From an uncultured Saprospiraceae bacterium (lineage in GTDB: Bacteria; Bacteroidota; Bacteroidia; Chitinophagales; Saprospiraceae), in contig CALIEI010000080.1 in NCBI GenBank assembly GCA_938022165.1, positions 1 to 48,284 on the forward strand: a stretch of DNA of 48,284 nucleotides, read 5' to 3'. Each line of letters opens with the position of its first letter. Positions within the stretch are counted from its first letter, which is position 1. Made by a program: the position numbers and the translations under genes. Under the pieces are notes generated by a model. It ran no database searches and was not told the origin of the DNA. It worked only from the letters and a program-made list of their open reading frames with translations. Below, one piece after another: positions 1 to 48,284 of this stretch.

Positions 1-22
1 ATCAAAAGAATAACTTGTCCTC

Positions 23-478
23 CTACATAAATAAGGCAGATGCTCCTCCAAGAATTAACATAAGCATATAAAATGCAAGAGTAATAATAGTTAAAATTCC
101 AATAAACTTGTAGCAAGACTTTAGACTAGAGAGTGCCTCTGTCATCAGCGCTGTACTAGAAGCCGATACAGCTCTTTTACATTTAGTAGCAAATTGGTAA
201 AGCTTCAATATAGGATAAATATAAATACCTAAAAAAAGTAAGTATACCAATCCAAATCCAAAAAATCCTCCTGCTCCTGGCATGGCTGAGCTAGACATAA
301 ACAAAGTAAAACCCAGTCCCCCTAGAAGGATCAGCCCAATCATAATAAATCCTAAAACAGAAAGGAAGGTAGCCCATTTGGCTGTTTCTTTGAGATACCC
401 CAATGATTGTTGATTAAGCGAAATGCCTTCTGTAGAGCCGCCGTAGTCAGCACTATCTAATACTCCAGTTTCTTCCAT
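23..478 (-). CDS. DUF5362-like small membrane protein
   Basis: Protein of 151 residues with about 35 soluble N-terminal residues followed by three likely membrane segments (about 36-60, 71-92 and 124-147). The loop between segments two and three is short and basic (KCKRAVSAS around 99-107). Length and layout fit the DUF5362 family of Bacteroidota, whose function is unknown to me. It is alone on its strand here; the nearest gene is the thioesterase upstream, over 150 bases away, so it is probably a separate unit. The ATG at 478 is the only sensible start. Family call is recall from pattern, not a database match. Confidence 0.75.
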   Translation of the reverse strand: MEETGVLDSADYGGSTEGISLNQQSLGYLKETAKWATFLSVLGFIMIGLILLGGLGFTLFMSSSAMPGAGGFFGFGLVYLLFLGIYIYPILKLYQFATKCKRAVSASSTALMTEALSSLKSCYKFIGILTIITLAFYMLMLILGGASALFM

Positions 479-636
479 AAGTGTGTTGTTTTTAGTACAA
501 TACTAATATACTACTTAAATGGAAAATCCAAAAATTAAATACCTCTAGAATATCTCCCCCACTTGAGCGCTTTTTCCAACAAGGTCAAAAATTTAAGGTA
601 CGTTTCACTTCGGTTTGCTTTATTTTATCTATGAAG

Positions 637-1032
637 TTAAACCTCCAATTCAAAAAGCGAAATTATCTCATTATTTATTCGAGCAGGTTTTCTTGTAACA
701 GAATTAAGCATACACCAAGTAGTACGCGCTTTGGTGATCAACTTGTTCTCTTTGTATATTTCTACAATCCGTGTAGTGGTTACGGCAGTTGATTTCTCGA
801 TATAGGTAACTAGAGAGAGCTCATCATCAAGAAAGGCTTGACCTTTGTACTGAATATGATGATCTAGAACTACCCAGGCAAAGCCCTTCTGTAGCTCCTC
901 AGTAGAATAGTAATGCCAGTGTTCTTTTGCAATTTTCTGAACCCATTTTAAATATTCGATATTGTTGACATGAAAATTCTCGTCAATCATATCCTTGTTA
1001 ACTTTTATAGACATTCGGTATTCCTGTGGCAT
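637..1032 (-). CDS. acyl-CoA thioesterase, hotdog fold (YbgC/FadM-like)
   Basis: About 131 residues from the chosen start, the usual size for a single hotdog domain. The segment NFHVNNIEYLKWVQ corresponds to the active-site strand and helix of 4-hydroxybenzoyl-CoA thioesterase-like proteins (usual form: D-x-x-x-H-x-N-Y). Here the catalytic Asp position carries Glu or Asn (DENFHVNN), so the exact chemistry is uncertain. Likely role is hydrolysis of acyl-CoA in the cytoplasm. An in-frame ATG at 1077 would add 15 residues (MMVLIDVIC...); I prefer the ATG at 1032 because hotdog proteins begin just before the first strand. It is transcribed away from rpsP. Confidence 0.8.
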   Translation of the reverse strand: MPQEYRMSIKVNKDMIDENFHVNNIEYLKWVQKIAKEHWHYYSTEELQKGFAWVVLDHHIQYKGQAFLDDELSLVTYIEKSTAVTTTRIVEIYKENKLITKARTTWCMLNSVTRKPARINNEIISLFELEV

Positions 1033-1258
1033 ATTAGATTCTATTTCTATGCAAATAACATCAATTAATACCATCATTTAATGCTTGTGATGGACAAATT
1101 ATTTGCATAAGCAATCTAAATATTTGGCATTTACTCAACAAATCAGTGCAAATACTGCACTAATTTGATGAATTTCAATAGTTTATATCTTCTTGATGCC
1201 AATATTAAGGTCAAGAGTGTTATTTTTCAAAAAAATAGCATAATACACTAAGAAACTC

Positions 1259-1266
1259 TACCTTTG
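1259..1266 (+). promoter_or_regulatory. putative -7 box for rpsP
   Basis: TACCTTTG matches the Bacteroidota -7 consensus TAnnTTTG exactly and lies 86 bases before the rpsP start. No clear TTG/TTTG -33 box is seen at the usual spacing, so this rests on the -7 match alone. Confidence 0.45.
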
Positions 1267-1352
1267 TCACTTCGTTAATTTTAACGTTAGAATCCTTCAG
1301 CTTGATTTCAAGCAAAGAGGGTAATGGTTCATCCAATTAAATTTTAACTAAT

Positions 1353-2276
1353 ATGCCTGCAAAAATACGTCTTCAAAGACATGGACGTAAAAAAAGACCT
1401 TTTTACCACATAGTGATAGCTGACGCTAGAGCTCCAAGAGATGGTAAATTTATCGAGAAAATCGGTACCTACAACCCAATGACTTCTCCAGCAACTATTG
1501 ACCTTGACAGAGACAAGGCTTTTGACTGGTTGATGAAAGGTGCTCAGCCTACTTATACAATGGCTGCTATCCTTAGATTCAAAGGAGTTATGTTCAGAAA
1601 GCACCTACAAAGAGGTGTAACTAAAGGTGCGATGACTCAAGAGCAAGCTGATGCTAAATACCAGCAATTCATAGAAGATAAAGATGCTAAAATCGCTGCT
1701 AGATTTGAGAAAACAGCTCAAGAGAAGCTAGAAAGACTCAAAGCGATTGATGGCGTACCAGGAAAATCTAAAGCTGTAGTAGCTGATGCTGTAGATGAAA
1801 GCGCTGCATTCAAAGAAGAAGGTCCTGATACCAGAACTTTAGCTGAACAAGTAGAGCAAACAACAATTGGTTCTGAAACTGAAGCTCCTGCTCCTGAGGT
1901 AAAGGAAGAAGCTCCCGCTCCTGAAGTGAAAGAAGAGGCTCCTGCTCCTGAAGTGAAGGAAGAGGCTCCTGTTGTAGCTGCTGCACCTGCTGGTCAGGTT
2001 GACGAGTACAAGAAAATCGAAGGAATCGGTCCAAAAATAGAAGAATTACTTCATGCAGCTGGTCTAGCTTCTTTTGCTGACCTAGCTGGTGCACCTAAAG
2101 ATAAGCTAAAAGGTATTTTAGCAGATGCTGGAAGTCGATACACTATGCACGATCCTACTACTTGGCCACAACAAGCACAACTCGCTGCTGATGGCAAATG
2201 GGACGAGCTAAAAAAGCTTCAAGATGAGTTAGATGGCGGTAAGCCACCAGTAAAAGCTGGATCTGAAGAAGAATAA
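1353..2276 (+). CDS. rpsP: 30S ribosomal protein S16 fused to a helix-hairpin-helix domain
   Basis: The first 85 residues are a typical S16 ([19 protein letters not shown], then [22 protein letters not shown] split across the S16 core). S16 is normally 80-100 residues; this protein has 307. Residues 86-175 form a charged, mostly helical tail. Residues 177-206 carry three copies of a nine-residue unit EAPAPEVKE. From 217 on comes a compact domain with the helix-hairpin-helix signature [19 protein letters not shown], then a Trp-containing part ([21 protein letters not shown]) typical of the domain that I recall as a C-terminal extension on L21 and other proteins in Bacteroidota. S16 binds 16S rRNA during 30S assembly; the extra domain may bind nucleic acid. 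No other ribosomal or rimM/trmD gene follows, unlike many bacteria. Confidence 0.95.
1881..1961 (+). repeat. 27-bp tandem repeat, three units, inside rpsP
   Basis: Three in-frame 27-base units (1881-1907, 1908-1934, 1935-1961), each coding EAPAPEVKE, with a few silent differences; a partial fourth unit (EAPV) follows. It forms a Pro/Glu-rich flexible linker before the helix-hairpin-helix domain. Confidence 0.95.
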
Positions 2277-2291
2277 AAAATCATAACGAAA

Positions 2292-2315
2292 GCGAATATT
2301 TTGAATTATATTCGC
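2292..2315 (+). other. hairpin downstream of rpsP
   Basis: GCGAATAT (2292-2299) and ATATTCGC (2308-2315) form a perfect 8-bp stem with an 8-base loop, 15 bases after the rpsP stop. There is no T-run after it, so it could be an mRNA-stabilising or processing structure. Confidence 0.5.
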
Positions 2316-2332
2316 GTACATAAATTGTAAAT

Positions 2333-2367
2333 AAACCTAGTAAGGCCTATATGGTGTTACTAGGTTT
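2333..2367 (+). terminator. 11-bp hairpin between rpsP and the next gene
   Basis: AAACCTAGTAA (2333-2343) pairs perfectly with TTACTAGGTTT (2357-2367) around a 13-base loop. The tail (ACCTTTATTAAAA) is only moderately T-rich, so it may be a weak terminator or an attenuator ahead of the gene starting at 2390. It also argues against the upstream ATG at 2351, which falls in the loop. Confidence 0.6.
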
Positions 2368-2389
2368 ACCTTTATTAAAACTAAGCGCA

Positions 2390-3868
2390 ATGAAAGACCT
2401 TGATTTAGAATATAGAAACGAAATTCAAACGATTCTTAATGACATCGTAACTTCTGATGAGCACGCAGCTTACTTAGAAACAGAAGAAGACGAGCAATTT
2501 CAAGTATTAAGAGCTGCTTTCGAACCTAGAATTGAAGCCTTACACCGTAAAGTCTCTACGGAATCTCCAATGCAAATCATACAATTAGAAAAGGCTCTTC
2601 TCAATGAGGATTTGGAAGGTTTGTATCTTTCAAAAATGTTAGGCTACTCTGTACTGAGAGGAGAGTTGGATGATAGAATTAAATATTTACGTCCGCAAGA
2701 TCACTTTAAAGATATATTATTGGCTATTTGTAACTCTGCGAACTTTGAATTGATCAAGGCTAGAATCGGGCAAATCGTGCAAACAGGTTTTGCATTGAGT
2801 AGTGACATATGGATTACCAATCTAATCAATGCAAACACCAATAAAAAGGTGAAGTACTTTTTGCAAAGTATGAAGAAGCCTGAATTGAGGGTAGAATCTA
2901 AAAGGAAATCAGCTCTAGCAAAATTCAAGAGACAATTCAAAGACAATGTATTCTACTATGCTGAAATTCCTCAAAAAAGAGAGGAGCTAAGCAAGCTATA
3001 TCCTGAATTTAGAAACTTTATTGAAATCAGAGTTAAACTGAACAAAGTTGATGAAAATCTAAAATCACAGATTATAACTTTTTTAAGTAATAAGGAATTT
3101 CATGGCACCATGGAGCACACTACTATCCTTGGATTAGCGAGTGCATTCTTAGACTTAAATGCAGACGACAAAAAACAGTTAACAGAAATTTATAATTCAC
3201 TAAGAAATAGTGATTCTGAATTTTCTGATAAGCACCTTGACTTCATCCTTACGATGAGGAATAGAGATGTTGACTTAGATAATAAGGCGGATAACAGCAT
3301 CTCAAGTATGATTGATAAATCTATTAATGATGATGTGTCTGATTACTATAAGCTAATGGATATAGTGCATGGTAAAGGATATGTGCACAGAGACGCTGTT
3401 GATGCCGTGAGAGCATTTTACAATTCACATGAAGGACTTTCCAAGATCAATACATGTGTAAGAAGTGTGATTTATGCTTATTTCAAAAGAGCTATTATAA
3501 ATCTTGAAGAAACGGAATATCCGATTTTCATGGAGCTTTTAGGTGCAACGCCAGCTAGTGCTCAAAATGAAGTAGTCACTGAAGAGGAAGCAAGTGAAGA
3601 AACAGCTGACGAAACAGTAAAAAGAAACTTGGCTATTCCAGTCTATATGGAAATCTTCTCTAATCAGCAGTTCAATCAAAACATTAAAGATCTAAGTATG
3701 ATCTATGTTAGAAAACTGCTTCGTTTCCATACAGATAAGCGTGGAAAGGATTATCAAGATATCAAGAAGTTTGTATCAGCTACCTTCATTGATTTAGGAT
3801 TCTTAAACAGCAAGCAAGCGGTAGAATTATTCAAAACTAAACGTAAAAAGAAGGCAGTAGCCAAATAA
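2390..3868 (+). CDS. hypothetical protein, conserved-looking, 492 residues
   Basis: Not recognised. A soluble, largely helical, charged protein (Lys/Glu/Asp-rich) with no signal peptide or membrane segment. An acidic stretch (VVTEEEASEETADETVKRN) near residues 405-425 separates a long N-terminal part from a 75-residue C-terminal part ending in the basic tail KTKRKKKAVAK, which could contact nucleic acid or ribosomes. I chose the ATG at 2390 (MKDLDLEYRNEIQ) over the in-frame ATG at 2351 because the longer version would translate the preceding hairpin. It lies directly after rpsP on the same strand and is closed by a strong terminator, so it may share transcription with rpsP. No function is proposed. 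Confidence 0.8.
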   Translation: MKDLDLEYRNEIQTILNDIVTSDEHAAYLETEEDEQFQVLRAAFEPRIEALHRKVSTESPMQIIQLEKALLNEDLEGLYLSKMLGYSVLRGELDDRIKYLRPQDHFKDILLAICNSANFELIKARIGQIVQTGFALSSDIWITNLINANTNKKVKYFLQSMKKPELRVESKRKSALAKFKRQFKDNVFYYAEIPQKREELSKLYPEFRNFIEIRVKLNKVDENLKSQIITFLSNKEFHGTMEHTTILGLASAFLDLNADDKKQLTEIYNSLRNSDSEFSDKHLDFILTMRNRDVDLDNKADNSISSMIDKSINDDVSDYYKLMDIVHGKGYVHRDAVDAVRAFYNSHEGLSKINTCVRSVIYAYFKRAIINLEETEYPIFMELLGATPASAQNEVVTEEEASEETADETVKRNLAIPVYMEIFSNQQFNQNIKDLSMIYVRKLLRFHTDKRGKDYQDIKKFVSATFIDLGFLNSKQAVELFKTKRKKKAVAK

Positions 3869-3887
3869 TCCATATTAGGATTATACC

Positions 3888-3925
3888 AAGGGATTTCATC
3901 TGCTGAGATGAAATCCCTTTTTTAT
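3888..3925 (+). terminator. rho-independent terminator
   Basis: Perfect 13-bp stem: AAGGGATTTCATC (3888-3900) with GATGAAATCCCTT (3907-3919), loop TGCTGA, followed by TTTTTATTT. It ends the transcript of the 2390-3868 gene. Confidence 0.92.
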
Positions 3926-4051
3926 TTGACATATACAGCTTCCATAAAATCGATCATTTCCTCTCCTTAATAGTAGATCTTCCTATCTTCATAGAATATA
4001 TTTTGTAAGTTTTCACATTTCTGACAACTTGCTATTAGAAAAATATATTAA

Positions 4052-4789
4052 ATGATTAAAGACATCGTCATAGGTATATCGGGATATTTTAGGCACCTCT
4101 CGCTGATTCGAAAAAACGCTCTTGCTAGATTTTTCCTTGCACCCATGTTGATAGGAGTCTTATTAATCGCAACTGTGGGTACTAGCGCCTATGGTCTGGG
4201 TGATGATCTTGGTAGTTTAATGGTAAGATGGTATCCTTTCGAGAAAGGACTTTCTATAGTGAATACTATAAGTTCTTGGATTGGTGGACTTTTAATTTTT
4301 ACAGTTGGTCTTATCCTTGCCAAATACATAGTACTTATTCTAGCCTCCCCTTTCATGAGTCCCATGTCAGAAAAAATAGAAGCAAACAGTAACTACTCGC
4401 CTAAGCTACCTAGCCAAAGCTTGAGTGCTGCACAAGGCATATGGAGAGGAGTCAGAATTGCAATTGCCAGCATCATTAAAGAATTATCAATCACGCTCAT
4501 ACTACTCATTTTGAGTGTTATCATTCCTTTTATAAGTCCAATTACTGCCGTATTAATCATCTTAATCCAAGCCTATTTCGCTGGTAGTGGAAATATGGAT
4601 TATACCTTGGAGCGCTATTATGGAGTAAAAGAGAGTAAGCGATTTATCAGATCAAATCGAGGGCTTGCCATTGGCAATGGATTAGTCTTCGTATTTCTAT
4701 TGATGTTAGGTTTAGGCTTCTTTATTGCTCCACCATTGGGGACATTGGCTGTAACGCCAGAAGTAATAAAAAGGCTCGAAAAGTACTAA
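4052..4789 (+). CDS. EI24/CysZ-like membrane protein
   Basis: 245 residues with four or five hydrophobic blocks (about 24-47, 73-100, 140-176 and 203-235) separated by amphipathic stretches such as the one after LASPFMSPMSEKIE. The N-terminal GISGYFRHLSLIRKN and the motif SPFMSPMSEKIE are typical of the EI24 domain that includes E. coli CysZ, a sulfate permease of the inner membrane. Bacteroidota members are usually only named EI24 domain-containing protein, so sulfate transport is a guess. It stands alone between a strong upstream terminator and the sigma factor gene. Confidence 0.85.
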   Translation: MIKDIVIGISGYFRHLSLIRKNALARFFLAPMLIGVLLIATVGTSAYGLGDDLGSLMVRWYPFEKGLSIVNTISSWIGGLLIFTVGLILAKYIVLILASPFMSPMSEKIEANSNYSPKLPSQSLSAAQGIWRGVRIAIASIIKELSITLILLILSVIIPFISPITAVLIILIQAYFAGSGNMDYTLERYYGVKESKRFIRSNRGLAIGNGLVFVFLLMLGLGFFIAPPLGTLAVTPEVIKRLEKY

Positions 4790-4926
4790 AAAGTCCATTT
4801 TTATAGAAAAAATGGCTAAAATTCAATCCTTTTGCGTTTTTTTCATCTGCAGTACAACCTATATCGCTTATTTCGTATCATTTAAATAATTCGATATGAA
4901 ATCACGTTGAATAGTAAAATTAATAC

Positions 4927-5466
4927 ATGTCTTTTACTATAAGTAATACGGAATCCTCGCTAGTAGAGGCTTGTCTACAAAATGATAGACTTGCCCAGAA
5001 GGCGCTATATGATAGGTACAAGGATGCTATGTACACTGTGGCCTATCGTATTACCAATGACTTTGATTTAGCACAGGATGTATTACAAGATGCCTTCATT
5101 CAGATATTTAAAGGGCTCAAAAATTTTCGAAAAGAATCTACTATCGGAGCTTGGATAAAAGTAATTGTAGTGCGAACCGCTCTAAAAGCAGTAAAAAAAC
5201 AACCACATTTTTCTCCAATCGAAGATCATATCATTGGCCATCAGCATAAATATATTGATTGGGGAGATTACTTGGACAGTGAATACCTAGAGAAGGCTAT
5301 ACTCGATTTACCAGCAGGATATAGATCAGTTTTTATTCTGATAGAAGTAGAAGGCTATCCTCATAAAGAAGTAGCGAAATTGCTCAATATATCAGAAGGA
5401 ACTTCAAAATCGCAATTGTATCACGCTAAGAAAAAATTGAGAGAATATATTAATAATTTGGATTAA
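4927..5466 (+). CDS. RNA polymerase sigma factor, ECF/sigma-70 family
   Basis: 179 residues, standard ECF size. Region 2 is at about 20-85 (LYDRYKDAMYTVAYRITNDF, DLAQDVLQDAFIQIF) and region 4 at about 120-175 (LPAGYRSVFILIEVEGYPH, EVAKLLNISEGTSKSQLYHA, a helix-turn-helix). It would direct RNA polymerase to a dedicated promoter set. The next gene starts 5 bases after its stop and encodes a single-span protein, the usual layout for an ECF sigma and its membrane anti-sigma. It lacks an N-terminal regulatory extension. Confidence 0.95.
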   Translation: MSFTISNTESSLVEACLQNDRLAQKALYDRYKDAMYTVAYRITNDFDLAQDVLQDAFIQIFKGLKNFRKESTIGAWIKVIVVRTALKAVKKQPHFSPIEDHIIGHQHKYIDWGDYLDSEYLEKAILDLPAGYRSVFILIEVEGYPHKEVAKLLNISEGTSKSQLYHAKKKLREYINNLD

Positions 5467-5471
5467 GGACC

Positions 5472-6077
5472 ATGGAAGAAAAAAATAAACATAGTCTAAA
5501 AAAGGCAATCGACAATTTGCCAAAATATAGTCCCGAGGCTAATCTTTGGGATAAACTCTCTGACAATTTAGATCAAGCGCAGGCGGATGCGCCTTTGCAT
5601 GAAGCAATAAAACTGCTACCTACGTATCCCGCTCCTGATGCCGCGTGGAATACTATTGAACAAAATTTACCGGCAGTAAGAAGAAAAATGTGGACAAGAG
5701 TTTTGGCAGTAGCTGCAAGCTTATTATTGCTTATAGGATTTGTCTGGAACACTACCACAGAAGAATTTGGCCCTGCCATTGTGAAAGTAAAACATCAAGA
5801 AAAGCAGGTGCAAGAAACACAGCTCGTAAATAATGTATACAACTTGAATGCTGCACTTGCTGACAGCGCATTTAAAACTATAGTAAGAGCTCAAAAAGAA
5901 AGTAGCGATAGAGCTAAAGAAATTTTGGCTGAACTAGATGAACTTGACGACTCAAAAAAACGACTCAAAAGTAGACTTAGCAAATTTGACACAAATAAAA
6001 ATCTAGAAGAAACATTGAATAAAATAGAAAAGGAATCCGCTGAATTACGTGCAGCCTATTTAGCAACTACTATATAA
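5472..6077 (+). CDS. probable anti-sigma factor, single membrane span
   Basis: 201 residues: a cytoplasmic N-terminal part, one membrane helix at about 76-91 (VLAVAASLLLLIGFVW), and a periplasmic coiled-coil-like C-terminal part rich in Glu/Lys/Leu. The cytoplasmic part contains an imperfect duplication: LKKAIDNLPKYSPEANLWDKL (9-29, split here by eye) resembles LHEAIKLLPTYPAPDAAW (42-59), each with a Leu-Pro-x-Tyr-x-x-x-x-x-x-Trp core. Position 5 bases after the sigma gene and topology both fit an anti-sigma. The classical zinc-binding HxxxCxxC motif of ZAS domains is absent, so the binding mode would differ. The role is inferred from context. Confidence 0.75.
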   Translation: MEEKNKHSLKKAIDNLPKYSPEANLWDKLSDNLDQAQADAPLHEAIKLLPTYPAPDAAWNTIEQNLPAVRRKMWTRVLAVAASLLLLIGFVWNTTTEEFGPAIVKVKHQEKQVQETQLVNNVYNLNAALADSAFKTIVRAQKESSDRAKEILAELDELDDSKKRLKSRLSKFDTNKNLEETLNKIEKESAELRAAYLATTI

Positions 6078-6087
6078 AACTGTAAGT

Positions 6088-6999
6088 TTGAATACTACCA
6101 ATTCACATATTATCATTAGGTTCATTTTTCTATTGTCAGTCACGATGATAGCAAATATCTCTATGGCGCAATCGGTAAATTTGCAGATTGTAACTAAAGA
6201 GATAAAGAAAAAGATGAAGTATAAGGATGGACAGGTACTTGCTGTACAAGGCGAAAAATCTGAAGTTGAAATCACGCCATGGGAGAAAGACTATATTGCT
6301 ATCACCTTAAATCTTACTGCTCAACATCCAGAAAGAGCTATTGCTGAAGAAGATCTTACTTACTTTGAATATAAGTTTGAGGATACAAGAGACACCATTT
6401 TTATACAGAATGAAATCACTGCTAAAGACGAAACGCTTCGATCCGGTCTACAAGCTTTTTATGTCATCAATATTCCTGCTAGCTGTAAGGTGAAATTGGA
6501 TAACTATTTTGGAACAGCTGTTTTAACTGATCTGAGTCAAGGGATTGATATCAACTCTGAATTTTGCAATCTAGAATTAAAAAATATTTTAGGTAAAGTC
6601 GATGTCAATACATATTATGGAGATTTGATTGGAGTGATGATCAATGGTGAGGTAAATATTAGTGCAAGAAGAAGTAATGTAACGCTTAGTGAGATAGAAG
6701 GAAAATTCAATATAGAAGCGCATTCTGGTATTGTGAAAGTGTTTGCTAATCAGTCCTTATTGGATATGAACATTAATGCTACTAAGTCCGATGTATTCTT
6801 TTACGACTCCCAACTGAGTGGATACAATTTCAATCTTACCTCTCAAAAAGGAGACATTGAATTGCCTGATCGCTTGCGTGCAGAATACACTAAAGAAAAT
6901 GAAATTCGAAACATTATTGTGAAGCCCGAGGGAGAGTTGATCGGCGTTAGAGTAGCTATCAATGTTATTTCGGGTGATATTATGTTGGGTACTCGATAG
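6088..6999 (+). CDS. secreted beta-structured protein, DUF4097-like
   Basis: 303 residues from a TTG start at 6088, ten bases after the upstream stop. The N-terminus is a signal peptide (RFIFLLSVTMIANISMAQ, cleavage likely after Ala-Gln at about residue 28). The rest shows short repeating beta-strand turns (DINSEFCNLEL, DVNTYYGDLIGV, NISARRSNVTL, NIEAHSGIVKV) typical of the DUF4097/adhesin-like right-handed beta fold. No ATG lies upstream of the signal peptide, which supports the TTG. As third gene of the sigma/anti-sigma cluster it may be the envelope sensor or target of that system; this is inference. Confidence 0.75.
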   Translation: MNTTNSHIIIRFIFLLSVTMIANISMAQSVNLQIVTKEIKKKMKYKDGQVLAVQGEKSEVEITPWEKDYIAITLNLTAQHPERAIAEEDLTYFEYKFEDTRDTIFIQNEITAKDETLRSGLQAFYVINIPASCKVKLDNYFGTAVLTDLSQGIDINSEFCNLELKNILGKVDVNTYYGDLIGVMINGEVNISARRSNVTLSEIEGKFNIEAHSGIVKVFANQSLLDMNINATKSDVFFYDSQLSGYNFNLTSQKGDIELPDRLRAEYTKENEIRNIIVKPEGELIGVRVAINVISGDIMLGTR

Positions 7000-7008
7000 T
7001 GTTACTTG

Positions 7009-7145
7009 GTGGGGCGAGCCACACTTAACAGGTGGCCGGGCTGTCCATTCCTTCCGTTCCTTATCAGTCACGAAACCATTTCCATCCCTTAGCCTGCTCG
7101 CTCTGCTCGACGCGCTTGGTCACCTTCGGTGAGTCGCGATAAAGC
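7009..7145. repeat. GC-rich intergenic repeat, family B copy 1
   Basis: GGTGGGGCGAGCC followed by GGTGGCCGGGCTGTCC and CATCCCTTAGCCTGCTCGC, then a hairpin TCACC-TTC-GGTGA. Much richer in GC than its surroundings. It shares the GGGCG..CC / GGxCGGGxTxTxC layout with stretches near 26189 and 44318, and resembles a motif I recall as widespread between genes in Bacteroidota. It sits between convergent genes. Confidence 0.55.
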
Positions 7146-7155
7146 GAAACCTCAT

Positions 7156-7842
7156 TTAATTTATAAACTTATACCCTACCCCTCTTACAGACAAGAAGTG
7201 TTTGGGATCTTTAGGGTCCGTTTCAAAGTACTTACGAAAGGAAAGAATAAAATTATCAATAGTCCTGGTAGAAGGATACACATCATATCCCCAGACTGCT
7301 TGTAATATCTGTTGTCTTGAAATCACTTCATTCTTTCTATCCATCAACAATTTGAGTAACATAGCCTCTTTTTTTGTCAATGTGAAATCGCCATTAGTAC
7401 CCGTAGCTTCAAAAGTGGCAAAGTTGACTTTATTATTGCCAAAGCTTGCTGATTCCAATTTTTCTTTTTCAATTGGATTTGCGCGTCGAAGTAATTTCTC
7501 TATTCGCAGTAATAACTCTTCTAGGTTAAACGGTTTGGTCAAGTAGTCATCCGCACCCTTTTTCAAACCCGTAAGTTTATCCGATTGAGCATCCTTAGCC
7601 GTAAGCATAAGAATGGGAATCTGCCTGTCGACAAGTCTAATTTGCTCGCATACTTGAAATCCATTCACTTCAGGTAACATCACGTCTAATAAAATTAGAT
7701 CAAAATGTTCTTGATTGTAGGTTTTCAACACCTCTTTGCCATTATCCAAGCAGACCACTTCATACCCCTCTATTTCAAGGTTGAGTTTGATAAGAGCACG
7801 AATGCTTTCCTCATCTTCAACAAGTAATATTCTATGACTCAT
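7156..7842 (-). CDS. DNA-binding response regulator, OmpR/PhoB family
   Basis: 228 residues. Receiver domain 1-118: acidic pocket E9/D10 in LLVEDEE, phosphoacceptor D53 (LILLDVMLPEVNG), T81 and K103 (LTKPFN). C-terminal winged helix at about 130-228 with the usual ends (SRQQILQAVWGYD, SVRGVGYKFIN). It is a phosphorylation-controlled transcription factor. Its start overlaps the end of the histidine kinase gene by 11 bases, so the two are co-transcribed and probably translationally coupled. Overall similar to RprY-type regulators of Bacteroidota; targets cannot be read here. Confidence 0.95.
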   Translation of the reverse strand: MSHRILLVEDEESIRALIKLNLEIEGYEVVCLDNGKEVLKTYNQEHFDLILLDVMLPEVNGFQVCEQIRLVDRQIPILMLTAKDAQSDKLTGLKKGADDYLTKPFNLEELLLRIEKLLRRANPIEKEKLESASFGNNKVNFATFEATGTNGDFTLTKKEAMLLKLLMDRKNEVISRQQILQAVWGYDVYPSTRTIDNFILSFRKYFETDPKDPKHFLSVRGVGYKFIN

Positions 7843-8860
7843 TTGCTATATAAACTTTTGGTTTTTCACTATTTGGCAAAAATATATCAATTATGGTTCC
7901 TTTTGGCTTATTATCAAGTACTTCTATTTTACCATTTGCGGTACTGACTATTTGCTTTACAATATATAAACCCAAACCAGTGCCTTTGGTTTTACGAGTT
8001 TCTTCTTCTCCTATCCTATAAAACCTATCAAATACCTTTTTTTTGTTTTTATCATCTATCCCAACGCCTTTATCCCCTACTTTTAGCTGGATCCCTTTTA
8101 CTTTTTGAATTAGTTCAATTTTGATATCTGCTGGGCCAAAAGAATACTTTTTAGCATTTTCAATCAAGTTAACAACTACCAAGGTAAGTCCAAACTTATC
8201 CGCTACTGTATTTACTGCTTCTTGATCATGTACAAATGTGATTTTGCTCTTAGGGTACTTTAGTGAAAGCCGTTGGACTAGATTTGCTGTTAATGCTACA
8301 AGATCAAATTCTTCATAAGTAGGAGTGTAAGCATTCTCCATTTTTGAAGCCAAGAGTAGATTATCTACCAATTCATTAAGCCTCTCCGCTTCAGCTAGTG
8401 CATTCTCGGCAAGTTGGTTTGACTTGGCTTTATCAAGGTCTCTTTTTAGAAAAGTCTCTAGAGTTAGTTTTATAGAAGATAGAGGTGACTTTAATTCATG
8501 TGATATACTGAGTAAGAAATTTCGACTTTGTCTAGCTGTTTCGATTACTCTATTGTATCCACGATTGATCAACCATATTCCTATCACGATGCTTATTACA
8601 AAAAAGATGGCTTCTCCCAGAATCATCCACTCCTGTCGATTATACTTGGCTGCTAGATCTATATATTCTGGGGTAGCGTAAAGCTCCTGGGTGTTTTGGA
8701 TCTTTTTCTCTGCAAACATTACTATCTCCATGAAATCACTCTTAGCCTTGAATGCGTCTTGATTTTTTATGAAGAGTAATTTAGTCCACCATGCAAACGC
8801 TACAAGCATATAGGCCATAACCAAATAGGTCAAAAATCGGAGATAATTTTTATTATCCAT
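7832..8860 (-). CDS. sensor histidine kinase
   Basis: 342 residues. Two membrane helices at about 10-30 and 81-99 enclose a short periplasmic sensor of about 50 residues. H-box ISHELKSPLSSIK with the phosphorylated His at 121, N-box NLIENAKKYS, G1 DKGVGIDD, F-box FDRFYR and G2 GTGLGLYIVK are all present, so an active kinase is expected. It phosphorylates the adjacent response regulator, whose gene overlaps its 3' end by 11 bases. A perfect -7 box lies only 6 bases upstream of the ATG, suggesting a nearly leaderless mRNA. The ligand is unknown. Confidence 0.95.
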   Translation of the reverse strand: MDNKNYLRFLTYLVMAYMLVAFAWWTKLLFIKNQDAFKAKSDFMEIVMFAEKKIQNTQELYATPEYIDLAAKYNRQEWMILGEAIFFVISIVIGIWLINRGYNRVIETARQSRNFLLSISHELKSPLSSIKLTLETFLKRDLDKAKSNQLAENALAEAERLNELVDNLLLASKMENAYTPTYEEFDLVALTANLVQRLSLKYPKSKITFVHDQEAVNTVADKFGLTLVVVNLIENAKKYSFGPADIKIELIQKVKGIQLKVGDKGVGIDDKNKKKVFDRFYRIGEEETRKTKGTGLGLYIVKQIVSTANGKIEVLDNKPKGTIIDIFLPNSEKPKVYIANES

Positions 8861-8866
8861 CTAAGA

Positions 8867-8874
8867 CAAATATA
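8867..8874 (-). promoter_or_regulatory. putative -7 box of the kinase-regulator operon
   Basis: On the minus strand this reads TATATTTG, an exact TAnnTTTG match. It ends 6 bases before the kinase ATG, so transcription would begin at or next to the start codon. Confidence 0.5.
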
Positions 8875-8952
8875 AAGGCTTCTTAGCTTGAAGTCCAAAC
8901 ATAGACACTATTACCTTAAAGATTTACAATATCTAGATAAATAAGGGCTTTT

Positions 8953-9131
8953 GGACTAGCGCTATGGAGTAGTGTCGATCTTTGATCGGCAGACTCTTCA
9001 CGTCTTTTTTTGACGTGAAGAGGCCGACCGCGTGTCGCTAAAGCTTTAGCGGTGGCGCAGCGAATAGCGAGCTACGTAAAAAAGCGACGGCTGATTTTTC
9101 ACTTTTTCGTGAAAAATCAGCCGTAGGCCCC
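8953..9131. repeat. structured intergenic repeat, family A copy 1
   Basis: Begins GGACTAGCGCTATGGAGTAGTG and ends GGCCCC. It contains hairpin CGATC-TTT-GATCG (8976-8988), conserved AGACTC (8991), a perfect 11-bp stem CTCTTCACGTC/GACGTGAAGAG, conserved AGGCCGACCG (9021-9030), a 32-base insert with the 16-base palindrome CGCTAAAGCTTTAGCG (9036-9051), conserved AATAGCGAGCTACG (9063-9076), and a 14-bp stem GGCTGATTTTTCAC/GTGAAAAATCAGCC. Fixed segments match the copy at 28608-28755; hairpin sequences do not. No ORF of note. Confidence 0.85.
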
Positions 9132-9139
9132 AGAAAAAT

Positions 9140-9184
9140 AAAAACAAAAAAAATACCTTAGACACATAAGCATCTAAGGTATTT
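9140..9184 (-). terminator. rho-independent terminator of the giant protease gene
   Basis: AAATACCTTAGA (9151-9162) pairs perfectly with TCTAAGGTATTT (9173-9184), a 12-bp stem. Read on the minus strand it is followed by a T-rich tail (TTTTTTGTTTTTAT), 24 bases past the stop codon at 9208. Confidence 0.88.
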
Positions 9185-9207
9185 AGTATTTGATATTAGA
9201 AATAGAC

Positions 9208-12200
9208 TTAGTCTACCTTGATTAACTTTTTGGTTACTTGACCTTGCTGGTTATATACTCTCACAAAGTAAGTACCTGCCGCATGATTTTCTAAATCTAA
9301 TCTTTCATTCAACTCAGAAGCTCTGTAAGCATTATTAATAACTTCTTGACCTAGTATATCATAAACAGATATTTGTATGTCAGAAACCTCGCTAAGTGTC
9401 AAATCTAAGAAGAATGCTCCGGTAGTAGGATTAGGACTAAGATCAAACTCTGTTATTATATCAAGATTGTCAAGCACAGAGGTTGTAGTACCATCTAGTA
9501 TAATATCTACTATTTGCATACATCCATTGGCGTCTGTTACAACTACTTGATACTCCCCTTCCGTTATACCTGTGTTAAAGAATCCATTGGAACCATCACT
9601 CCATTCATATGTATAAGGAGAACTTCCTCCAGTGGTGCTTAACGTTACATTAAATAGGTCGCTTGTAGATCCAGGTTCTACTGTATAGCTTGTATTTAGT
9701 CCACCTGGTGATTGAACTTCTCGACTCAAAATATATTGACATCCTAGTTCATCTGTAATGGTTACAGTGTATGATCCAGCAGCAAGACCTTGTCTATCTT
9801 CAGTAGTAGCACCATCGCTCCACAAGAATGTTACATTTGAGCTATTAGAATTTAAAATATCGAGTAAAATAAATCCATCATTTCCACCATCACATGAAGC
9901 ATCATTTGTAAAAACTTCAAAGCTAAGTGGATCAAACTCGGTAACTACCTCTATAGGATCACTCTCTACGCTACATCCATTCGCATCAATAACTGTAGCT
10001 GAATAAGTTCCACTTTCAAGTCCATTTATAAAAGGACCGAAATCACCATTGCTCCAACTAACTACAAAAGGAGCAGTTCCTCCAGATACAATTACTTCAG
10101 CACTTCCGCTAAGACCACAAGTACCATCAAATCCCTGTGTCGTAGAAGTAAGACGACTTGGTGAAGGAATTTCAATGCTTTGCTCAAAAATACAACCTAC
10201 TGCATCTTCGACAGTGATTACTACTAATGTGGCCGGAAGATTAGTCAATGAATTAGAACTAGATGATATCTCATATGGTTCCGTCCCCCCGCTAGGAGTT
10301 ACTACGATTGATCCATCAGACTCATTGAAACAAGATACAGGTGTTATCGCAAATGAAGCTGTTAAGGATTCACAATCATTCATATTGCCAGGATCATCAC
10401 TAGCAATCGTTACAGTTTCAGTAGTAATACAACCATTCTCATCTTCTGCAGTAACCGTGTAGGTGCCTGCTGCAAGATTCTCTACAGAAAGACCTTCACC
10501 TGCTCCATTAGACCAGCTTACATCAATATTTCCAGTTCCACCCATCACTTCTACAGTTGCAGAACCATCACTTATATTTGGATCAGATGCTTCTTGAACA
10601 TCTAGAATATTAATTATCAATTCTGATGGTTCAGTTATAGTTCCTTGTAGTATTATTTCACAACCATTTTGATCTCTTACTATCACTTCAAAGTCACCTG
10701 CAACCATTCCATTTTGGTTAAATCCAAGTGTATTACTGTTGCTCCAATCATAAAGTAATGGACCAAAACCACCTTCAGCAATAACAGTAGCTGAGCCATC
10801 TTCTCCACCAAAACAGGAAACATTTTCTATTTCTAATGCTCCTTGGAAACCACTACATTCATCTTCACCAATACCTACAACTACGGAGGCTTCGACTCTA
10901 CAGTCATTGGCATCCGATACAGTCACTGTATACGTACCGGGCTCTAAATTTTCGATAGAAGAACCAATACCAGCATTACCCCAATTGTAAGTATATGGTG
11001 GAGTTCCTCCAAATCCAGCAGCATTAGCACTACCATCATTAGATGTCGAAGTGGTTGAATTCATCGAAGAAGCAACTACATCTAACTCATTCGGCTCATC
11101 AACTAAGAATTCAAGTACAACCGTACAATCATTAGCGTCTGATATAGTTACGCTACCACTCCCACAAAGATCGTCTCTGTTTTGACCAGTTACACCATCA
11201 GACCATACAAAGGCATATGGTTCGCTGCCTCCTTGTGTAATAACTTCACCAATACCAGAGCATTCACCAAAACATAAAATATCTATAGTATTAATCTCAG
11301 CGGTGAAATCTATACATGGATTTTCAGCGTCAAATACTTCAATACAACCTATTGCTGAGCAATTTCCAGAACCTACAGTTACACAGTATTCGCCAGGTGA
11401 AAGACCTGTAGCGGTAGCAGTAGTTTGTTCTGAAGGATCATCCCATATATAAGTATATTCAATTCCTTCATTTCCACCACTGGCAAGTACACTTGCAGAA
11501 CCGTCTGCTGCTCCAGGGCTCGATACAATATCACTTGATAATTCTATTACAAGTTCTGATTCAGGTTGCGTTAATTCTAGTTCCGCCACATAGGTACAAT
11601 TATTACCATCAGTCACAGTAACTGAATATACCCCGGGTCCTAGATCAGTTTGTTGTTGTGTGCTAGGTAGTCCATTAGACCATTCAAAAGTTATAGGTTC
11701 TACAGGGTTATCAATATTGACCTGTAGTGCACCATCATTTGCTTCAAAACAAGTTATCTGATTTGTAAACGTCAACAAGGGGTCAAAGTCTTCACAAAGA
11801 TCCATTCCTGATTCTATAGTTGCACATGCCTCCACTATACATTCATTTGCATCTACTATGGTGACACAGAATTCTTCACCCCCACTTAAATTTTCGATAG
11901 TTTGATCGTTAGATTCATTTGACCATATATATGTGTAATCTTCAGTTCCACCTTCTACATTTGCCGTCATAGTTCCATCACCAGCACCAGAATCATTAGT
12001 AGTTGAAATTGACACAGTTAATTCTTCCGGTTCAGTAATTTCAAAAGCAATATCATCTTCACACCCATTTGCGTCTATCACAGTTACTACATAATTTCCA
12101 GGTGATAAATTTGTTACAATTGGTGCATCAGGTAACTCTGGATTCCAGATATATGTAAACGGTCCGGTTCCATTGAAGACGTCAATCTGTGCAAGCCCAT

Positions 12201-15200
12201 TTGATTCTCCAGCACAAGAAACATTTTCTGTACTAACTTCAATAGAGAATGAAGCACAATCTGGAGCATCCGCAGTTAAATCAAACGATTCTATTAGTGT
12301 GCATCCCGTAAGATTATTCGTCAAACTCACAACGTATGTACCCACGCCTAGATCTCCAATTGTCAAGCCAGTACCAATCACCATTCCGTTAAACTCCCAC
12401 TCAACCGTAATTTGGCCTGTTCCGAAATCATCAATTTGAGCAGAACCATCAAGAGCAGTTGAACTAGATGGGTCGGCGAAAGTCAATATGAAGTCAGGTT
12501 CTAAGAAATTTGACTCAATAATTATAGCGCCTTCACCAATACATCCATTGGCATCAGTTACCAATATAGAAACCTGTCCAGCTTGATCAACTGTGATCGT
12601 TTCAGTAGTTTGATCATCTATACTCCAGATAACTGAGTAAGGCTCTTGGCCACCCGTAGCAGTATATGATAGATCAGTGTTTGAGAAATTACAATCAAGT
12701 ACATCAACGCTAGATGAAATGGCAACTTCAATATTAGCATTTGCACAAATATCAGTTGCACCTTGAACGGTTGCACACTCTTCTCTATCGCATCCATTAG
12801 CATCTGTTGCGATTACACAATACGTACCAGGTGACAGATTTTCAATAGTCATAGTCGTTGCAGTAAATCCATCAGGTCCTGTCCAAACATAGCTGTAAGG
12901 CGCATTACCACCATTTAGGTTTGCAGATGCTGATCCATTATTTGCTCCTGGAGCAGACTCATTAATTGATGTAACTGAAAGATCTAAAGGAAATTCTGGT
13001 TCTAAGATATCAACATTAGCAACCACAGTACATTCATTAGCGTCCGTTACGGTTACTGAATTCATTCCCGCAGCTAAGTCTGTTGCGATAGCTGTCGTAC
13101 TATTAGAATTTGACCACGCATATGTGAATGGTTCTTGACCACCTTCCACAGTAACTTCTGTAACACCAGTCTCATCACCTCTACAAGAAATGATACCTGT
13201 AGTTGAGGCTGTGGCACTAAATTCTAGACAAGGATCTGATCCAGCGCCAACTTCAACACTTGCAACGCCCATACATCCATTCTCTGTAGTGACAACTAAG
13301 GTATATAAACCAGGTGCTAGATCCGCAATTGGATTACCTGAGTAGGCAGTACTATTCTGATCGGTCCATTCATATGAAATTATAGCACTACCATTCCCAG
13401 AAACAATTGCTTCAAGGCTACCATCATTTGCTCCTACAGTAGTTTCATTTGTAATGTCAAATTCGAAGGCAAGCTCAACACCAAAGCATGCATCCGCTTC
13501 TCCTTCTACTTCAAAAGATTCCGTTAACTCACAATTGTTTTCATCAGTTACAACTAAGGTATATGTCCCTGGTGCTAAATCTGTAATTCCAGTACAAGAT
13601 GTGGATACAAACTCATTTGGACCTGACCATGTACATGTTGTAGTTCCAGTTGTATTAAATAGTGTAGGTGTTATAGCCCCATCATTTGTTCCCGGAGCTG
13701 AAAGCCCTATAACAGCAGCTTCTACTACAATTGCATCTGGCTCATTAACTACAAAGTCTTCGATTATAGTTTCACATTGATTAGCATCTGTAATCGTAAC
13801 GGAAATCAAACCAGCTCCAACATTGGTAGCAGTTTGTTCGCTATCGCCATTTGACCACGAATAAGAATATGGTGCCATTCCTGCACCTACATTAGCAATT
13901 ATTGATGCCGTCTCATCTCCTGCACATAATATTGGGTCAGCAATCTCTAGAGCAACACTGTTTGCTGTAAATTCAAGACAAGGGTCAGCACCTGCACCAA
14001 TGGTAACACAAGTTAAAGTTGAACACTGTGTTTCATCTGTTACGACTAAGCAATATTCACCTGGACCTAAGAGAGAAAGATTTGGCGTATTTGCAGAAAA
14101 ACTAGCTGGTCCTGACCATGCATATGATATAGTTCCTACTCCACCTGTAATGCTAGATTCAATAGTCCCGTCCATAGCACCCAAGGTAGATTCATTCTGT
14201 TCTGATAGAAAGACTACAATTTCTTCTGGTGCTGTGATACTAACTTCTGCGCTAGCTGGGCAGCCTTCCGCATCCATAATAGCTACAGAATAATCACCAA
14301 CTGCAAGATCAGCTATACTAGGTGTTGTAAAGTTTCCTGGTGTCCATAAATATGTATATGGCTCAACTCCACCTGTGACAGTTACGGAAGCCGTTCCATC
14401 ATTTGTAGAAAAACATGAAATTGGAGTAGAACTTGCAGAAGCCGTTATTTCTGGACACATTTTCCCTTCTACCGAAGCTCCTTTAACTGTTGAACAACCA
14501 TTAACATCGGTTACAGTAATAAAGTACAAACCTCCAGCGAGACCATCTATCATATTTACATTCGTATCACCAGTAGACCAATTAATATTGTAAGGTTCAG
14601 TTCCACCAAAAATTTGCGCAGAAACTCCACCATCTAGAGCACCTGGATTGGATTCGTCTGTAGCAGTTAATATTGCATTCATCTGAGCTGGCTGCTCTAC
14701 AATCGCTTCAACGATAAGTCTACATCCGCCATCATCTGTAATAGTAACCGGATATATACCGGCCGCAAGATTAAATTGTGCAGGGAATGCAGGTCCAGAA
14801 GGCCATGCGTAAGAATAGGGTTGTGAACCTCCAGTTGCAGATATGATAATTTGTCCATCTGTATCATCAAAACAAGTTACAGGTGTAATATCAGCAGTTG
14901 CTGAAAGGGTGCAATTTAGATTTTCAATAACATGTGTCTCGATATATTCACAACCATTATTTAAATCCGTGATGGTAACCATATAAGTTCCCGCTCCAAG
15001 ATCAGTTATTTCATCTGTGGTAGATGTGCCCGTTGACCATTCATATTCGTACTCGGATGTACCGTTAGCATTTAAGTTAATGGAACCATCATTTGCTCCT
15101 GCATTGGTCTCGTCCTCAATAACAACATTCATATTTGGTGGAGCACCAGGATAAATTTCAAAGAAGAATGTTTCTTCACAATCATCCAGTGAGGTATCAA

Positions 15201-17979
15201 TTATACTTATGAAAAGAGGGCCTGCTTGCAGATTATCATTAAAAGTAGGCCCAACAAGAAATCCACCAGTTTGTGGTGGTCCACCTTGAGACCAAACTAT
15301 TTGAGGAGTATTCGCTCCAACTATAGTTATAGTACCTGTTCCTGGATCTCCAGTGCACGAAGGTTGAACTATATCAACTATTACTTCCATTTCACATTCA
15401 AAGCCAAATACTTGGACACAATCTTCTTTAGAACAACCCGCTTGGTCAGTTACAGTTACACAATAAATACCTGCACTAAGGCCAAATTGTAACGCATCTG
15501 CGGGATCATTTCCCGTTGGGAGTTGATTCCATTCAAAAGTATAAAATCCGGTTCCACCAAAAGCTTGAGCATTTGCAGATCCATTCATTGCCCCAGGAAC
15601 TGAAATATCTGTTGCATTAACAATTAATTCTAATTCATCCGGGCTTTCAATTGAAATCTCTTGAATAAATTCACAATCAAATTCAGTATCTACAACCGTA
15701 ACAGAATAATCTCCAGGGCATAAATTTTCAATCGACTCTCCTGTCTGTCCATCTACATTATTGCTCCAAGTGATTTGCGGTTCCGTTACGAACCCATTTA
15801 ATATCAAATCAATAAATCCAGTACATTCATCAGCACACAACAAATCACCAGCTTGCACCTGAACACTTGATGCACAACCATCTGACAAGTTGATATTATC
15901 TATATAAAGATTATTATTACTGTATCCTCTATTTACAATTTGGATTATAAATCTATTAGCTCCACTATATGACAATAAATCTACCACCTCATTTTTCCAT
16001 TCATTTGCTTGAGGAATAAATTCTAAAGGCTGTTGAGCAGATACAGTAGCGAGATCATTTCCACCTTCATAAAAAACAGTGGTAAATGAATCACCACAAT
16101 CTGTAGAGACTCTAATTTCAAGTGTATCTGATTCACTAAAATTATTTATGTTATAATAAGCAACATCAAAACCAAGTCTTGGATTTTCAATTTCTGAAAA
16201 ATCAACAACTGGAAACTCTAATATATCTATTGTTCCATTTCCGTCGGGATCATTAAAGTTTCTAAAGTAAACTGATTCATCTCCTACTCCATAAGCAGAA
16301 GCACTATTCAATTCCCACTCTCTAATGGTAGAACCCGGATCAAGAACAATAATATTAGAAGAAGTAGGAAGGTCTGTCTCATCTTCAAAATCCTCAAAAA
16401 TATTTGGGCTAAATACTTCAGGCGTATTTAGACTTATAGCCCTTTCATCATTAAATCCATTTTCGTCTTGTCCCCCGTTTGGGGCATTTGTCCAAGCTGT
16501 CAACTCAAAACTATAATCTGGAGATACAAAAGGTTCTAGAGAAACTTCTTCTGATTCTCCCTTAGCAAGATTACCAGTCCAATTAAATAAAGTAGAACCA
16601 GGTGTACCGGAAATTTTATATCTGATTTCACATGATGTTAGATTCGTATCACCAAAACCATTTGTTAGTAGTACGATTGGTGTAATGGTTTCACTACTAC
16701 AAAATTCCCCGTTTACTGGTTCTAATATATTTTGAATACCAGCATCTAATTCTATAGTAATAGGAGGTCCTCCGCCTCCTGGGTTTCCGCCTCCGCCAGT
16801 TGGCGTTCCTGCTTCACATGAAGAGGCTACTGTATTGGCACTCGTAATCAAACTTGCTCTTGTTCCTTGAGCCACTTGTCTCATTGCATCCCCTTGACCT
16901 ATCGTAAATGTCAATGCACATGCATCTGGAGAATAATCCATATAGTTAATGTACATATGCTCTTCAGAACAAGTAGTTGGTCCAGTCGGCCATGTCGTTC
17001 CATTACAACTCATTCTTTGAATAGAGTTTGTATTATCTGCCGCTAATGGTGTATCAGAGATCCCATCATCATTGCTACATCCTCCTGAGTTACCCCATAC
17101 GTGAGGCAAACCAAAACTATGTCCAACTTCATGAGTTAATGTTCTACCACCTTTACCAGTAAATCTATAATCTTGTACTGTACCATCAAAATTGGATCCG
17201 TGTGCACCTGGGAAGAAAGCCCAACCTAAAACCCCTCCAAATGCAGTAGTTCCTGGTATTGGAACAATCCAAACATTGTAATATTGACTTGTATTCCAAT
17301 GTGTTTGAGGTTTAATTGTGTTTCTTATAAATTCTCTACTAGGAACACTTTCATAAATATGTCTAACAATACCAGTAGTAGCATTTCCTTGTGGATCAAC
17401 TTCAGCAAGACAAAATTGCATTTCAGGATTTCCTTTGATGCCCTCCCATCTTGGAGGCACATTTGCCCACCCTGAATTCATAGCATTCAAATCTTCATTC
17501 AAAGTCTCCAACTGATCTATTATAGTTTGATCAGTTAAATTTTGGCCTTCACCTACAGCTTCACTTGATCTATGAATTATATGAAAAACGATAGGCATGT
17601 TTAAGACTTCAGCTTGACTTCTATTCGGTCTGCTTTCTCTTATCTTTCTCCCTCGTTTTTCTAATGCAGGTAAAGTTACATTAGTGAAATGTTCCAATTT
17701 TTTATCATAATCAGGATCCTCCTTACGCATCACCTCATGTACATGACTCATACCGCAACCATGATGATTTGATGGCTGCAATGGAATTTGACTTATCCCC
17801 AAACCTTTGTACTCATCTGGTCTAAGTGTATCCTTAGAAATAGAATGCTGTACAGGTTCTATATTCTGATCTGCGTTATTGGTAATTTCAAAATCACTTG
17901 GAGTAGAAGTATCAATAGAATTTGTTCCAGTAAATGCGAGCCCAAAAGTTAGGGCTAGAAATTTCACAAATTGGATCAT
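9208..17979 (-). CDS. giant secreted M43-type metalloprotease with SprB-like repeats and T9SS tail
   Basis: 2923 residues. A signal peptide (1-20) is followed by a prodomain-like region and a pappalysin/cytophagalysin (M43) protease: zinc site HEVGHSFGLPH (H283, E284, H287, H293) and Met-turn INYMDYS (M347). A Gly-rich linker (394-405) leads to two beta domains, about 408-520 and 525-705 (the latter jelly-roll-like). From about 707 to 2830 there are about 27 SprB-like repeats of roughly 79 residues, with GGxxPYxYxWSNG and YxVTVTDxNGC motifs. Two repeat types alternate: one ends in ITEPEEL-like sequence, the other starts SxPGAxDGSA and carries extra Cys (YCVTVTD...C...C). The last 80 residues are a T9SS type A sorting domain (LSPNPTTGAFFLDL ... 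GTYFVRVYNQQG ... KKLIKV). It should be exported across the outer membrane and act as adhesin plus protease. No frameshift seen. Confidence 0.93.
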   Translation of the reverse strand: MIQFVKFLALTFGLAFTGTNSIDTSTPSDFEITNNADQNIEPVQHSISKDTLRPDEYKGLGISQIPLQPSNHHGCGMSHVHEVMRKEDPDYDKKLEHFTNVTLPALEKRGRKIRESRPNRSQAEVLNMPIVFHIIHRSSEAVGEGQNLTDQTIIDQLETLNEDLNAMNSGWANVPPRWEGIKGNPEMQFCLAEVDPQGNATTGIVRHIYESVPSREFIRNTIKPQTHWNTSQYYNVWIVPIPGTTAFGGVLGWAFFPGAHGSNFDGTVQDYRFTGKGGRTLTHEVGHSFGLPHVWGNSGGCSNDDGISDTPLAADNTNSIQRMSCNGTTWPTGPTTCSEEHMYINYMDYSPDACALTFTIGQGDAMRQVAQGTRASLITSANTVASSCEAGTPTGGGGNPGGGGPPITIELDAGIQNILEPVNGEFCSSETITPIVLLTNGFGDTNLTSCEIRYKISGTPGSTLFNWTGNLAKGESEEVSLEPFVSPDYSFELTAWTNAPNGGQDENGFNDERAISLNTPEVFSPNIFEDFEDETDLPTSSNIIVLDPGSTIREWELNSASAYGVGDESVYFRNFNDPDGNGTIDILEFPVVDFSEIENPRLGFDVAYYNINNFSESDTLEIRVSTDCGDSFTTVFYEGGNDLATVSAQQPLEFIPQANEWKNEVVDLLSYSGANRFIIQIVNRGYSNNNLYIDNINLSDGCASSVQVQAGDLLCADECTGFIDLILNGFVTEPQITWSNNVDGQTGESIENLCPGDYSVTVVDTEFDCEFIQEISIESPDELELIVNATDISVPGAMNGSANAQAFGGTGFYTFEWNQLPTGNDPADALQFGLSAGIYCVTVTDQAGCSKEDCVQVFGFECEMEVIVDIVQPSCTGDPGTGTITIVGANTPQIVWSQGGPPQTGGFLVGPTFNDNLQAGPLFISIIDTSLDDCEETFFFEIYPGAPPNMNVVIEDETNAGANDGSINLNANGTSEYEYEWSTGTSTTDEITDLGAGTYMVTITDLNNGCEYIETHVIENLNCTLSATADITPVTCFDDTDGQIIISATGGSQPYSYAWPSGPAFPAQFNLAAGIYPVTITDDGGCRLIVEAIVEQPAQMNAILTATDESNPGALDGGVSAQIFGGTEPYNINWSTGDTNVNMIDGLAGGLYFITVTDVNGCSTVKGASVEGKMCPEITASASSTPISCFSTNDGTASVTVTGGVEPYTYLWTPGNFTTPSIADLAVGDYSVAIMDAEGCPASAEVSITAPEEIVVFLSEQNESTLGAMDGTIESSITGGVGTISYAWSGPASFSANTPNLSLLGPGEYCLVVTDETQCSTLTCVTIGAGADPCLEFTANSVALEIADPILCAGDETASIIANVGAGMAPYSYSWSNGDSEQTATNVGAGLISVTITDANQCETIIEDFVVNEPDAIVVEAAVIGLSAPGTNDGAITPTLFNTTGTTTCTWSGPNEFVSTSCTGITDLAPGTYTLVVTDENNCELTESFEVEGEADACFGVELAFEFDITNETTVGANDGSLEAIVSGNGSAIISYEWTDQNSTAYSGNPIADLAPGLYTLVVTTENGCMGVASVEVGAGSDPCLEFSATASTTGIISCRGDETGVTEVTVEGGQEPFTYAWSNSNSTTAIATDLAAGMNSVTVTDANECTVVANVDILEPEFPLDLSVTSINESAPGANNGSASANLNGGNAPYSYVWTGPDGFTATTMTIENLSPGTYCVIATDANGCDREECATVQGATDICANANIEVAISSSVDVLDCNFSNTDLSYTATGGQEPYSVIWSIDDQTTETITVDQAGQVSILVTDANGCIGEGAIIIESNFLEPDFILTFADPSSSTALDGSAQIDDFGTGQITVEWEFNGMVIGTGLTIGDLGVGTYVVSLTNNLTGCTLIESFDLTADAPDCASFSIEVSTENVSCAGESNGLAQIDVFNGTGPFTYIWNPELPDAPIVTNLSPGNYVVTVIDANGCEDDIAFEITEPEELTVSISTTNDSGAGDGTMTANVEGGTEDYTYIWSNESNDQTIENLSGGEEFCVTIVDANECIVEACATIESGMDLCEDFDPLLTFTNQITCFEANDGALQVNIDNPVEPITFEWSNGLPSTQQQTDLGPGVYSVTVTDGNNCTYVAELELTQPESELVIELSSDIVSSPGAADGSASVLASGGNEGIEYTYIWDDPSEQTTATATGLSPGEYCVTVGSGNCSAIGCIEVFDAENPCIDFTAEINTIDILCFGECSGIGEVITQGGSEPYAFVWSDGVTGQNRDDLCGSGSVTISDANDCTVVLEFLVDEPNELDVVASSMNSTTSTSNDGSANAAGFGGTPPYTYNWGNAGIGSSIENLEPGTYTVTVSDANDCRVEASVVVGIGEDECSGFQGALEIENVSCFGGEDGSATVIAEGGFGPLLYDWSNSNTLGFNQNGMVAGDFEVIVRDQNGCEIILQGTITEPSELIINILDVQEASDPNISDGSATVEVMGGTGNIDVSWSNGAGEGLSVENLAAGTYTVTAEDENGCITTETVTIASDDPGNMNDCESLTASFAITPVSCFNESDGSIVVTPSGGTEPYEISSSSNSLTNLPATLVVITVEDAVGCIFEQSIEIPSPSRLTSTTQGFDGTCGLSGSAEVIVSGGTAPFVVSWSNGDFGPFINGLESGTYSATVIDANGCSVESDPIEVVTEFDPLSFEVFTNDASCDGGNDGFILLDILNSNSSNVTFLWSDGATTEDRQGLAAGSYTVTITDELGCQYILSREVQSPGGLNTSYTVEPGSTSDLFNVTLSTTGGSSPYTYEWSDGSNGFFNTGITEGEYQVVVTDANGCMQIVDIILDGTTTSVLDNLDIITEFDLSPNPTTGAFFLDLTLSEVSDIQISVYDILGQEVINNAYRASELNERLDLENHAAGTYFVRVYNQQGQVTKKLIKVD

Positions 17980-18243
17980 GAGTGTAATGTTTTTTGTTTT
18001 ATAAATGATTTTAGTTCTATATCTAGATAAGCTTAACTAAGCTAAGTTACTGTCAAATATCGCCTTGAATTTATGCTATTCAGATAAAGAAAGGTAACAT
18101 GTAAAACACAGAATATGTGTTTGGAATTCAATTTATATATAGTATTTGTCTTCATATATGCTTATCCATTTAAAGATAAGGATATATGATGAAAATGACC
18201 CGTTTCCTTGGAACTTAACTTAAAAAACCGCCAATTTTGGACA

Positions 18244-20760
18244 TTAGAAGTCCATTTTTAAGCGCAAATTGACTCTTCTAGATGTGAGAAAGTTAGGAAT
18301 TGCAAATTGAGTATTATCAATAGTTTTAATCCATGTGTTCGAAGCAGCGTTAGAAACCTGCATAAGATTGAAAACTTCAAGACTCAGCCATGTGTTTTTT
18401 GTGAATTTTAAAAAGTGATTTGGTCGTTTAGATAGGCGATCTTGATTCCATAAGGCAAATGAAAAACCTATGTCTACTCTATGATATGGTGAAAATCTAA
18501 ATGTGTTTCTGAATACTCTATTGTCGCCCGGTAAACCAAAAGGAAAGCCAGTTCCAACGGATATATTTATGTGCGTTTTAATGTTTTTGTTTTTCCTTAA
18601 GTAATCTTGAAAGAAAACATTCAAGTTCATGAATTGGTCGCTTGGACGAGCTACATCATTGACTACTTCAACTTCCGCACTACCTTGTTCTCTATCTCTG
18701 TGTTCAACTCCAACTAAACTTTCTCTGGCGCGCAAAAAGGATAGATTGACCCATGACTCGGCCCCTTTTACAAACTCTCCATTGATCCTCAAATCTAAAC
18801 CTGCGGCATAACCGACAGCATCATTTTCACCACTATATCTGATACGTACATTATCTATATCAAATGATACCAAATCCCAAAGCTGTTTGTAATAAGCTTC
18901 CGCAATAAATCGAAATGGTTTTTCAATTTTTCCTAAATAAAAATCATAGGTTATTCCTGCAACTATGTGCGCAGATTTTTGAGATCTTAGATCTGTATTG
19001 ACACTTCCATCCGGCCTTCTCAGCTCTCTATAAAATCCTGGTTGCGCATAAATACCTCCAGACAATTTATAAGAAACCTCTCTCAAAGTATTTAGTGGTT
19101 TATACAGAAATTGGAATCGTGGAGATATTAGCAACTCTTTATTCAAATCCCAATAATTGGCTCGTACTCCGAGTGTAAGACTCCACTCATTTAAATCATT
19201 TAATTTACTAGAATAGGTTTCTTGTAAAAAAGCAGTGTAGCGATTGGAATTTAGATTGTTCTCTGTCTTTAATACTTGATTAAGCAATACTAAATCTTCA
19301 TTAAAAGGTAGTGAGAACCCAGCCGAATCCAACCTTTCCCATTCATTGATTTCATCACCAATAATTTCTCTCTGGTACTTTACTCCCCATTGTATAAAGT
19401 GGTTTACATCCTTTTCATCTTCTCGATCTACTTTAATTTCTATACCTCCTTTATGCTCTGCATTATATACTTCTAGAAACAAGTAATTACGCACAAACTG
19501 ATGCTGCGTACCCGTACCCAAAACATTAACCAACTCTCCAGCATCTTCACTCCCTAATCCAGTCTCAATTTCACCTAATAAATAATCACCTAGGATATCA
19601 ATTGTCTCAATTTCACTTGATCGATAAGTGCTAGATAGAAACTTTAAATAAATTGGATTTTTCTCTCTTTCGGGTATATAGGTTAATGAGACTCCTCCCA
19701 TACCATTTGTGAAATCATCGGCCTCTTGCCCCGTAAAAGAAGTGGTCAATTCAAGACCAAAATTCACCAAGCCAAGCGCAGTAGATCTACTTCGAGGAAC
19801 AAAATTATAAATGCTTTGATTGAAGTTTCCGATCAAACCAATTTGCAAGTTTTTGGTCAAATCATAAGTGAAGTACCCTTGAAAATCGGCAAAATTTGGG
19901 GTGTATTCTCCTTCTGTATCTAAAGTTCCCAATAAGTATCTTGTGGTCTTATATCGAGCCCCTACTAAATACCTGATTTTTCTATAATCATCACCTGTCG
20001 AAATGCTACCTTCTATATGTGCAGACCCTCCCAAAAGGCTACCTCCTACACTTGCTGCCAAACTATCAGGTCTTTTGTATCTAACATCCAATACAGAAGA
20101 TAATTTATCTCCGTATTTTGCTTGAAATCCGCCGGAAGAAAAAGACAAATCTCTTACCAAATCAATATTGGCAAAAGTCAGCCCCTCTTGCTGTCCCGAC
20201 CTGATTAGCTGCGGTCTATATATTTCAAAATCATTAACATATACTAAATTCTCATCGTAATTTCCACCACGCACATTATACTGAGAACTCAACTCTCCTC
20301 CCGTCCCTGAATTGGTACCTAAAGCAATATTTGGCAACACACTTTCTAAGTTACCTGTAGTTGAAGGCAGTTTTTTGAGTTCTGTTACCTCTTCTCTAAT
20401 AATCGCAATATCTTTCAGTCTAGACTCCGACACTACGACTTCTATATCCAATGATTCAGGCGAAATACCAATATCAAGATTTCTCTTTTCCTTAACCCTG
20501 AATTTTTTCATATCCTTTTCAAAGTCTTTGTACCCTACTCTACTGACAACGAGAGTGTACTTCTTATCTAATGGGATAGCAATTCTATAATAACCATTTA
20601 AATCCGTCTCTGTCGCAATCGATGTATCCTTTATGTACACTGTAGCAAATTCAACTCCTGCTTTGGTATCTGCATCGGTTATGCGTCCCCTTAAATTACT
20701 GTCCTGAGCAGACAGCATAGTACAAATAGAAAAAAGTAAAAAGGAGTAGATATAGCGCAT
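18244..20760 (-). CDS. TonB-dependent receptor with carboxypeptidase-regulatory-like N-terminus
   Basis: 838 residues from the preferred ATG at 20760 (MRYIYSFLLFSICTMLSAQ is the signal peptide); an ATG six codons earlier would put hydrophilic residues before it. After cleavage come a CarboxypepD_reg-like domain (about 20-100, LRGRITDADTKAGVEFATVY), a plug domain (about 105-215, with YNVRGGNYDENLVYVNDFEIY) and a large beta-barrel ending in the aromatic-type C-terminus RVNLRLKMDF. It is an outer-membrane importer driven by TonB. No SusD gene is adjacent, so glycan uptake is not indicated; the substrate is unknown. It follows rpe by 66 bases on the same strand and may be in the same operon. Confidence 0.92.
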   Translation of the reverse strand: MRYIYSFLLFSICTMLSAQDSNLRGRITDADTKAGVEFATVYIKDTSIATETDLNGYYRIAIPLDKKYTLVVSRVGYKDFEKDMKKFRVKEKRNLDIGISPESLDIEVVVSESRLKDIAIIREEVTELKKLPSTTGNLESVLPNIALGTNSGTGGELSSQYNVRGGNYDENLVYVNDFEIYRPQLIRSGQQEGLTFANIDLVRDLSFSSGGFQAKYGDKLSSVLDVRYKRPDSLAASVGGSLLGGSAHIEGSISTGDDYRKIRYLVGARYKTTRYLLGTLDTEGEYTPNFADFQGYFTYDLTKNLQIGLIGNFNQSIYNFVPRSRSTALGLVNFGLELTTSFTGQEADDFTNGMGGVSLTYIPEREKNPIYLKFLSSTYRSSEIETIDILGDYLLGEIETGLGSEDAGELVNVLGTGTQHQFVRNYLFLEVYNAEHKGGIEIKVDREDEKDVNHFIQWGVKYQREIIGDEINEWERLDSAGFSLPFNEDLVLLNQVLKTENNLNSNRYTAFLQETYSSKLNDLNEWSLTLGVRANYWDLNKELLISPRFQFLYKPLNTLREVSYKLSGGIYAQPGFYRELRRPDGSVNTDLRSQKSAHIVAGITYDFYLGKIEKPFRFIAEAYYKQLWDLVSFDIDNVRIRYSGENDAVGYAAGLDLRINGEFVKGAESWVNLSFLRARESLVGVEHRDREQGSAEVEVVNDVARPSDQFMNLNVFFQDYLRKNKNIKTHINISVGTGFPFGLPGDNRVFRNTFRFSPYHRVDIGFSFALWNQDRLSKRPNHFLKFTKNTWLSLEVFNLMQVSNAASNTWIKTIDNTQFAIPNFLTSRRVNLRLKMDF

Positions 20761-20826
20761 ATAAAACGGCGTTGTCAATAATGATTTTAACGAATAACTA
20801 GGAGTTAAGGTATTAGTACATAAACT

Positions 20827-21498
20827 TTAGACCATATAGATGTCTTTACCAATACTTTTCAATCTTGAAATGGTGTCTTTAGGGTCATCTGCTTTAAATA
20901 CTGCTGATCCTGCAACCAAAACATGCGCTCCGGCTTGCAACAATTTTTCAGCATTCTGCAATCCAACTCCTCCATCAATCTCAATCTTTGCTTTAGCATT
21001 TCTGGTATCGATCAAATCTCGGAGCTTCTTTGTTTTAGGAATTGTATTGTAGATAAATTTTTGCCCTCCGAAACCTGGATTCACAGACATCAAGCATACT
21101 AAATCGAGATCCTCTATGACGTCAGCAATTTGATCTACATTAGTATGTGGATTCAATGCTACACCTGCTTGCATTCCCAATTCTTTGATTTGCTGAATAG
21201 TACGATGCAGATGAGGACAAGCTTCTGCATGTACCGTTAGGATATCTGCGCCAACATCTTTGAATTGTTGCAGATAGCGTTCCGGATGATCTATCATAAG
21301 ATGCACATCTAGCGGAATCTTACTTACCGATTTGATAGCCTTTATGACAGGAAATCCAAATGAAATGTTCGGAACAAAACTACCATCCATTACATCAACA
21401 TGAACCCAATCCGCTTCAGAATCATTGAGCATTTCTACTTCAGAATAAATCTTACCAAAATCTGCAGCTAATATCGAAGGGGCAATTAAGTGTTTCAT
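20827..21498 (-). CDS. rpe: ribulose-phosphate 3-epimerase
   Basis: 223 residues, the normal family length, TIM barrel. Metal and catalytic residues are in place: H33, D35 and D38 in WVHVDVMDGSFVPN, H66 in DVHLMI, the phosphate-loop region MSVNPGFGGQKF and D175 in EIDGGVG. It interconverts ribulose 5-phosphate and xylulose 5-phosphate in the pentose phosphate pathway. Its ATG overlaps the stop of the upstream exonuclease gene by one base (TAATG), indicating translational coupling. Confidence 0.97.
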   Translation of the reverse strand: MKHLIAPSILAADFGKIYSEVEMLNDSEADWVHVDVMDGSFVPNISFGFPVIKAIKSVSKIPLDVHLMIDHPERYLQQFKDVGADILTVHAEACPHLHRTIQQIKELGMQAGVALNPHTNVDQIADVIEDLDLVCLMSVNPGFGGQKFIYNTIPKTKKLRDLIDTRNAKAKIEIDGGVGLQNAEKLLQAGAHVLVAGSAVFKADDPKDTISRLKSIGKDIYMV

Positions 21499-22256
21499 TA
21501 GTTTGTCTCAGTTAATAATGAAGTAATGTTTTCTGGTTCAAAAATATCCATTCTTTTAAACTTCATTAGTATTTGTATCACCGCAACTACATCTTTTTCA
21601 CAATAAATAGCAATTCTGTCCAAATCCTGCTCTTCGTAGAAGACCTTTCCTACTTGAGAACCATCAATATCGTCCTTAGGAGATGGTATACCAAATATAC
21701 CTGTCAATAACTTCAAAGAAGAATAGTGCTTATAATCTCCAAATTTCCACAAGTCCATTGTATCTAAAAGATATTTCGTTTCCCAAGGCTTCTTTCCATG
21801 TAATTGTAGCAAGGTAGGAAGCTGGATATTGTGTAACACCATTCTTCGACATATATAAGGGATATCAAATTCTCTCAGATTGTGTCCACAGATATAATCC
21901 TTATTGAGGTTGCTAAAGTACTGATTCATCAATTCAGCAAACTGCTCCAATAGCTCCTTTTCATCATAACTTTTAAACGATTTCAGTCTAATTTTGAATT
22001 TGCCTCCATCTTTCACAATTAAACCAACAGATATGCAGACAATTTTTCCAAACTCTGCGTAGATAGCAGCTTTATCTTGATAAAGTTCGGCACTGTCCTC
22101 TGTTGTTAGTTCTGTCAGTGCAGTCTTTGAAATTTGAGAAGCTTTTATCTTCCACAGGTACTGCATTTCTTCATTGAGCTCTGTCAATTTATGTTTACCT
22201 GATACCGTTTCGACATCTAGAAACAATATATTAGTTAGTGATATTGCGTCAATCAT
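21498..22256 (-). CDS. 3'-5' exonuclease, DnaQ/PolB-exonuclease-like
   Basis: 252 residues with an RNase H-like exonuclease fold: Exo I ILFLDVETVSG (D14, E16), Exo II CGHNLREFDIPYICRRM, and Exo III IAIYCEKDVVAVIQI (Tyr-x-x-x-Asp). This matches the predicted 3'-5' exonucleases related to the proofreading domain of PolB-type polymerases, common as stand-alone genes in Bacteroidota. Likely substrates are DNA or RNA 3' ends; the biological role is unknown. It is the first gene of an operon with rpe. Confidence 0.9.
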   Translation of the reverse strand: MIDAISLTNILFLDVETVSGKHKLTELNEEMQYLWKIKASQISKTALTELTTEDSAELYQDKAAIYAEFGKIVCISVGLIVKDGGKFKIRLKSFKSYDEKELLEQFAELMNQYFSNLNKDYICGHNLREFDIPYICRRMVLHNIQLPTLLQLHGKKPWETKYLLDTMDLWKFGDYKHYSSLKLLTGIFGIPSPKDDIDGSQVGKVFYEEQDLDRIAIYCEKDVVAVIQILMKFKRMDIFEPENITSLLTETN

Positions 22257-22333
22257 ATGATAATGAATTGGTTAGATAATATAATATTATTGATTTATCC
22301 CCTATAAACTTACTGAATAACAAAGACAATTTG

Positions 22334-22341
22334 TATTTTTG
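22334..22341 (+). promoter_or_regulatory. putative -7 box for the coiled-coil protein gene
   Basis: TATTTTTG matches TAnnTTTG exactly, 62 bases before the ATG at 22404. No good -33 box is seen. Confidence 0.45.
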
Positions 22342-22403
22342 GCAATATTCGTTTCACAATCTACGTATATACATTCATACATTATTAACTTAAAAATCAA
22401 ATT

Positions 22404-23399
22404 ATGAGTACCAACGAAGAATCTATGCAAAAGAGAGTTATCGGAATGGGGATAATCATTGCGTTACTTCTTGGAGTAATTGCCTTCCTACTCTTTAATA
22501 GAAGTAAGCAAACAAATGTAATTTCTCAGCAATCTATTGAATTAGATGAAGCTGAAATGCTACAGGAAGATTTACAAAATCAGTATGAAGAAGTCATGAA
22601 TACCCTTGATGAACAAAAGGGAGAGAATGAAGAGCTTAATGCGATTGTAGAAACTCAAAAGACAGAATTAGAAACAAAGAAAAATGAAATTTCAAGGTTA
22701 ATTCGTAGTGGCAAAGCTACCAAAAATGACTTGAGTAATGCTAGACTAGAAATTGATAATTTCAAAACGCAACTGGGAAGATATCTTGCAGAATTAGACG
22801 CTGTCAAAGCTCAAAACCAAGTTCTTACCAAAGAGAAAATGCAGCTAAGTGAGGAGAAGAAAGTATTGCAATCTAATGTAGAATCTGAGAGAATGAATGT
22901 TCAAAATTTGAGCGAAGAAAAAGCAGTACTTGTTGGACTGAAAGAAAACTTGGAAGAGAAGAATTCTATGTTGAACCAAAAAGTAAATTATGGTTCGGTA
23001 GTAAGAGTTACTAATGTAACTGGTGAAGGATTGAAAACAAAAAATAGTGGCAAGACCGTTCAAAAGTCTTACGCTAAGAATGCGGAGAAAATTCAAGTTT
23101 GTTTTACTACTACAGAGAATGAAATTGCAAACTTGGGAAATGAGACTTTCTACATTAGAATTATCAACCCTGTTGGTGAAACTATGGCTATAGAAGAATT
23201 AGGCTCAGGTACTTTCACGACTACTAAAACAAAGGAGTCTATAAGATTTACCCAAAGAGCGGATATAGAGTATGAAGCAAACCAAGAAAATGTATGTGTA
23301 GTTTGGGAACCTAATACTCAATTTGCCAAGGGAATTTACGAAGTAGAAGTTTACAATAAAGGCTTCTTATCTGGTACAGGTAGTTTTCAGCTTAAATAA
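22404..23399 (+). CDS. membrane-anchored coiled-coil protein of unknown function
   Basis: 331 residues. One membrane helix near the N-terminus (about 13-31, GMGIIIALLLGVIAFLLF), then a long coiled coil (about 45-195, heptad-rich Glu/Leu/Lys/Gln), then a globular beta domain (about 197-331) with RVTNVTGEGLKTKNSGK and a C-terminal immunoglobulin-like pattern (IYEVEVYNKGFLSGTGSF). The N-in topology puts the coiled coil and beta domain in the periplasm. This architecture recurs in Bacteroidota as an unnamed family; no function is known to me. It has its own promoter-like box and terminator. Confidence 0.85.
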   Translation: MSTNEESMQKRVIGMGIIIALLLGVIAFLLFNRSKQTNVISQQSIELDEAEMLQEDLQNQYEEVMNTLDEQKGENEELNAIVETQKTELETKKNEISRLIRSGKATKNDLSNARLEIDNFKTQLGRYLAELDAVKAQNQVLTKEKMQLSEEKKVLQSNVESERMNVQNLSEEKAVLVGLKENLEEKNSMLNQKVNYGSVVRVTNVTGEGLKTKNSGKTVQKSYAKNAEKIQVCFTTTENEIANLGNETFYIRIINPVGETMAIEELGSGTFTTTKTKESIRFTQRADIEYEANQENVCVVWEPNTQFAKGIYEVEVYNKGFLSGTGSFQLK

Positions 23400-23420
23400 T
23401 TCTATCTAGTTTTACAATTT

Positions 23421-23459
23421 GAAAGGCAATATCATAATCATGGTATTGCCTTTCTTTTT
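23421..23459 (+). terminator. rho-independent terminator
   Basis: GAAAGGCAATA (23421-23431) pairs perfectly with TATTGCCTTTC (23444-23454), followed by TTTTTG. It lies 22 bases after the stop of the coiled-coil protein gene. Confidence 0.9.
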
Positions 23460-23520
23460 GCTGTTATAAGGGAATCGGAATTATGAATGTAAAATGACTT
23501 GTGATTCTATTTTCATTAAA

Positions 23521-23768
23521 AAGCTAAGCATCTTCGGGAAACCACCTTAGATACATTAGCTTAGCTTAATTGTACAAGTCACCTTAGACTTTTCTTAGGT
23601 GCCTTGTACATGTAAGAGAGGTCTTAGGTACCTCGTATGTTTACAAAATATAAAATAATAGGGAAAATCGTTACATTCTGATCTTTTGTATCGAGCCTTC
23701 AAGGAAAACACATTTTGGTACCAAGCAAGACATGATCTATGCACGACCTTAGAATTAGTCCTTGAGGG
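23521..23768 (+). ncRNA. candidate IS110 bridge RNA region
   Basis: The long leader of the IS110 transposase holds four helices in a row: AAGCTAAGC/GCTTAGCTT (23521-23529 with 23559-23567); TGTACAAG/CTTGTACA (23571-23578 with 23603-23610) with an inner CACCT/AGGTG helix; GAGGT/ACCTC (23618-23622 with 23630-23634) closed by GTAA/TTAC; and a 10-bp helix CCTTCAAGGA/TCCTTGAGGG (23696-23705 with 23759-23768). Several of the loops carry CTTAG. IS110-family elements are known to encode bridge RNAs in their non-coding end, with internal loops that pair to target and donor DNA. Exact ends and guides cannot be fixed by eye. Confidence 0.5.
23540..23554 (+). repeat. 15-base inverted repeat, left copy
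   Basis: AACCACCTTAGATAC, the exact reverse complement of 25046-25060. It also sits in the loop of the first leader hairpin. Confidence 0.85.
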
Positions 23769-23893
23769 TTTCTCTTAGAGTCACAACAGTATTGAAGGAA
23801 GTTATTTAATATTTCTATCCACGATCAAATGCGAGAGAAGACGAGGAGGGTTTCCGATACTTTTTTATTTAACAGCCTTAATAATTTTTAATT

Positions 23894-24949
23894 ATGGACG
23901 AAAAGTATTTGCGTTTTGGAGTTGGATTGGATATTAGTAAATCAACATTTGATGCTTCTTTTGGAGTTATACTAACGTCTAATCAATACAAAGTGATAAG
24001 AACAAAGAAGTTTAAAAATACCCCAGCTGGTGTAAAGGCATTTTTAGTTTGGCTTGAGCAAAATAGAGCTAAGAATAAATTAGAAAAAACAGACTTCAAA
24101 ATATTGATGGAGGTTACTGGCGTATACCATGAATCTGTTCTCTATTCTCTGTATAGAAACGGCTATCAAGCTTGTCTTGAATTGGGAGCTCGTGTAAAGC
24201 ACTACCTAAATGCAATAGGTCAGAAATCAAAAAATGACAAGAAAGATAGTATAGGAATAAATCGCATGGCGTGTGAGTTAAGTCCTAAACTATGGAAGCC
24301 AATATGTGAAAACATTCTGAATATCAGGAGTTTACTACGTCATAGAAAAGGATTAGTAAAATCAAAAACAAGACTAGAGAATCAATTACATGCCAATAGA
24401 TATAGTGAGGTTAAAGATCCAGAAGTAGAAAAGTCATTAAAAAAATTAATTGAACAGCTCAAAAAAGAGATTAAAAGAATTGAGATCAGAGCAGCGCAAT
24501 TAAGTAAAAGTGATGCAGATTTTCACAGAAAGGTGTTGCAGATAACTAAGAGTGTTTTTGGCTTAGGATTTATATCCGTACTGACAGTTATTTCAGAAAC
24601 AAATGGTTTCCAAGAGTTCAGAAATCGGAAGCAATTAGAAAGCTATGCAGGACTAGATATAGTAGAAAATAGTAGTGGTGTTTTTAGTGGAAAGACTAAA
24701 ATATCAAAAAAAGGAAATGCGAATATTCGAACAGTATTATACATGTCAGTGTTAACAATAGTTAGATCTAAAACAAAGCCATACTATAATTTATATAGTA
24801 GATTAATGGAAAGAAATGGGGGAATAAGTAAGAAAGCAAATATAGCTGTGCAACGTAAATTGTTACTTATAATTTACACACTATGGAAAAAAGATGAAGC
24901 CTTCGATATAAATCATTACGAAAATTTAAAAGAGGTAGTACCGGCATAA
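23894..24949 (+). CDS. IS110-family transposase (DEDD recombinase)
   Basis: 351 residues, full length. The N-terminal RuvC-like DEDD domain has D13 (GVGLDISKSTFD), E73 (LMEVTGVYHE), D115 and D118 (KSKNDKKDSIG). A basic coiled-coil linker (about 140-205) leads to the C-terminal Transposase_20 domain (FGLGFISVLTVISETNGF, ESYAGLDIVENSSG, KISKKGNANIRTVLYMSVL), which in this family carries the catalytic serine; the NSSG segment is the candidate. Acts as an RNA-guided recombinase in studied members. No frameshift or stop, so it may be active. The stop codon lies in the loop of a hairpin. Confidence 0.97.
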   Translation: MDEKYLRFGVGLDISKSTFDASFGVILTSNQYKVIRTKKFKNTPAGVKAFLVWLEQNRAKNKLEKTDFKILMEVTGVYHESVLYSLYRNGYQACLELGARVKHYLNAIGQKSKNDKKDSIGINRMACELSPKLWKPICENILNIRSLLRHRKGLVKSKTRLENQLHANRYSEVKDPEVEKSLKKLIEQLKKEIKRIEIRAAQLSKSDADFHRKVLQITKSVFGLGFISVLTVISETNGFQEFRNRKQLESYAGLDIVENSSGVFSGKTKISKKGNANIRTVLYMSVLTIVRSKTKPYYNLYSRLMERNGGISKKANIAVQRKLLLIIYTLWKKDEAFDINHYENLKEVVPA

Positions 24950-24961
24950 AGCCGATACTAC
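24935..24961 (+). other. hairpin over the transposase stop codon
   Basis: GTAGTA-c-CGGC and GCCG-a-TACTAC form a 10-bp stem with one mismatch around the loop ATAAA, which includes the TAA stop. A second short stem AGAGG/CCTCT follows within 30 bases. It may protect the mRNA 3' end or be part of the element's end structure. Confidence 0.55.
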
Positions 24962-25045
24962 TGTGGATAGAGGACTTTAAATGCCTCTTCCTTAGATTAT
25001 AAAGATAGTAAGTTTTTTTAATAAAAAAGTTTGGTATTGAACACA

Positions 25046-25060
25046 GTATCTAAGGTGGTT
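25046..25060 (+). repeat. 15-base inverted repeat, right copy
   Basis: GTATCTAAGGTGGTT, exact reverse complement of 23540-23554. A related 13-base sequence in the opposite orientation lies at 25158-25170 (CCACCTTAAATAA). Confidence 0.85.
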
Positions 25061-25265
25061 AAGGAATCGTTAGAAAGGCAAAGCTGATTCGGTTCACCAC
25101 CGAAGAAACCGCAGCAGTACTAGCGAGTGCAAGACACCGAAGAAGAGCTACGGTGCCCCACCTTAAATAAGTTGGGCAAGCTTGAGCATGAGAGAGATGG
25201 CTGCGGTTTCCAGCCCATTCTTGTCTGACAAGCTGCGGTGTTAAAAAAACACGCCAGAGCTGCAT
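25051..25265. other. GC-rich structured intergenic segment next to the IS
   Basis: Between the IS end and the DUF2452 gene lies about 215 bases with many pairing segments: TAAGGTGG (25051-25058) with CCACCTTA (25158-25165); GAAACCGCAGC (25105-25115) with GCTGCGGTTTC (25200-25210), which crosses the first and would make a pseudoknot; CACCG/CGGTG inside; and GTGTT/AACAC near the end. Base composition is GC-richer than the surroundings. No convincing ORF. It may be a non-coding RNA or repeat; I could not match it to another copy in this window. Confidence 0.5.
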
Positions 25266-25313
25266 TTATAGTTCACAAACCCTATTTTTCAAGCATTTCA
25301 GGGCTAAAAACAT

Positions 25314-25321
25314 TAAATTTG
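25314..25321 (+). promoter_or_regulatory. putative -7 box for the DUF2452-DUF1573 operon
   Basis: TAAATTTG matches TAnnTTTG exactly, 32 bases before the ATG at 25354. Confidence 0.5.
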
Positions 25322-25353
25322 AACTATTGTTAAGCCTAGAAGTTTAGTAATAC

Positions 25354-25803
25354 ATGGAAGAAAATAAAGAGGAAGAATTCATCAATCCAATAGACCCGGA
25401 CAAGATCGCAGAAAATCCGCATTTGTTGCCTTATGCGCATACCGTAGGTGGATCTGTTATCAAGCCTATAGACAAAGGTCGTGTTAAAGGACTTTCGCTC
25501 GACGCTATGTATGAACAAACCAATGTGCATCTTTCACAAATTCGCAAGCAAGTTGAGACCCTTATTCAACAAGCGCAGCAAGTCCATGATCGAGTAGAAA
25601 TTTCAGAAAAAATTTATCAAGCGGATATGGGTTTCAAACCCCTTATTGGTCGCATGTATTTTTTATACCAAAAGAAGGATGAGTCTCATGTTTTATCTAT
25701 GGTAGGGCCAGAGGAATGGGGTGATAATCCACCCTACAAATTTATATCTGAAGTAAAACTGCTTTCTGACCATACTTGGGAGATCATCGAAAGTAATCTA
25801 TGA
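25354..25803 (+). CDS. DUF2452 domain protein
   Basis: 149 residues, soluble, no signal peptide. The core INPIDPDKIAENPHLLPYAH, then VGGSVIKPIDKGRVKGLSL, a helical middle (QTNVHLSQIRKQVETLIQQA) and the end FKPLIGRMYFLYQKKDES, GPEEWG are characteristic of DUF2452, a Bacteroidota-centred family with no assigned function. The stop overlaps the next start by four bases (ATGA), so the DUF1573 protein is translationally coupled to it. Confidence 0.9.
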   Translation: MEENKEEEFINPIDPDKIAENPHLLPYAHTVGGSVIKPIDKGRVKGLSLDAMYEQTNVHLSQIRKQVETLIQQAQQVHDRVEISEKIYQADMGFKPLIGRMYFLYQKKDESHVLSMVGPEEWGDNPPYKFISEVKLLSDHTWEIIESNL

Positions 25804-26168
25804 AAATACTGATTTTCATTTTGGCATTCATTCCAATTAGCGCTAATGCACAAATAGTCGAATGGCAGGAAGACAAAGATTTTGATTTCGGCATACTCAC
25901 TCAAGGCGAGCCAGAGGAAGTCATTTTTACTTTCAAAAATATTAGTACCGATACCCTGATTATAGATAATATACGCAGTACCTGTGGTTGTACTGCACCC
26001 TATTGGGATTTTACTCCGATTCTACCCGACAGCACTTCGCAAATTACCTTAAAGTACGATGCCTATAAAGAGGGCTACTTTTACAAGAAGGTGAAAGTCT
26101 TTTTCAATACCCAACGCAAGGCTGAGCAATTATCCATCACAGGAGAAGTCATCCCCACAGGCCAATAA
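25800..26168 (+). CDS. exported DUF1573 protein
   Basis: 122 residues. Signal peptide (1-17, MKILIFILAFIPISANA) then a single immunoglobulin-like DUF1573 domain with the hallmark DFGILTQGEP, FKNISTDTLIIDNIRSTCGCT and the Cys-Gly-Cys pair, ending ITGEVIP. Periplasmic or surface protein of unknown function, common in Bacteroidota. Shares four bases with the DUF2452 gene. Confidence 0.92.
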   Translation: MKILIFILAFIPISANAQIVEWQEDKDFDFGILTQGEPEEVIFTFKNISTDTLIIDNIRSTCGCTAPYWDFTPILPDSTSQITLKYDAYKEGYFYKKVKVFFNTQRKAEQLSITGEVIPTGQ

Positions 26169-26188
26169 ATTTTTTCAGTAATGTTTTT

Positions 26189-26420
26189 GTTGTGGGTCAT
26201 CCCATCATTTCATTCGGGACTGCGTCATCCGCTGTATGGGATGTATGTCATCGCTTATATAGAAAATTTAAGAATTTTCTCTAGGCCCACCCGAATACAT
26301 CCCATGCCGCTTCTACCGCTTGCCTCTAACGCGCTCCGCCCCGACTTTCCGTTACACTCCAGTCGGGACAAGCTTTGTCGAGCTTTGGAGCGTTCCGCTC
26401 GTCGCGATATTGATTTGTAT
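26189..26420. repeat. GC-rich intergenic repeat, family B copy 2
   Basis: Fills most of the 410-base gap between two convergent genes. It opens GTGGGTCATCCC and continues GGGACTGCGTCATCCGCTGTA; stems are GGGATGTAT/ATACATCCC, AGAAAATT/AATTTTCT and CCCGACT/AGTCGGG. The layout matches copies near 7009 and 44318. An open frame running through it has no protein-like composition. Confidence 0.55.
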
Positions 26421-26578
26421 CAAAGTGAATTTCCAACTGCTGTGTACCTCGCCTTTTCTAAGCCATACAAAAATTTTAAGCTCAAAAAAAGCAGAAGTTA
26501 TAAACGCAAAAGTCAATCGAAATTCTGTCCGGCTAGATATACCACATTTAAATTATAGCTATTACATTAAAAAAGCTA

Positions 26579-28366
26579 TTACAGTTTTACAACTTTCATT
26601 ACCGTTCTCAAATTAGTGTTTAAATTCAGAATGTTTATAAAATAAACACCTGGCGAATAGCTTGATAAATTAATTAAGGGTGCGGTTATATGGTTCTCGA
26701 GGAGAACTCCATAAGAAGAATATAGCTGGGCCTCGAATTTTAAATTTTTACTTGCTGATATTAATACAATATCAGAGGTTGGATTAGGATGTATTTCAAT
26801 GTTTTGATTTTCGCTATTATCTATTATTGAAGTACTAATATCATCTAAGATTAAAGTGTTATTGCCTTCTTCTTCGTCAGTTACCTTATCTCCCGGGTCA
26901 ACTCTAATAGTAATAATATTATCCGAGATTTCATTTTTGGCAATGGTGAAATAGATTTCACGCTCTGTATTACTTTTAAGGCATTCGTAAGTACGATTTG
27001 ATAGCGTTTGAGTCGGTGTTATCCCTTGATATAAGGAGACATCAACATAGGAGGCATTAACTGATCCAAAATTATTTAATGTTGCCTTAAATCTAAAATT
27101 ATCATTTGTTTGGCTTTCTAGTTCGAAAGCACTTACTGCTGGATCGATATTTGGGCATTGACCATTAAAGTTTGATGTTTGGATAATTCCATCGCTATAA
27201 GCTCTTGCATAATTATCATTATCTAGATAAGGATCACTTGGTTCAAAAACATATCTCTCAATTGGATCCATAGGATCAAAGCCGATTGCGTTTGTTTCCG
27301 CTTGGTAAGTATTACTCATGACCCCGTCCATCGTAAAATACGTTCTACTTGTATAACTTTGATCTACAACAAAGGTATGACCTAATCCTTGTGCATGACC
27401 CCATTCATGCGAATAGATCAGCATTCCAAAAGCTGTATTAGGCTCAGAATAAAGATTCGCTGTAAAACCACCCCCATCTATTTGTCTTACTGGAGCGCCT
27501 TGCCAAGTTTGTAAAGCAAAGTGAACAATATTACTGTTTTCAAAAAGAGCTTGAGAGACATAAAGTGGAACATTAAATTGCCATTGTTGCCCATTCCACA
27601 GCGGCTCTCCAAAATTTTCTAAATAAGAAAGCTCTACTCTTTCATATCTAAATTTCAAATCTATCCCAAAGGTCTTTCGCCAATGATCTTCAACAAATTG
27701 ATAATCAGCTGAAGTTATTTCTTGGCAAAAATCTGGGAAATTTCCATTTTGTACACAATCCGATGCTTCCCCAATATCCAAACCATTATAAGTAACATTT
27801 GCATCAGTAGGAATAACATCATAAAATATGACAGTATCACCATGCTCATAACCAATTGGTTTATCTAACAAAAACTGGTACATTTCTGCCCTTAGTTCAG
27901 GATTAATTGTGTAAGAATAATATCTCTCAATTAGACATTCATCATAGCCCGCAGTACGCATAAAATCAAAAAATTGTTGAAAAGTTGGATTAGGCCGGCA
28001 ATATTCAGAATCACAAGTGAACTCTACATCAATACTTGTATCCGTAAAAAAATTATTAGGATTTATCCATAAGGACCCAGTAAACTTCACACTCCCGAGA
28101 TGTTCAACTAGAACTTTTTTCCTCAAAGTAGCATTAGTAACGCCACCTCCAAATGTCTCTTCAGTTTTATTGAGATAATCATTATCTTGAATGAGCCACA
28201 ATCTTCTAATACCGCTAGGATGCTCAGCAGTAACTTCAATAGTAACAGAATCTCCAACGATAGCATCTCCTAAGATACTTACATTAATGCTTTGCCCGAT
28301 TGAGTTCTGAATAAATGATGTGAGAAAAAGAAGAACAAGGGAACTGAATAGTATTTTATTTTTCAT
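26579..28366 (-). CDS. secreted metzincin-type metalloprotease with T9SS tail
   Basis: 595 residues. Signal peptide 1-24. A beta domain (about 25-118) precedes the protease domain (about 125-400) with the metzincin site HEWGHAQGLGH (H320, E321, H324, G327, H330) and Met-turn DGVMS (M350). A CARDB-like beta domain follows at about 405-510 (SAFELESQTNDNFRFKATL, VSLYQG, VDPGDKVTDEEEGNN), then a T9SS type A sorting domain (IEIHPNPTSDIVLIS ... GVYFINIL). Exported through the T9SS like the giant protease, but unrelated outside the catalytic motif. The peptidase family is not certain. Confidence 0.9.
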   Translation of the reverse strand: MKNKILFSSLVLLFLTSFIQNSIGQSINVSILGDAIVGDSVTIEVTAEHPSGIRRLWLIQDNDYLNKTEETFGGGVTNATLRKKVLVEHLGSVKFTGSLWINPNNFFTDTSIDVEFTCDSEYCRPNPTFQQFFDFMRTAGYDECLIERYYSYTINPELRAEMYQFLLDKPIGYEHGDTVIFYDVIPTDANVTYNGLDIGEASDCVQNGNFPDFCQEITSADYQFVEDHWRKTFGIDLKFRYERVELSYLENFGEPLWNGQQWQFNVPLYVSQALFENSNIVHFALQTWQGAPVRQIDGGGFTANLYSEPNTAFGMLIYSHEWGHAQGLGHTFVVDQSYTSRTYFTMDGVMSNTYQAETNAIGFDPMDPIERYVFEPSDPYLDNDNYARAYSDGIIQTSNFNGQCPNIDPAVSAFELESQTNDNFRFKATLNNFGSVNASYVDVSLYQGITPTQTLSNRTYECLKSNTEREIYFTIAKNEISDNIITIRVDPGDKVTDEEEGNNTLILDDISTSIIDNSENQNIEIHPNPTSDIVLISASKNLKFEAQLYSSYGVLLENHITAPLINLSSYSPGVYFINILNLNTNLRTVMKVVKL

Positions 28367-28607
28367 GCTGGATTATCTTGTTGAATAATTAATCCAAGTT
28401 ACTAATAAAGTTTTAAGAAATCTTTTATGGGGTACTTAATACTTCTTTATATTCTAAGAATACCGTTGTTTTTTTTCTTTTCAGAATTGCTTCTATTTAT
28501 TGTTCCTACTTCGAAGGGCTCTTCCCTTCATTAATTTGATGTTGCCCCTTTGGTAATAGTCTTCGCCATTTTATTGGTATATCTACTGGATGGTGGCCTA
28601 GCCAAAT

Positions 28608-28755
28608 GGACAAGCGCTGTGCAGTAGTGCCGATTTTTATCGGCAGACTCGAAGACTTTCCCGCCTTTTGTCAGGCGGGAAATCAGAGAGGCCGACCGAA
28701 TAGGGAGCTACGAAACATAGCGACCGCCGCCATTTTTTTGGCGGTGGATGGCCCC
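28608..28755. repeat. structured intergenic repeat, family A copy 2
   Basis: Lies in the 517-base gap between divergent genes. Starts GGACAAGCGCTGTGCAGTAGTG (three differences from copy 1 in 22 bases). Then hairpin CCGAT-TTTT-ATCGG, AGACTC (28645), stem TTTCCCGCC/GGCGGGAAA, AGGCCGACCG (28689-28698), directly AATAGGGAGCTACG (28699-28712) without the insert seen in copy 1, AGCGACC, stem CCGCCA/TGGCGG and the end ATGGCCCC. The rest of the gap (28367-28607, 28756-28856) holds nothing I recognise. Confidence 0.85.
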
Positions 28756-28856
28756 AAATAAGCCTAGCACAAAGCGAAATACACCGTTTGTCGAATATAT
28801 TCTACTCTACTTCCTACAAAACATGAAGAAGGCAATTTCATAAATAGTTTTTAGGT

Positions 28857-28864
28857 TATATTTG
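28857..28864 (+). promoter_or_regulatory. putative -7 box for lepB
   Basis: TATATTTG, exact TAnnTTTG match, 19 bases before the GTG start at 28884; implies a leader of only about 15 bases. Confidence 0.55.
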
Positions 28865-28883
28865 CACACTAAAATCAACCAAA

Positions 28884-30464
28884 GTGGGCGTACTTATATT
28901 CTTTATACTTAGTTATATTCTATTGAGCATCAGTCTTTACTTCTTATTTCCAAAGGCGGGAGTAAGTGGTACAAAGGGGCTGATACCGGGAGTCAATTTT
29001 GTAGAATGGTGCAAGATCATTGGCCGAAAACCAAGCCACGCTCTGTGGTTGTTATTCCCGATTGTCAATATTTTCATTTACGCTGGCATGTGCGTGGACA
29101 TGATGTATTCGTTTGGGAAAACGAAATTTGCAGATAGCATTCTAGCTGTTGTCTATGCTCCTATCGCATTTTATAAATTGGCAAAAGATGACAAAGAGCA
29201 ATATAAAGTAGCCGCGTACCAAGACGAAAAAGACTATAAGCAAAAGCTAATAGATGCTGAGAAGTCCGGTGATAAATATGCGCTCAAAAAACTACAGAAG
29301 AATAATCCATACCAAAAGACGATTGGAAGAGAATGGGCAGAAGCGATTATTTTTGCTGTCTTCGCCGCGGCGTTTATTCGTATGTTTTTGATCGAGGCAT
29401 ACAAGATACCAACTGGATCGATGGAAGGATCATTGTTGATAGGAGATTTTTTGTTTGTAAGTAAAGCGCATTATGGAATCCGTACGCCAGAGACTATTGC
29501 TATGATTCCTCTACTGCACAATCGTATACCAATAATAAATAAAGAGTCTTACATAGAAAGTCCATCTATACCGAGTTTTAGATTGCCGGCTATCGAAAGT
29601 ATTGACCATAATAAACCGATAGTATTCAACTACCCTGAAGGAGATAGTGTATATGTGATCCCTGGTAGAACGTATAGCATACACGATGTAAAAAGAAAAC
29701 CTCAAGTGGCGAACCTAGTAAAAAAGAGAAGAGCCAAGCTAGATACTAGACCAATAGACAAAAGAGATCATTATATAAAGCGATGTATAGCTATGCCTGG
29801 AGACTCGCTGAGTATCGTAGATGCTCAAGTATATATAAACGGGACTGCGGCTGAAAATCCAAGTAAATTGCAATACAATTATATTGTACAACCTAATGGA
29901 GTAAATATCAATGTAAACAAACTCATCGATTGGGGCATATCACCAAACTATGATATCAACGATATTGGTAATGGAAGATTTTTGCTGACGCTATCAAATG
30001 ACGAATTGGAAAAAGTAAAAAGCCTAGATCCAAAAATACAAATCATAAGAATGCCAAACCAGCCCGGTGGTGCATTCCCACATTCAGAAGTATCTAAAGA
30101 CTGGACTGTAGATGATTTTGGTCCAATATGGATACCTAAAAAGGGAGCCACTACTCCACTTAGACCAGATAATATTGCTTTTTATAGAAGGGTAATCGAG
30201 GTCTACGAAGGAAATACTTTTGAGCAAAAAGGGAATACTTTTTATATCAATGGTGAGCAGGCTGATAGCTACACCTTCAAACAAGACTATTATTGGGGTA
30301 TGGGTGACAACAGACATAATTCTGAGGATAGCAGATACTGGGGTTATGTACCTCATGATCATATAGTAGGTAAACCACTGTTCATATGGTTCAGTACCAA
30401 AGATGGAAGCATGGGTAATGGTATCAATTGGAGTCGCCTGTTTTCTGGAGCGACTAAGATGTAA
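28884..30464 (+). CDS. lepB: signal peptidase I with N-terminal DUF5684-like membrane domain
   Basis: 526 residues from a GTG start. An N-terminal membrane domain (about 1-100, with helices near 3-22, 52-72 and 82-100) resembles DUF5684 fused to signal peptidases of Bacteroidota. The S26 peptidase follows a further membrane helix (about 152-170): catalytic Ser179 in YKIPTGSMEGSLLIGD and Lys299 in DHYIKRCIAMPGD, with the C-terminal GDNRHNSEDSRYWGYVP box. It cleaves signal peptides of exported preproteins at the inner membrane. Between the two catalytic residues lies a long insert (about 200-290), and another after 310, so the protein is about twice the size of simple S26 enzymes. That size is usual for this phylum. 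Confidence 0.95.
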   Translation: MGVLIFFILSYILLSISLYFLFPKAGVSGTKGLIPGVNFVEWCKIIGRKPSHALWLLFPIVNIFIYAGMCVDMMYSFGKTKFADSILAVVYAPIAFYKLAKDDKEQYKVAAYQDEKDYKQKLIDAEKSGDKYALKKLQKNNPYQKTIGREWAEAIIFAVFAAAFIRMFLIEAYKIPTGSMEGSLLIGDFLFVSKAHYGIRTPETIAMIPLLHNRIPIINKESYIESPSIPSFRLPAIESIDHNKPIVFNYPEGDSVYVIPGRTYSIHDVKRKPQVANLVKKRRAKLDTRPIDKRDHYIKRCIAMPGDSLSIVDAQVYINGTAAENPSKLQYNYIVQPNGVNINVNKLIDWGISPNYDINDIGNGRFLLTLSNDELEKVKSLDPKIQIIRMPNQPGGAFPHSEVSKDWTVDDFGPIWIPKKGATTPLRPDNIAFYRRVIEVYEGNTFEQKGNTFYINGEQADSYTFKQDYYWGMGDNRHNSEDSRYWGYVPHDHIVGKPLFIWFSTKDGSMGNGINWSRLFSGATKM

Positions 30465-30707
30465 TATATCTTAGCAATTATACCTTTTATATACTTTGGG
30501 AAAAAATTGATGCTTGCGCTTGATTTAAGCTAATGTTTATGTTGGTTGCTCATCATTGGATCTACTCCACTGGCCAATATGAAAATGAGCCAAACCCCAT
30601 AAAAAATATGGCGGCTATGATATAGAATAGACCAAGGTGCAAGAACCATATAGCTCTTGGGATGTATTATAGTTATTATTTACTATTTTCATCAAAATTT
30701 TCTGCAG

Positions 30708-33206
30708 ATGAGGACCTTTATATTAGGGCTAGTATGCCTTACTTTTTTACAAATTTCTAATGCGCAAGCCCCTGAAAGGTGGACTTCTGGCGATATTTAT
30801 CATGGCATAGAGAAGCTTAATTTTTTAGGTTCAGCCTTATATGTTGCTGCTCATCCAGATGATGAGAATACTAGCATGATTTCATATTTGTCCAACCATG
30901 TAAAGGCTAATACGGCATATTTATCACTGACCAGAGGTGATGGAGGGCAAAATCTAATCGGTACTGAACTCAAAGAACTATTAGGCGTAATCCGAACGCA
31001 AGAATTATTGGCCGCCCGACGCATGGATGGAGGGCAGCAGTTTTTTAGCAGAGCCAATGACTTTGGTTATTCTAAGAATCCGGACGAAACGCTAGGTATT
31101 TGGAATAGAGATGAAGTGCTTTCAGATGTAGTCTGGAATGTAAGGAGATTTCAGCCCGACGTGATAATTAATAGATTTAAGCATGACACCCCAGGAAGTA
31201 CACATGGTCATCACACCTCATCTGCTGTAATGTCTGTAGACGCATGGAATCTATATAATGATCCTAGTGCCTACCCTGAACAATTAGAATTTGTAGATAC
31301 ATGGCAACCTAAGAGATTGTTTTTCAACACCAGCTGGTGGTTTTATGGTAGCCGAGAGAAGTTTGCTAAGGCCGATAAGAGTAGATTGATCGGATTAGAA
31401 ACAGGCGTATACTTTCCCAATAGAGGAATGTCAAACGGAGAGATCGCTGCCATCAGTAGAGCACAACACCGCTGTCAAGGCATGGGTAGATCCTTATCTA
31501 GATCAAGCAGATCAGAATACTTAGAAGTATTGCAAGGGGATGTACCACAGGATAAAGACAATCTTTTTGATGGAGTCAACACGACTTGGTCTAGACTAGA
31601 AGGCGGGGCTCCAATCACTGGCATGATCGACAATATCTTGGCCAACTTTGATCATGCTGCGCCACATAAAAGTGTTCCTGCATTAGTAAAAGTCTACAGC
31701 AAAATAGAGGCACTCCCTAGAAGCAATTGGCGCTCTGTAAAACTGGAAGAAGTAAAGAAGATCATCATTCAAAGCTCAGGACTATATGCGGCAGCTACTT
31801 CAGATAATTACTTTTATACTAAAGGGCAAGATTTGGAAATAGGTGTAGAGTTTACCAATCGTTCGCCAATACCTATGTCAGTAAGCAATGTAAGTTTCAT
31901 CGGTATCAAGAAGGATACGAGTATGAATTTGGTATTGAATGAAAGCGAAGAGAATAAATTTTATCTCAAGAGTGCTATACCAAGTAATGCAAAAACTTCT
32001 GATCCTTATTGGTTACAAGAGAAAGGAAGTTTTGGTATGTACAAAGTAAAGGATCAGTATAAAGTGGGTAATCCTACTAGTGAAGATCCAATTATCATGG
32101 TTTTTGATCTTATGGTAGATGGTGTAAAAATCAAGCATGCACAACCAGTGGTATACAAATCTGTAGATGCTGTAATGGGCGAACAGTTTAGACCCGTAGA
32201 GATCATACCTGCTGTATCAGTAGCCATCGATGAAAAGGTGGTTGTGTTTGCAGATGATCAGAATAAAGAAGTAACGGTCCGAGTAAAAGCCGGTAGGCCT
32301 GATGTAAATGGTCAGGTAAAGCTACAATTACCAAGTGGATGGCGCTCAAATCCTGATAGTCATAATTTTGATATTTCTAAGCAAGAACAAGAGCAAGTAT
32401 TCAAATTTCAAGTTACGCCTCCTGCGAGTCAAAGCACAGGATCGCTTTCTGTTGTTGCTAGTCTTGGTGGAAAAGACTATAAGAAAGAAATGATTTTGAT
32501 TGACTATGAGCATATCCCAACTCAAACAGTATTTCTTCCAGCGGAAGCAAGAGTTGTTAAACTAGATATAGAATCAAAAGGAAAAAAAGTTGCATACTAC
32601 ATGGGTGCAGGGGATAAAATTCCTGAAAGCTTGGCGCAAATTGGTTATGAAGTAGATTTACTGAGTGACGAAGATGTATCGGCAGAAACCTTAGCTAAAT
32701 ATGATGCACTGATCATAGGGATACGAGCGTATAATACACAAGATCAAGTGAAGTTTCATCAAGAAATATTTTTAGATTTTGTTAAAAATGGTGGTAATAT
32801 GATCGTTCAGTACAACACTGGACATCGATTGAAAATACCAAGTGATCAACTAGGCCCTTACCCTTTCAAAGTAAGTAGAGATAGAGTTTCTGTAGAAGAA
32901 GCTGAAATACGTATGATAGCGCCTAAGCATGAAGTACTCAATACGCCGAATAAAATTACAGAAAGAGATTTTGACAACTGGGTTCAAGAGAGAGGTCTTT
33001 ACTTCCCTGATGAATGGTCTAAAGAATATACCGCGATCTTATCCAGTAATGATCCTGGTGAGGATGCTAAAAAAGGTGGCCTCTTGGTAGCAAAATATGG
33101 CGAAGGTAACTTTGTGTATAGTGGCTATTCCTGGTTCCGACAATTGCCTGCCGGAGTACCAGGTGCTTATAGATTATTTGCTAATATGATCAGCTTAGGT
33201 AAGTAG
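30708..33206 (+). CDS. PIG-L family deacetylase, exported, multi-domain
   Basis: 832 residues from the ATG at 30708, which begins a good signal peptide (MRTFILGLVCLTFLQISNAQ); an upstream in-frame ATG at 30657 would precede it with 17 odd residues. PIG-L/LmbE domain at about 35-300 with the zinc motif AHPDDE (48-53) and TRGDGGQN. These enzymes remove N-acetyl groups from sugars. A beta-rich middle (about 370-600) and a C-terminal Rossmann-like, glutamine-amidotransferase-like domain (about 615-830, with YDALIIGIRAYNT and NGGNMIVQYNTGH) follow; this three-part form is common in Bacteroidota. Its stop is 3 bases from the convergent CAP gene stop. Confidence 0.9.
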   Translation: MRTFILGLVCLTFLQISNAQAPERWTSGDIYHGIEKLNFLGSALYVAAHPDDENTSMISYLSNHVKANTAYLSLTRGDGGQNLIGTELKELLGVIRTQELLAARRMDGGQQFFSRANDFGYSKNPDETLGIWNRDEVLSDVVWNVRRFQPDVIINRFKHDTPGSTHGHHTSSAVMSVDAWNLYNDPSAYPEQLEFVDTWQPKRLFFNTSWWFYGSREKFAKADKSRLIGLETGVYFPNRGMSNGEIAAISRAQHRCQGMGRSLSRSSRSEYLEVLQGDVPQDKDNLFDGVNTTWSRLEGGAPITGMIDNILANFDHAAPHKSVPALVKVYSKIEALPRSNWRSVKLEEVKKIIIQSSGLYAAATSDNYFYTKGQDLEIGVEFTNRSPIPMSVSNVSFIGIKKDTSMNLVLNESEENKFYLKSAIPSNAKTSDPYWLQEKGSFGMYKVKDQYKVGNPTSEDPIIMVFDLMVDGVKIKHAQPVVYKSVDAVMGEQFRPVEIIPAVSVAIDEKVVVFADDQNKEVTVRVKAGRPDVNGQVKLQLPSGWRSNPDSHNFDISKQEQEQVFKFQVTPPASQSTGSLSVVASLGGKDYKKEMILIDYEHIPTQTVFLPAEARVVKLDIESKGKKVAYYMGAGDKIPESLAQIGYEVDLLSDEDVSAETLAKYDALIIGIRAYNTQDQVKFHQEIFLDFVKNGGNMIVQYNTGHRLKIPSDQLGPYPFKVSRDRVSVEEAEIRMIAPKHEVLNTPNKITERDFDNWVQERGLYFPDEWSKEYTAILSSNDPGEDAKKGGLLVAKYGEGNFVYSGYSWFRQLPAGVPGAYRLFANMISLGK

Positions 33207-33209
33207 GCC

Positions 33210-33746
33210 TTATCTAGGCGTACCAAAATCGAATACCCAATAGTCTCCAACTTTAGCGATACCTACTTGCTTGAAGTTTGGACTTGCCATGACAGAACAA
33301 TGCCCTGGGCTATTCTTAAAGGCTTCCACTGTTTGCGCTGGGGTGATTGGTCCAAATGCAACGTTTTCGCCCCAGTGAGATGCTAAGTAATTAGCTCTGT
33401 TTAGTCTGGTAGCTAAATCTGAGCCATCACTGCCTTCATGTGTCAATACATCATTATCAAACATATCTTGTGCATGAGCTTCAGCTGCTGCGTCAAGATC
33501 TGGATGCCATAATAAAGGCTCTGCTGGTGCCTTAATGTCTCCCCCACAATCGTTTTCTTGTGCTCTAAACTTATTGATAAGTGCCAAGGTTTCTGCCTCA
33601 AAATCAGACATCTGATCACTAAAATCTTCTATCACAGGCTCTTCAAAAAAAGACTCGAATGATGGTGGTGCAGGCTCTATATTTTCTTCCTTTGCGCATG
33701 AGAAAAGAATACAACTAATACAAAAAAATCCAAATAACTGTTTCAT
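33210..33746 (-). CDS. CAP (SCP/PR1) domain lipoprotein
   Basis: 178 residues. Lipoprotein signal with lipobox LFSC (Cys17). CAP domain at about 50-178: LINKFRAQENDCGG, WHPDLDAAAEAHAQDM, LTHEGSDGSDLATRL, HWGENVAFG, FKNSPGHCSVMASPNF, VGIAKVGDYWVFDFG. The two His and two acidic residues of the CAP cavity appear present. Role of bacterial CAP proteins is largely unknown. Anchored in the envelope. Confidence 0.93.
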   Translation of the reverse strand: MKQLFGFFCISCILFSCAKEENIEPAPPSFESFFEEPVIEDFSDQMSDFEAETLALINKFRAQENDCGGDIKAPAEPLLWHPDLDAAAEAHAQDMFDNDVLTHEGSDGSDLATRLNRANYLASHWGENVAFGPITPAQTVEAFKNSPGHCSVMASPNFKQVGIAKVGDYWVFDFGTPR

Positions 33747-33929
33747 TGGTAAAAAACTGTTTTATTCAATCGTGTGCCAATTGAAAAGCAATTAAAAAAA
33801 GAGAGGGGAAGATTAAATCTGAGTTGGAAACTAGATTACTAGCAAATTCTTATATTTGATTCTACTAAGTGAATAAGAGTTGCATTGATTTGTGACAACA
33901 CAATTTTTTATATCTCAAAATAGAATGAT

Positions 33930-34061
33930 ATGAATGAAAACAAAGCCACAGAAGACGATCCACCCATTTTGGGTAACTGGAATAAGCTGTATTTACTTGT
34001 AATATTGCTTCATTTTGTGATCATAACTCTATTCGTTTTATTTTCAAGATATTACTCGTAA
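33930..34061 (+). CDS. 43-residue membrane peptide paired with the symporter
   Basis: Short open frame with a hydrophilic N-terminus (MNENKATEDDPPILGNWNKL) and one membrane helix (YLLVILLHFVIITLFVLFS). It ends 10 bases before the start of the sodium:solute symporter on the same strand. I recall similar small proteins, with a Gly-x-Trp-x-x-x-Tyr motif before the helix, directly ahead of symporter genes in other Bacteroidota, which suggests a small subunit, as in other SSS transporters with a helper peptide. The association is inference from position and shape. Confidence 0.75.
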   Translation: MNENKATEDDPPILGNWNKLYLLVILLHFVIITLFVLFSRYYS

Positions 34062-34071
34062 TTCCCATCTG

Positions 34072-35982
34072 ATGCACATAATTGACTGGATTGTTCTTAT
34101 TGGTACCACATTAGTGATTATTGGATATGGAGTCTATAAAACTAGAAATGTAGGCAGTGTCAAATCTTATCTTATGGGAGATAAAGATTTACCCTGGTGG
34201 ACAATAGGATTATCTATCATGGCGACACAAGCGTCGGCCATTACCTTCTTATCTACTCCTGGAAAAGCATATGAGGATGGATTGGGCTTTGCTCAGTTCT
34301 ACTTCGGCCTTCCAGTGGCGATGGTCATACTTTGTATATTTGTCTTACCCGTATTTTATAAACTCAATGTTTATACTGCATATGAATACTTAGAGCAGCG
34401 ATTTGATCTAAGGGCGAGGACATTAACTTCCATTTTATTCCTAGTCCAAAGAGGACTAGCAGCAGGTATTACTATTTATGCCCCTGCAATCATCCTATCT
34501 AATATTCTCAATTGGGATCTAAACCTTACTATACTCATCACTGGAGCTGTTGTTATCTTTTATACCGTAATGGGTGGCACCAAAGCAGTAAGCGTCACCC
34601 AAAAACAGCAAATGATAATCATCCTAGCAGGTATGTTCATTGCCGCGGTAATTATAGTTTTTAAGATGCCCGCAGATATTTCCTTTAAAGATACTTTAGC
34701 GCTTGCGGGAAAAATGGAAAAACTGCAAGTGGTTGACTTTACTTTTGATTTAGAAAAAAGATATACTTTTTGGTCAGGAATGTTGGGTGGTGTTTTCTTA
34801 TTCCTCTCCTATTTTGGGACAGACCAATCTCAAGTACAGAGATATCTTTCTGGCAAAAGCCTTTCTGAAAGTAGAATGGGCTTGCTCTTTAACGGGATGA
34901 TAAAAGTTCCTATGCAGTTCTTGGTACTTTTTGTTGGTATCCTTGTATTTATGTTTTTCCAATTTCAACGCCCTCCTATTCACTTTAATGATGCAAATAT
35001 CCAAAAAGTGCAAAATTCAGAGTATAGTGCGGAATTGAATCAATTGGAAGATCAATTTGATATGGTTTTTCAGGATAAGATAGCTAGTCTAAGTCAACTT
35101 TCTTCTGATATAGAATCTAATGATCAAAATAGAATAGAAGCTTCTAAGACGGCCTATGAATTTCAGTTGGCTAAAGATGCCGCTATCAGATCTCAAGTAG
35201 ATAGCCTTATATTGAAAGTAGATGACCAAGCTATTGTCAAAGACAGTGATTATGTCTTTATTTCTTTTATTATCAACTATCTCCCAATAGGTATGATTGG
35301 ATTACTGCTTGCAGTAATTTTTTCTGCTGCTATGTCTTCAACCGCCTCTGAGCTAAATGCATTGGCTACTACTTCAGTTATAGATTTATACAAAAGAAGC
35401 ATAAACCCTGGCGCTAGTGATCAGCATTATCTGACATCTTCAAAAGTCCTTACCATTTTATGGGGAGTTGTTGCACTTTTATTTGCCATAATGGCTTCTT
35501 TATTTGACAACTTGATTGAAGCAGTTAACATTATAGGCTCTATCTTTTATGGGACTATACTAGGCATCTTTATAGTGGCATTCTTTTATAAAAGCCTAGA
35601 AAGAAGTACAAAGGTGGTTGGATTCTTTACGCTAGGTCTTTTATTTGGAGTGGTATTTACAGGCATCAGTCATTCTAACTATGTAGAAGAAATGTTCCCA
35701 GTCATCTATGAAAATGATGTCCCTGCAACATTAGTTTCTATGCTGCTTGGCGGATTGCTCGGCTATTGGTTTTCAGATCGCTTTTTCAAAAGAATAGATG
35801 GTACCTCTGTATTTGCGGGAGCAGTAGTAGCACAAATTTCGGTAATAGTGATTTATTTCCTTGATAGTTATGATGTCATCGAGTTGAGCTACTTATGGCT
35901 CAATCTGATCGGTTGTACCTTGGTGGTATTCGTCAGTCTTCTCTTCCAAAATTTGAGTAGAGGAAGCTCTAGTAGTAGGTAA
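34072..35982 (+). CDS. sodium:solute symporter family protein
   Basis: 636 residues, about 13-15 membrane helices. SSS signatures include SYLMGDKDLPWWTIGLSIMA, TFLSTPGKAYEDGLGF and, in the second half, LLLAVIFSAAMSSTASELNA. It imports a solute (sugar, amino acid, vitamin or similar) with Na+. Unusual is a hydrophilic, helical insert at about 300-392 (rich in Gln/Asp/Ser, coiled-coil-like) between two membrane helices. The substrate cannot be told. The 43-residue peptide just upstream probably belongs to the same transporter. The stop is 28 bases from the convergent dnaA stop. Confidence 0.93.
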   Translation: MHIIDWIVLIGTTLVIIGYGVYKTRNVGSVKSYLMGDKDLPWWTIGLSIMATQASAITFLSTPGKAYEDGLGFAQFYFGLPVAMVILCIFVLPVFYKLNVYTAYEYLEQRFDLRARTLTSILFLVQRGLAAGITIYAPAIILSNILNWDLNLTILITGAVVIFYTVMGGTKAVSVTQKQQMIIILAGMFIAAVIIVFKMPADISFKDTLALAGKMEKLQVVDFTFDLEKRYTFWSGMLGGVFLFLSYFGTDQSQVQRYLSGKSLSESRMGLLFNGMIKVPMQFLVLFVGILVFMFFQFQRPPIHFNDANIQKVQNSEYSAELNQLEDQFDMVFQDKIASLSQLSSDIESNDQNRIEASKTAYEFQLAKDAAIRSQVDSLILKVDDQAIVKDSDYVFISFIINYLPIGMIGLLLAVIFSAAMSSTASELNALATTSVIDLYKRSINPGASDQHYLTSSKVLTILWGVVALLFAIMASLFDNLIEAVNIIGSIFYGTILGIFIVAFFYKSLERSTKVVGFFTLGLLFGVVFTGISHSNYVEEMFPVIYENDVPATLVSMLLGGLLGYWFSDRFFKRIDGTSVFAGAVVAQISVIVIYFLDSYDVIELSYLWLNLIGCTLVVFVSLLFQNLSRGSSSSR

Positions 35983-36010
35983 AAGAAATAAGAAATTGGA
36001 ATCAGCTAGC

Positions 36011-37432
36011 TTAGCCGTTCAGCGTCATTCTGATCTTCTTTTCTAGAACATTCACGTCTTCCTTGATGGTTGAGTCTGTATCTAAAAGATCTTGAACTGT
36101 ACGACAAGAATAAATAACTGTACTGTGATCTCTGCCTCCAAATTGATCGCCAATCGCTTTTAAAGACTTACTAGTAAGATTCTTGGCAAGATACATAGAT
36201 AACTGTCTAGCTACTACTATAGATCTCTTTCTTGTCTTACCTGCTAATTTTTCGACTGGTACATTGAAATATTCAGCAACCAATTTTTGAATCGATTCAA
36301 CTGTAATCTCCTTGTTTATTTCATTGATAAACTTCTGGATCACTTCCTTAGTCAATTCCAAATCAATTTGACGATTATTCAAAGAAGACTGAGCAGCGAG
36401 GGATACGAGGACGCCTTCCAGCTCACGAATATTATTCTTGATATTGTAGCATATGAATTCAACGATATCGTTATCCAATTCTATGCCTTCTCTAGTCATC
36501 TTGGATTCTAAGATCGCTATTCTGGTTTCAATAGCAGGTGCTTGAACATCTGCAGAAAGCCCCCATTTAAATCTGCTAATCATACGCTCATCCATCCCAT
36601 CTAAATCCTTAGGTGCTCTATCTGAGGTTAAAATTAACTGCTTACCATTCTGATGAAGCTGATTAAATATATGGAAGAAAATTTCTTGCGTCTTTTGCTT
36701 ATTGGCGAAGAATTGAATATCGTCTACAATAAGTACATCAATCATCTGATAGAAATTCACAAAATCGTTGACTGAGCCATTTTTAATAGACTGGATCATC
36801 TGATTTGCAAATTTTTCTGAAGTAACAAACAAGACATTCTTTTCAGGCTGGTTTTCTTTTACTTCATTTCCGATAGCTTGAGCAAGATGCGTCTTACCTA
36901 AACCTACGTTACCATATATAACCAATGGATTGAAAGCAGTTCCCCCTGGTTTTTTAGCAATAGCCATACCCGCTGAACGAGCCAAACGATTGCAGTCTCC
37001 TTCTATATAATTGGTAAATCTGTAATTTTTATTGAGCTGTGGATCGATGGAAAGCTTTTTGATCCCCGGAATAACAAATGGGTTCTCAATTTTTGAAGAA
37101 TTCATAGGGCCCACCTTATCAGCATCTGACTGACTAGTATTGCTGCTAGCTTGCGGTGTAGCACTATTGTTCTTCATCTTATTTAGTCTAATTTGATATT
37201 CTAACTTACCAGTAGAACCCAATTCATCGCGAATTGTTTTCTTTAATAGTGCAACATAGTGCTCTTCAAGCCATTCGTAGAAGAATTTATTGGGTACTTG
37301 TATAGTAAGAGAGTCATTAACCAACTGTACTGGTTTGATAGGTTCAAACCATGTTTTGAAACTTTGAGTATTTACATTCTTTCTTATAGTGTGCAGACAC
37401 TTGTCCCATACAGTATTGATGTCTCTTACCAT
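36011..37432 (-). CDS. dnaA: chromosomal replication initiator protein DnaA
   Basis: 473 residues. Domain I 1-80, variable linker 85-115 (Ser/Asn/Thr-rich), AAA+ domain from about 118 with Walker A GNVGLGKT (174-181), Walker B VLIVDDIQF (D237, D238), and the C-terminal DNA-binding domain with GGRDHSTVIYSCRTV. It binds DnaA boxes and opens oriC. The flanks do not carry dnaN or recF, and I saw no cluster of DnaA boxes in the adjoining gaps, so the origin is probably elsewhere or not recognisable here. Confidence 0.98.
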   Translation of the reverse strand: MVRDINTVWDKCLHTIRKNVNTQSFKTWFEPIKPVQLVNDSLTIQVPNKFFYEWLEEHYVALLKKTIRDELGSTGKLEYQIRLNKMKNNSATPQASSNTSQSDADKVGPMNSSKIENPFVIPGIKKLSIDPQLNKNYRFTNYIEGDCNRLARSAGMAIAKKPGGTAFNPLVIYGNVGLGKTHLAQAIGNEVKENQPEKNVLFVTSEKFANQMIQSIKNGSVNDFVNFYQMIDVLIVDDIQFFANKQKTQEIFFHIFNQLHQNGKQLILTSDRAPKDLDGMDERMISRFKWGLSADVQAPAIETRIAILESKMTREGIELDNDIVEFICYNIKNNIRELEGVLVSLAAQSSLNNRQIDLELTKEVIQKFINEINKEITVESIQKLVAEYFNVPVEKLAGKTRKRSIVVARQLSMYLAKNLTSKSLKAIGDQFGGRDHSTVIYSCRTVQDLLDTDSTIKEDVNVLEKKIRMTLNG

Positions 37433-37452
37433 TTCTCAGTTAAAAATTTAAA

Positions 37453-37460
37453 CAAACTTA
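37453..37460 (-). promoter_or_regulatory. putative -7 box for dnaA
   Basis: Reads TAAGTTTG on the minus strand, an exact TAnnTTTG match, 20 bases before the ATG. Confidence 0.5.
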
Positions 37461-37955
37461 TTTAAAAGTAATTCTGGAAAAATTCAGAATTATCGAATTA
37501 TAATGACACGATCAAAGGACGATGATGAAGGGAAGATATAGTGTTTCATTTCTATAATAAAGTAGTCAAGCATCATCCTTTTCTTGTCATGCGTGCTTAC
37601 AAAGATGTGAAATATTTATGGATTTTTATAGGGGCTAAGAAACACTTTACGAATATTTTTTTTTCCTATTTAAGTCTATCTAATTTGTGTAATCAGAGCG
37701 GTTACATACTCAACAAGAACGATGACTTGATAGATATCTTATACCTGCCTATTCGAACTGATATTGAAGCATTTTTGATAGTGGCTTGAAGTAATTCTGC
37801 AAGGGCCAGATTAAGAGTATCATTTTTTTAATTACATTTTCTAAGTGAAAAAAAAATGAAAAAAAATTTACTCAATATTTATGCAAAATTTTCTGTTCAA
37901 AATCCTTGGAAAACTAAATTGATTTACACTTTAGCTATTCCTTAAAAGCTATCAT
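37461..37955. other. about 495-base AT-rich gap without a supported gene
   Basis: Between dnaA and the 5'-nucleotidase gene. An 82-codon frame on the plus strand (37541-37789) has no recognisable protein features. Poly-A/T tracts dominate 37820-37880. A short pair TAGCT/AGCTA near 37931-37950 could be a weak terminator for the nucleotidase gene. No DnaA-box cluster seen. Confidence 0.5.
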
Positions 37956-38867
37956 CTACTTTACGATTTTTGGCTGACAACTTATGCATTTGTTTTTGAA
38001 ATTCTTTTCAAATTCTATATCCAATTGTCCTAACACTACTCCTGCCCAGCCTACTTGATTTATTTGTATCGCTTTACCTTGTTTATTGGATAATACTTTG
38101 GGCTCATCCAGAAAAGTGTGTGTATGACCTCCTAATATAAGATCTATATCACTACTCTCTGCAGCCAAGGTATGATCTGAGACTTTGTCTTCTTTATATT
38201 TATACCCTAGATGCGACAAACAAATAACATAATGACAGCCAAGCTCATTTTTTAGCAACTTTGCAGTATCATTCGCAGACTTTACTGGATCTAAGTATTG
38301 TGTTTCCTTAAACAAAGTTTTAGGCACTAAGCCTTCAAGCTCAATTCCCACACCTAATACTCCTATTTTGATATCTCCCTTTTGAAAAATACGGTATGGC
38401 TTGACCAAATTATGCATGATCGTGTTCTTAAAGTCATAATTGCAGTTTATCAGATCAAATTTTGCCTTGGTCGACTGCTTATGCAATCCATCAATACCAG
38501 CGTCAAAGTCATGATTTCCTATAGTAGCTGCATCGTACTGCATTTCATTCATTAGCTTGAACTCCAACTCTCCACCAAAAAAATTGAAATAAGGTGTTCC
38601 TTGAAAAATATCTCCGCAATCCAATAACAATACATTCTCCTTTTCCGCTCTTATCTTATTTATCAATTTAGCCCTTTTAGCAGCCCCCCCTAAACCAGCA
38701 TATCGACCACCATCTTGTGCAAAAGGCTCAATCCTGCTATGTACATCATTGGTGTGAAGTATAGTGAGACTACTTTTTTTGGGCTTATACAGGTCAGTAG
38801 CATTAAGACCCGTTGCTAATCCAAAACTAATCAAACTACCTTGCTTTATAAATGACCTTCTTTTCAT
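37956..38867 (-). CDS. 5'-nucleotidase/UshA-type metallophosphatase, catalytic domain only
   Basis: 303 residues. Tat-type signal (MKRRSFIKQGSLISFGLATG) then the calcineurin-like phosphoesterase domain of the 5'-nucleotidase family: ILHTNDVHSRIEP, DCGDIFQGTPYFN, IGNHDFDAG, CLSHLGY and LILGGHTHTF supply the two-metal site. UshA-type enzymes hydrolyse nucleotides and UDP-sugars in the periplasm, and normally have a second, substrate-binding domain in the same chain. Here it is missing and is encoded by the gene just upstream (22 bases away). The Arg-Arg motif suggests folded export through Tat. Confidence 0.92.
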   Translation of the reverse strand: MKRRSFIKQGSLISFGLATGLNATDLYKPKKSSLTILHTNDVHSRIEPFAQDGGRYAGLGGAAKRAKLINKIRAEKENVLLLDCGDIFQGTPYFNFFGGELEFKLMNEMQYDAATIGNHDFDAGIDGLHKQSTKAKFDLINCNYDFKNTIMHNLVKPYRIFQKGDIKIGVLGVGIELEGLVPKTLFKETQYLDPVKSANDTAKLLKNELGCHYVICLSHLGYKYKEDKVSDHTLAAESSDIDLILGGHTHTFLDEPKVLSNKQGKAIQINQVGWAGVVLGQLDIEFEKNFKNKCISCQPKIVK

Positions 38868-38889
38868 GTTACTTTTACTTTAGATAAGC

Positions 38890-39624
38890 TTAATTCTCAA
38901 TTCTTCCCTCTTTGCTAGCTGCAATGACTTTATCATTCGTGGCTCTATCAATAAACATTTGCCTCAACAAATCCGGATAAGTGGTTCTATTGCAATCCAC
39001 CAAAAAAGGACAATCACTTCCTCCATTAGCAATGTAGTCTGGTAGCGCTACATTATATATGCGATCTTCTAATTCTTGACCGTTGATGCGCACTTCTTTG
39101 ATCTCGTTATTCTTTATCTTCATATAGAAGTTCTTAGATACTGGCCAGCCATTACTCCTTGCTACCCTATCCAGAAAAGTCATCAATAACGCTTTATCCA
39201 AATGAACGACAACCAAACTGTTTTCAAAGGGCATCAATTCATATATTTTTCCTTTTGTGATATCTCCTTGTCGAAGTAATGGAATACGTATACCCCCAGA
39301 GTTTTGCATAGCAAAATCAATAGGCACTTCACTCAATTCATTTGCACGATCATATATGGCATCAGCCATCCAGTTTCCCAAGGTACTTTCAGGCCTACCT
39401 TTTGGCATATCTTCAGGGCAAGTAGCAATGACTCTGTTCATCTCTTTATCCAGCTTTACTTTGTACGGTTGGATTAATTCACTTATCGGATCAGAAAAAA
39501 CGGCCGTTGAATCTAGGCGATTCAAAGTATAATCAGACTGAGCTACATGCCATACCTTTTTGCAACTCGAAAGAGAGATGAGCGACAAGAATAGTATACC
39601 AATAAGAACATTGCAATTCTTCAT
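38890..39624 (-). CDS. 5'-nucleotidase C-terminal domain, lipoprotein
   Basis: 244 residues. Lipoprotein signal with Cys21 (LISLSSC). The rest is the 5_nucleotid_C domain: STLGNWMADAIYDRAN, FAMQNSGGIRIPLLRQGDIT, YELMPFENSLVVVHLD, YIANGGSDCPFL. In fused enzymes this domain holds the nucleoside-binding residues. It is first in a two-gene unit with the catalytic domain gene, so the two products probably form one enzyme in the envelope, one part anchored by lipid and the other Tat-exported. Confidence 0.92.
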   Translation of the reverse strand: MKNCNVLIGILFLSLISLSSCKKVWHVAQSDYTLNRLDSTAVFSDPISELIQPYKVKLDKEMNRVIATCPEDMPKGRPESTLGNWMADAIYDRANELSEVPIDFAMQNSGGIRIPLLRQGDITKGKIYELMPFENSLVVVHLDKALLMTFLDRVARSNGWPVSKNFYMKIKNNEIKEVRINGQELEDRIYNVALPDYIANGGSDCPFLVDCNRTTYPDLLRQMFIDRATNDKVIAASKEGRIEN

Positions 39625-39698
39625 TTCTAAAAATTTAGTCTAAAAATAGTAAACTTAGAAAAGATATTGGGTCAGAAAGGAATATTTGATCTATAGGA

Positions 39699-40724
39699 CT
39701 AAAATAAGGACCCTGGCTTATGCGGTATATCTGCTCCCAAATGCTTGTACGCCTTCTCTGTCACCTCTCTACCCCTAGGAGTACGCTTTATGAATCCCTC
39801 CATTATCAAAAACGGCTCGTGGACTTCTTCTATAGTACCAGCTTCTTCCCCTACTGCAGTAGCAATGGTATTGATACCTACAGGGCCACCTTTAAATTTG
39901 TGTATGATCGTACTCAAAATTCGATTATCCATTTCATCCAATCCGTAGCTATCTACATTAAGCGCTTCTAGGCCATACTTGGCTATCTTATCATCAATAG
40001 TACCATTGCCTTTAACTTGCGCAAAATCTCTAATCCTCCTCAATAGTGCATTGGCTATTCTTGGTGTACCTCTACTTCGTCTTGCTATCTCATGATTCCC
40101 TTCATCAGTAATAGGAATTTCTAATATATCAGCAGATCGCTTAATGATTTTCTCAAGGGTCGGTATATCATAATAGTCTAATAAACAAGTTATACCAAAT
40201 CTAGCCCGCATAGGCGCGGTCAGCAAGCCCATTCTAGTAGTCGCCCCTATCAAGGTGAAAGGGTTTAGAGTAATTTGAATGCTCCTTGCACTTGGCCCCT
40301 GATCGATCATCACATCGATATGGTAATCCTCCATTGCTGAATACAGGTATTCTTCTATTACATTATTTAGCCTGTGTATTTCATCTATGAAGAGTACATC
40401 ACCTGCCTCTAGATTAGTCAGTAAGCCTGCCAAGTCACCTGGCTTCTCTAACACAGGGCCAGAACTAACAGTCAGTTTGGAGCCCATCTCATGACTTATG
40501 ATATGGGACAAAGTAGTCTTACCCAATCCAGGAGGTCCATGCAGCAAAACATGATCAAGCGCCTCGCCTCGCATCTTCGCCGCTTGGATAAATATGGATA
40601 AGTTTTCTACTATTTTAGGCTGGCCAGAAAAACCAGAAAGTTCTTGCGGACGCAGTGCACGTTCTACTTGCTTATCTTCCGTAGACAGATAAGCCGCATT
40701 CGGATCATTTATCGGAAAGTCCAT
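39699..40724 (-). CDS. ruvB: Holliday junction branch-migration helicase RuvB
   Basis: 341 residues, standard length. Walker A GPPGLGKT (63-70), Walker [11 protein letters not shown] (about 109-118), sensor 1 [19 protein letters not shown], arginine finger region [20 protein letters not shown], and the C-terminal winged helix ([22 protein letters not shown]). With RuvA it drives branch migration. The start overlaps the stop of the upstream lipoprotein gene by one base (TAATG); ruvA and ruvC are not nearby. Confidence 0.98.
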
Positions 40725-41380
40725 TATTCGTTTCTTGGAGGTTTAGTGGCATATATAACAGTTCCTTTTCCTAGACTCTTGACCTTTTCGGTACAAGCAT
40801 TCAATGCCTTTCCTTGGACAGAACAAATCTCAGTGCCTTGACAATCTATTAGCTTTTTCTGTCTTCCATTATCTATCAAGTATGCCCAGCCATCGGTCAA
40901 GTAAGTATATCTAGTCACTATGTACGGCTTCATTTCACCTGCCATACTTTTTAGCCACTTCGAATCATTATAATTATCGACTTTGACACAAGGTTTTTTT
41001 GCAGGCTTTACACCTCCTGTCATACCTTCCAAAGTGATACAATTTACCTTAACAATAAAATTCTCCATCATACAAGCACTCAAACCATCCTTGACTACAT
41101 CATAACCTATCTTTACAAGCTGATTATCTGCCAGTTTAAAATCCATCAAGGGCATTTCATTAGGCAACAACTTATCACCATTATCCAAAACAAATAAAAA
41201 CCTACAGCCATCGTTTCCAGTAAAATCTCTTACCATAGCGCTTGTCTCACATTCCATATTCGATTTATCCAACTCCTTTCCAGGCTCCGTAGTAGTGACT
41301 ACTTCTTGTGGTGTACTTTTTCGTGGACATGAAAACAAAATAAAACACCCAAGCAAAATAAGTAAATGATAATACCTCAT
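40724..41380 (-). CDS. hypothetical lipoprotein
   Basis: 218 residues. Lipoprotein signal peptide with lipobox LFSC (Cys18). The mature part has seven or more Cys ([32 protein letters not shown] and others), suggesting disulfides in an exported domain. A duplicated pattern ([16 protein letters not shown] and [17 protein letters not shown]) hints at two related beta units. No family recognised. Coupled to ruvB by a one-base stop/start overlap and preceded by the thioredoxin-fold gene 7 bases away, so the three genes form an operon. Confidence 0.85.
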
Positions 41381-41387
41381 GATTCGT

Positions 41388-42842
41388 TTATTTCGATTTT
41401 ATTACGCTATTTGGTTTTTCAAGACGATTACTTTCAAATAAAGCTGGCATTATTTCTTCCAATTGAGAGGCATCAAAATCTTTTAAGATGATCTTTTTAT
41501 TCGCATCAAGGATAAATAATTTAGGGGTTTTTTCTGCCATATACTTCTGCACAAATCTACTACTTAAATCCTTATCCACTGTATTTATCCACTCTCCTAA
41601 ATCATTTTCTTCTATGTACTTCCAGCAATCCTCTGTTTTCGCCCCTACTTTTGTACAACCAGAGAATATCTTCACTCCCGTATCCTTATATTTCTCCCAA
41701 AACGATTTCATATAAGGCATAGAAGCTTTACAATGAGAGCAACTAGGCTGCCATAGGTAAAGAATAGTCACCGGCGCATCCACATCATACAGCGCTATTG
41801 GCGTTCCATCTTTAAGTTCCATATCGATAATTGGCGCAGGATTACCCAACAGTAAAGGTTTACGTTTCCTTACATCTTCAATCATCTCATTTAGATCTTC
41901 TTCCTTGACCCAAGGAGCCATACCCTTTGCATAGTAGGTATCTACTACATGTACATAGACAGCATCCATCCCAATGTAGTCAGAGCTAGCATATTCTAAC
42001 ATGATATGATCTAAAAAATATTTAAAGTTTTTGGTATCCGACTTCATCAAACTTAAGACCTTATCTATACCTGCATTTATTCCAGCTATGTTTTGCGGAG
42101 ATAGTTCTTCTAAATAAAAGAACACCTTATTGAAAAATGCTTCTGTGTTGAGCAGGCGCTCATCAGATATATCTACATTATCAAAGTAATGATTTCTTCT
42201 AAACTCAAACTTCTTTTGCATCACCTCTTCTTGACTCCCCTGTATATTAGGTACTGGAGTCTCTATTTCCATTCTGATCAATTGGGCAGCTAGAGAGTTT
42301 GGTGCTTTATTGATCTGATTTGTACGATGACTTTCTAGAGAAGCCAGCTTTTCATTAAAGGAAGAAACGATTTGCGCTCTAGTCCCCTCGTCTATGTCTT
42401 CTCTCAACTTCTCATTCAAAGCGCCTAGGCTATTCACGACCTCGTTGGAGTATCTGAGGTAATCTTGATATACATTATTATATTTCGAATTTTCAAACGA
42501 GGTTGCGTTAAACAAAGCATTCGCATCGGCTGTCAACTTAAAGTGCTGATCATCATTATCGATGATAAAAGATACATACTCGTTTTCAGGTAACAAAACG
42601 GCCAAATAGACGCCAGCATCCAACTTTTCAGTGCTTTCATGCACAAATTTGCCCGGGCTCAGCGCTTGCAGCGTGTCTACTACAGGATATCTATTCAAAA
42701 ACTCATGCGCCAAGACCAATTGGCTAGATTGGTAGTTTTTGAGCGAAATCTCTACTTTATGCCCCGTTTGCGCAACTGAATGGCCATAAACAAGTAGGTA
42801 TATAAGTAGACCTAGGCTACATTTCAAAGATGATTTTATCAT
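41388..42842 (-). CDS. periplasmic thioredoxin-like protein with DUF5106-like domain
   Basis: 484 residues. Signal peptide 1-25 (ends HSVAQ). N-terminal beta region (27-110, DUF4369-like), helical DUF5106-like middle (about 115-325), then a TlpA/thioredoxin domain (333-470) with an intact C368-x-x-C371 active site (LWQPSCSHCKAS) and cis-Pro segment EKTPKLFILD. It should act as a periplasmic thiol-disulfide oxidoreductase, a very common type in Bacteroidota. First gene of the unit with the Cys-rich lipoprotein and ruvB; the lipoprotein's many Cys would make it a plausible client, which is inference. Confidence 0.9.
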   Translation of the reverse strand: MIKSSLKCSLGLLIYLLVYGHSVAQTGHKVEISLKNYQSSQLVLAHEFLNRYPVVDTLQALSPGKFVHESTEKLDAGVYLAVLLPENEYVSFIIDNDDQHFKLTADANALFNATSFENSKYNNVYQDYLRYSNEVVNSLGALNEKLREDIDEGTRAQIVSSFNEKLASLESHRTNQINKAPNSLAAQLIRMEIETPVPNIQGSQEEVMQKKFEFRRNHYFDNVDISDERLLNTEAFFNKVFFYLEELSPQNIAGINAGIDKVLSLMKSDTKNFKYFLDHIMLEYASSDYIGMDAVYVHVVDTYYAKGMAPWVKEEDLNEMIEDVRKRKPLLLGNPAPIIDMELKDGTPIALYDVDAPVTILYLWQPSCSHCKASMPYMKSFWEKYKDTGVKIFSGCTKVGAKTEDCWKYIEENDLGEWINTVDKDLSSRFVQKYMAEKTPKLFILDANKKIILKDFDASQLEEIMPALFESNRLEKPNSVIKSK

Positions 42843-42904
42843 TTTTTAATATTGTTGTTATAGGCAAATCCAAGCGAAAACGGCGAAAATGACTAATATT
42901 TTGT

Positions 42905-42912
42905 TACTTTTG
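42905..42912 (+). promoter_or_regulatory. putative -7 box for icd
   Basis: TACTTTTG, exact TAnnTTTG match, 70 bases before the icd ATG. No convincing -33 box. Confidence 0.5.
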
Positions 42913-42982
42913 CCCCGTTTTGTCACCTTTGGGTGTTGAAAGCAAATACACAAATCCATTTTAAAATTAAATTCTAAACTTA

Positions 42983-44206
42983 ATGAGTGGTTCAAAAATA
43001 ACAATAACCCGAAGAAAAAGGCTAGCCGTACCAGATGATCCTATTATTCCTTTTATAGAAGGGGATGGTATTGGTCCAGATATCTGGAAAGCTGCCCAGA
43101 AAGTAATTGATGCTGCTGTGAAGAAGTCATTTGATGGTAAGCGCAAAATCCACTGGAAGGAGGTCTATGCTGGTCAAAAAGCAAAAGATCGTACAGGAGA
43201 TTGGCTACCACAAGCTACGCTAGATGCTATGAATGAGCACTTAGTAGGCATCAAGGGGCCTTTGACTACACCAGTAGGTGGCGGTATACGTTCGTTGAAT
43301 GTTGCGCTGCGCCAAAAGCTTGATCTATACGCATGTGTTCGTCCGGTGAAGTGGTACCGTGGGGTGCCTTCTCCTGTGAAGAAGCCAGGTCTTGTAGACA
43401 TGACTATATATAGAGAGAACACTGAAGACATCTATGCAGGTATTGAATACCTACATGGTACTGAAGAAAATGAAAAAGTAAAGTCATTCTTGATCAATGA
43501 GATGGGTGCCAAAGGGATTCGTTTTCCTAAGAGTGCTTCTATTGGAGTCAAGCCAGTTTCTATCGAAGGTACAGAAAGACTTGTGCGTTCTGCTATCAAG
43601 TATGCGATCGCAAACAAGAAAACCTCAGTTACTCTAGTACACAAAGGTAACATCATGAAATTTACAGAAGGTAAATTTAAAGAATGGGGTTATGCTCTAG
43701 CTAAGCGTGAGTTTGGCGCTACTGATCTAGACGGTGGACCATGGCAGGTGATTGACAATAAAGGACGCAAGATCATTGTAAAAGATGTGATTGCAGATGC
43801 ATTCTTGCAGCAGATCCTTCTTCGTCCAGCAGAGTACGACGTGATCGCTACTTTGAACCTCAATGGTGACTACATCTCTGATGCACTAGCTGCTATCGTA
43901 GGAGGTATTGGTATCGCTCCAGGTGCCAACATCAATTACGAAACAGGTGTAGCTATTTTTGAAGCGACACACGGTACAGCACCTAAGTACGCAGGTCAGG
44001 ATAAAGTAAATCCAAGTTCTGTCATTCTTTCAGCAGTGATGATGTTGAATTATATGGGATGGAAGAAAGCTGGTAAGACTATTGAGAAAGGTCTCAAAGG
44101 AGCGCTTAAAGCTAAGCGTGTTACTTACGATTTCGAAAGACAGATGAAGAATGCTACTCTATTGAAGTGTTCTGAGTTTGGCGACGAGATCATCAAGCAT
44201 ATGTAA
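42983..44206 (+). CDS. icd: isocitrate dehydrogenase, NADP-dependent
   Basis: 407 residues, the homodimeric E. coli-type enzyme. Motifs in order: [14 protein letters not shown], substrate loop [20 protein letters not shown] with the Ser that AceK phosphorylates in E. coli, [27 protein letters not shown], and metal site [18 protein letters not shown], then [19 protein letters not shown] for cofactor binding. Converts isocitrate to 2-oxoglutarate in the TCA cycle. Monocistronic: own -7 box and strong terminator. The coding strand is clearly more G/C-rich at third positions than its neighbours, as expected for a highly expressed gene. Confidence 0.97.
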
Positions 44207-44242
44207 GATAAAGCGATAAGATATTGCTTTAAAAATATAAAG

Positions 44243-44274
44243 GCCGTTTCACATTTTGTGGAGCGGCTTTTTTA
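44243..44274 (+). terminator. rho-independent terminator of icd
   Basis: GCCGTTTCACA (44243-44253) pairs with TGTGGAGCGGC (44257-44267), 11 pairs including two G-T, then a run of seven T. Confidence 0.88.
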
Positions 44275-44317
44275 TACACGCTATTATTCTCATTAGCTGG
44301 ATTTGTATATTGATATT

Positions 44318-44452
44318 TTGGGCGATCCCCCAGCCTACCCGCCATGCTATACAAGGGGTCGGGTCATTCGCAGCTTGGCCCCTTGCTCTCCCGCCTTGCC
44401 CAGTCGAGGGCTGTCTAGCAAAGCTAGCCACTGCTACTACCCCTATCGCATT
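44318..44452. repeat. GC-rich intergenic repeat, family B copy 3
   Basis: Opens GGGCGATCCCCCAGCC and continues GGGGTCGGGTCATTCGCAG, with CAAGGGG/CCCCTTG and CTAGC-AAA-GCTAG hairpins. Similar in order to the stretches near 7009 and 26189. GC-rich against an AT-rich background; open frames through it are not protein-like. Confidence 0.6.
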
Positions 44453-44454
44453 TA

Positions 44455-44536
44455 AGGTGCTAGGTGAAAGGTGCTAGGTGAAAGGTGCTAGGTGCTAGGT
44501 GCTAGGTGAAAGGTGATAGGTGCTAGGTGTCTAGGT
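44455..44536. repeat. 7-bp tandem repeat array (AGGTGNN)
   Basis: Ten consecutive heptamers AGGTGCT or AGGTGAA (one AGGTGAT) in 44455-44524, then AGGTGTCT and AGGT. Non-coding, between icd and the arginase gene, directly after the GC-rich repeat. Confidence 0.95.
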
Positions 44537-44603
44537 AAAAGTTTTTCACTTTTACATTTGAGTCCACTTATGAGATGCCTATAAAAACATCCCTTAGGAT
44601 ATC

Positions 44604-45560
44604 TTAGAGATATTGATTTAATGTATTGGACACTTCCTCAAGTATTCCAAATGCAGCTTCTGCCATTTTATTTCCTCGTGTATCCAACAGAGGATTAACT
44701 TCTACAAATTCTAAACAAGCCACTTTTTTCGAAGCGATTATAGTTTGTATCATTCTCTTCGCTTCATCGGTATCAAAACCTTTAGGCACTGGTGTACCCG
44801 TTCCATCTGAAACCAAATCGCTATCCATACTATCTACATCAAATGAGATATAAATATGATCACAGTCGTTTAGTATTTCTAAGGCTTCTTGTACACAATT
44901 ATCAAGTCCTCGAAAACGAACTTCATCTACCTTATAATTGCGTAAAGCTAATTTCGAAATTTGGTGATCTTCTGGTTCCTCCGTCGAGCGAACGCCAAAA
45001 TAAATCAAATGCTCGGGTGCAAGCTTCTCTCCTTCTACGCCAATATTCTTTAATGCGTTCCAATACTTTTCCGTATCTCCATTCACGTTATTTATTTGGC
45101 AATCAAGGTTGTCCTTATTCAAGGCAGCAGCTAAAGGCATCCCATGTATATTGCCGGAGGGAGAAGTATAAGGAGAATGTAGATCAGCGTGCGCATCTAT
45201 CCATATGACACCCAATTTTTTGTGCGGAAATGCAGCTTTGACTCCGCTGATTGTACCCAAAGCGGAGGAATGATCACCAGATAATACCAGTGGAAAAAAA
45301 TCTTCTTTAAGTGTTTCTTTCACACAATTACTCACTCTTGTGCATTGCGCCACTACATGTTGTATACGCTTTGCAAATGGGTTATTTACTTCGTCATATA
45401 TAGATTCATTATAGGACTCGATGTCTTCATATTTATTATTCCGAAAGTACTGGCTCCCTTTATTGATAGCTGCTATTTCTAGGGCATCTATTCCTAGATC
45501 AGCTCCTCTTGTCCCTGCACCTATATCTGATCTATTTTTAAGAATTTTTATTGTCTTCAT
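44604..45560 (-). CDS. rocF: arginase family protein
   Basis: 318 residues, typical arginase length. Mn-binding residues all present: H97 (LSGDHSSALG), D122/H124/D126 (IDAHADLHSP), D241/D243 (SFDVDSMD). Other signatures are SGNIHGMPLA and EFVEVNP. Arginase hydrolyses L-arginine to ornithine and urea. NIHGMP is the arginase-type substrate loop, distinct from the agmatinase-type loop of the second ureohydrolase at 47145. It is transcribed divergently from the ATP-grasp gene. Confidence 0.92.
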   Translation of the reverse strand: MKTIKILKNRSDIGAGTRGADLGIDALEIAAINKGSQYFRNNKYEDIESYNESIYDEVNNPFAKRIQHVVAQCTRVSNCVKETLKEDFFPLVLSGDHSSALGTISGVKAAFPHKKLGVIWIDAHADLHSPYTSPSGNIHGMPLAAALNKDNLDCQINNVNGDTEKYWNALKNIGVEGEKLAPEHLIYFGVRSTEEPEDHQISKLALRNYKVDEVRFRGLDNCVQEALEILNDCDHIYISFDVDSMDSDLVSDGTGTPVPKGFDTDEAKRMIQTIIASKKVACLEFVEVNPLLDTRGNKMAEAAFGILEEVSNTLNQYL

Positions 45561-45748
45561 TCGTATCGTTATCTTAAATTATTCTGGTATTATAATAAAG
45601 TTATTAATGCAGTGCTTATTGAAGATGTAATCAATGAGTGGACTCAGATTTAGTTTTTAGCTCTAAAAAAGATGTAATTTAAGAAGACTTTGCATAAAGT
45701 GATATTAGTTAATCTAAAACAATAGTAATTGAGTCATATTTTGCATTT

Positions 45749-45760
45749 AAGGTGCACCTT
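45749..45760. promoter_or_regulatory. 12-base perfect palindrome in a divergent intergenic region
   Basis: AAGGTGCACCTT, followed at once by a small hairpin CTTGAT-TAGAA-ATCAAG (45758-45774). It lies in the 467-base gap between the divergent arginase and ATP-grasp genes, where a dimeric regulator could bind. The rest of the gap is AT-rich without other recognisable features. Confidence 0.4.
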
Positions 45761-45939
45761 GATTAGAAATCAAGTGAAAATTATAGGTGATTGACGAGTT
45801 TGATAAAAAAAGCTCCTCCCCTCTAGCATATATCCAACTTATTCAATTCTCTAAACAGCATATAATCTAGAAAGACAACTTTAGCCTTATTCATACTTCT
45901 TTAATTTGCCTTTAAGTATCGAAGATAATCTCAAAATAT

Positions 45940-45947
45940 TATATTTG
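45940..45947 (+). promoter_or_regulatory. putative -7 box for the ATP-grasp operon
   Basis: TATATTTG, exact TAnnTTTG match, 80 bases before the ATG at 46028. Confidence 0.45.
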
Positions 45948-46027
45948 ACTTGGTATCAAATTAGAATGTAGCGGATTCTTTGCAGCCTACAAATGTTGAT
46001 AGATACTTCACCTGCAAAATAAATAAA

Positions 46028-47083
46028 ATGAAGAAAGTAGCCATATTATATCAAGCTCAACTACCACCGATAAAAGATGGAATTCAAAAACCTATGAAAC
46101 CAGGAGGTTATTCTGATAGCGGAGCAGATATAGCATTCGAATTAATTAAAAACAACCTTGCTGTAGTCACTCCAGTAGGAAGTCCCGATCCAAACAATGA
46201 TAAAGATTGGGTTTTTCCAGATACGAAAGAAGGTATTGAGATGGCCTTACAAAAAGGAGCAAAAGTCTTTTGGTTAAACACTGTGCTATACCAAGACCAC
46301 AATATAGAATACTATCTAAACAAGGGTATTGATATAGTCGGACAAAAACCCAAATCGGTTGATATATTTGATGATAAAATGTATACGAATAACTTATTGA
46401 AATCCAACAATATTCCTATTCCACAAAACGAACTTATCACTAAAGCAAATCATAGAAATTTAGAAATGAAACTAGTATTTCCTCTAGTGTTGAAACCCAT
46501 CAGAGGAAGAGGGAGCCAAGGCGTTACTAAAATTGATAATCAAGATGAACTCGATAAAAATTTGAGTAAATTATTTTCAGATAACGACTACGGGAATGCT
46601 GCTTATGTTGAACAATATTTGCAAGGGCAAGAAATAACCATATCGGTAATGCCGAAAGGGAATTATATGATAAATAAAAAACAACAATTGTTCAATAATC
46701 CTTGGTGCTTACCAGCAGTGAAAAGATATAATCACCACAATGGAATAGCTCCTTATAATGGCACAGTAGCTGTGATGGAAAATAGCGAAGTTTTGCATGA
46801 AGAGGAGTTGCAGTCCATTGAAATACAAGAAGTGTACAAACATTGTATCAAAGCCGCAGAATTAACTGATATAAAAGCACCTATAAGGATTGATTGCAGG
46901 GCAAATACTCAAGGAAAATATTTTTTATTTGACCTCAATATGAAGCCAAATATGACTGGACCATCTAGACCGCATAGGAAAAATCAAGATAGCTTGACTT
47001 TACTCTCTGCCAGAAAAATTGGATGGACCTATTTTGATCTATTAAATAATATGCTTCATCAAAAATGGAATGCCGACACCTAA
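46028..47083 (+). CDS. ATP-grasp ligase, D-Ala-D-Ala ligase-like
   Basis: 351 residues from the ATG at 46028 (MKKVAILYQAQLPP); a TTG upstream in frame gives an unlikely extension. ATP-grasp fold: nucleotide-binding LVFPLVLKPIRGRGSQGVTK, hinge AAYVEQYLQGQEITISVM, and metal/substrate segment APIRIDCRANTQGKYFLFDL with LNMKPNMTGPSRP, similar in order to D-alanine-D-alanine ligases but not the same. The canonical Ddl motifs are altered, so it likely joins other carboxylate and amine substrates. It is followed 61 bases later by an agmatinase-like gene and faces an arginase gene, pointing to arginine or guanidino compounds; this is inference. Confidence 0.85.
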   Translation: MKKVAILYQAQLPPIKDGIQKPMKPGGYSDSGADIAFELIKNNLAVVTPVGSPDPNNDKDWVFPDTKEGIEMALQKGAKVFWLNTVLYQDHNIEYYLNKGIDIVGQKPKSVDIFDDKMYTNNLLKSNNIPIPQNELITKANHRNLEMKLVFPLVLKPIRGRGSQGVTKIDNQDELDKNLSKLFSDNDYGNAAYVEQYLQGQEITISVMPKGNYMINKKQQLFNNPWCLPAVKRYNHHNGIAPYNGTVAVMENSEVLHEEELQSIEIQEVYKHCIKAAELTDIKAPIRIDCRANTQGKYFLFDLNMKPNMTGPSRPHRKNQDSLTLLSARKIGWTYFDLLNNMLHQKWNADT

Positions 47084-47144
47084 TTCATGATCTTAGCTAG
47101 GAAACTATAAAAAATAATTTACAAGAAAACGCAGATATTTTACA

Positions 47145-47936
47145 ATGATAAAATTAATCGGAATACCCTTTGATGCAAATTCTTCTTTTCTAAGAGGTCC
47201 TTCTTATGCTCCACAGCGAATCAGACTGATGGATACAGATGGTTCTGCAAATTCTTTTTCTGAGAATGGATTGGAAGTGAAAGAAGGCATTAATTATCAA
47301 GATTGTGGAGATATTCATTTTGAAAATACAAATTCAAAAATCGCATTTGATACTATCGGAGATAAAATCAAACAACTGAGAAGTGACAAGAGTAAAGTTA
47401 TCTCCTTTGGAGGCGATCATTCTATAAGTTATCCTGTGATAAATGCTTTTGCAGATGAAAATACCAAATTGAATATCTTACACTTAGATGCCCATGCAGA
47501 CTTATATGATAATTTTGACAATAATCCATTTTCTCATGCTTCGCCTTTTGCAAGACTTATGGAGAGCAACAAGATCAACTCATTAACTCAAGTTGGGATC
47601 AGAACACTCAATACGCACCAAAAAGAACAAGCAAAAAAGTATGGAGTTACTATTGTAGAGATGAAGGATTTCGACTTCAATTTTATTCAGAATTTGCCTT
47701 CGCCGCTTTACATTTCTATTGACCTAGATGTTCTAGACCCCGCTTTTGCACCCGGAGTTTCGCACCATGAGCCGGGAGGCATGACAAGTAGGCAATTGAT
47801 CAAAATTATTCAAAACTTATCTTGCGAAATTATCGGAGCCGATATAGTGGAGTACAACCCAGTTAGAGATTTGCATAATATGACTGCAATGGTGGCGTAT
47901 AAAATATTCAAAGAACTTGTTGCCAAAATGGTTTAA
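47145..47936 (+). CDS. agmatinase-like ureohydrolase
   Basis: 263 residues, short for the family (about 290-320). Mn ligands are complete: H92 (FGGDHSISYP), D115/H117/D119 (LHLDAHADLYD), D193/D195 (ISIDLDVLDPAFAPG), with H131 in NNPFSHASPFARL, the agmatinase-type loop. Ureohydrolases release urea (or formamide) from guanidino or formimino compounds. The N-terminus is abbreviated (MIKLIGIPFDANSSFLRGPS). Same strand as the ATP-grasp gene, so probably co-transcribed. The substrate is uncertain: agmatine, guanidinobutyrate or a product of the ATP-grasp enzyme. Confidence 0.9.
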   Translation: MIKLIGIPFDANSSFLRGPSYAPQRIRLMDTDGSANSFSENGLEVKEGINYQDCGDIHFENTNSKIAFDTIGDKIKQLRSDKSKVISFGGDHSISYPVINAFADENTKLNILHLDAHADLYDNFDNNPFSHASPFARLMESNKINSLTQVGIRTLNTHQKEQAKKYGVTIVEMKDFDFNFIQNLPSPLYISIDLDVLDPAFAPGVSHHEPGGMTSRQLIKIIQNLSCEIIGADIVEYNPVRDLHNMTAMVAYKIFKELVAKMV

Positions 47937-48058
47937 TGGCAATGGGTTCTTTTAATCAAATCAACTTGGACTCAGTTAGTGTCAAGTGCCATTAGTTGCT
48001 ACGCAGGAATTTTGTGGACACAAGTGCAGATTTTCAGTACTTATCGGTTTTGCGATAG

Positions 48059-48195
48059 GGACAGCAGTGATACGCAGTAGTCTAGAGACTCCATGAAGTA
48101 GTGGCTGACGACGGATGAGCGAATGAGCGAATACTAGTCAGCCACATACTGAATAAGTCTCTAGGCTGCTAAGTACAAACGGATGGCCCGGCCCC
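48059..48195. repeat. structured intergenic repeat, family A, divergent copy 3
   Basis: Starts GGACAGCAGTGATACGCAGTAGT and ends GGATGGCCCGGCCCC. A long nested stem: GCAG/CTGC, CTAGAGACT/AGTCTCTAG (48082-48090 with 48156-48164) and GTGGCTGAC/GTCAGCCAC (48101-48109 with 48137-48145). It keeps the family landmarks GGAC, GCAGTAGT, AGACTC, AGCGAATA and GGATGGCCC, but differs otherwise. A hairpin TATCG..CGATA stands just before it. Confidence 0.6.
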
Positions 48196-48215
48196 TGACT
48201 GAATGGTGCAAAGCA

Positions 48216-48268
48216 ATCTTGATCCAGTGGATCAAGATAATGAAGGAACTGCAGAAAACCTTCTGCAG
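48216..48268. other. two perfect hairpins near the window end
   Basis: ATCTTGATCC/GGATCAAGAT (48216-48225 with 48229-48238) and CTGCAGAA/TTCTGCAG (48249-48256 with 48261-48268). They follow the family A copy and may belong to the same structured element or to a gene beyond the window. Confidence 0.55.
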
Positions 48269-48284
48269 CAAAATAAAAGGGGAT

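Follow-up and report, generated by a model that had tools for sequence, protein, structure and literature searches.

Repeat elements at the locus

The window, that is, the whole stretch of 48,284 nucleotides from an uncultured Saprospiraceae bacterium that was analyzed, contains members of two families of interspersed repeats, called here A and B. Their helices are designated P0 to P5, and R1 and R2 are the covariance models of families A and B, respectively. The members, and the parts of the first of them, are as follows.

8953 to 9131, plus strand: family A element (copy 1) with an optional P4 insertion module; R1 match with E 4.3e-22
8953 to 8957, plus strand: 5' strand of P0 in copy 1, GGACU; its partner is AGGCC at 9125-9129, followed by CC at 9130-9131
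8969 to 8972, plus strand: 5' strand of P1b in copy 1, GTAG; its long-range partner is CTAC at 9072-9075
8974 to 8990, plus strand: hairpin P2 of copy 1 (GTCGAT/ATCGGC), assigned from sequence and covariation
8994 to 9022, plus strand: hairpin P3 of copy 1, a perfect stem of 11 bp, CTCTTCACGTC/GACGTGAAGAG
9028 to 9059, plus strand: optional P4 insertion module of copy 1 (CCGCGTGTCGC..GGTGGCGCA)
9087 to 9124, plus strand: hairpin P5 of copy 1, a perfect stem of 16 bp
28608 to 28755, plus strand: copy 2, a family A element lacking the P4 module; R1 match with E 5.8e-28
44320 to 44449, minus strand: fourth, divergent member with family B ends (GCGAT..ATCGC-CC); R1 match with E 8.4e-6 and R2 match with E 5.9e-6
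48052 to 48284, plus strand: family B element (copy 3), which ends at the contig edge

The E values of the R1 matches in the window refer to 78 kb searched; copy 2 is one of the ten copies from which R1 was built, and copy 1 is not. The middle pair of P0 in copy 1 is an A.G opposition. The fold of copy 1 as RNA has z = -7.0 against dinucleotide shuffles; for copy 2, z is -5.2 as RNA (also against dinucleotide shuffles) and -4.8 as DNA. The P4 insertion module is found in some copies of the same genome, is missing from copy 2, and occurs as a tandem pair in the element L023.

Copy 3 is matched by R2 from 48052 to 48225 (E 1.4e-42) and was not among the model copies of R2. It begins with GCGAT at 48052, the remainder of its P5 runs up to 48284, and its 3' end (ATCGC-CC) lies past the end of the contig; L041 is a full-length sister. 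Within this P5, at about 48196 to 48250, there is a module CTGAATGGTGC..CAATCTTG..CAAGAT..GAAGGAA; the same CTGAATGGTGC..CAATCTTG module is found in P5 of L330, a family A element of another species of the genus (genome G004), and has about 20 more short matches in the genome, several of them close to contig ends. The fourth member gave a weaker match, E 2.1e-5, in a further covariance search. A weak R2 match at 26194-26324 on the minus strand (E 0.005) is not counted as a member.

Two other features of the window may be mentioned. A minus-strand open reading frame of 2923 codons, at 9208-17979, adjoins copy 1. An IS110-family transposase gene at 23894-24949, with the domains PF01548 and PF02371, is flanked by the arms AACCACCTTAGATAC (23540-23554) and GTATCTAAGGTGGTT (25046-25060), and the interval of G004 that matches this region (23540-25060) has only about 220 bp.

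A sequence-only reading of the window had proposed three copies of one fixed skeleton carrying exchangeable hairpins. It placed the ends of copies 1 and 2 exactly, and inspection of the sequence confirms that their fixed segments are common to both and stand in the same order, and that each variable hairpin pairs perfectly, the sequences being unrelated between these two copies. The third copy was misassigned: it belongs to family B and has a different interior, the GGCCCC at 48190 that had been taken for its end is an inner segment, and no CGAT hairpin is seen in it. The suggested pairing of TCGGC with GCCGA does form in the lowest-energy RNA fold of copy 2, where it replaces hairpin P2, but it is not general, as L025, L031 and L032 have TCGGG at this place. 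The central proposal, a fixed skeleton with exchangeable hairpins constrained as a fold, is borne out by many copies in this genome and in its relatives. The covariance model suggested as a check recovers both family A copies at full length, and neither of the contrary outcomes that the reading had named, a lack of further copies or of compensatory pairing, was observed.

The fold of family A

From the outside in, a family A element is made of P0 (five pairs, the first base G and the last C), P1 (AGY..UGUG with CAUARCG) and P1b (GUAG with CUAC). P1b encloses the hairpins P2 and P3 and a small P4 hairpin. After these come the 3' strands of P1b and P1, the hairpin P5 and the second strand of P0, with CC and then an A-rich stretch behind it. 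Ten copies (alignment A3) went into R1; twelve of the 22 rows of alignment A1 were dropped for it, namely L030, L033, L035, L036 and eight rows with the P4 module, copy 1 among them.

Covariation was measured in two alignments of 55 matches each. A4 comes from the genome of the window and its relatives and includes the model copies, and A5 comes from named genomes, with the genome of the window left out; some elements are present in both under different locus names (e.g., L098 and L189). In A4, 24 of 28 pairs have changed on both sides, 91.2% of cells pair, and the covariation score is 0.49 as compared to 0.15 in shuffled alignments; the corresponding values in A5 are 22 of 28 pairs, 88.8%, and 0.44 as compared to 0.14, all of these being values from alignments that were fitted to the model and therefore lean towards it. 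None of 500 shuffles of either alignment reached any of the five measures used, and in controls with the structure slid along the alignment at most 42.5% of cells pair.

In the long-range helix P1b, 99.5% of cells are paired in A4 and 100% in A5, with GC, UA, CG and AU variants, and the pairs of P0 covary across both alignments. P1 contains a fixed G-U pair, seen in 52 of 55 rows of A4 and 50 of 54 rows of A5. A pattern that did not require pairing found the small P4 hairpin in 38 of 55, 52 of 55 and 44 of 88 elements (134 in total), and every one of these hairpins is paired; a larger form of P4 is found in 37 of the 88 elements of Saprospira strain S. grandis Lewin. Perfect stems of at least 11 bp are found in 14 of 55 elements, and L098, L034, L112, L091 and L028 contain mismatch-free hairpins of 20-28 bp. 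The fold of the element is almost certainly under constraint.

Family B, the common frame and the ends of elements

Family B, modeled from 15 copies (alignment A6), has the same frame as family A, i.e., P0, P1 of AGGGA..CCCG type, P5, CC, and an A-rich stretch, and its interior is a long rod with conserved, purine-rich internal loops. In its alignment, 40 of 49 pairs have changed on both sides, 92.7% of cells pair, and the score is 0.58 as compared to 0.21 after shuffling, with no equally good result in 500 shuffles; the weakest helix is P0, which is paired in 75.4% of cells. A constant frame (P0, P1, P5) closes over an interior that is either the B rod or the A domain, the latter formed by P1b, P2, P3 and P4, and the hairpins and small modules inside the elements are exchangeable. 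Across the families, elements are about 95-240 nt long. Upstream of the orthologues of copy 2 in genomes G002 and G004 (L297 and L298) we noticed by eye a repeat with the same frame and yet another interior, which in G004 reads GTATGAGGGATAGG...GCCCGACC...GATAC-CC.

The ends are sharp. Profiles were made from 105 elements of S. grandis (both strains) and from 51 of the 55 A4 matches, with four divergent ones omitted. The base at -1 is a pyrimidine in 80% (S. grandis) and 88% (A4) of cases, and is G in 6% of the S. grandis elements and in none from A4. Every element starts with G. The 3' end is C, then mostly CC, and A predominates at each of the three positions that follow (86, 95 and 87% in S. 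grandis; 65, 84 and 84% in A4). The end profile can be written as Y/G...CC/WAA, with slashes at the borders of the element. The profiles have no shared upstream motif beyond the pyrimidine at -1, and no T-run downstream.

Abundance and distribution

The genome of the window (G000) is a 3.9 Mb draft in 258 contigs. DNA searches of this draft at E<=0.001 gave 29 matches with copy 1, 25 with copy 2, and 41 with the region of copy 3, many of the latter to its last part only. With the covariance models there are at least 51 matches of R1 at E<=1e-3 (the best 150 of 1059 candidates scored, the ten model copies included) and at least 79 matches of R2 (the best 125 of 700 candidates, model copies included).

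R1 was run against 60 genomes, that of the window included, and matched in eight: the four same-genus genomes G000, G002, G004 and G005 have at least 42-48 matches each and G017 at least 48 (the best 48 candidates scored in each case), G034 has 15, and G012 and G033 have one each. R1 gave no match in two further genomes of the genus (G001 and G003), or in 23 genomes from other families of the order. A pattern scan of named genomes found at least 117 stretches, and of the 117 matches listed, 116 are titled Saprospiraceae, Saprospira, Aureispira or Lewinella, and one is a Sphingobacteriia metagenome-assembled genome (L215). Among the best 150 candidates per genome, R1 matched at least 150 times in S. 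grandis Lewin, 149 in S. grandis DSM 2844, 146 in G067, 149 in G068, 78 in G065, 76 in G064, 46 in an Aureispira metagenome-assembled genome, 42 in Lewinella cohaerens, and 17 in G066. The coordinates of matches in G065, G064 and G067 are shared with G004, G005 and G017, so these are the same assemblies. Copies are also found on the plasmid of S. grandis Lewin. In a sample of 395 genomes of the phylum, matches besides those in the genome of the window were limited to one genome of the same family and one weak match (E 5.5e-4), a count that is likely to miss copies, as only the best seven candidates per genome were scored. Lewinella is not placed under Saprospiraceae in NCBI taxonomy, and we therefore describe the hosts loosely as Saprospiraceae and their close relatives.

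R2, run against 21 genomes, has at least 79 matches in G000, 42 in G002, 95 in G004, 51 in G005, 94 in G017, 13 in G034, 12 in G062, 15 in G066, and 7 in G068; it has no match in the other 12, both S. grandis strains among them.

In S. grandis, two samples of 400 kb were searched with R1. The first (160 kb of Lewin and 240 kb of DSM 2844) has 106 matches at E<=1e-3, of which one, cut by the end of a stretch, was left out to give the 105 elements used here, and the second (200 kb per strain) has 89. Lewin alone has 88 elements in 360 kb, 44 of them in the sample of 160 kb and as many in that of 200 kb, or approximately one per 4.1 kb, which extrapolates to about 1000 copies in its 4.35 Mb if the sampled stretches are typical. 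Bacteria of the Saprospira group thus have from tens to roughly a thousand copies per genome.

Persistence at the same sites and probable exchange in place

Copy 2 lies upstream of the gene at 28884-30464, and orthologous elements are found in G002 and G004 at the same place and in the same orientation, with quite different hairpins; P1b at this site is GUAG/CUAC in G000, GCAG/CUGC in G002 and GGAG/CUCC in G004. The orthologous site in G001 has no element upstream of this gene. Twenty elements of G004, taken from at least 78 matches, were compared to 48 loci of the genome of the window, all of which carry an element. Six of the twenty have flanks orthologous to one of these loci, the elements being in the same orientation and the identity 68-78%; the other 14 have no partner among these loci. 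One G000/G004 pair has an unusual P0 (GGAUA/UAGCC) kept in both species, and hairpins that differ.

The two S. grandis strains allow a closer comparison. Both flanks were found in the sampled stretches of DSM 2844 for 40 of the 88 Lewin sites, and the 25 of these that bracket one clean partner element were compared, 15 composite or rearranged sites being left out. The flanks of the 25 pairs have diverged by 5.8% (in local alignments). In 17 pairs the elements align nearly whole at 90% or better and have diverged by 3.5%; as these pairs were picked by identity, the difference from the flanks is an upper estimate. In five pairs, parts of the element have been replaced. In the remaining three, a wholly different element subtype stands between flanks that are 89-97% identical, and the borders of the change lie in the terminal GGC on one side and the terminal GCCCC on the other, both of which the subtypes share. 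At two of these three sites, a hairpin immediately upstream that is seen beside other elements too could have been the substrate of homologous exchange; no such upstream hairpin was seen at the third. At a site outside the 25, the Lewin element contains a module called C (net 43 nt) that its DSM 2844 counterpart lacks.

In 18 conserved orthologous pairs of elements, 36 base pairs have changed: 19 of these are broken on one side, eight are changed on one side and still paired, eight are compensated on both sides, and one is broken on both. None of the 40 Lewin sites for which both flanks could be located (in two S. grandis stretches) has a clean empty counterpart, so that insertion itself was not seen. 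In sum, the site of a resident element is retained between strains and, for some elements, between species, and replacement affects patches, modules or everything between the ends of the element; we regard exchange in place as very probable.

At L355, L365 and L366 the two S. grandis strains differ by a rearrangement with breakpoints on family A elements, as if copies had recombined, and at L245:19164-19310 in DSM 2844 there is an apparent fusion of two copies in inverted orientation, with a 15 bp inverted repeat, CGTTTCGCAGCTCGC/GCGAGCTGCGAAACG.

Folding of one strand, and the type of nucleic acid

The array of protein-binding cruciforms that the sequence-only reading had considered is not favored by the pairing. 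In columns with more than 60% Watson-Crick pairs, G-U outnumbers A-C by 25 to 5 in A4 and by 13 to 2 in A5, and for 168 of 215 elements (a set that includes orthologues from both S. grandis strains) folding is more favorable on the listed strand than on its complement. This is not what a symmetric cruciform would produce; the excess of G-U and the difference in stability indicate a fold of one strand.

Whether this strand folds as DNA or as RNA is a matter of several lines of evidence. The loops favor DNA, without proving it. C(GNA)G triloops make up 16 of 43 triloops in A4, 20 of 49 in A5 and 99 of 172 in Lewin, as compared to 2 of 97, 1 of 92 and 13 of 161 in controls (five mononucleotide shuffles), and C(GNNA)G tetraloops make up 9 of 53, 19 of 68 and 22 of 68, as compared to 13 of 222, 10 of 214 and 39 of 358. 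The tetraloops usual in RNA, GNRA and UNCG, are not enriched in the same sets: GNRA accounts for 0 of 53, 3 of 68 and 7 of 68 tetraloops, as compared to 26 of 258, 21 of 222 and 35 of 328 after shuffling, and UNCG was seen 0, 0 and 1 times. GNA and GNNA loops closed by G-C pairs are described as extraordinarily stable mini-hairpins of DNA (PMC4686876). This argument is weakened by the use of RNA-model folds to read the loops, by the occurrence of GNA loops in RNA as well, and by changes of the G: among 23 GNA loops in the conserved orthologous pairs, the first, middle and third bases have changed 4, 6 and 1 times. Also counting against DNA are the RNA-like content of G-U pairs, which over all columns number 80 in A4 and 86 in A5, or approximately 6% of the paired cells of family A (fixed columns counted), and approximately 8% in family B (52 of about 674), and the conserved purine-rich internal loops of the B rod. 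The fold of copy 2 with DNA parameters is without P1/P1b, and its RNA fold has P1, P1b, P3 and P5 and is without P2. On balance, we lean only tentatively, at somewhat less than even probability, to single-stranded DNA rather than RNA as the form in which the element is read.

The genes around the elements give no orientation bias. For the 105 S. grandis elements, with neighbors defined by simple ORF calls that overlap 52 of them, both genes have the orientation of the element in 27 cases and the opposite one in 34, and 23 and 21 cases are mixed; for 43 elements of the genome of the window the four counts are 13, 13, 9 and 8, five more elements being at contig edges, and one of these 48 lies inside an ORF of at least 120 aa. 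By eye, there is no strong bias of element strand along the S. grandis sequence either. Together with the lack of an upstream motif and of a T-run in the end profiles, this argues against elements of mRNA and against ordinary small RNA genes.

Possible mechanism and alternatives

The three possibilities left by the sequence-only reading, a mobile element, a structured RNA and a cruciform array, have been narrowed and are not fully separated. For a mobile or exchangeable element there are the sharp ends, the patchy distribution, the plasmid copies and the swaps in place, and against it the lack of an empty site among those compared. We consider it about equally probable and improbable that these are cassette-like non-coding interspersed elements, kept for the fold of one strand and exchanged in place. 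Under such a scheme, the element would act as DNA, in the form of a single strand that folds when replication, repair or transcription exposes it; a recombination or transposition process would recognize the folded frame, copy it to new sites, and swap residents like a cassette; and the stems would be free in sequence because only shape is read. The stems may be renewed by template switching, which has been published as able to create and maintain hairpins and as a route to perfect and compensated ones (PMC8794818). A stronger version, in which a dedicated system swaps folded single-stranded DNA cassettes in place between hundreds of long-lived chromosomal sites, with the common frame recognized by shape, the interiors interchangeable, and shape rather than sequence inherited, appears to us rather unlikely.

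The alternative that survives best is a family of structured RNAs, in which each copy would be a transcript, or part of one, that is catalytic or has its fold recognized by a protein, the copies having spread in the manner of mobile RNA genes. In agreement with it are the covariation together with the fixed G-U pair of P1, the RNA-like G-U content and conserved internal loops of family B, and an RNA energy model that yields four helices of copy 2 (P1, P1b, P3 and P5) and misses P2; the G at position 1 together with the 3' CC(A) resembles a tRNA-like end. Against it stand the missing orientation bias, an upstream motif that amounts to the pyrimidine at -1, the lack of a downstream T-run or of a promoter-like signal, and the enrichment of C(GNA)G in place of GNRA and UNCG loops. 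As for spread by a reverse transcriptase, RVT_1 was not found in 8 of the 12 element-rich genomes tested, that of the window included (these are draft assemblies). We give this alternative an appreciable, if clearly minor, probability.

The elements could also be old neutral repeats with a fold that has no function, the pairing of their stems being renewed through template switching and through gene conversion between copies. Perfect stems of up to 28 bp, the exchange of patches between strains, and the 19 of 36 changed pairs that are broken on one side in the 18 conserved orthologous pairs would fit this, and template switching has been published as a hairpin-making process (PMC8794818). Yet the long-range helices P0 and P1b covary despite the hairpins between their strands, the unpaired skeleton and the class of loop are conserved across genomes, and copies that have not been swapped diverge less than flanks do (3.5% in the 17 pairs vs. 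5.8% for the flanks of all 25, an upper estimate of the gap). Neutrality is thus improbable.

Two specific transposases are very improbable as movers. REP-like repeats moved by a Y1 (RAYT) transposase, with the GTAG before P2 as the tag, are suggested by the frequent GTAG-U-hairpin arrangement in family A, REP repeats being described as GTAG-tagged palindromes (PMC3733652). But this position covaries with the distant CTAC (e.g., GCAG/CTGC and GGAG/CTCC), and hence is a helix and not a fixed tag; Y1_Tnp has no match in the drafts G005 and G017, which have at least 76 and at least 146 copies; and an element lies near 2 of 30 Y1 loci, both in copy-dense genomes. An IS110-family transposase, guided by a bridge RNA, is found in all four element-bearing and in neither of the two element-free genomes of the genus, and equally has little chance of being the mover: a genome-wide search with one of its two Pfam domains (Transposase_20) gave no match in the two S. 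grandis strains, G017, G062, G063 and G068, all element-rich, and a match in G008, where R1 found no element.

No helper enzyme, then, tracks the copies, as Y1_Tnp, RVT_1 and Transposase_20 each fail in element-rich genomes (drafts may lack genes). An autonomous partner was sought beside the single copies of G012 and G033, where reading of the ORFs gave ordinary-looking genes only, polymerase/pantothenate-like and surface-protein-like. Hairpin arms were tried as guides: 16 perfect hairpins, drawn from the whole of A4 and in several cases belonging to other genomes, were compared as 12-mers to 285 kb of the genome of the window, with one hit that we take as chance. In S. grandis Lewin (L378), a reverse transcriptase gene (a frame of 562 aa) lies between two A elements in opposite orientation, which may be chance given one element per approximately 4 kb. 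At L021, in contig C230 of the genome of the window, what may be the 5' end of a group II intron (GTGTGCC..) directly follows the CACTC-CC end of an A-type element.

Significance

We found no description of these repeats in the literature, and an earlier mention in the S. grandis genome paper is possible; to our knowledge, a frame with an exchangeable interior and swapping in place has been described for no repeat family. The elements look like an undescribed kind of interspersed repeat. With the copy number extrapolated for S. grandis, they would rank among the more abundant classes of structured non-coding elements known to us in a bacterium. They would also be a rare case in which the fold is inherited and the sequence replaced, and they offer a natural test bed for the creation and upkeep of hairpins and for single-stranded DNA folds as units of selection. 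Element-bearing isolates exist (S. grandis DSM 2844 and Lewinella cohaerens DSM 23179), so that the question of RNA or DNA is directly testable.

Relation to known repeats and structured elements

Rfam models gave no match in the window at the gathering score; at relaxed thresholds there were nine weak hits around copy 1, with E of 0.15 or more, and, among seven loci, no hit over an element at E up to 3 and two weak hits outside elements. Rfam holds HEARO, and the HEARO and OMEGA RNAs of IscB-TnpB elements are multi-copy structured non-coding RNAs of a mobile type; the present elements differ from them in having no Rfam match and no nuclease-like gene beside the two single-copy loci, by ORF reading. 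Of the features of a MITE, P0 provides an inverted terminus of 5 bp; no target duplication was noticed by eye, and no empty site was found. A partner reverse transcriptase, as for a SINE-like element, was not found in 8 of the 12 element-rich genomes.

BOX elements of pneumococci are modular intergenic repeats in which a sequence-conserved inner module occurs in variable number. L023, with its P4 module in tandem, is reminiscent of this arrangement; unlike in BOX, most stem sequences here are free, and shape is kept.

The nearest kinds are the bcr repeats and the REP/RAYT repeats. The repeats bcr1-bcr18 of Bacillus cereus are described (PMC6542083) as interspersed repeats of 100-400 bp in one bacterial group, with up to 130 copies of bcr1, some on plasmids, and with features of mobile DNA. 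The present elements are likewise interspersed, restricted to a group, and present on a plasmid. They differ in belonging to another phylum, in having no fixed TTTAT, the bcr motif, in the end profile, and in that their families share a frame with exchangeable interiors, reach about 1000 copies by extrapolation, and undergo whole-element swaps in place. REP and REPIN sequences, the single-stranded DNA of which is cleaved by RAYT (PMC3733652), are similar in being high-copy intergenic hairpin elements. They are palindromes of 20-40 bp with a tetranucleotide tag, GTAG or CGTC, and often have a linked Y1 enzyme, whereas the present elements are multi-helix folds of about 95-240 nt with no fixed tag and no tracking enzyme; neither a GTAG-tagged palindrome of 20-40 bp nor an association with RAYT/Y1 was found in these draft assemblies.

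In the way they may be read, the elements can also be set beside the attC sites of integrons, which are recombination sites recognized as a folded single DNA strand, with the stem sequence largely free. Unlike attC sites, they are dispersed rather than arranged in a cassette array, and each has a closing frame that holds several hairpins.
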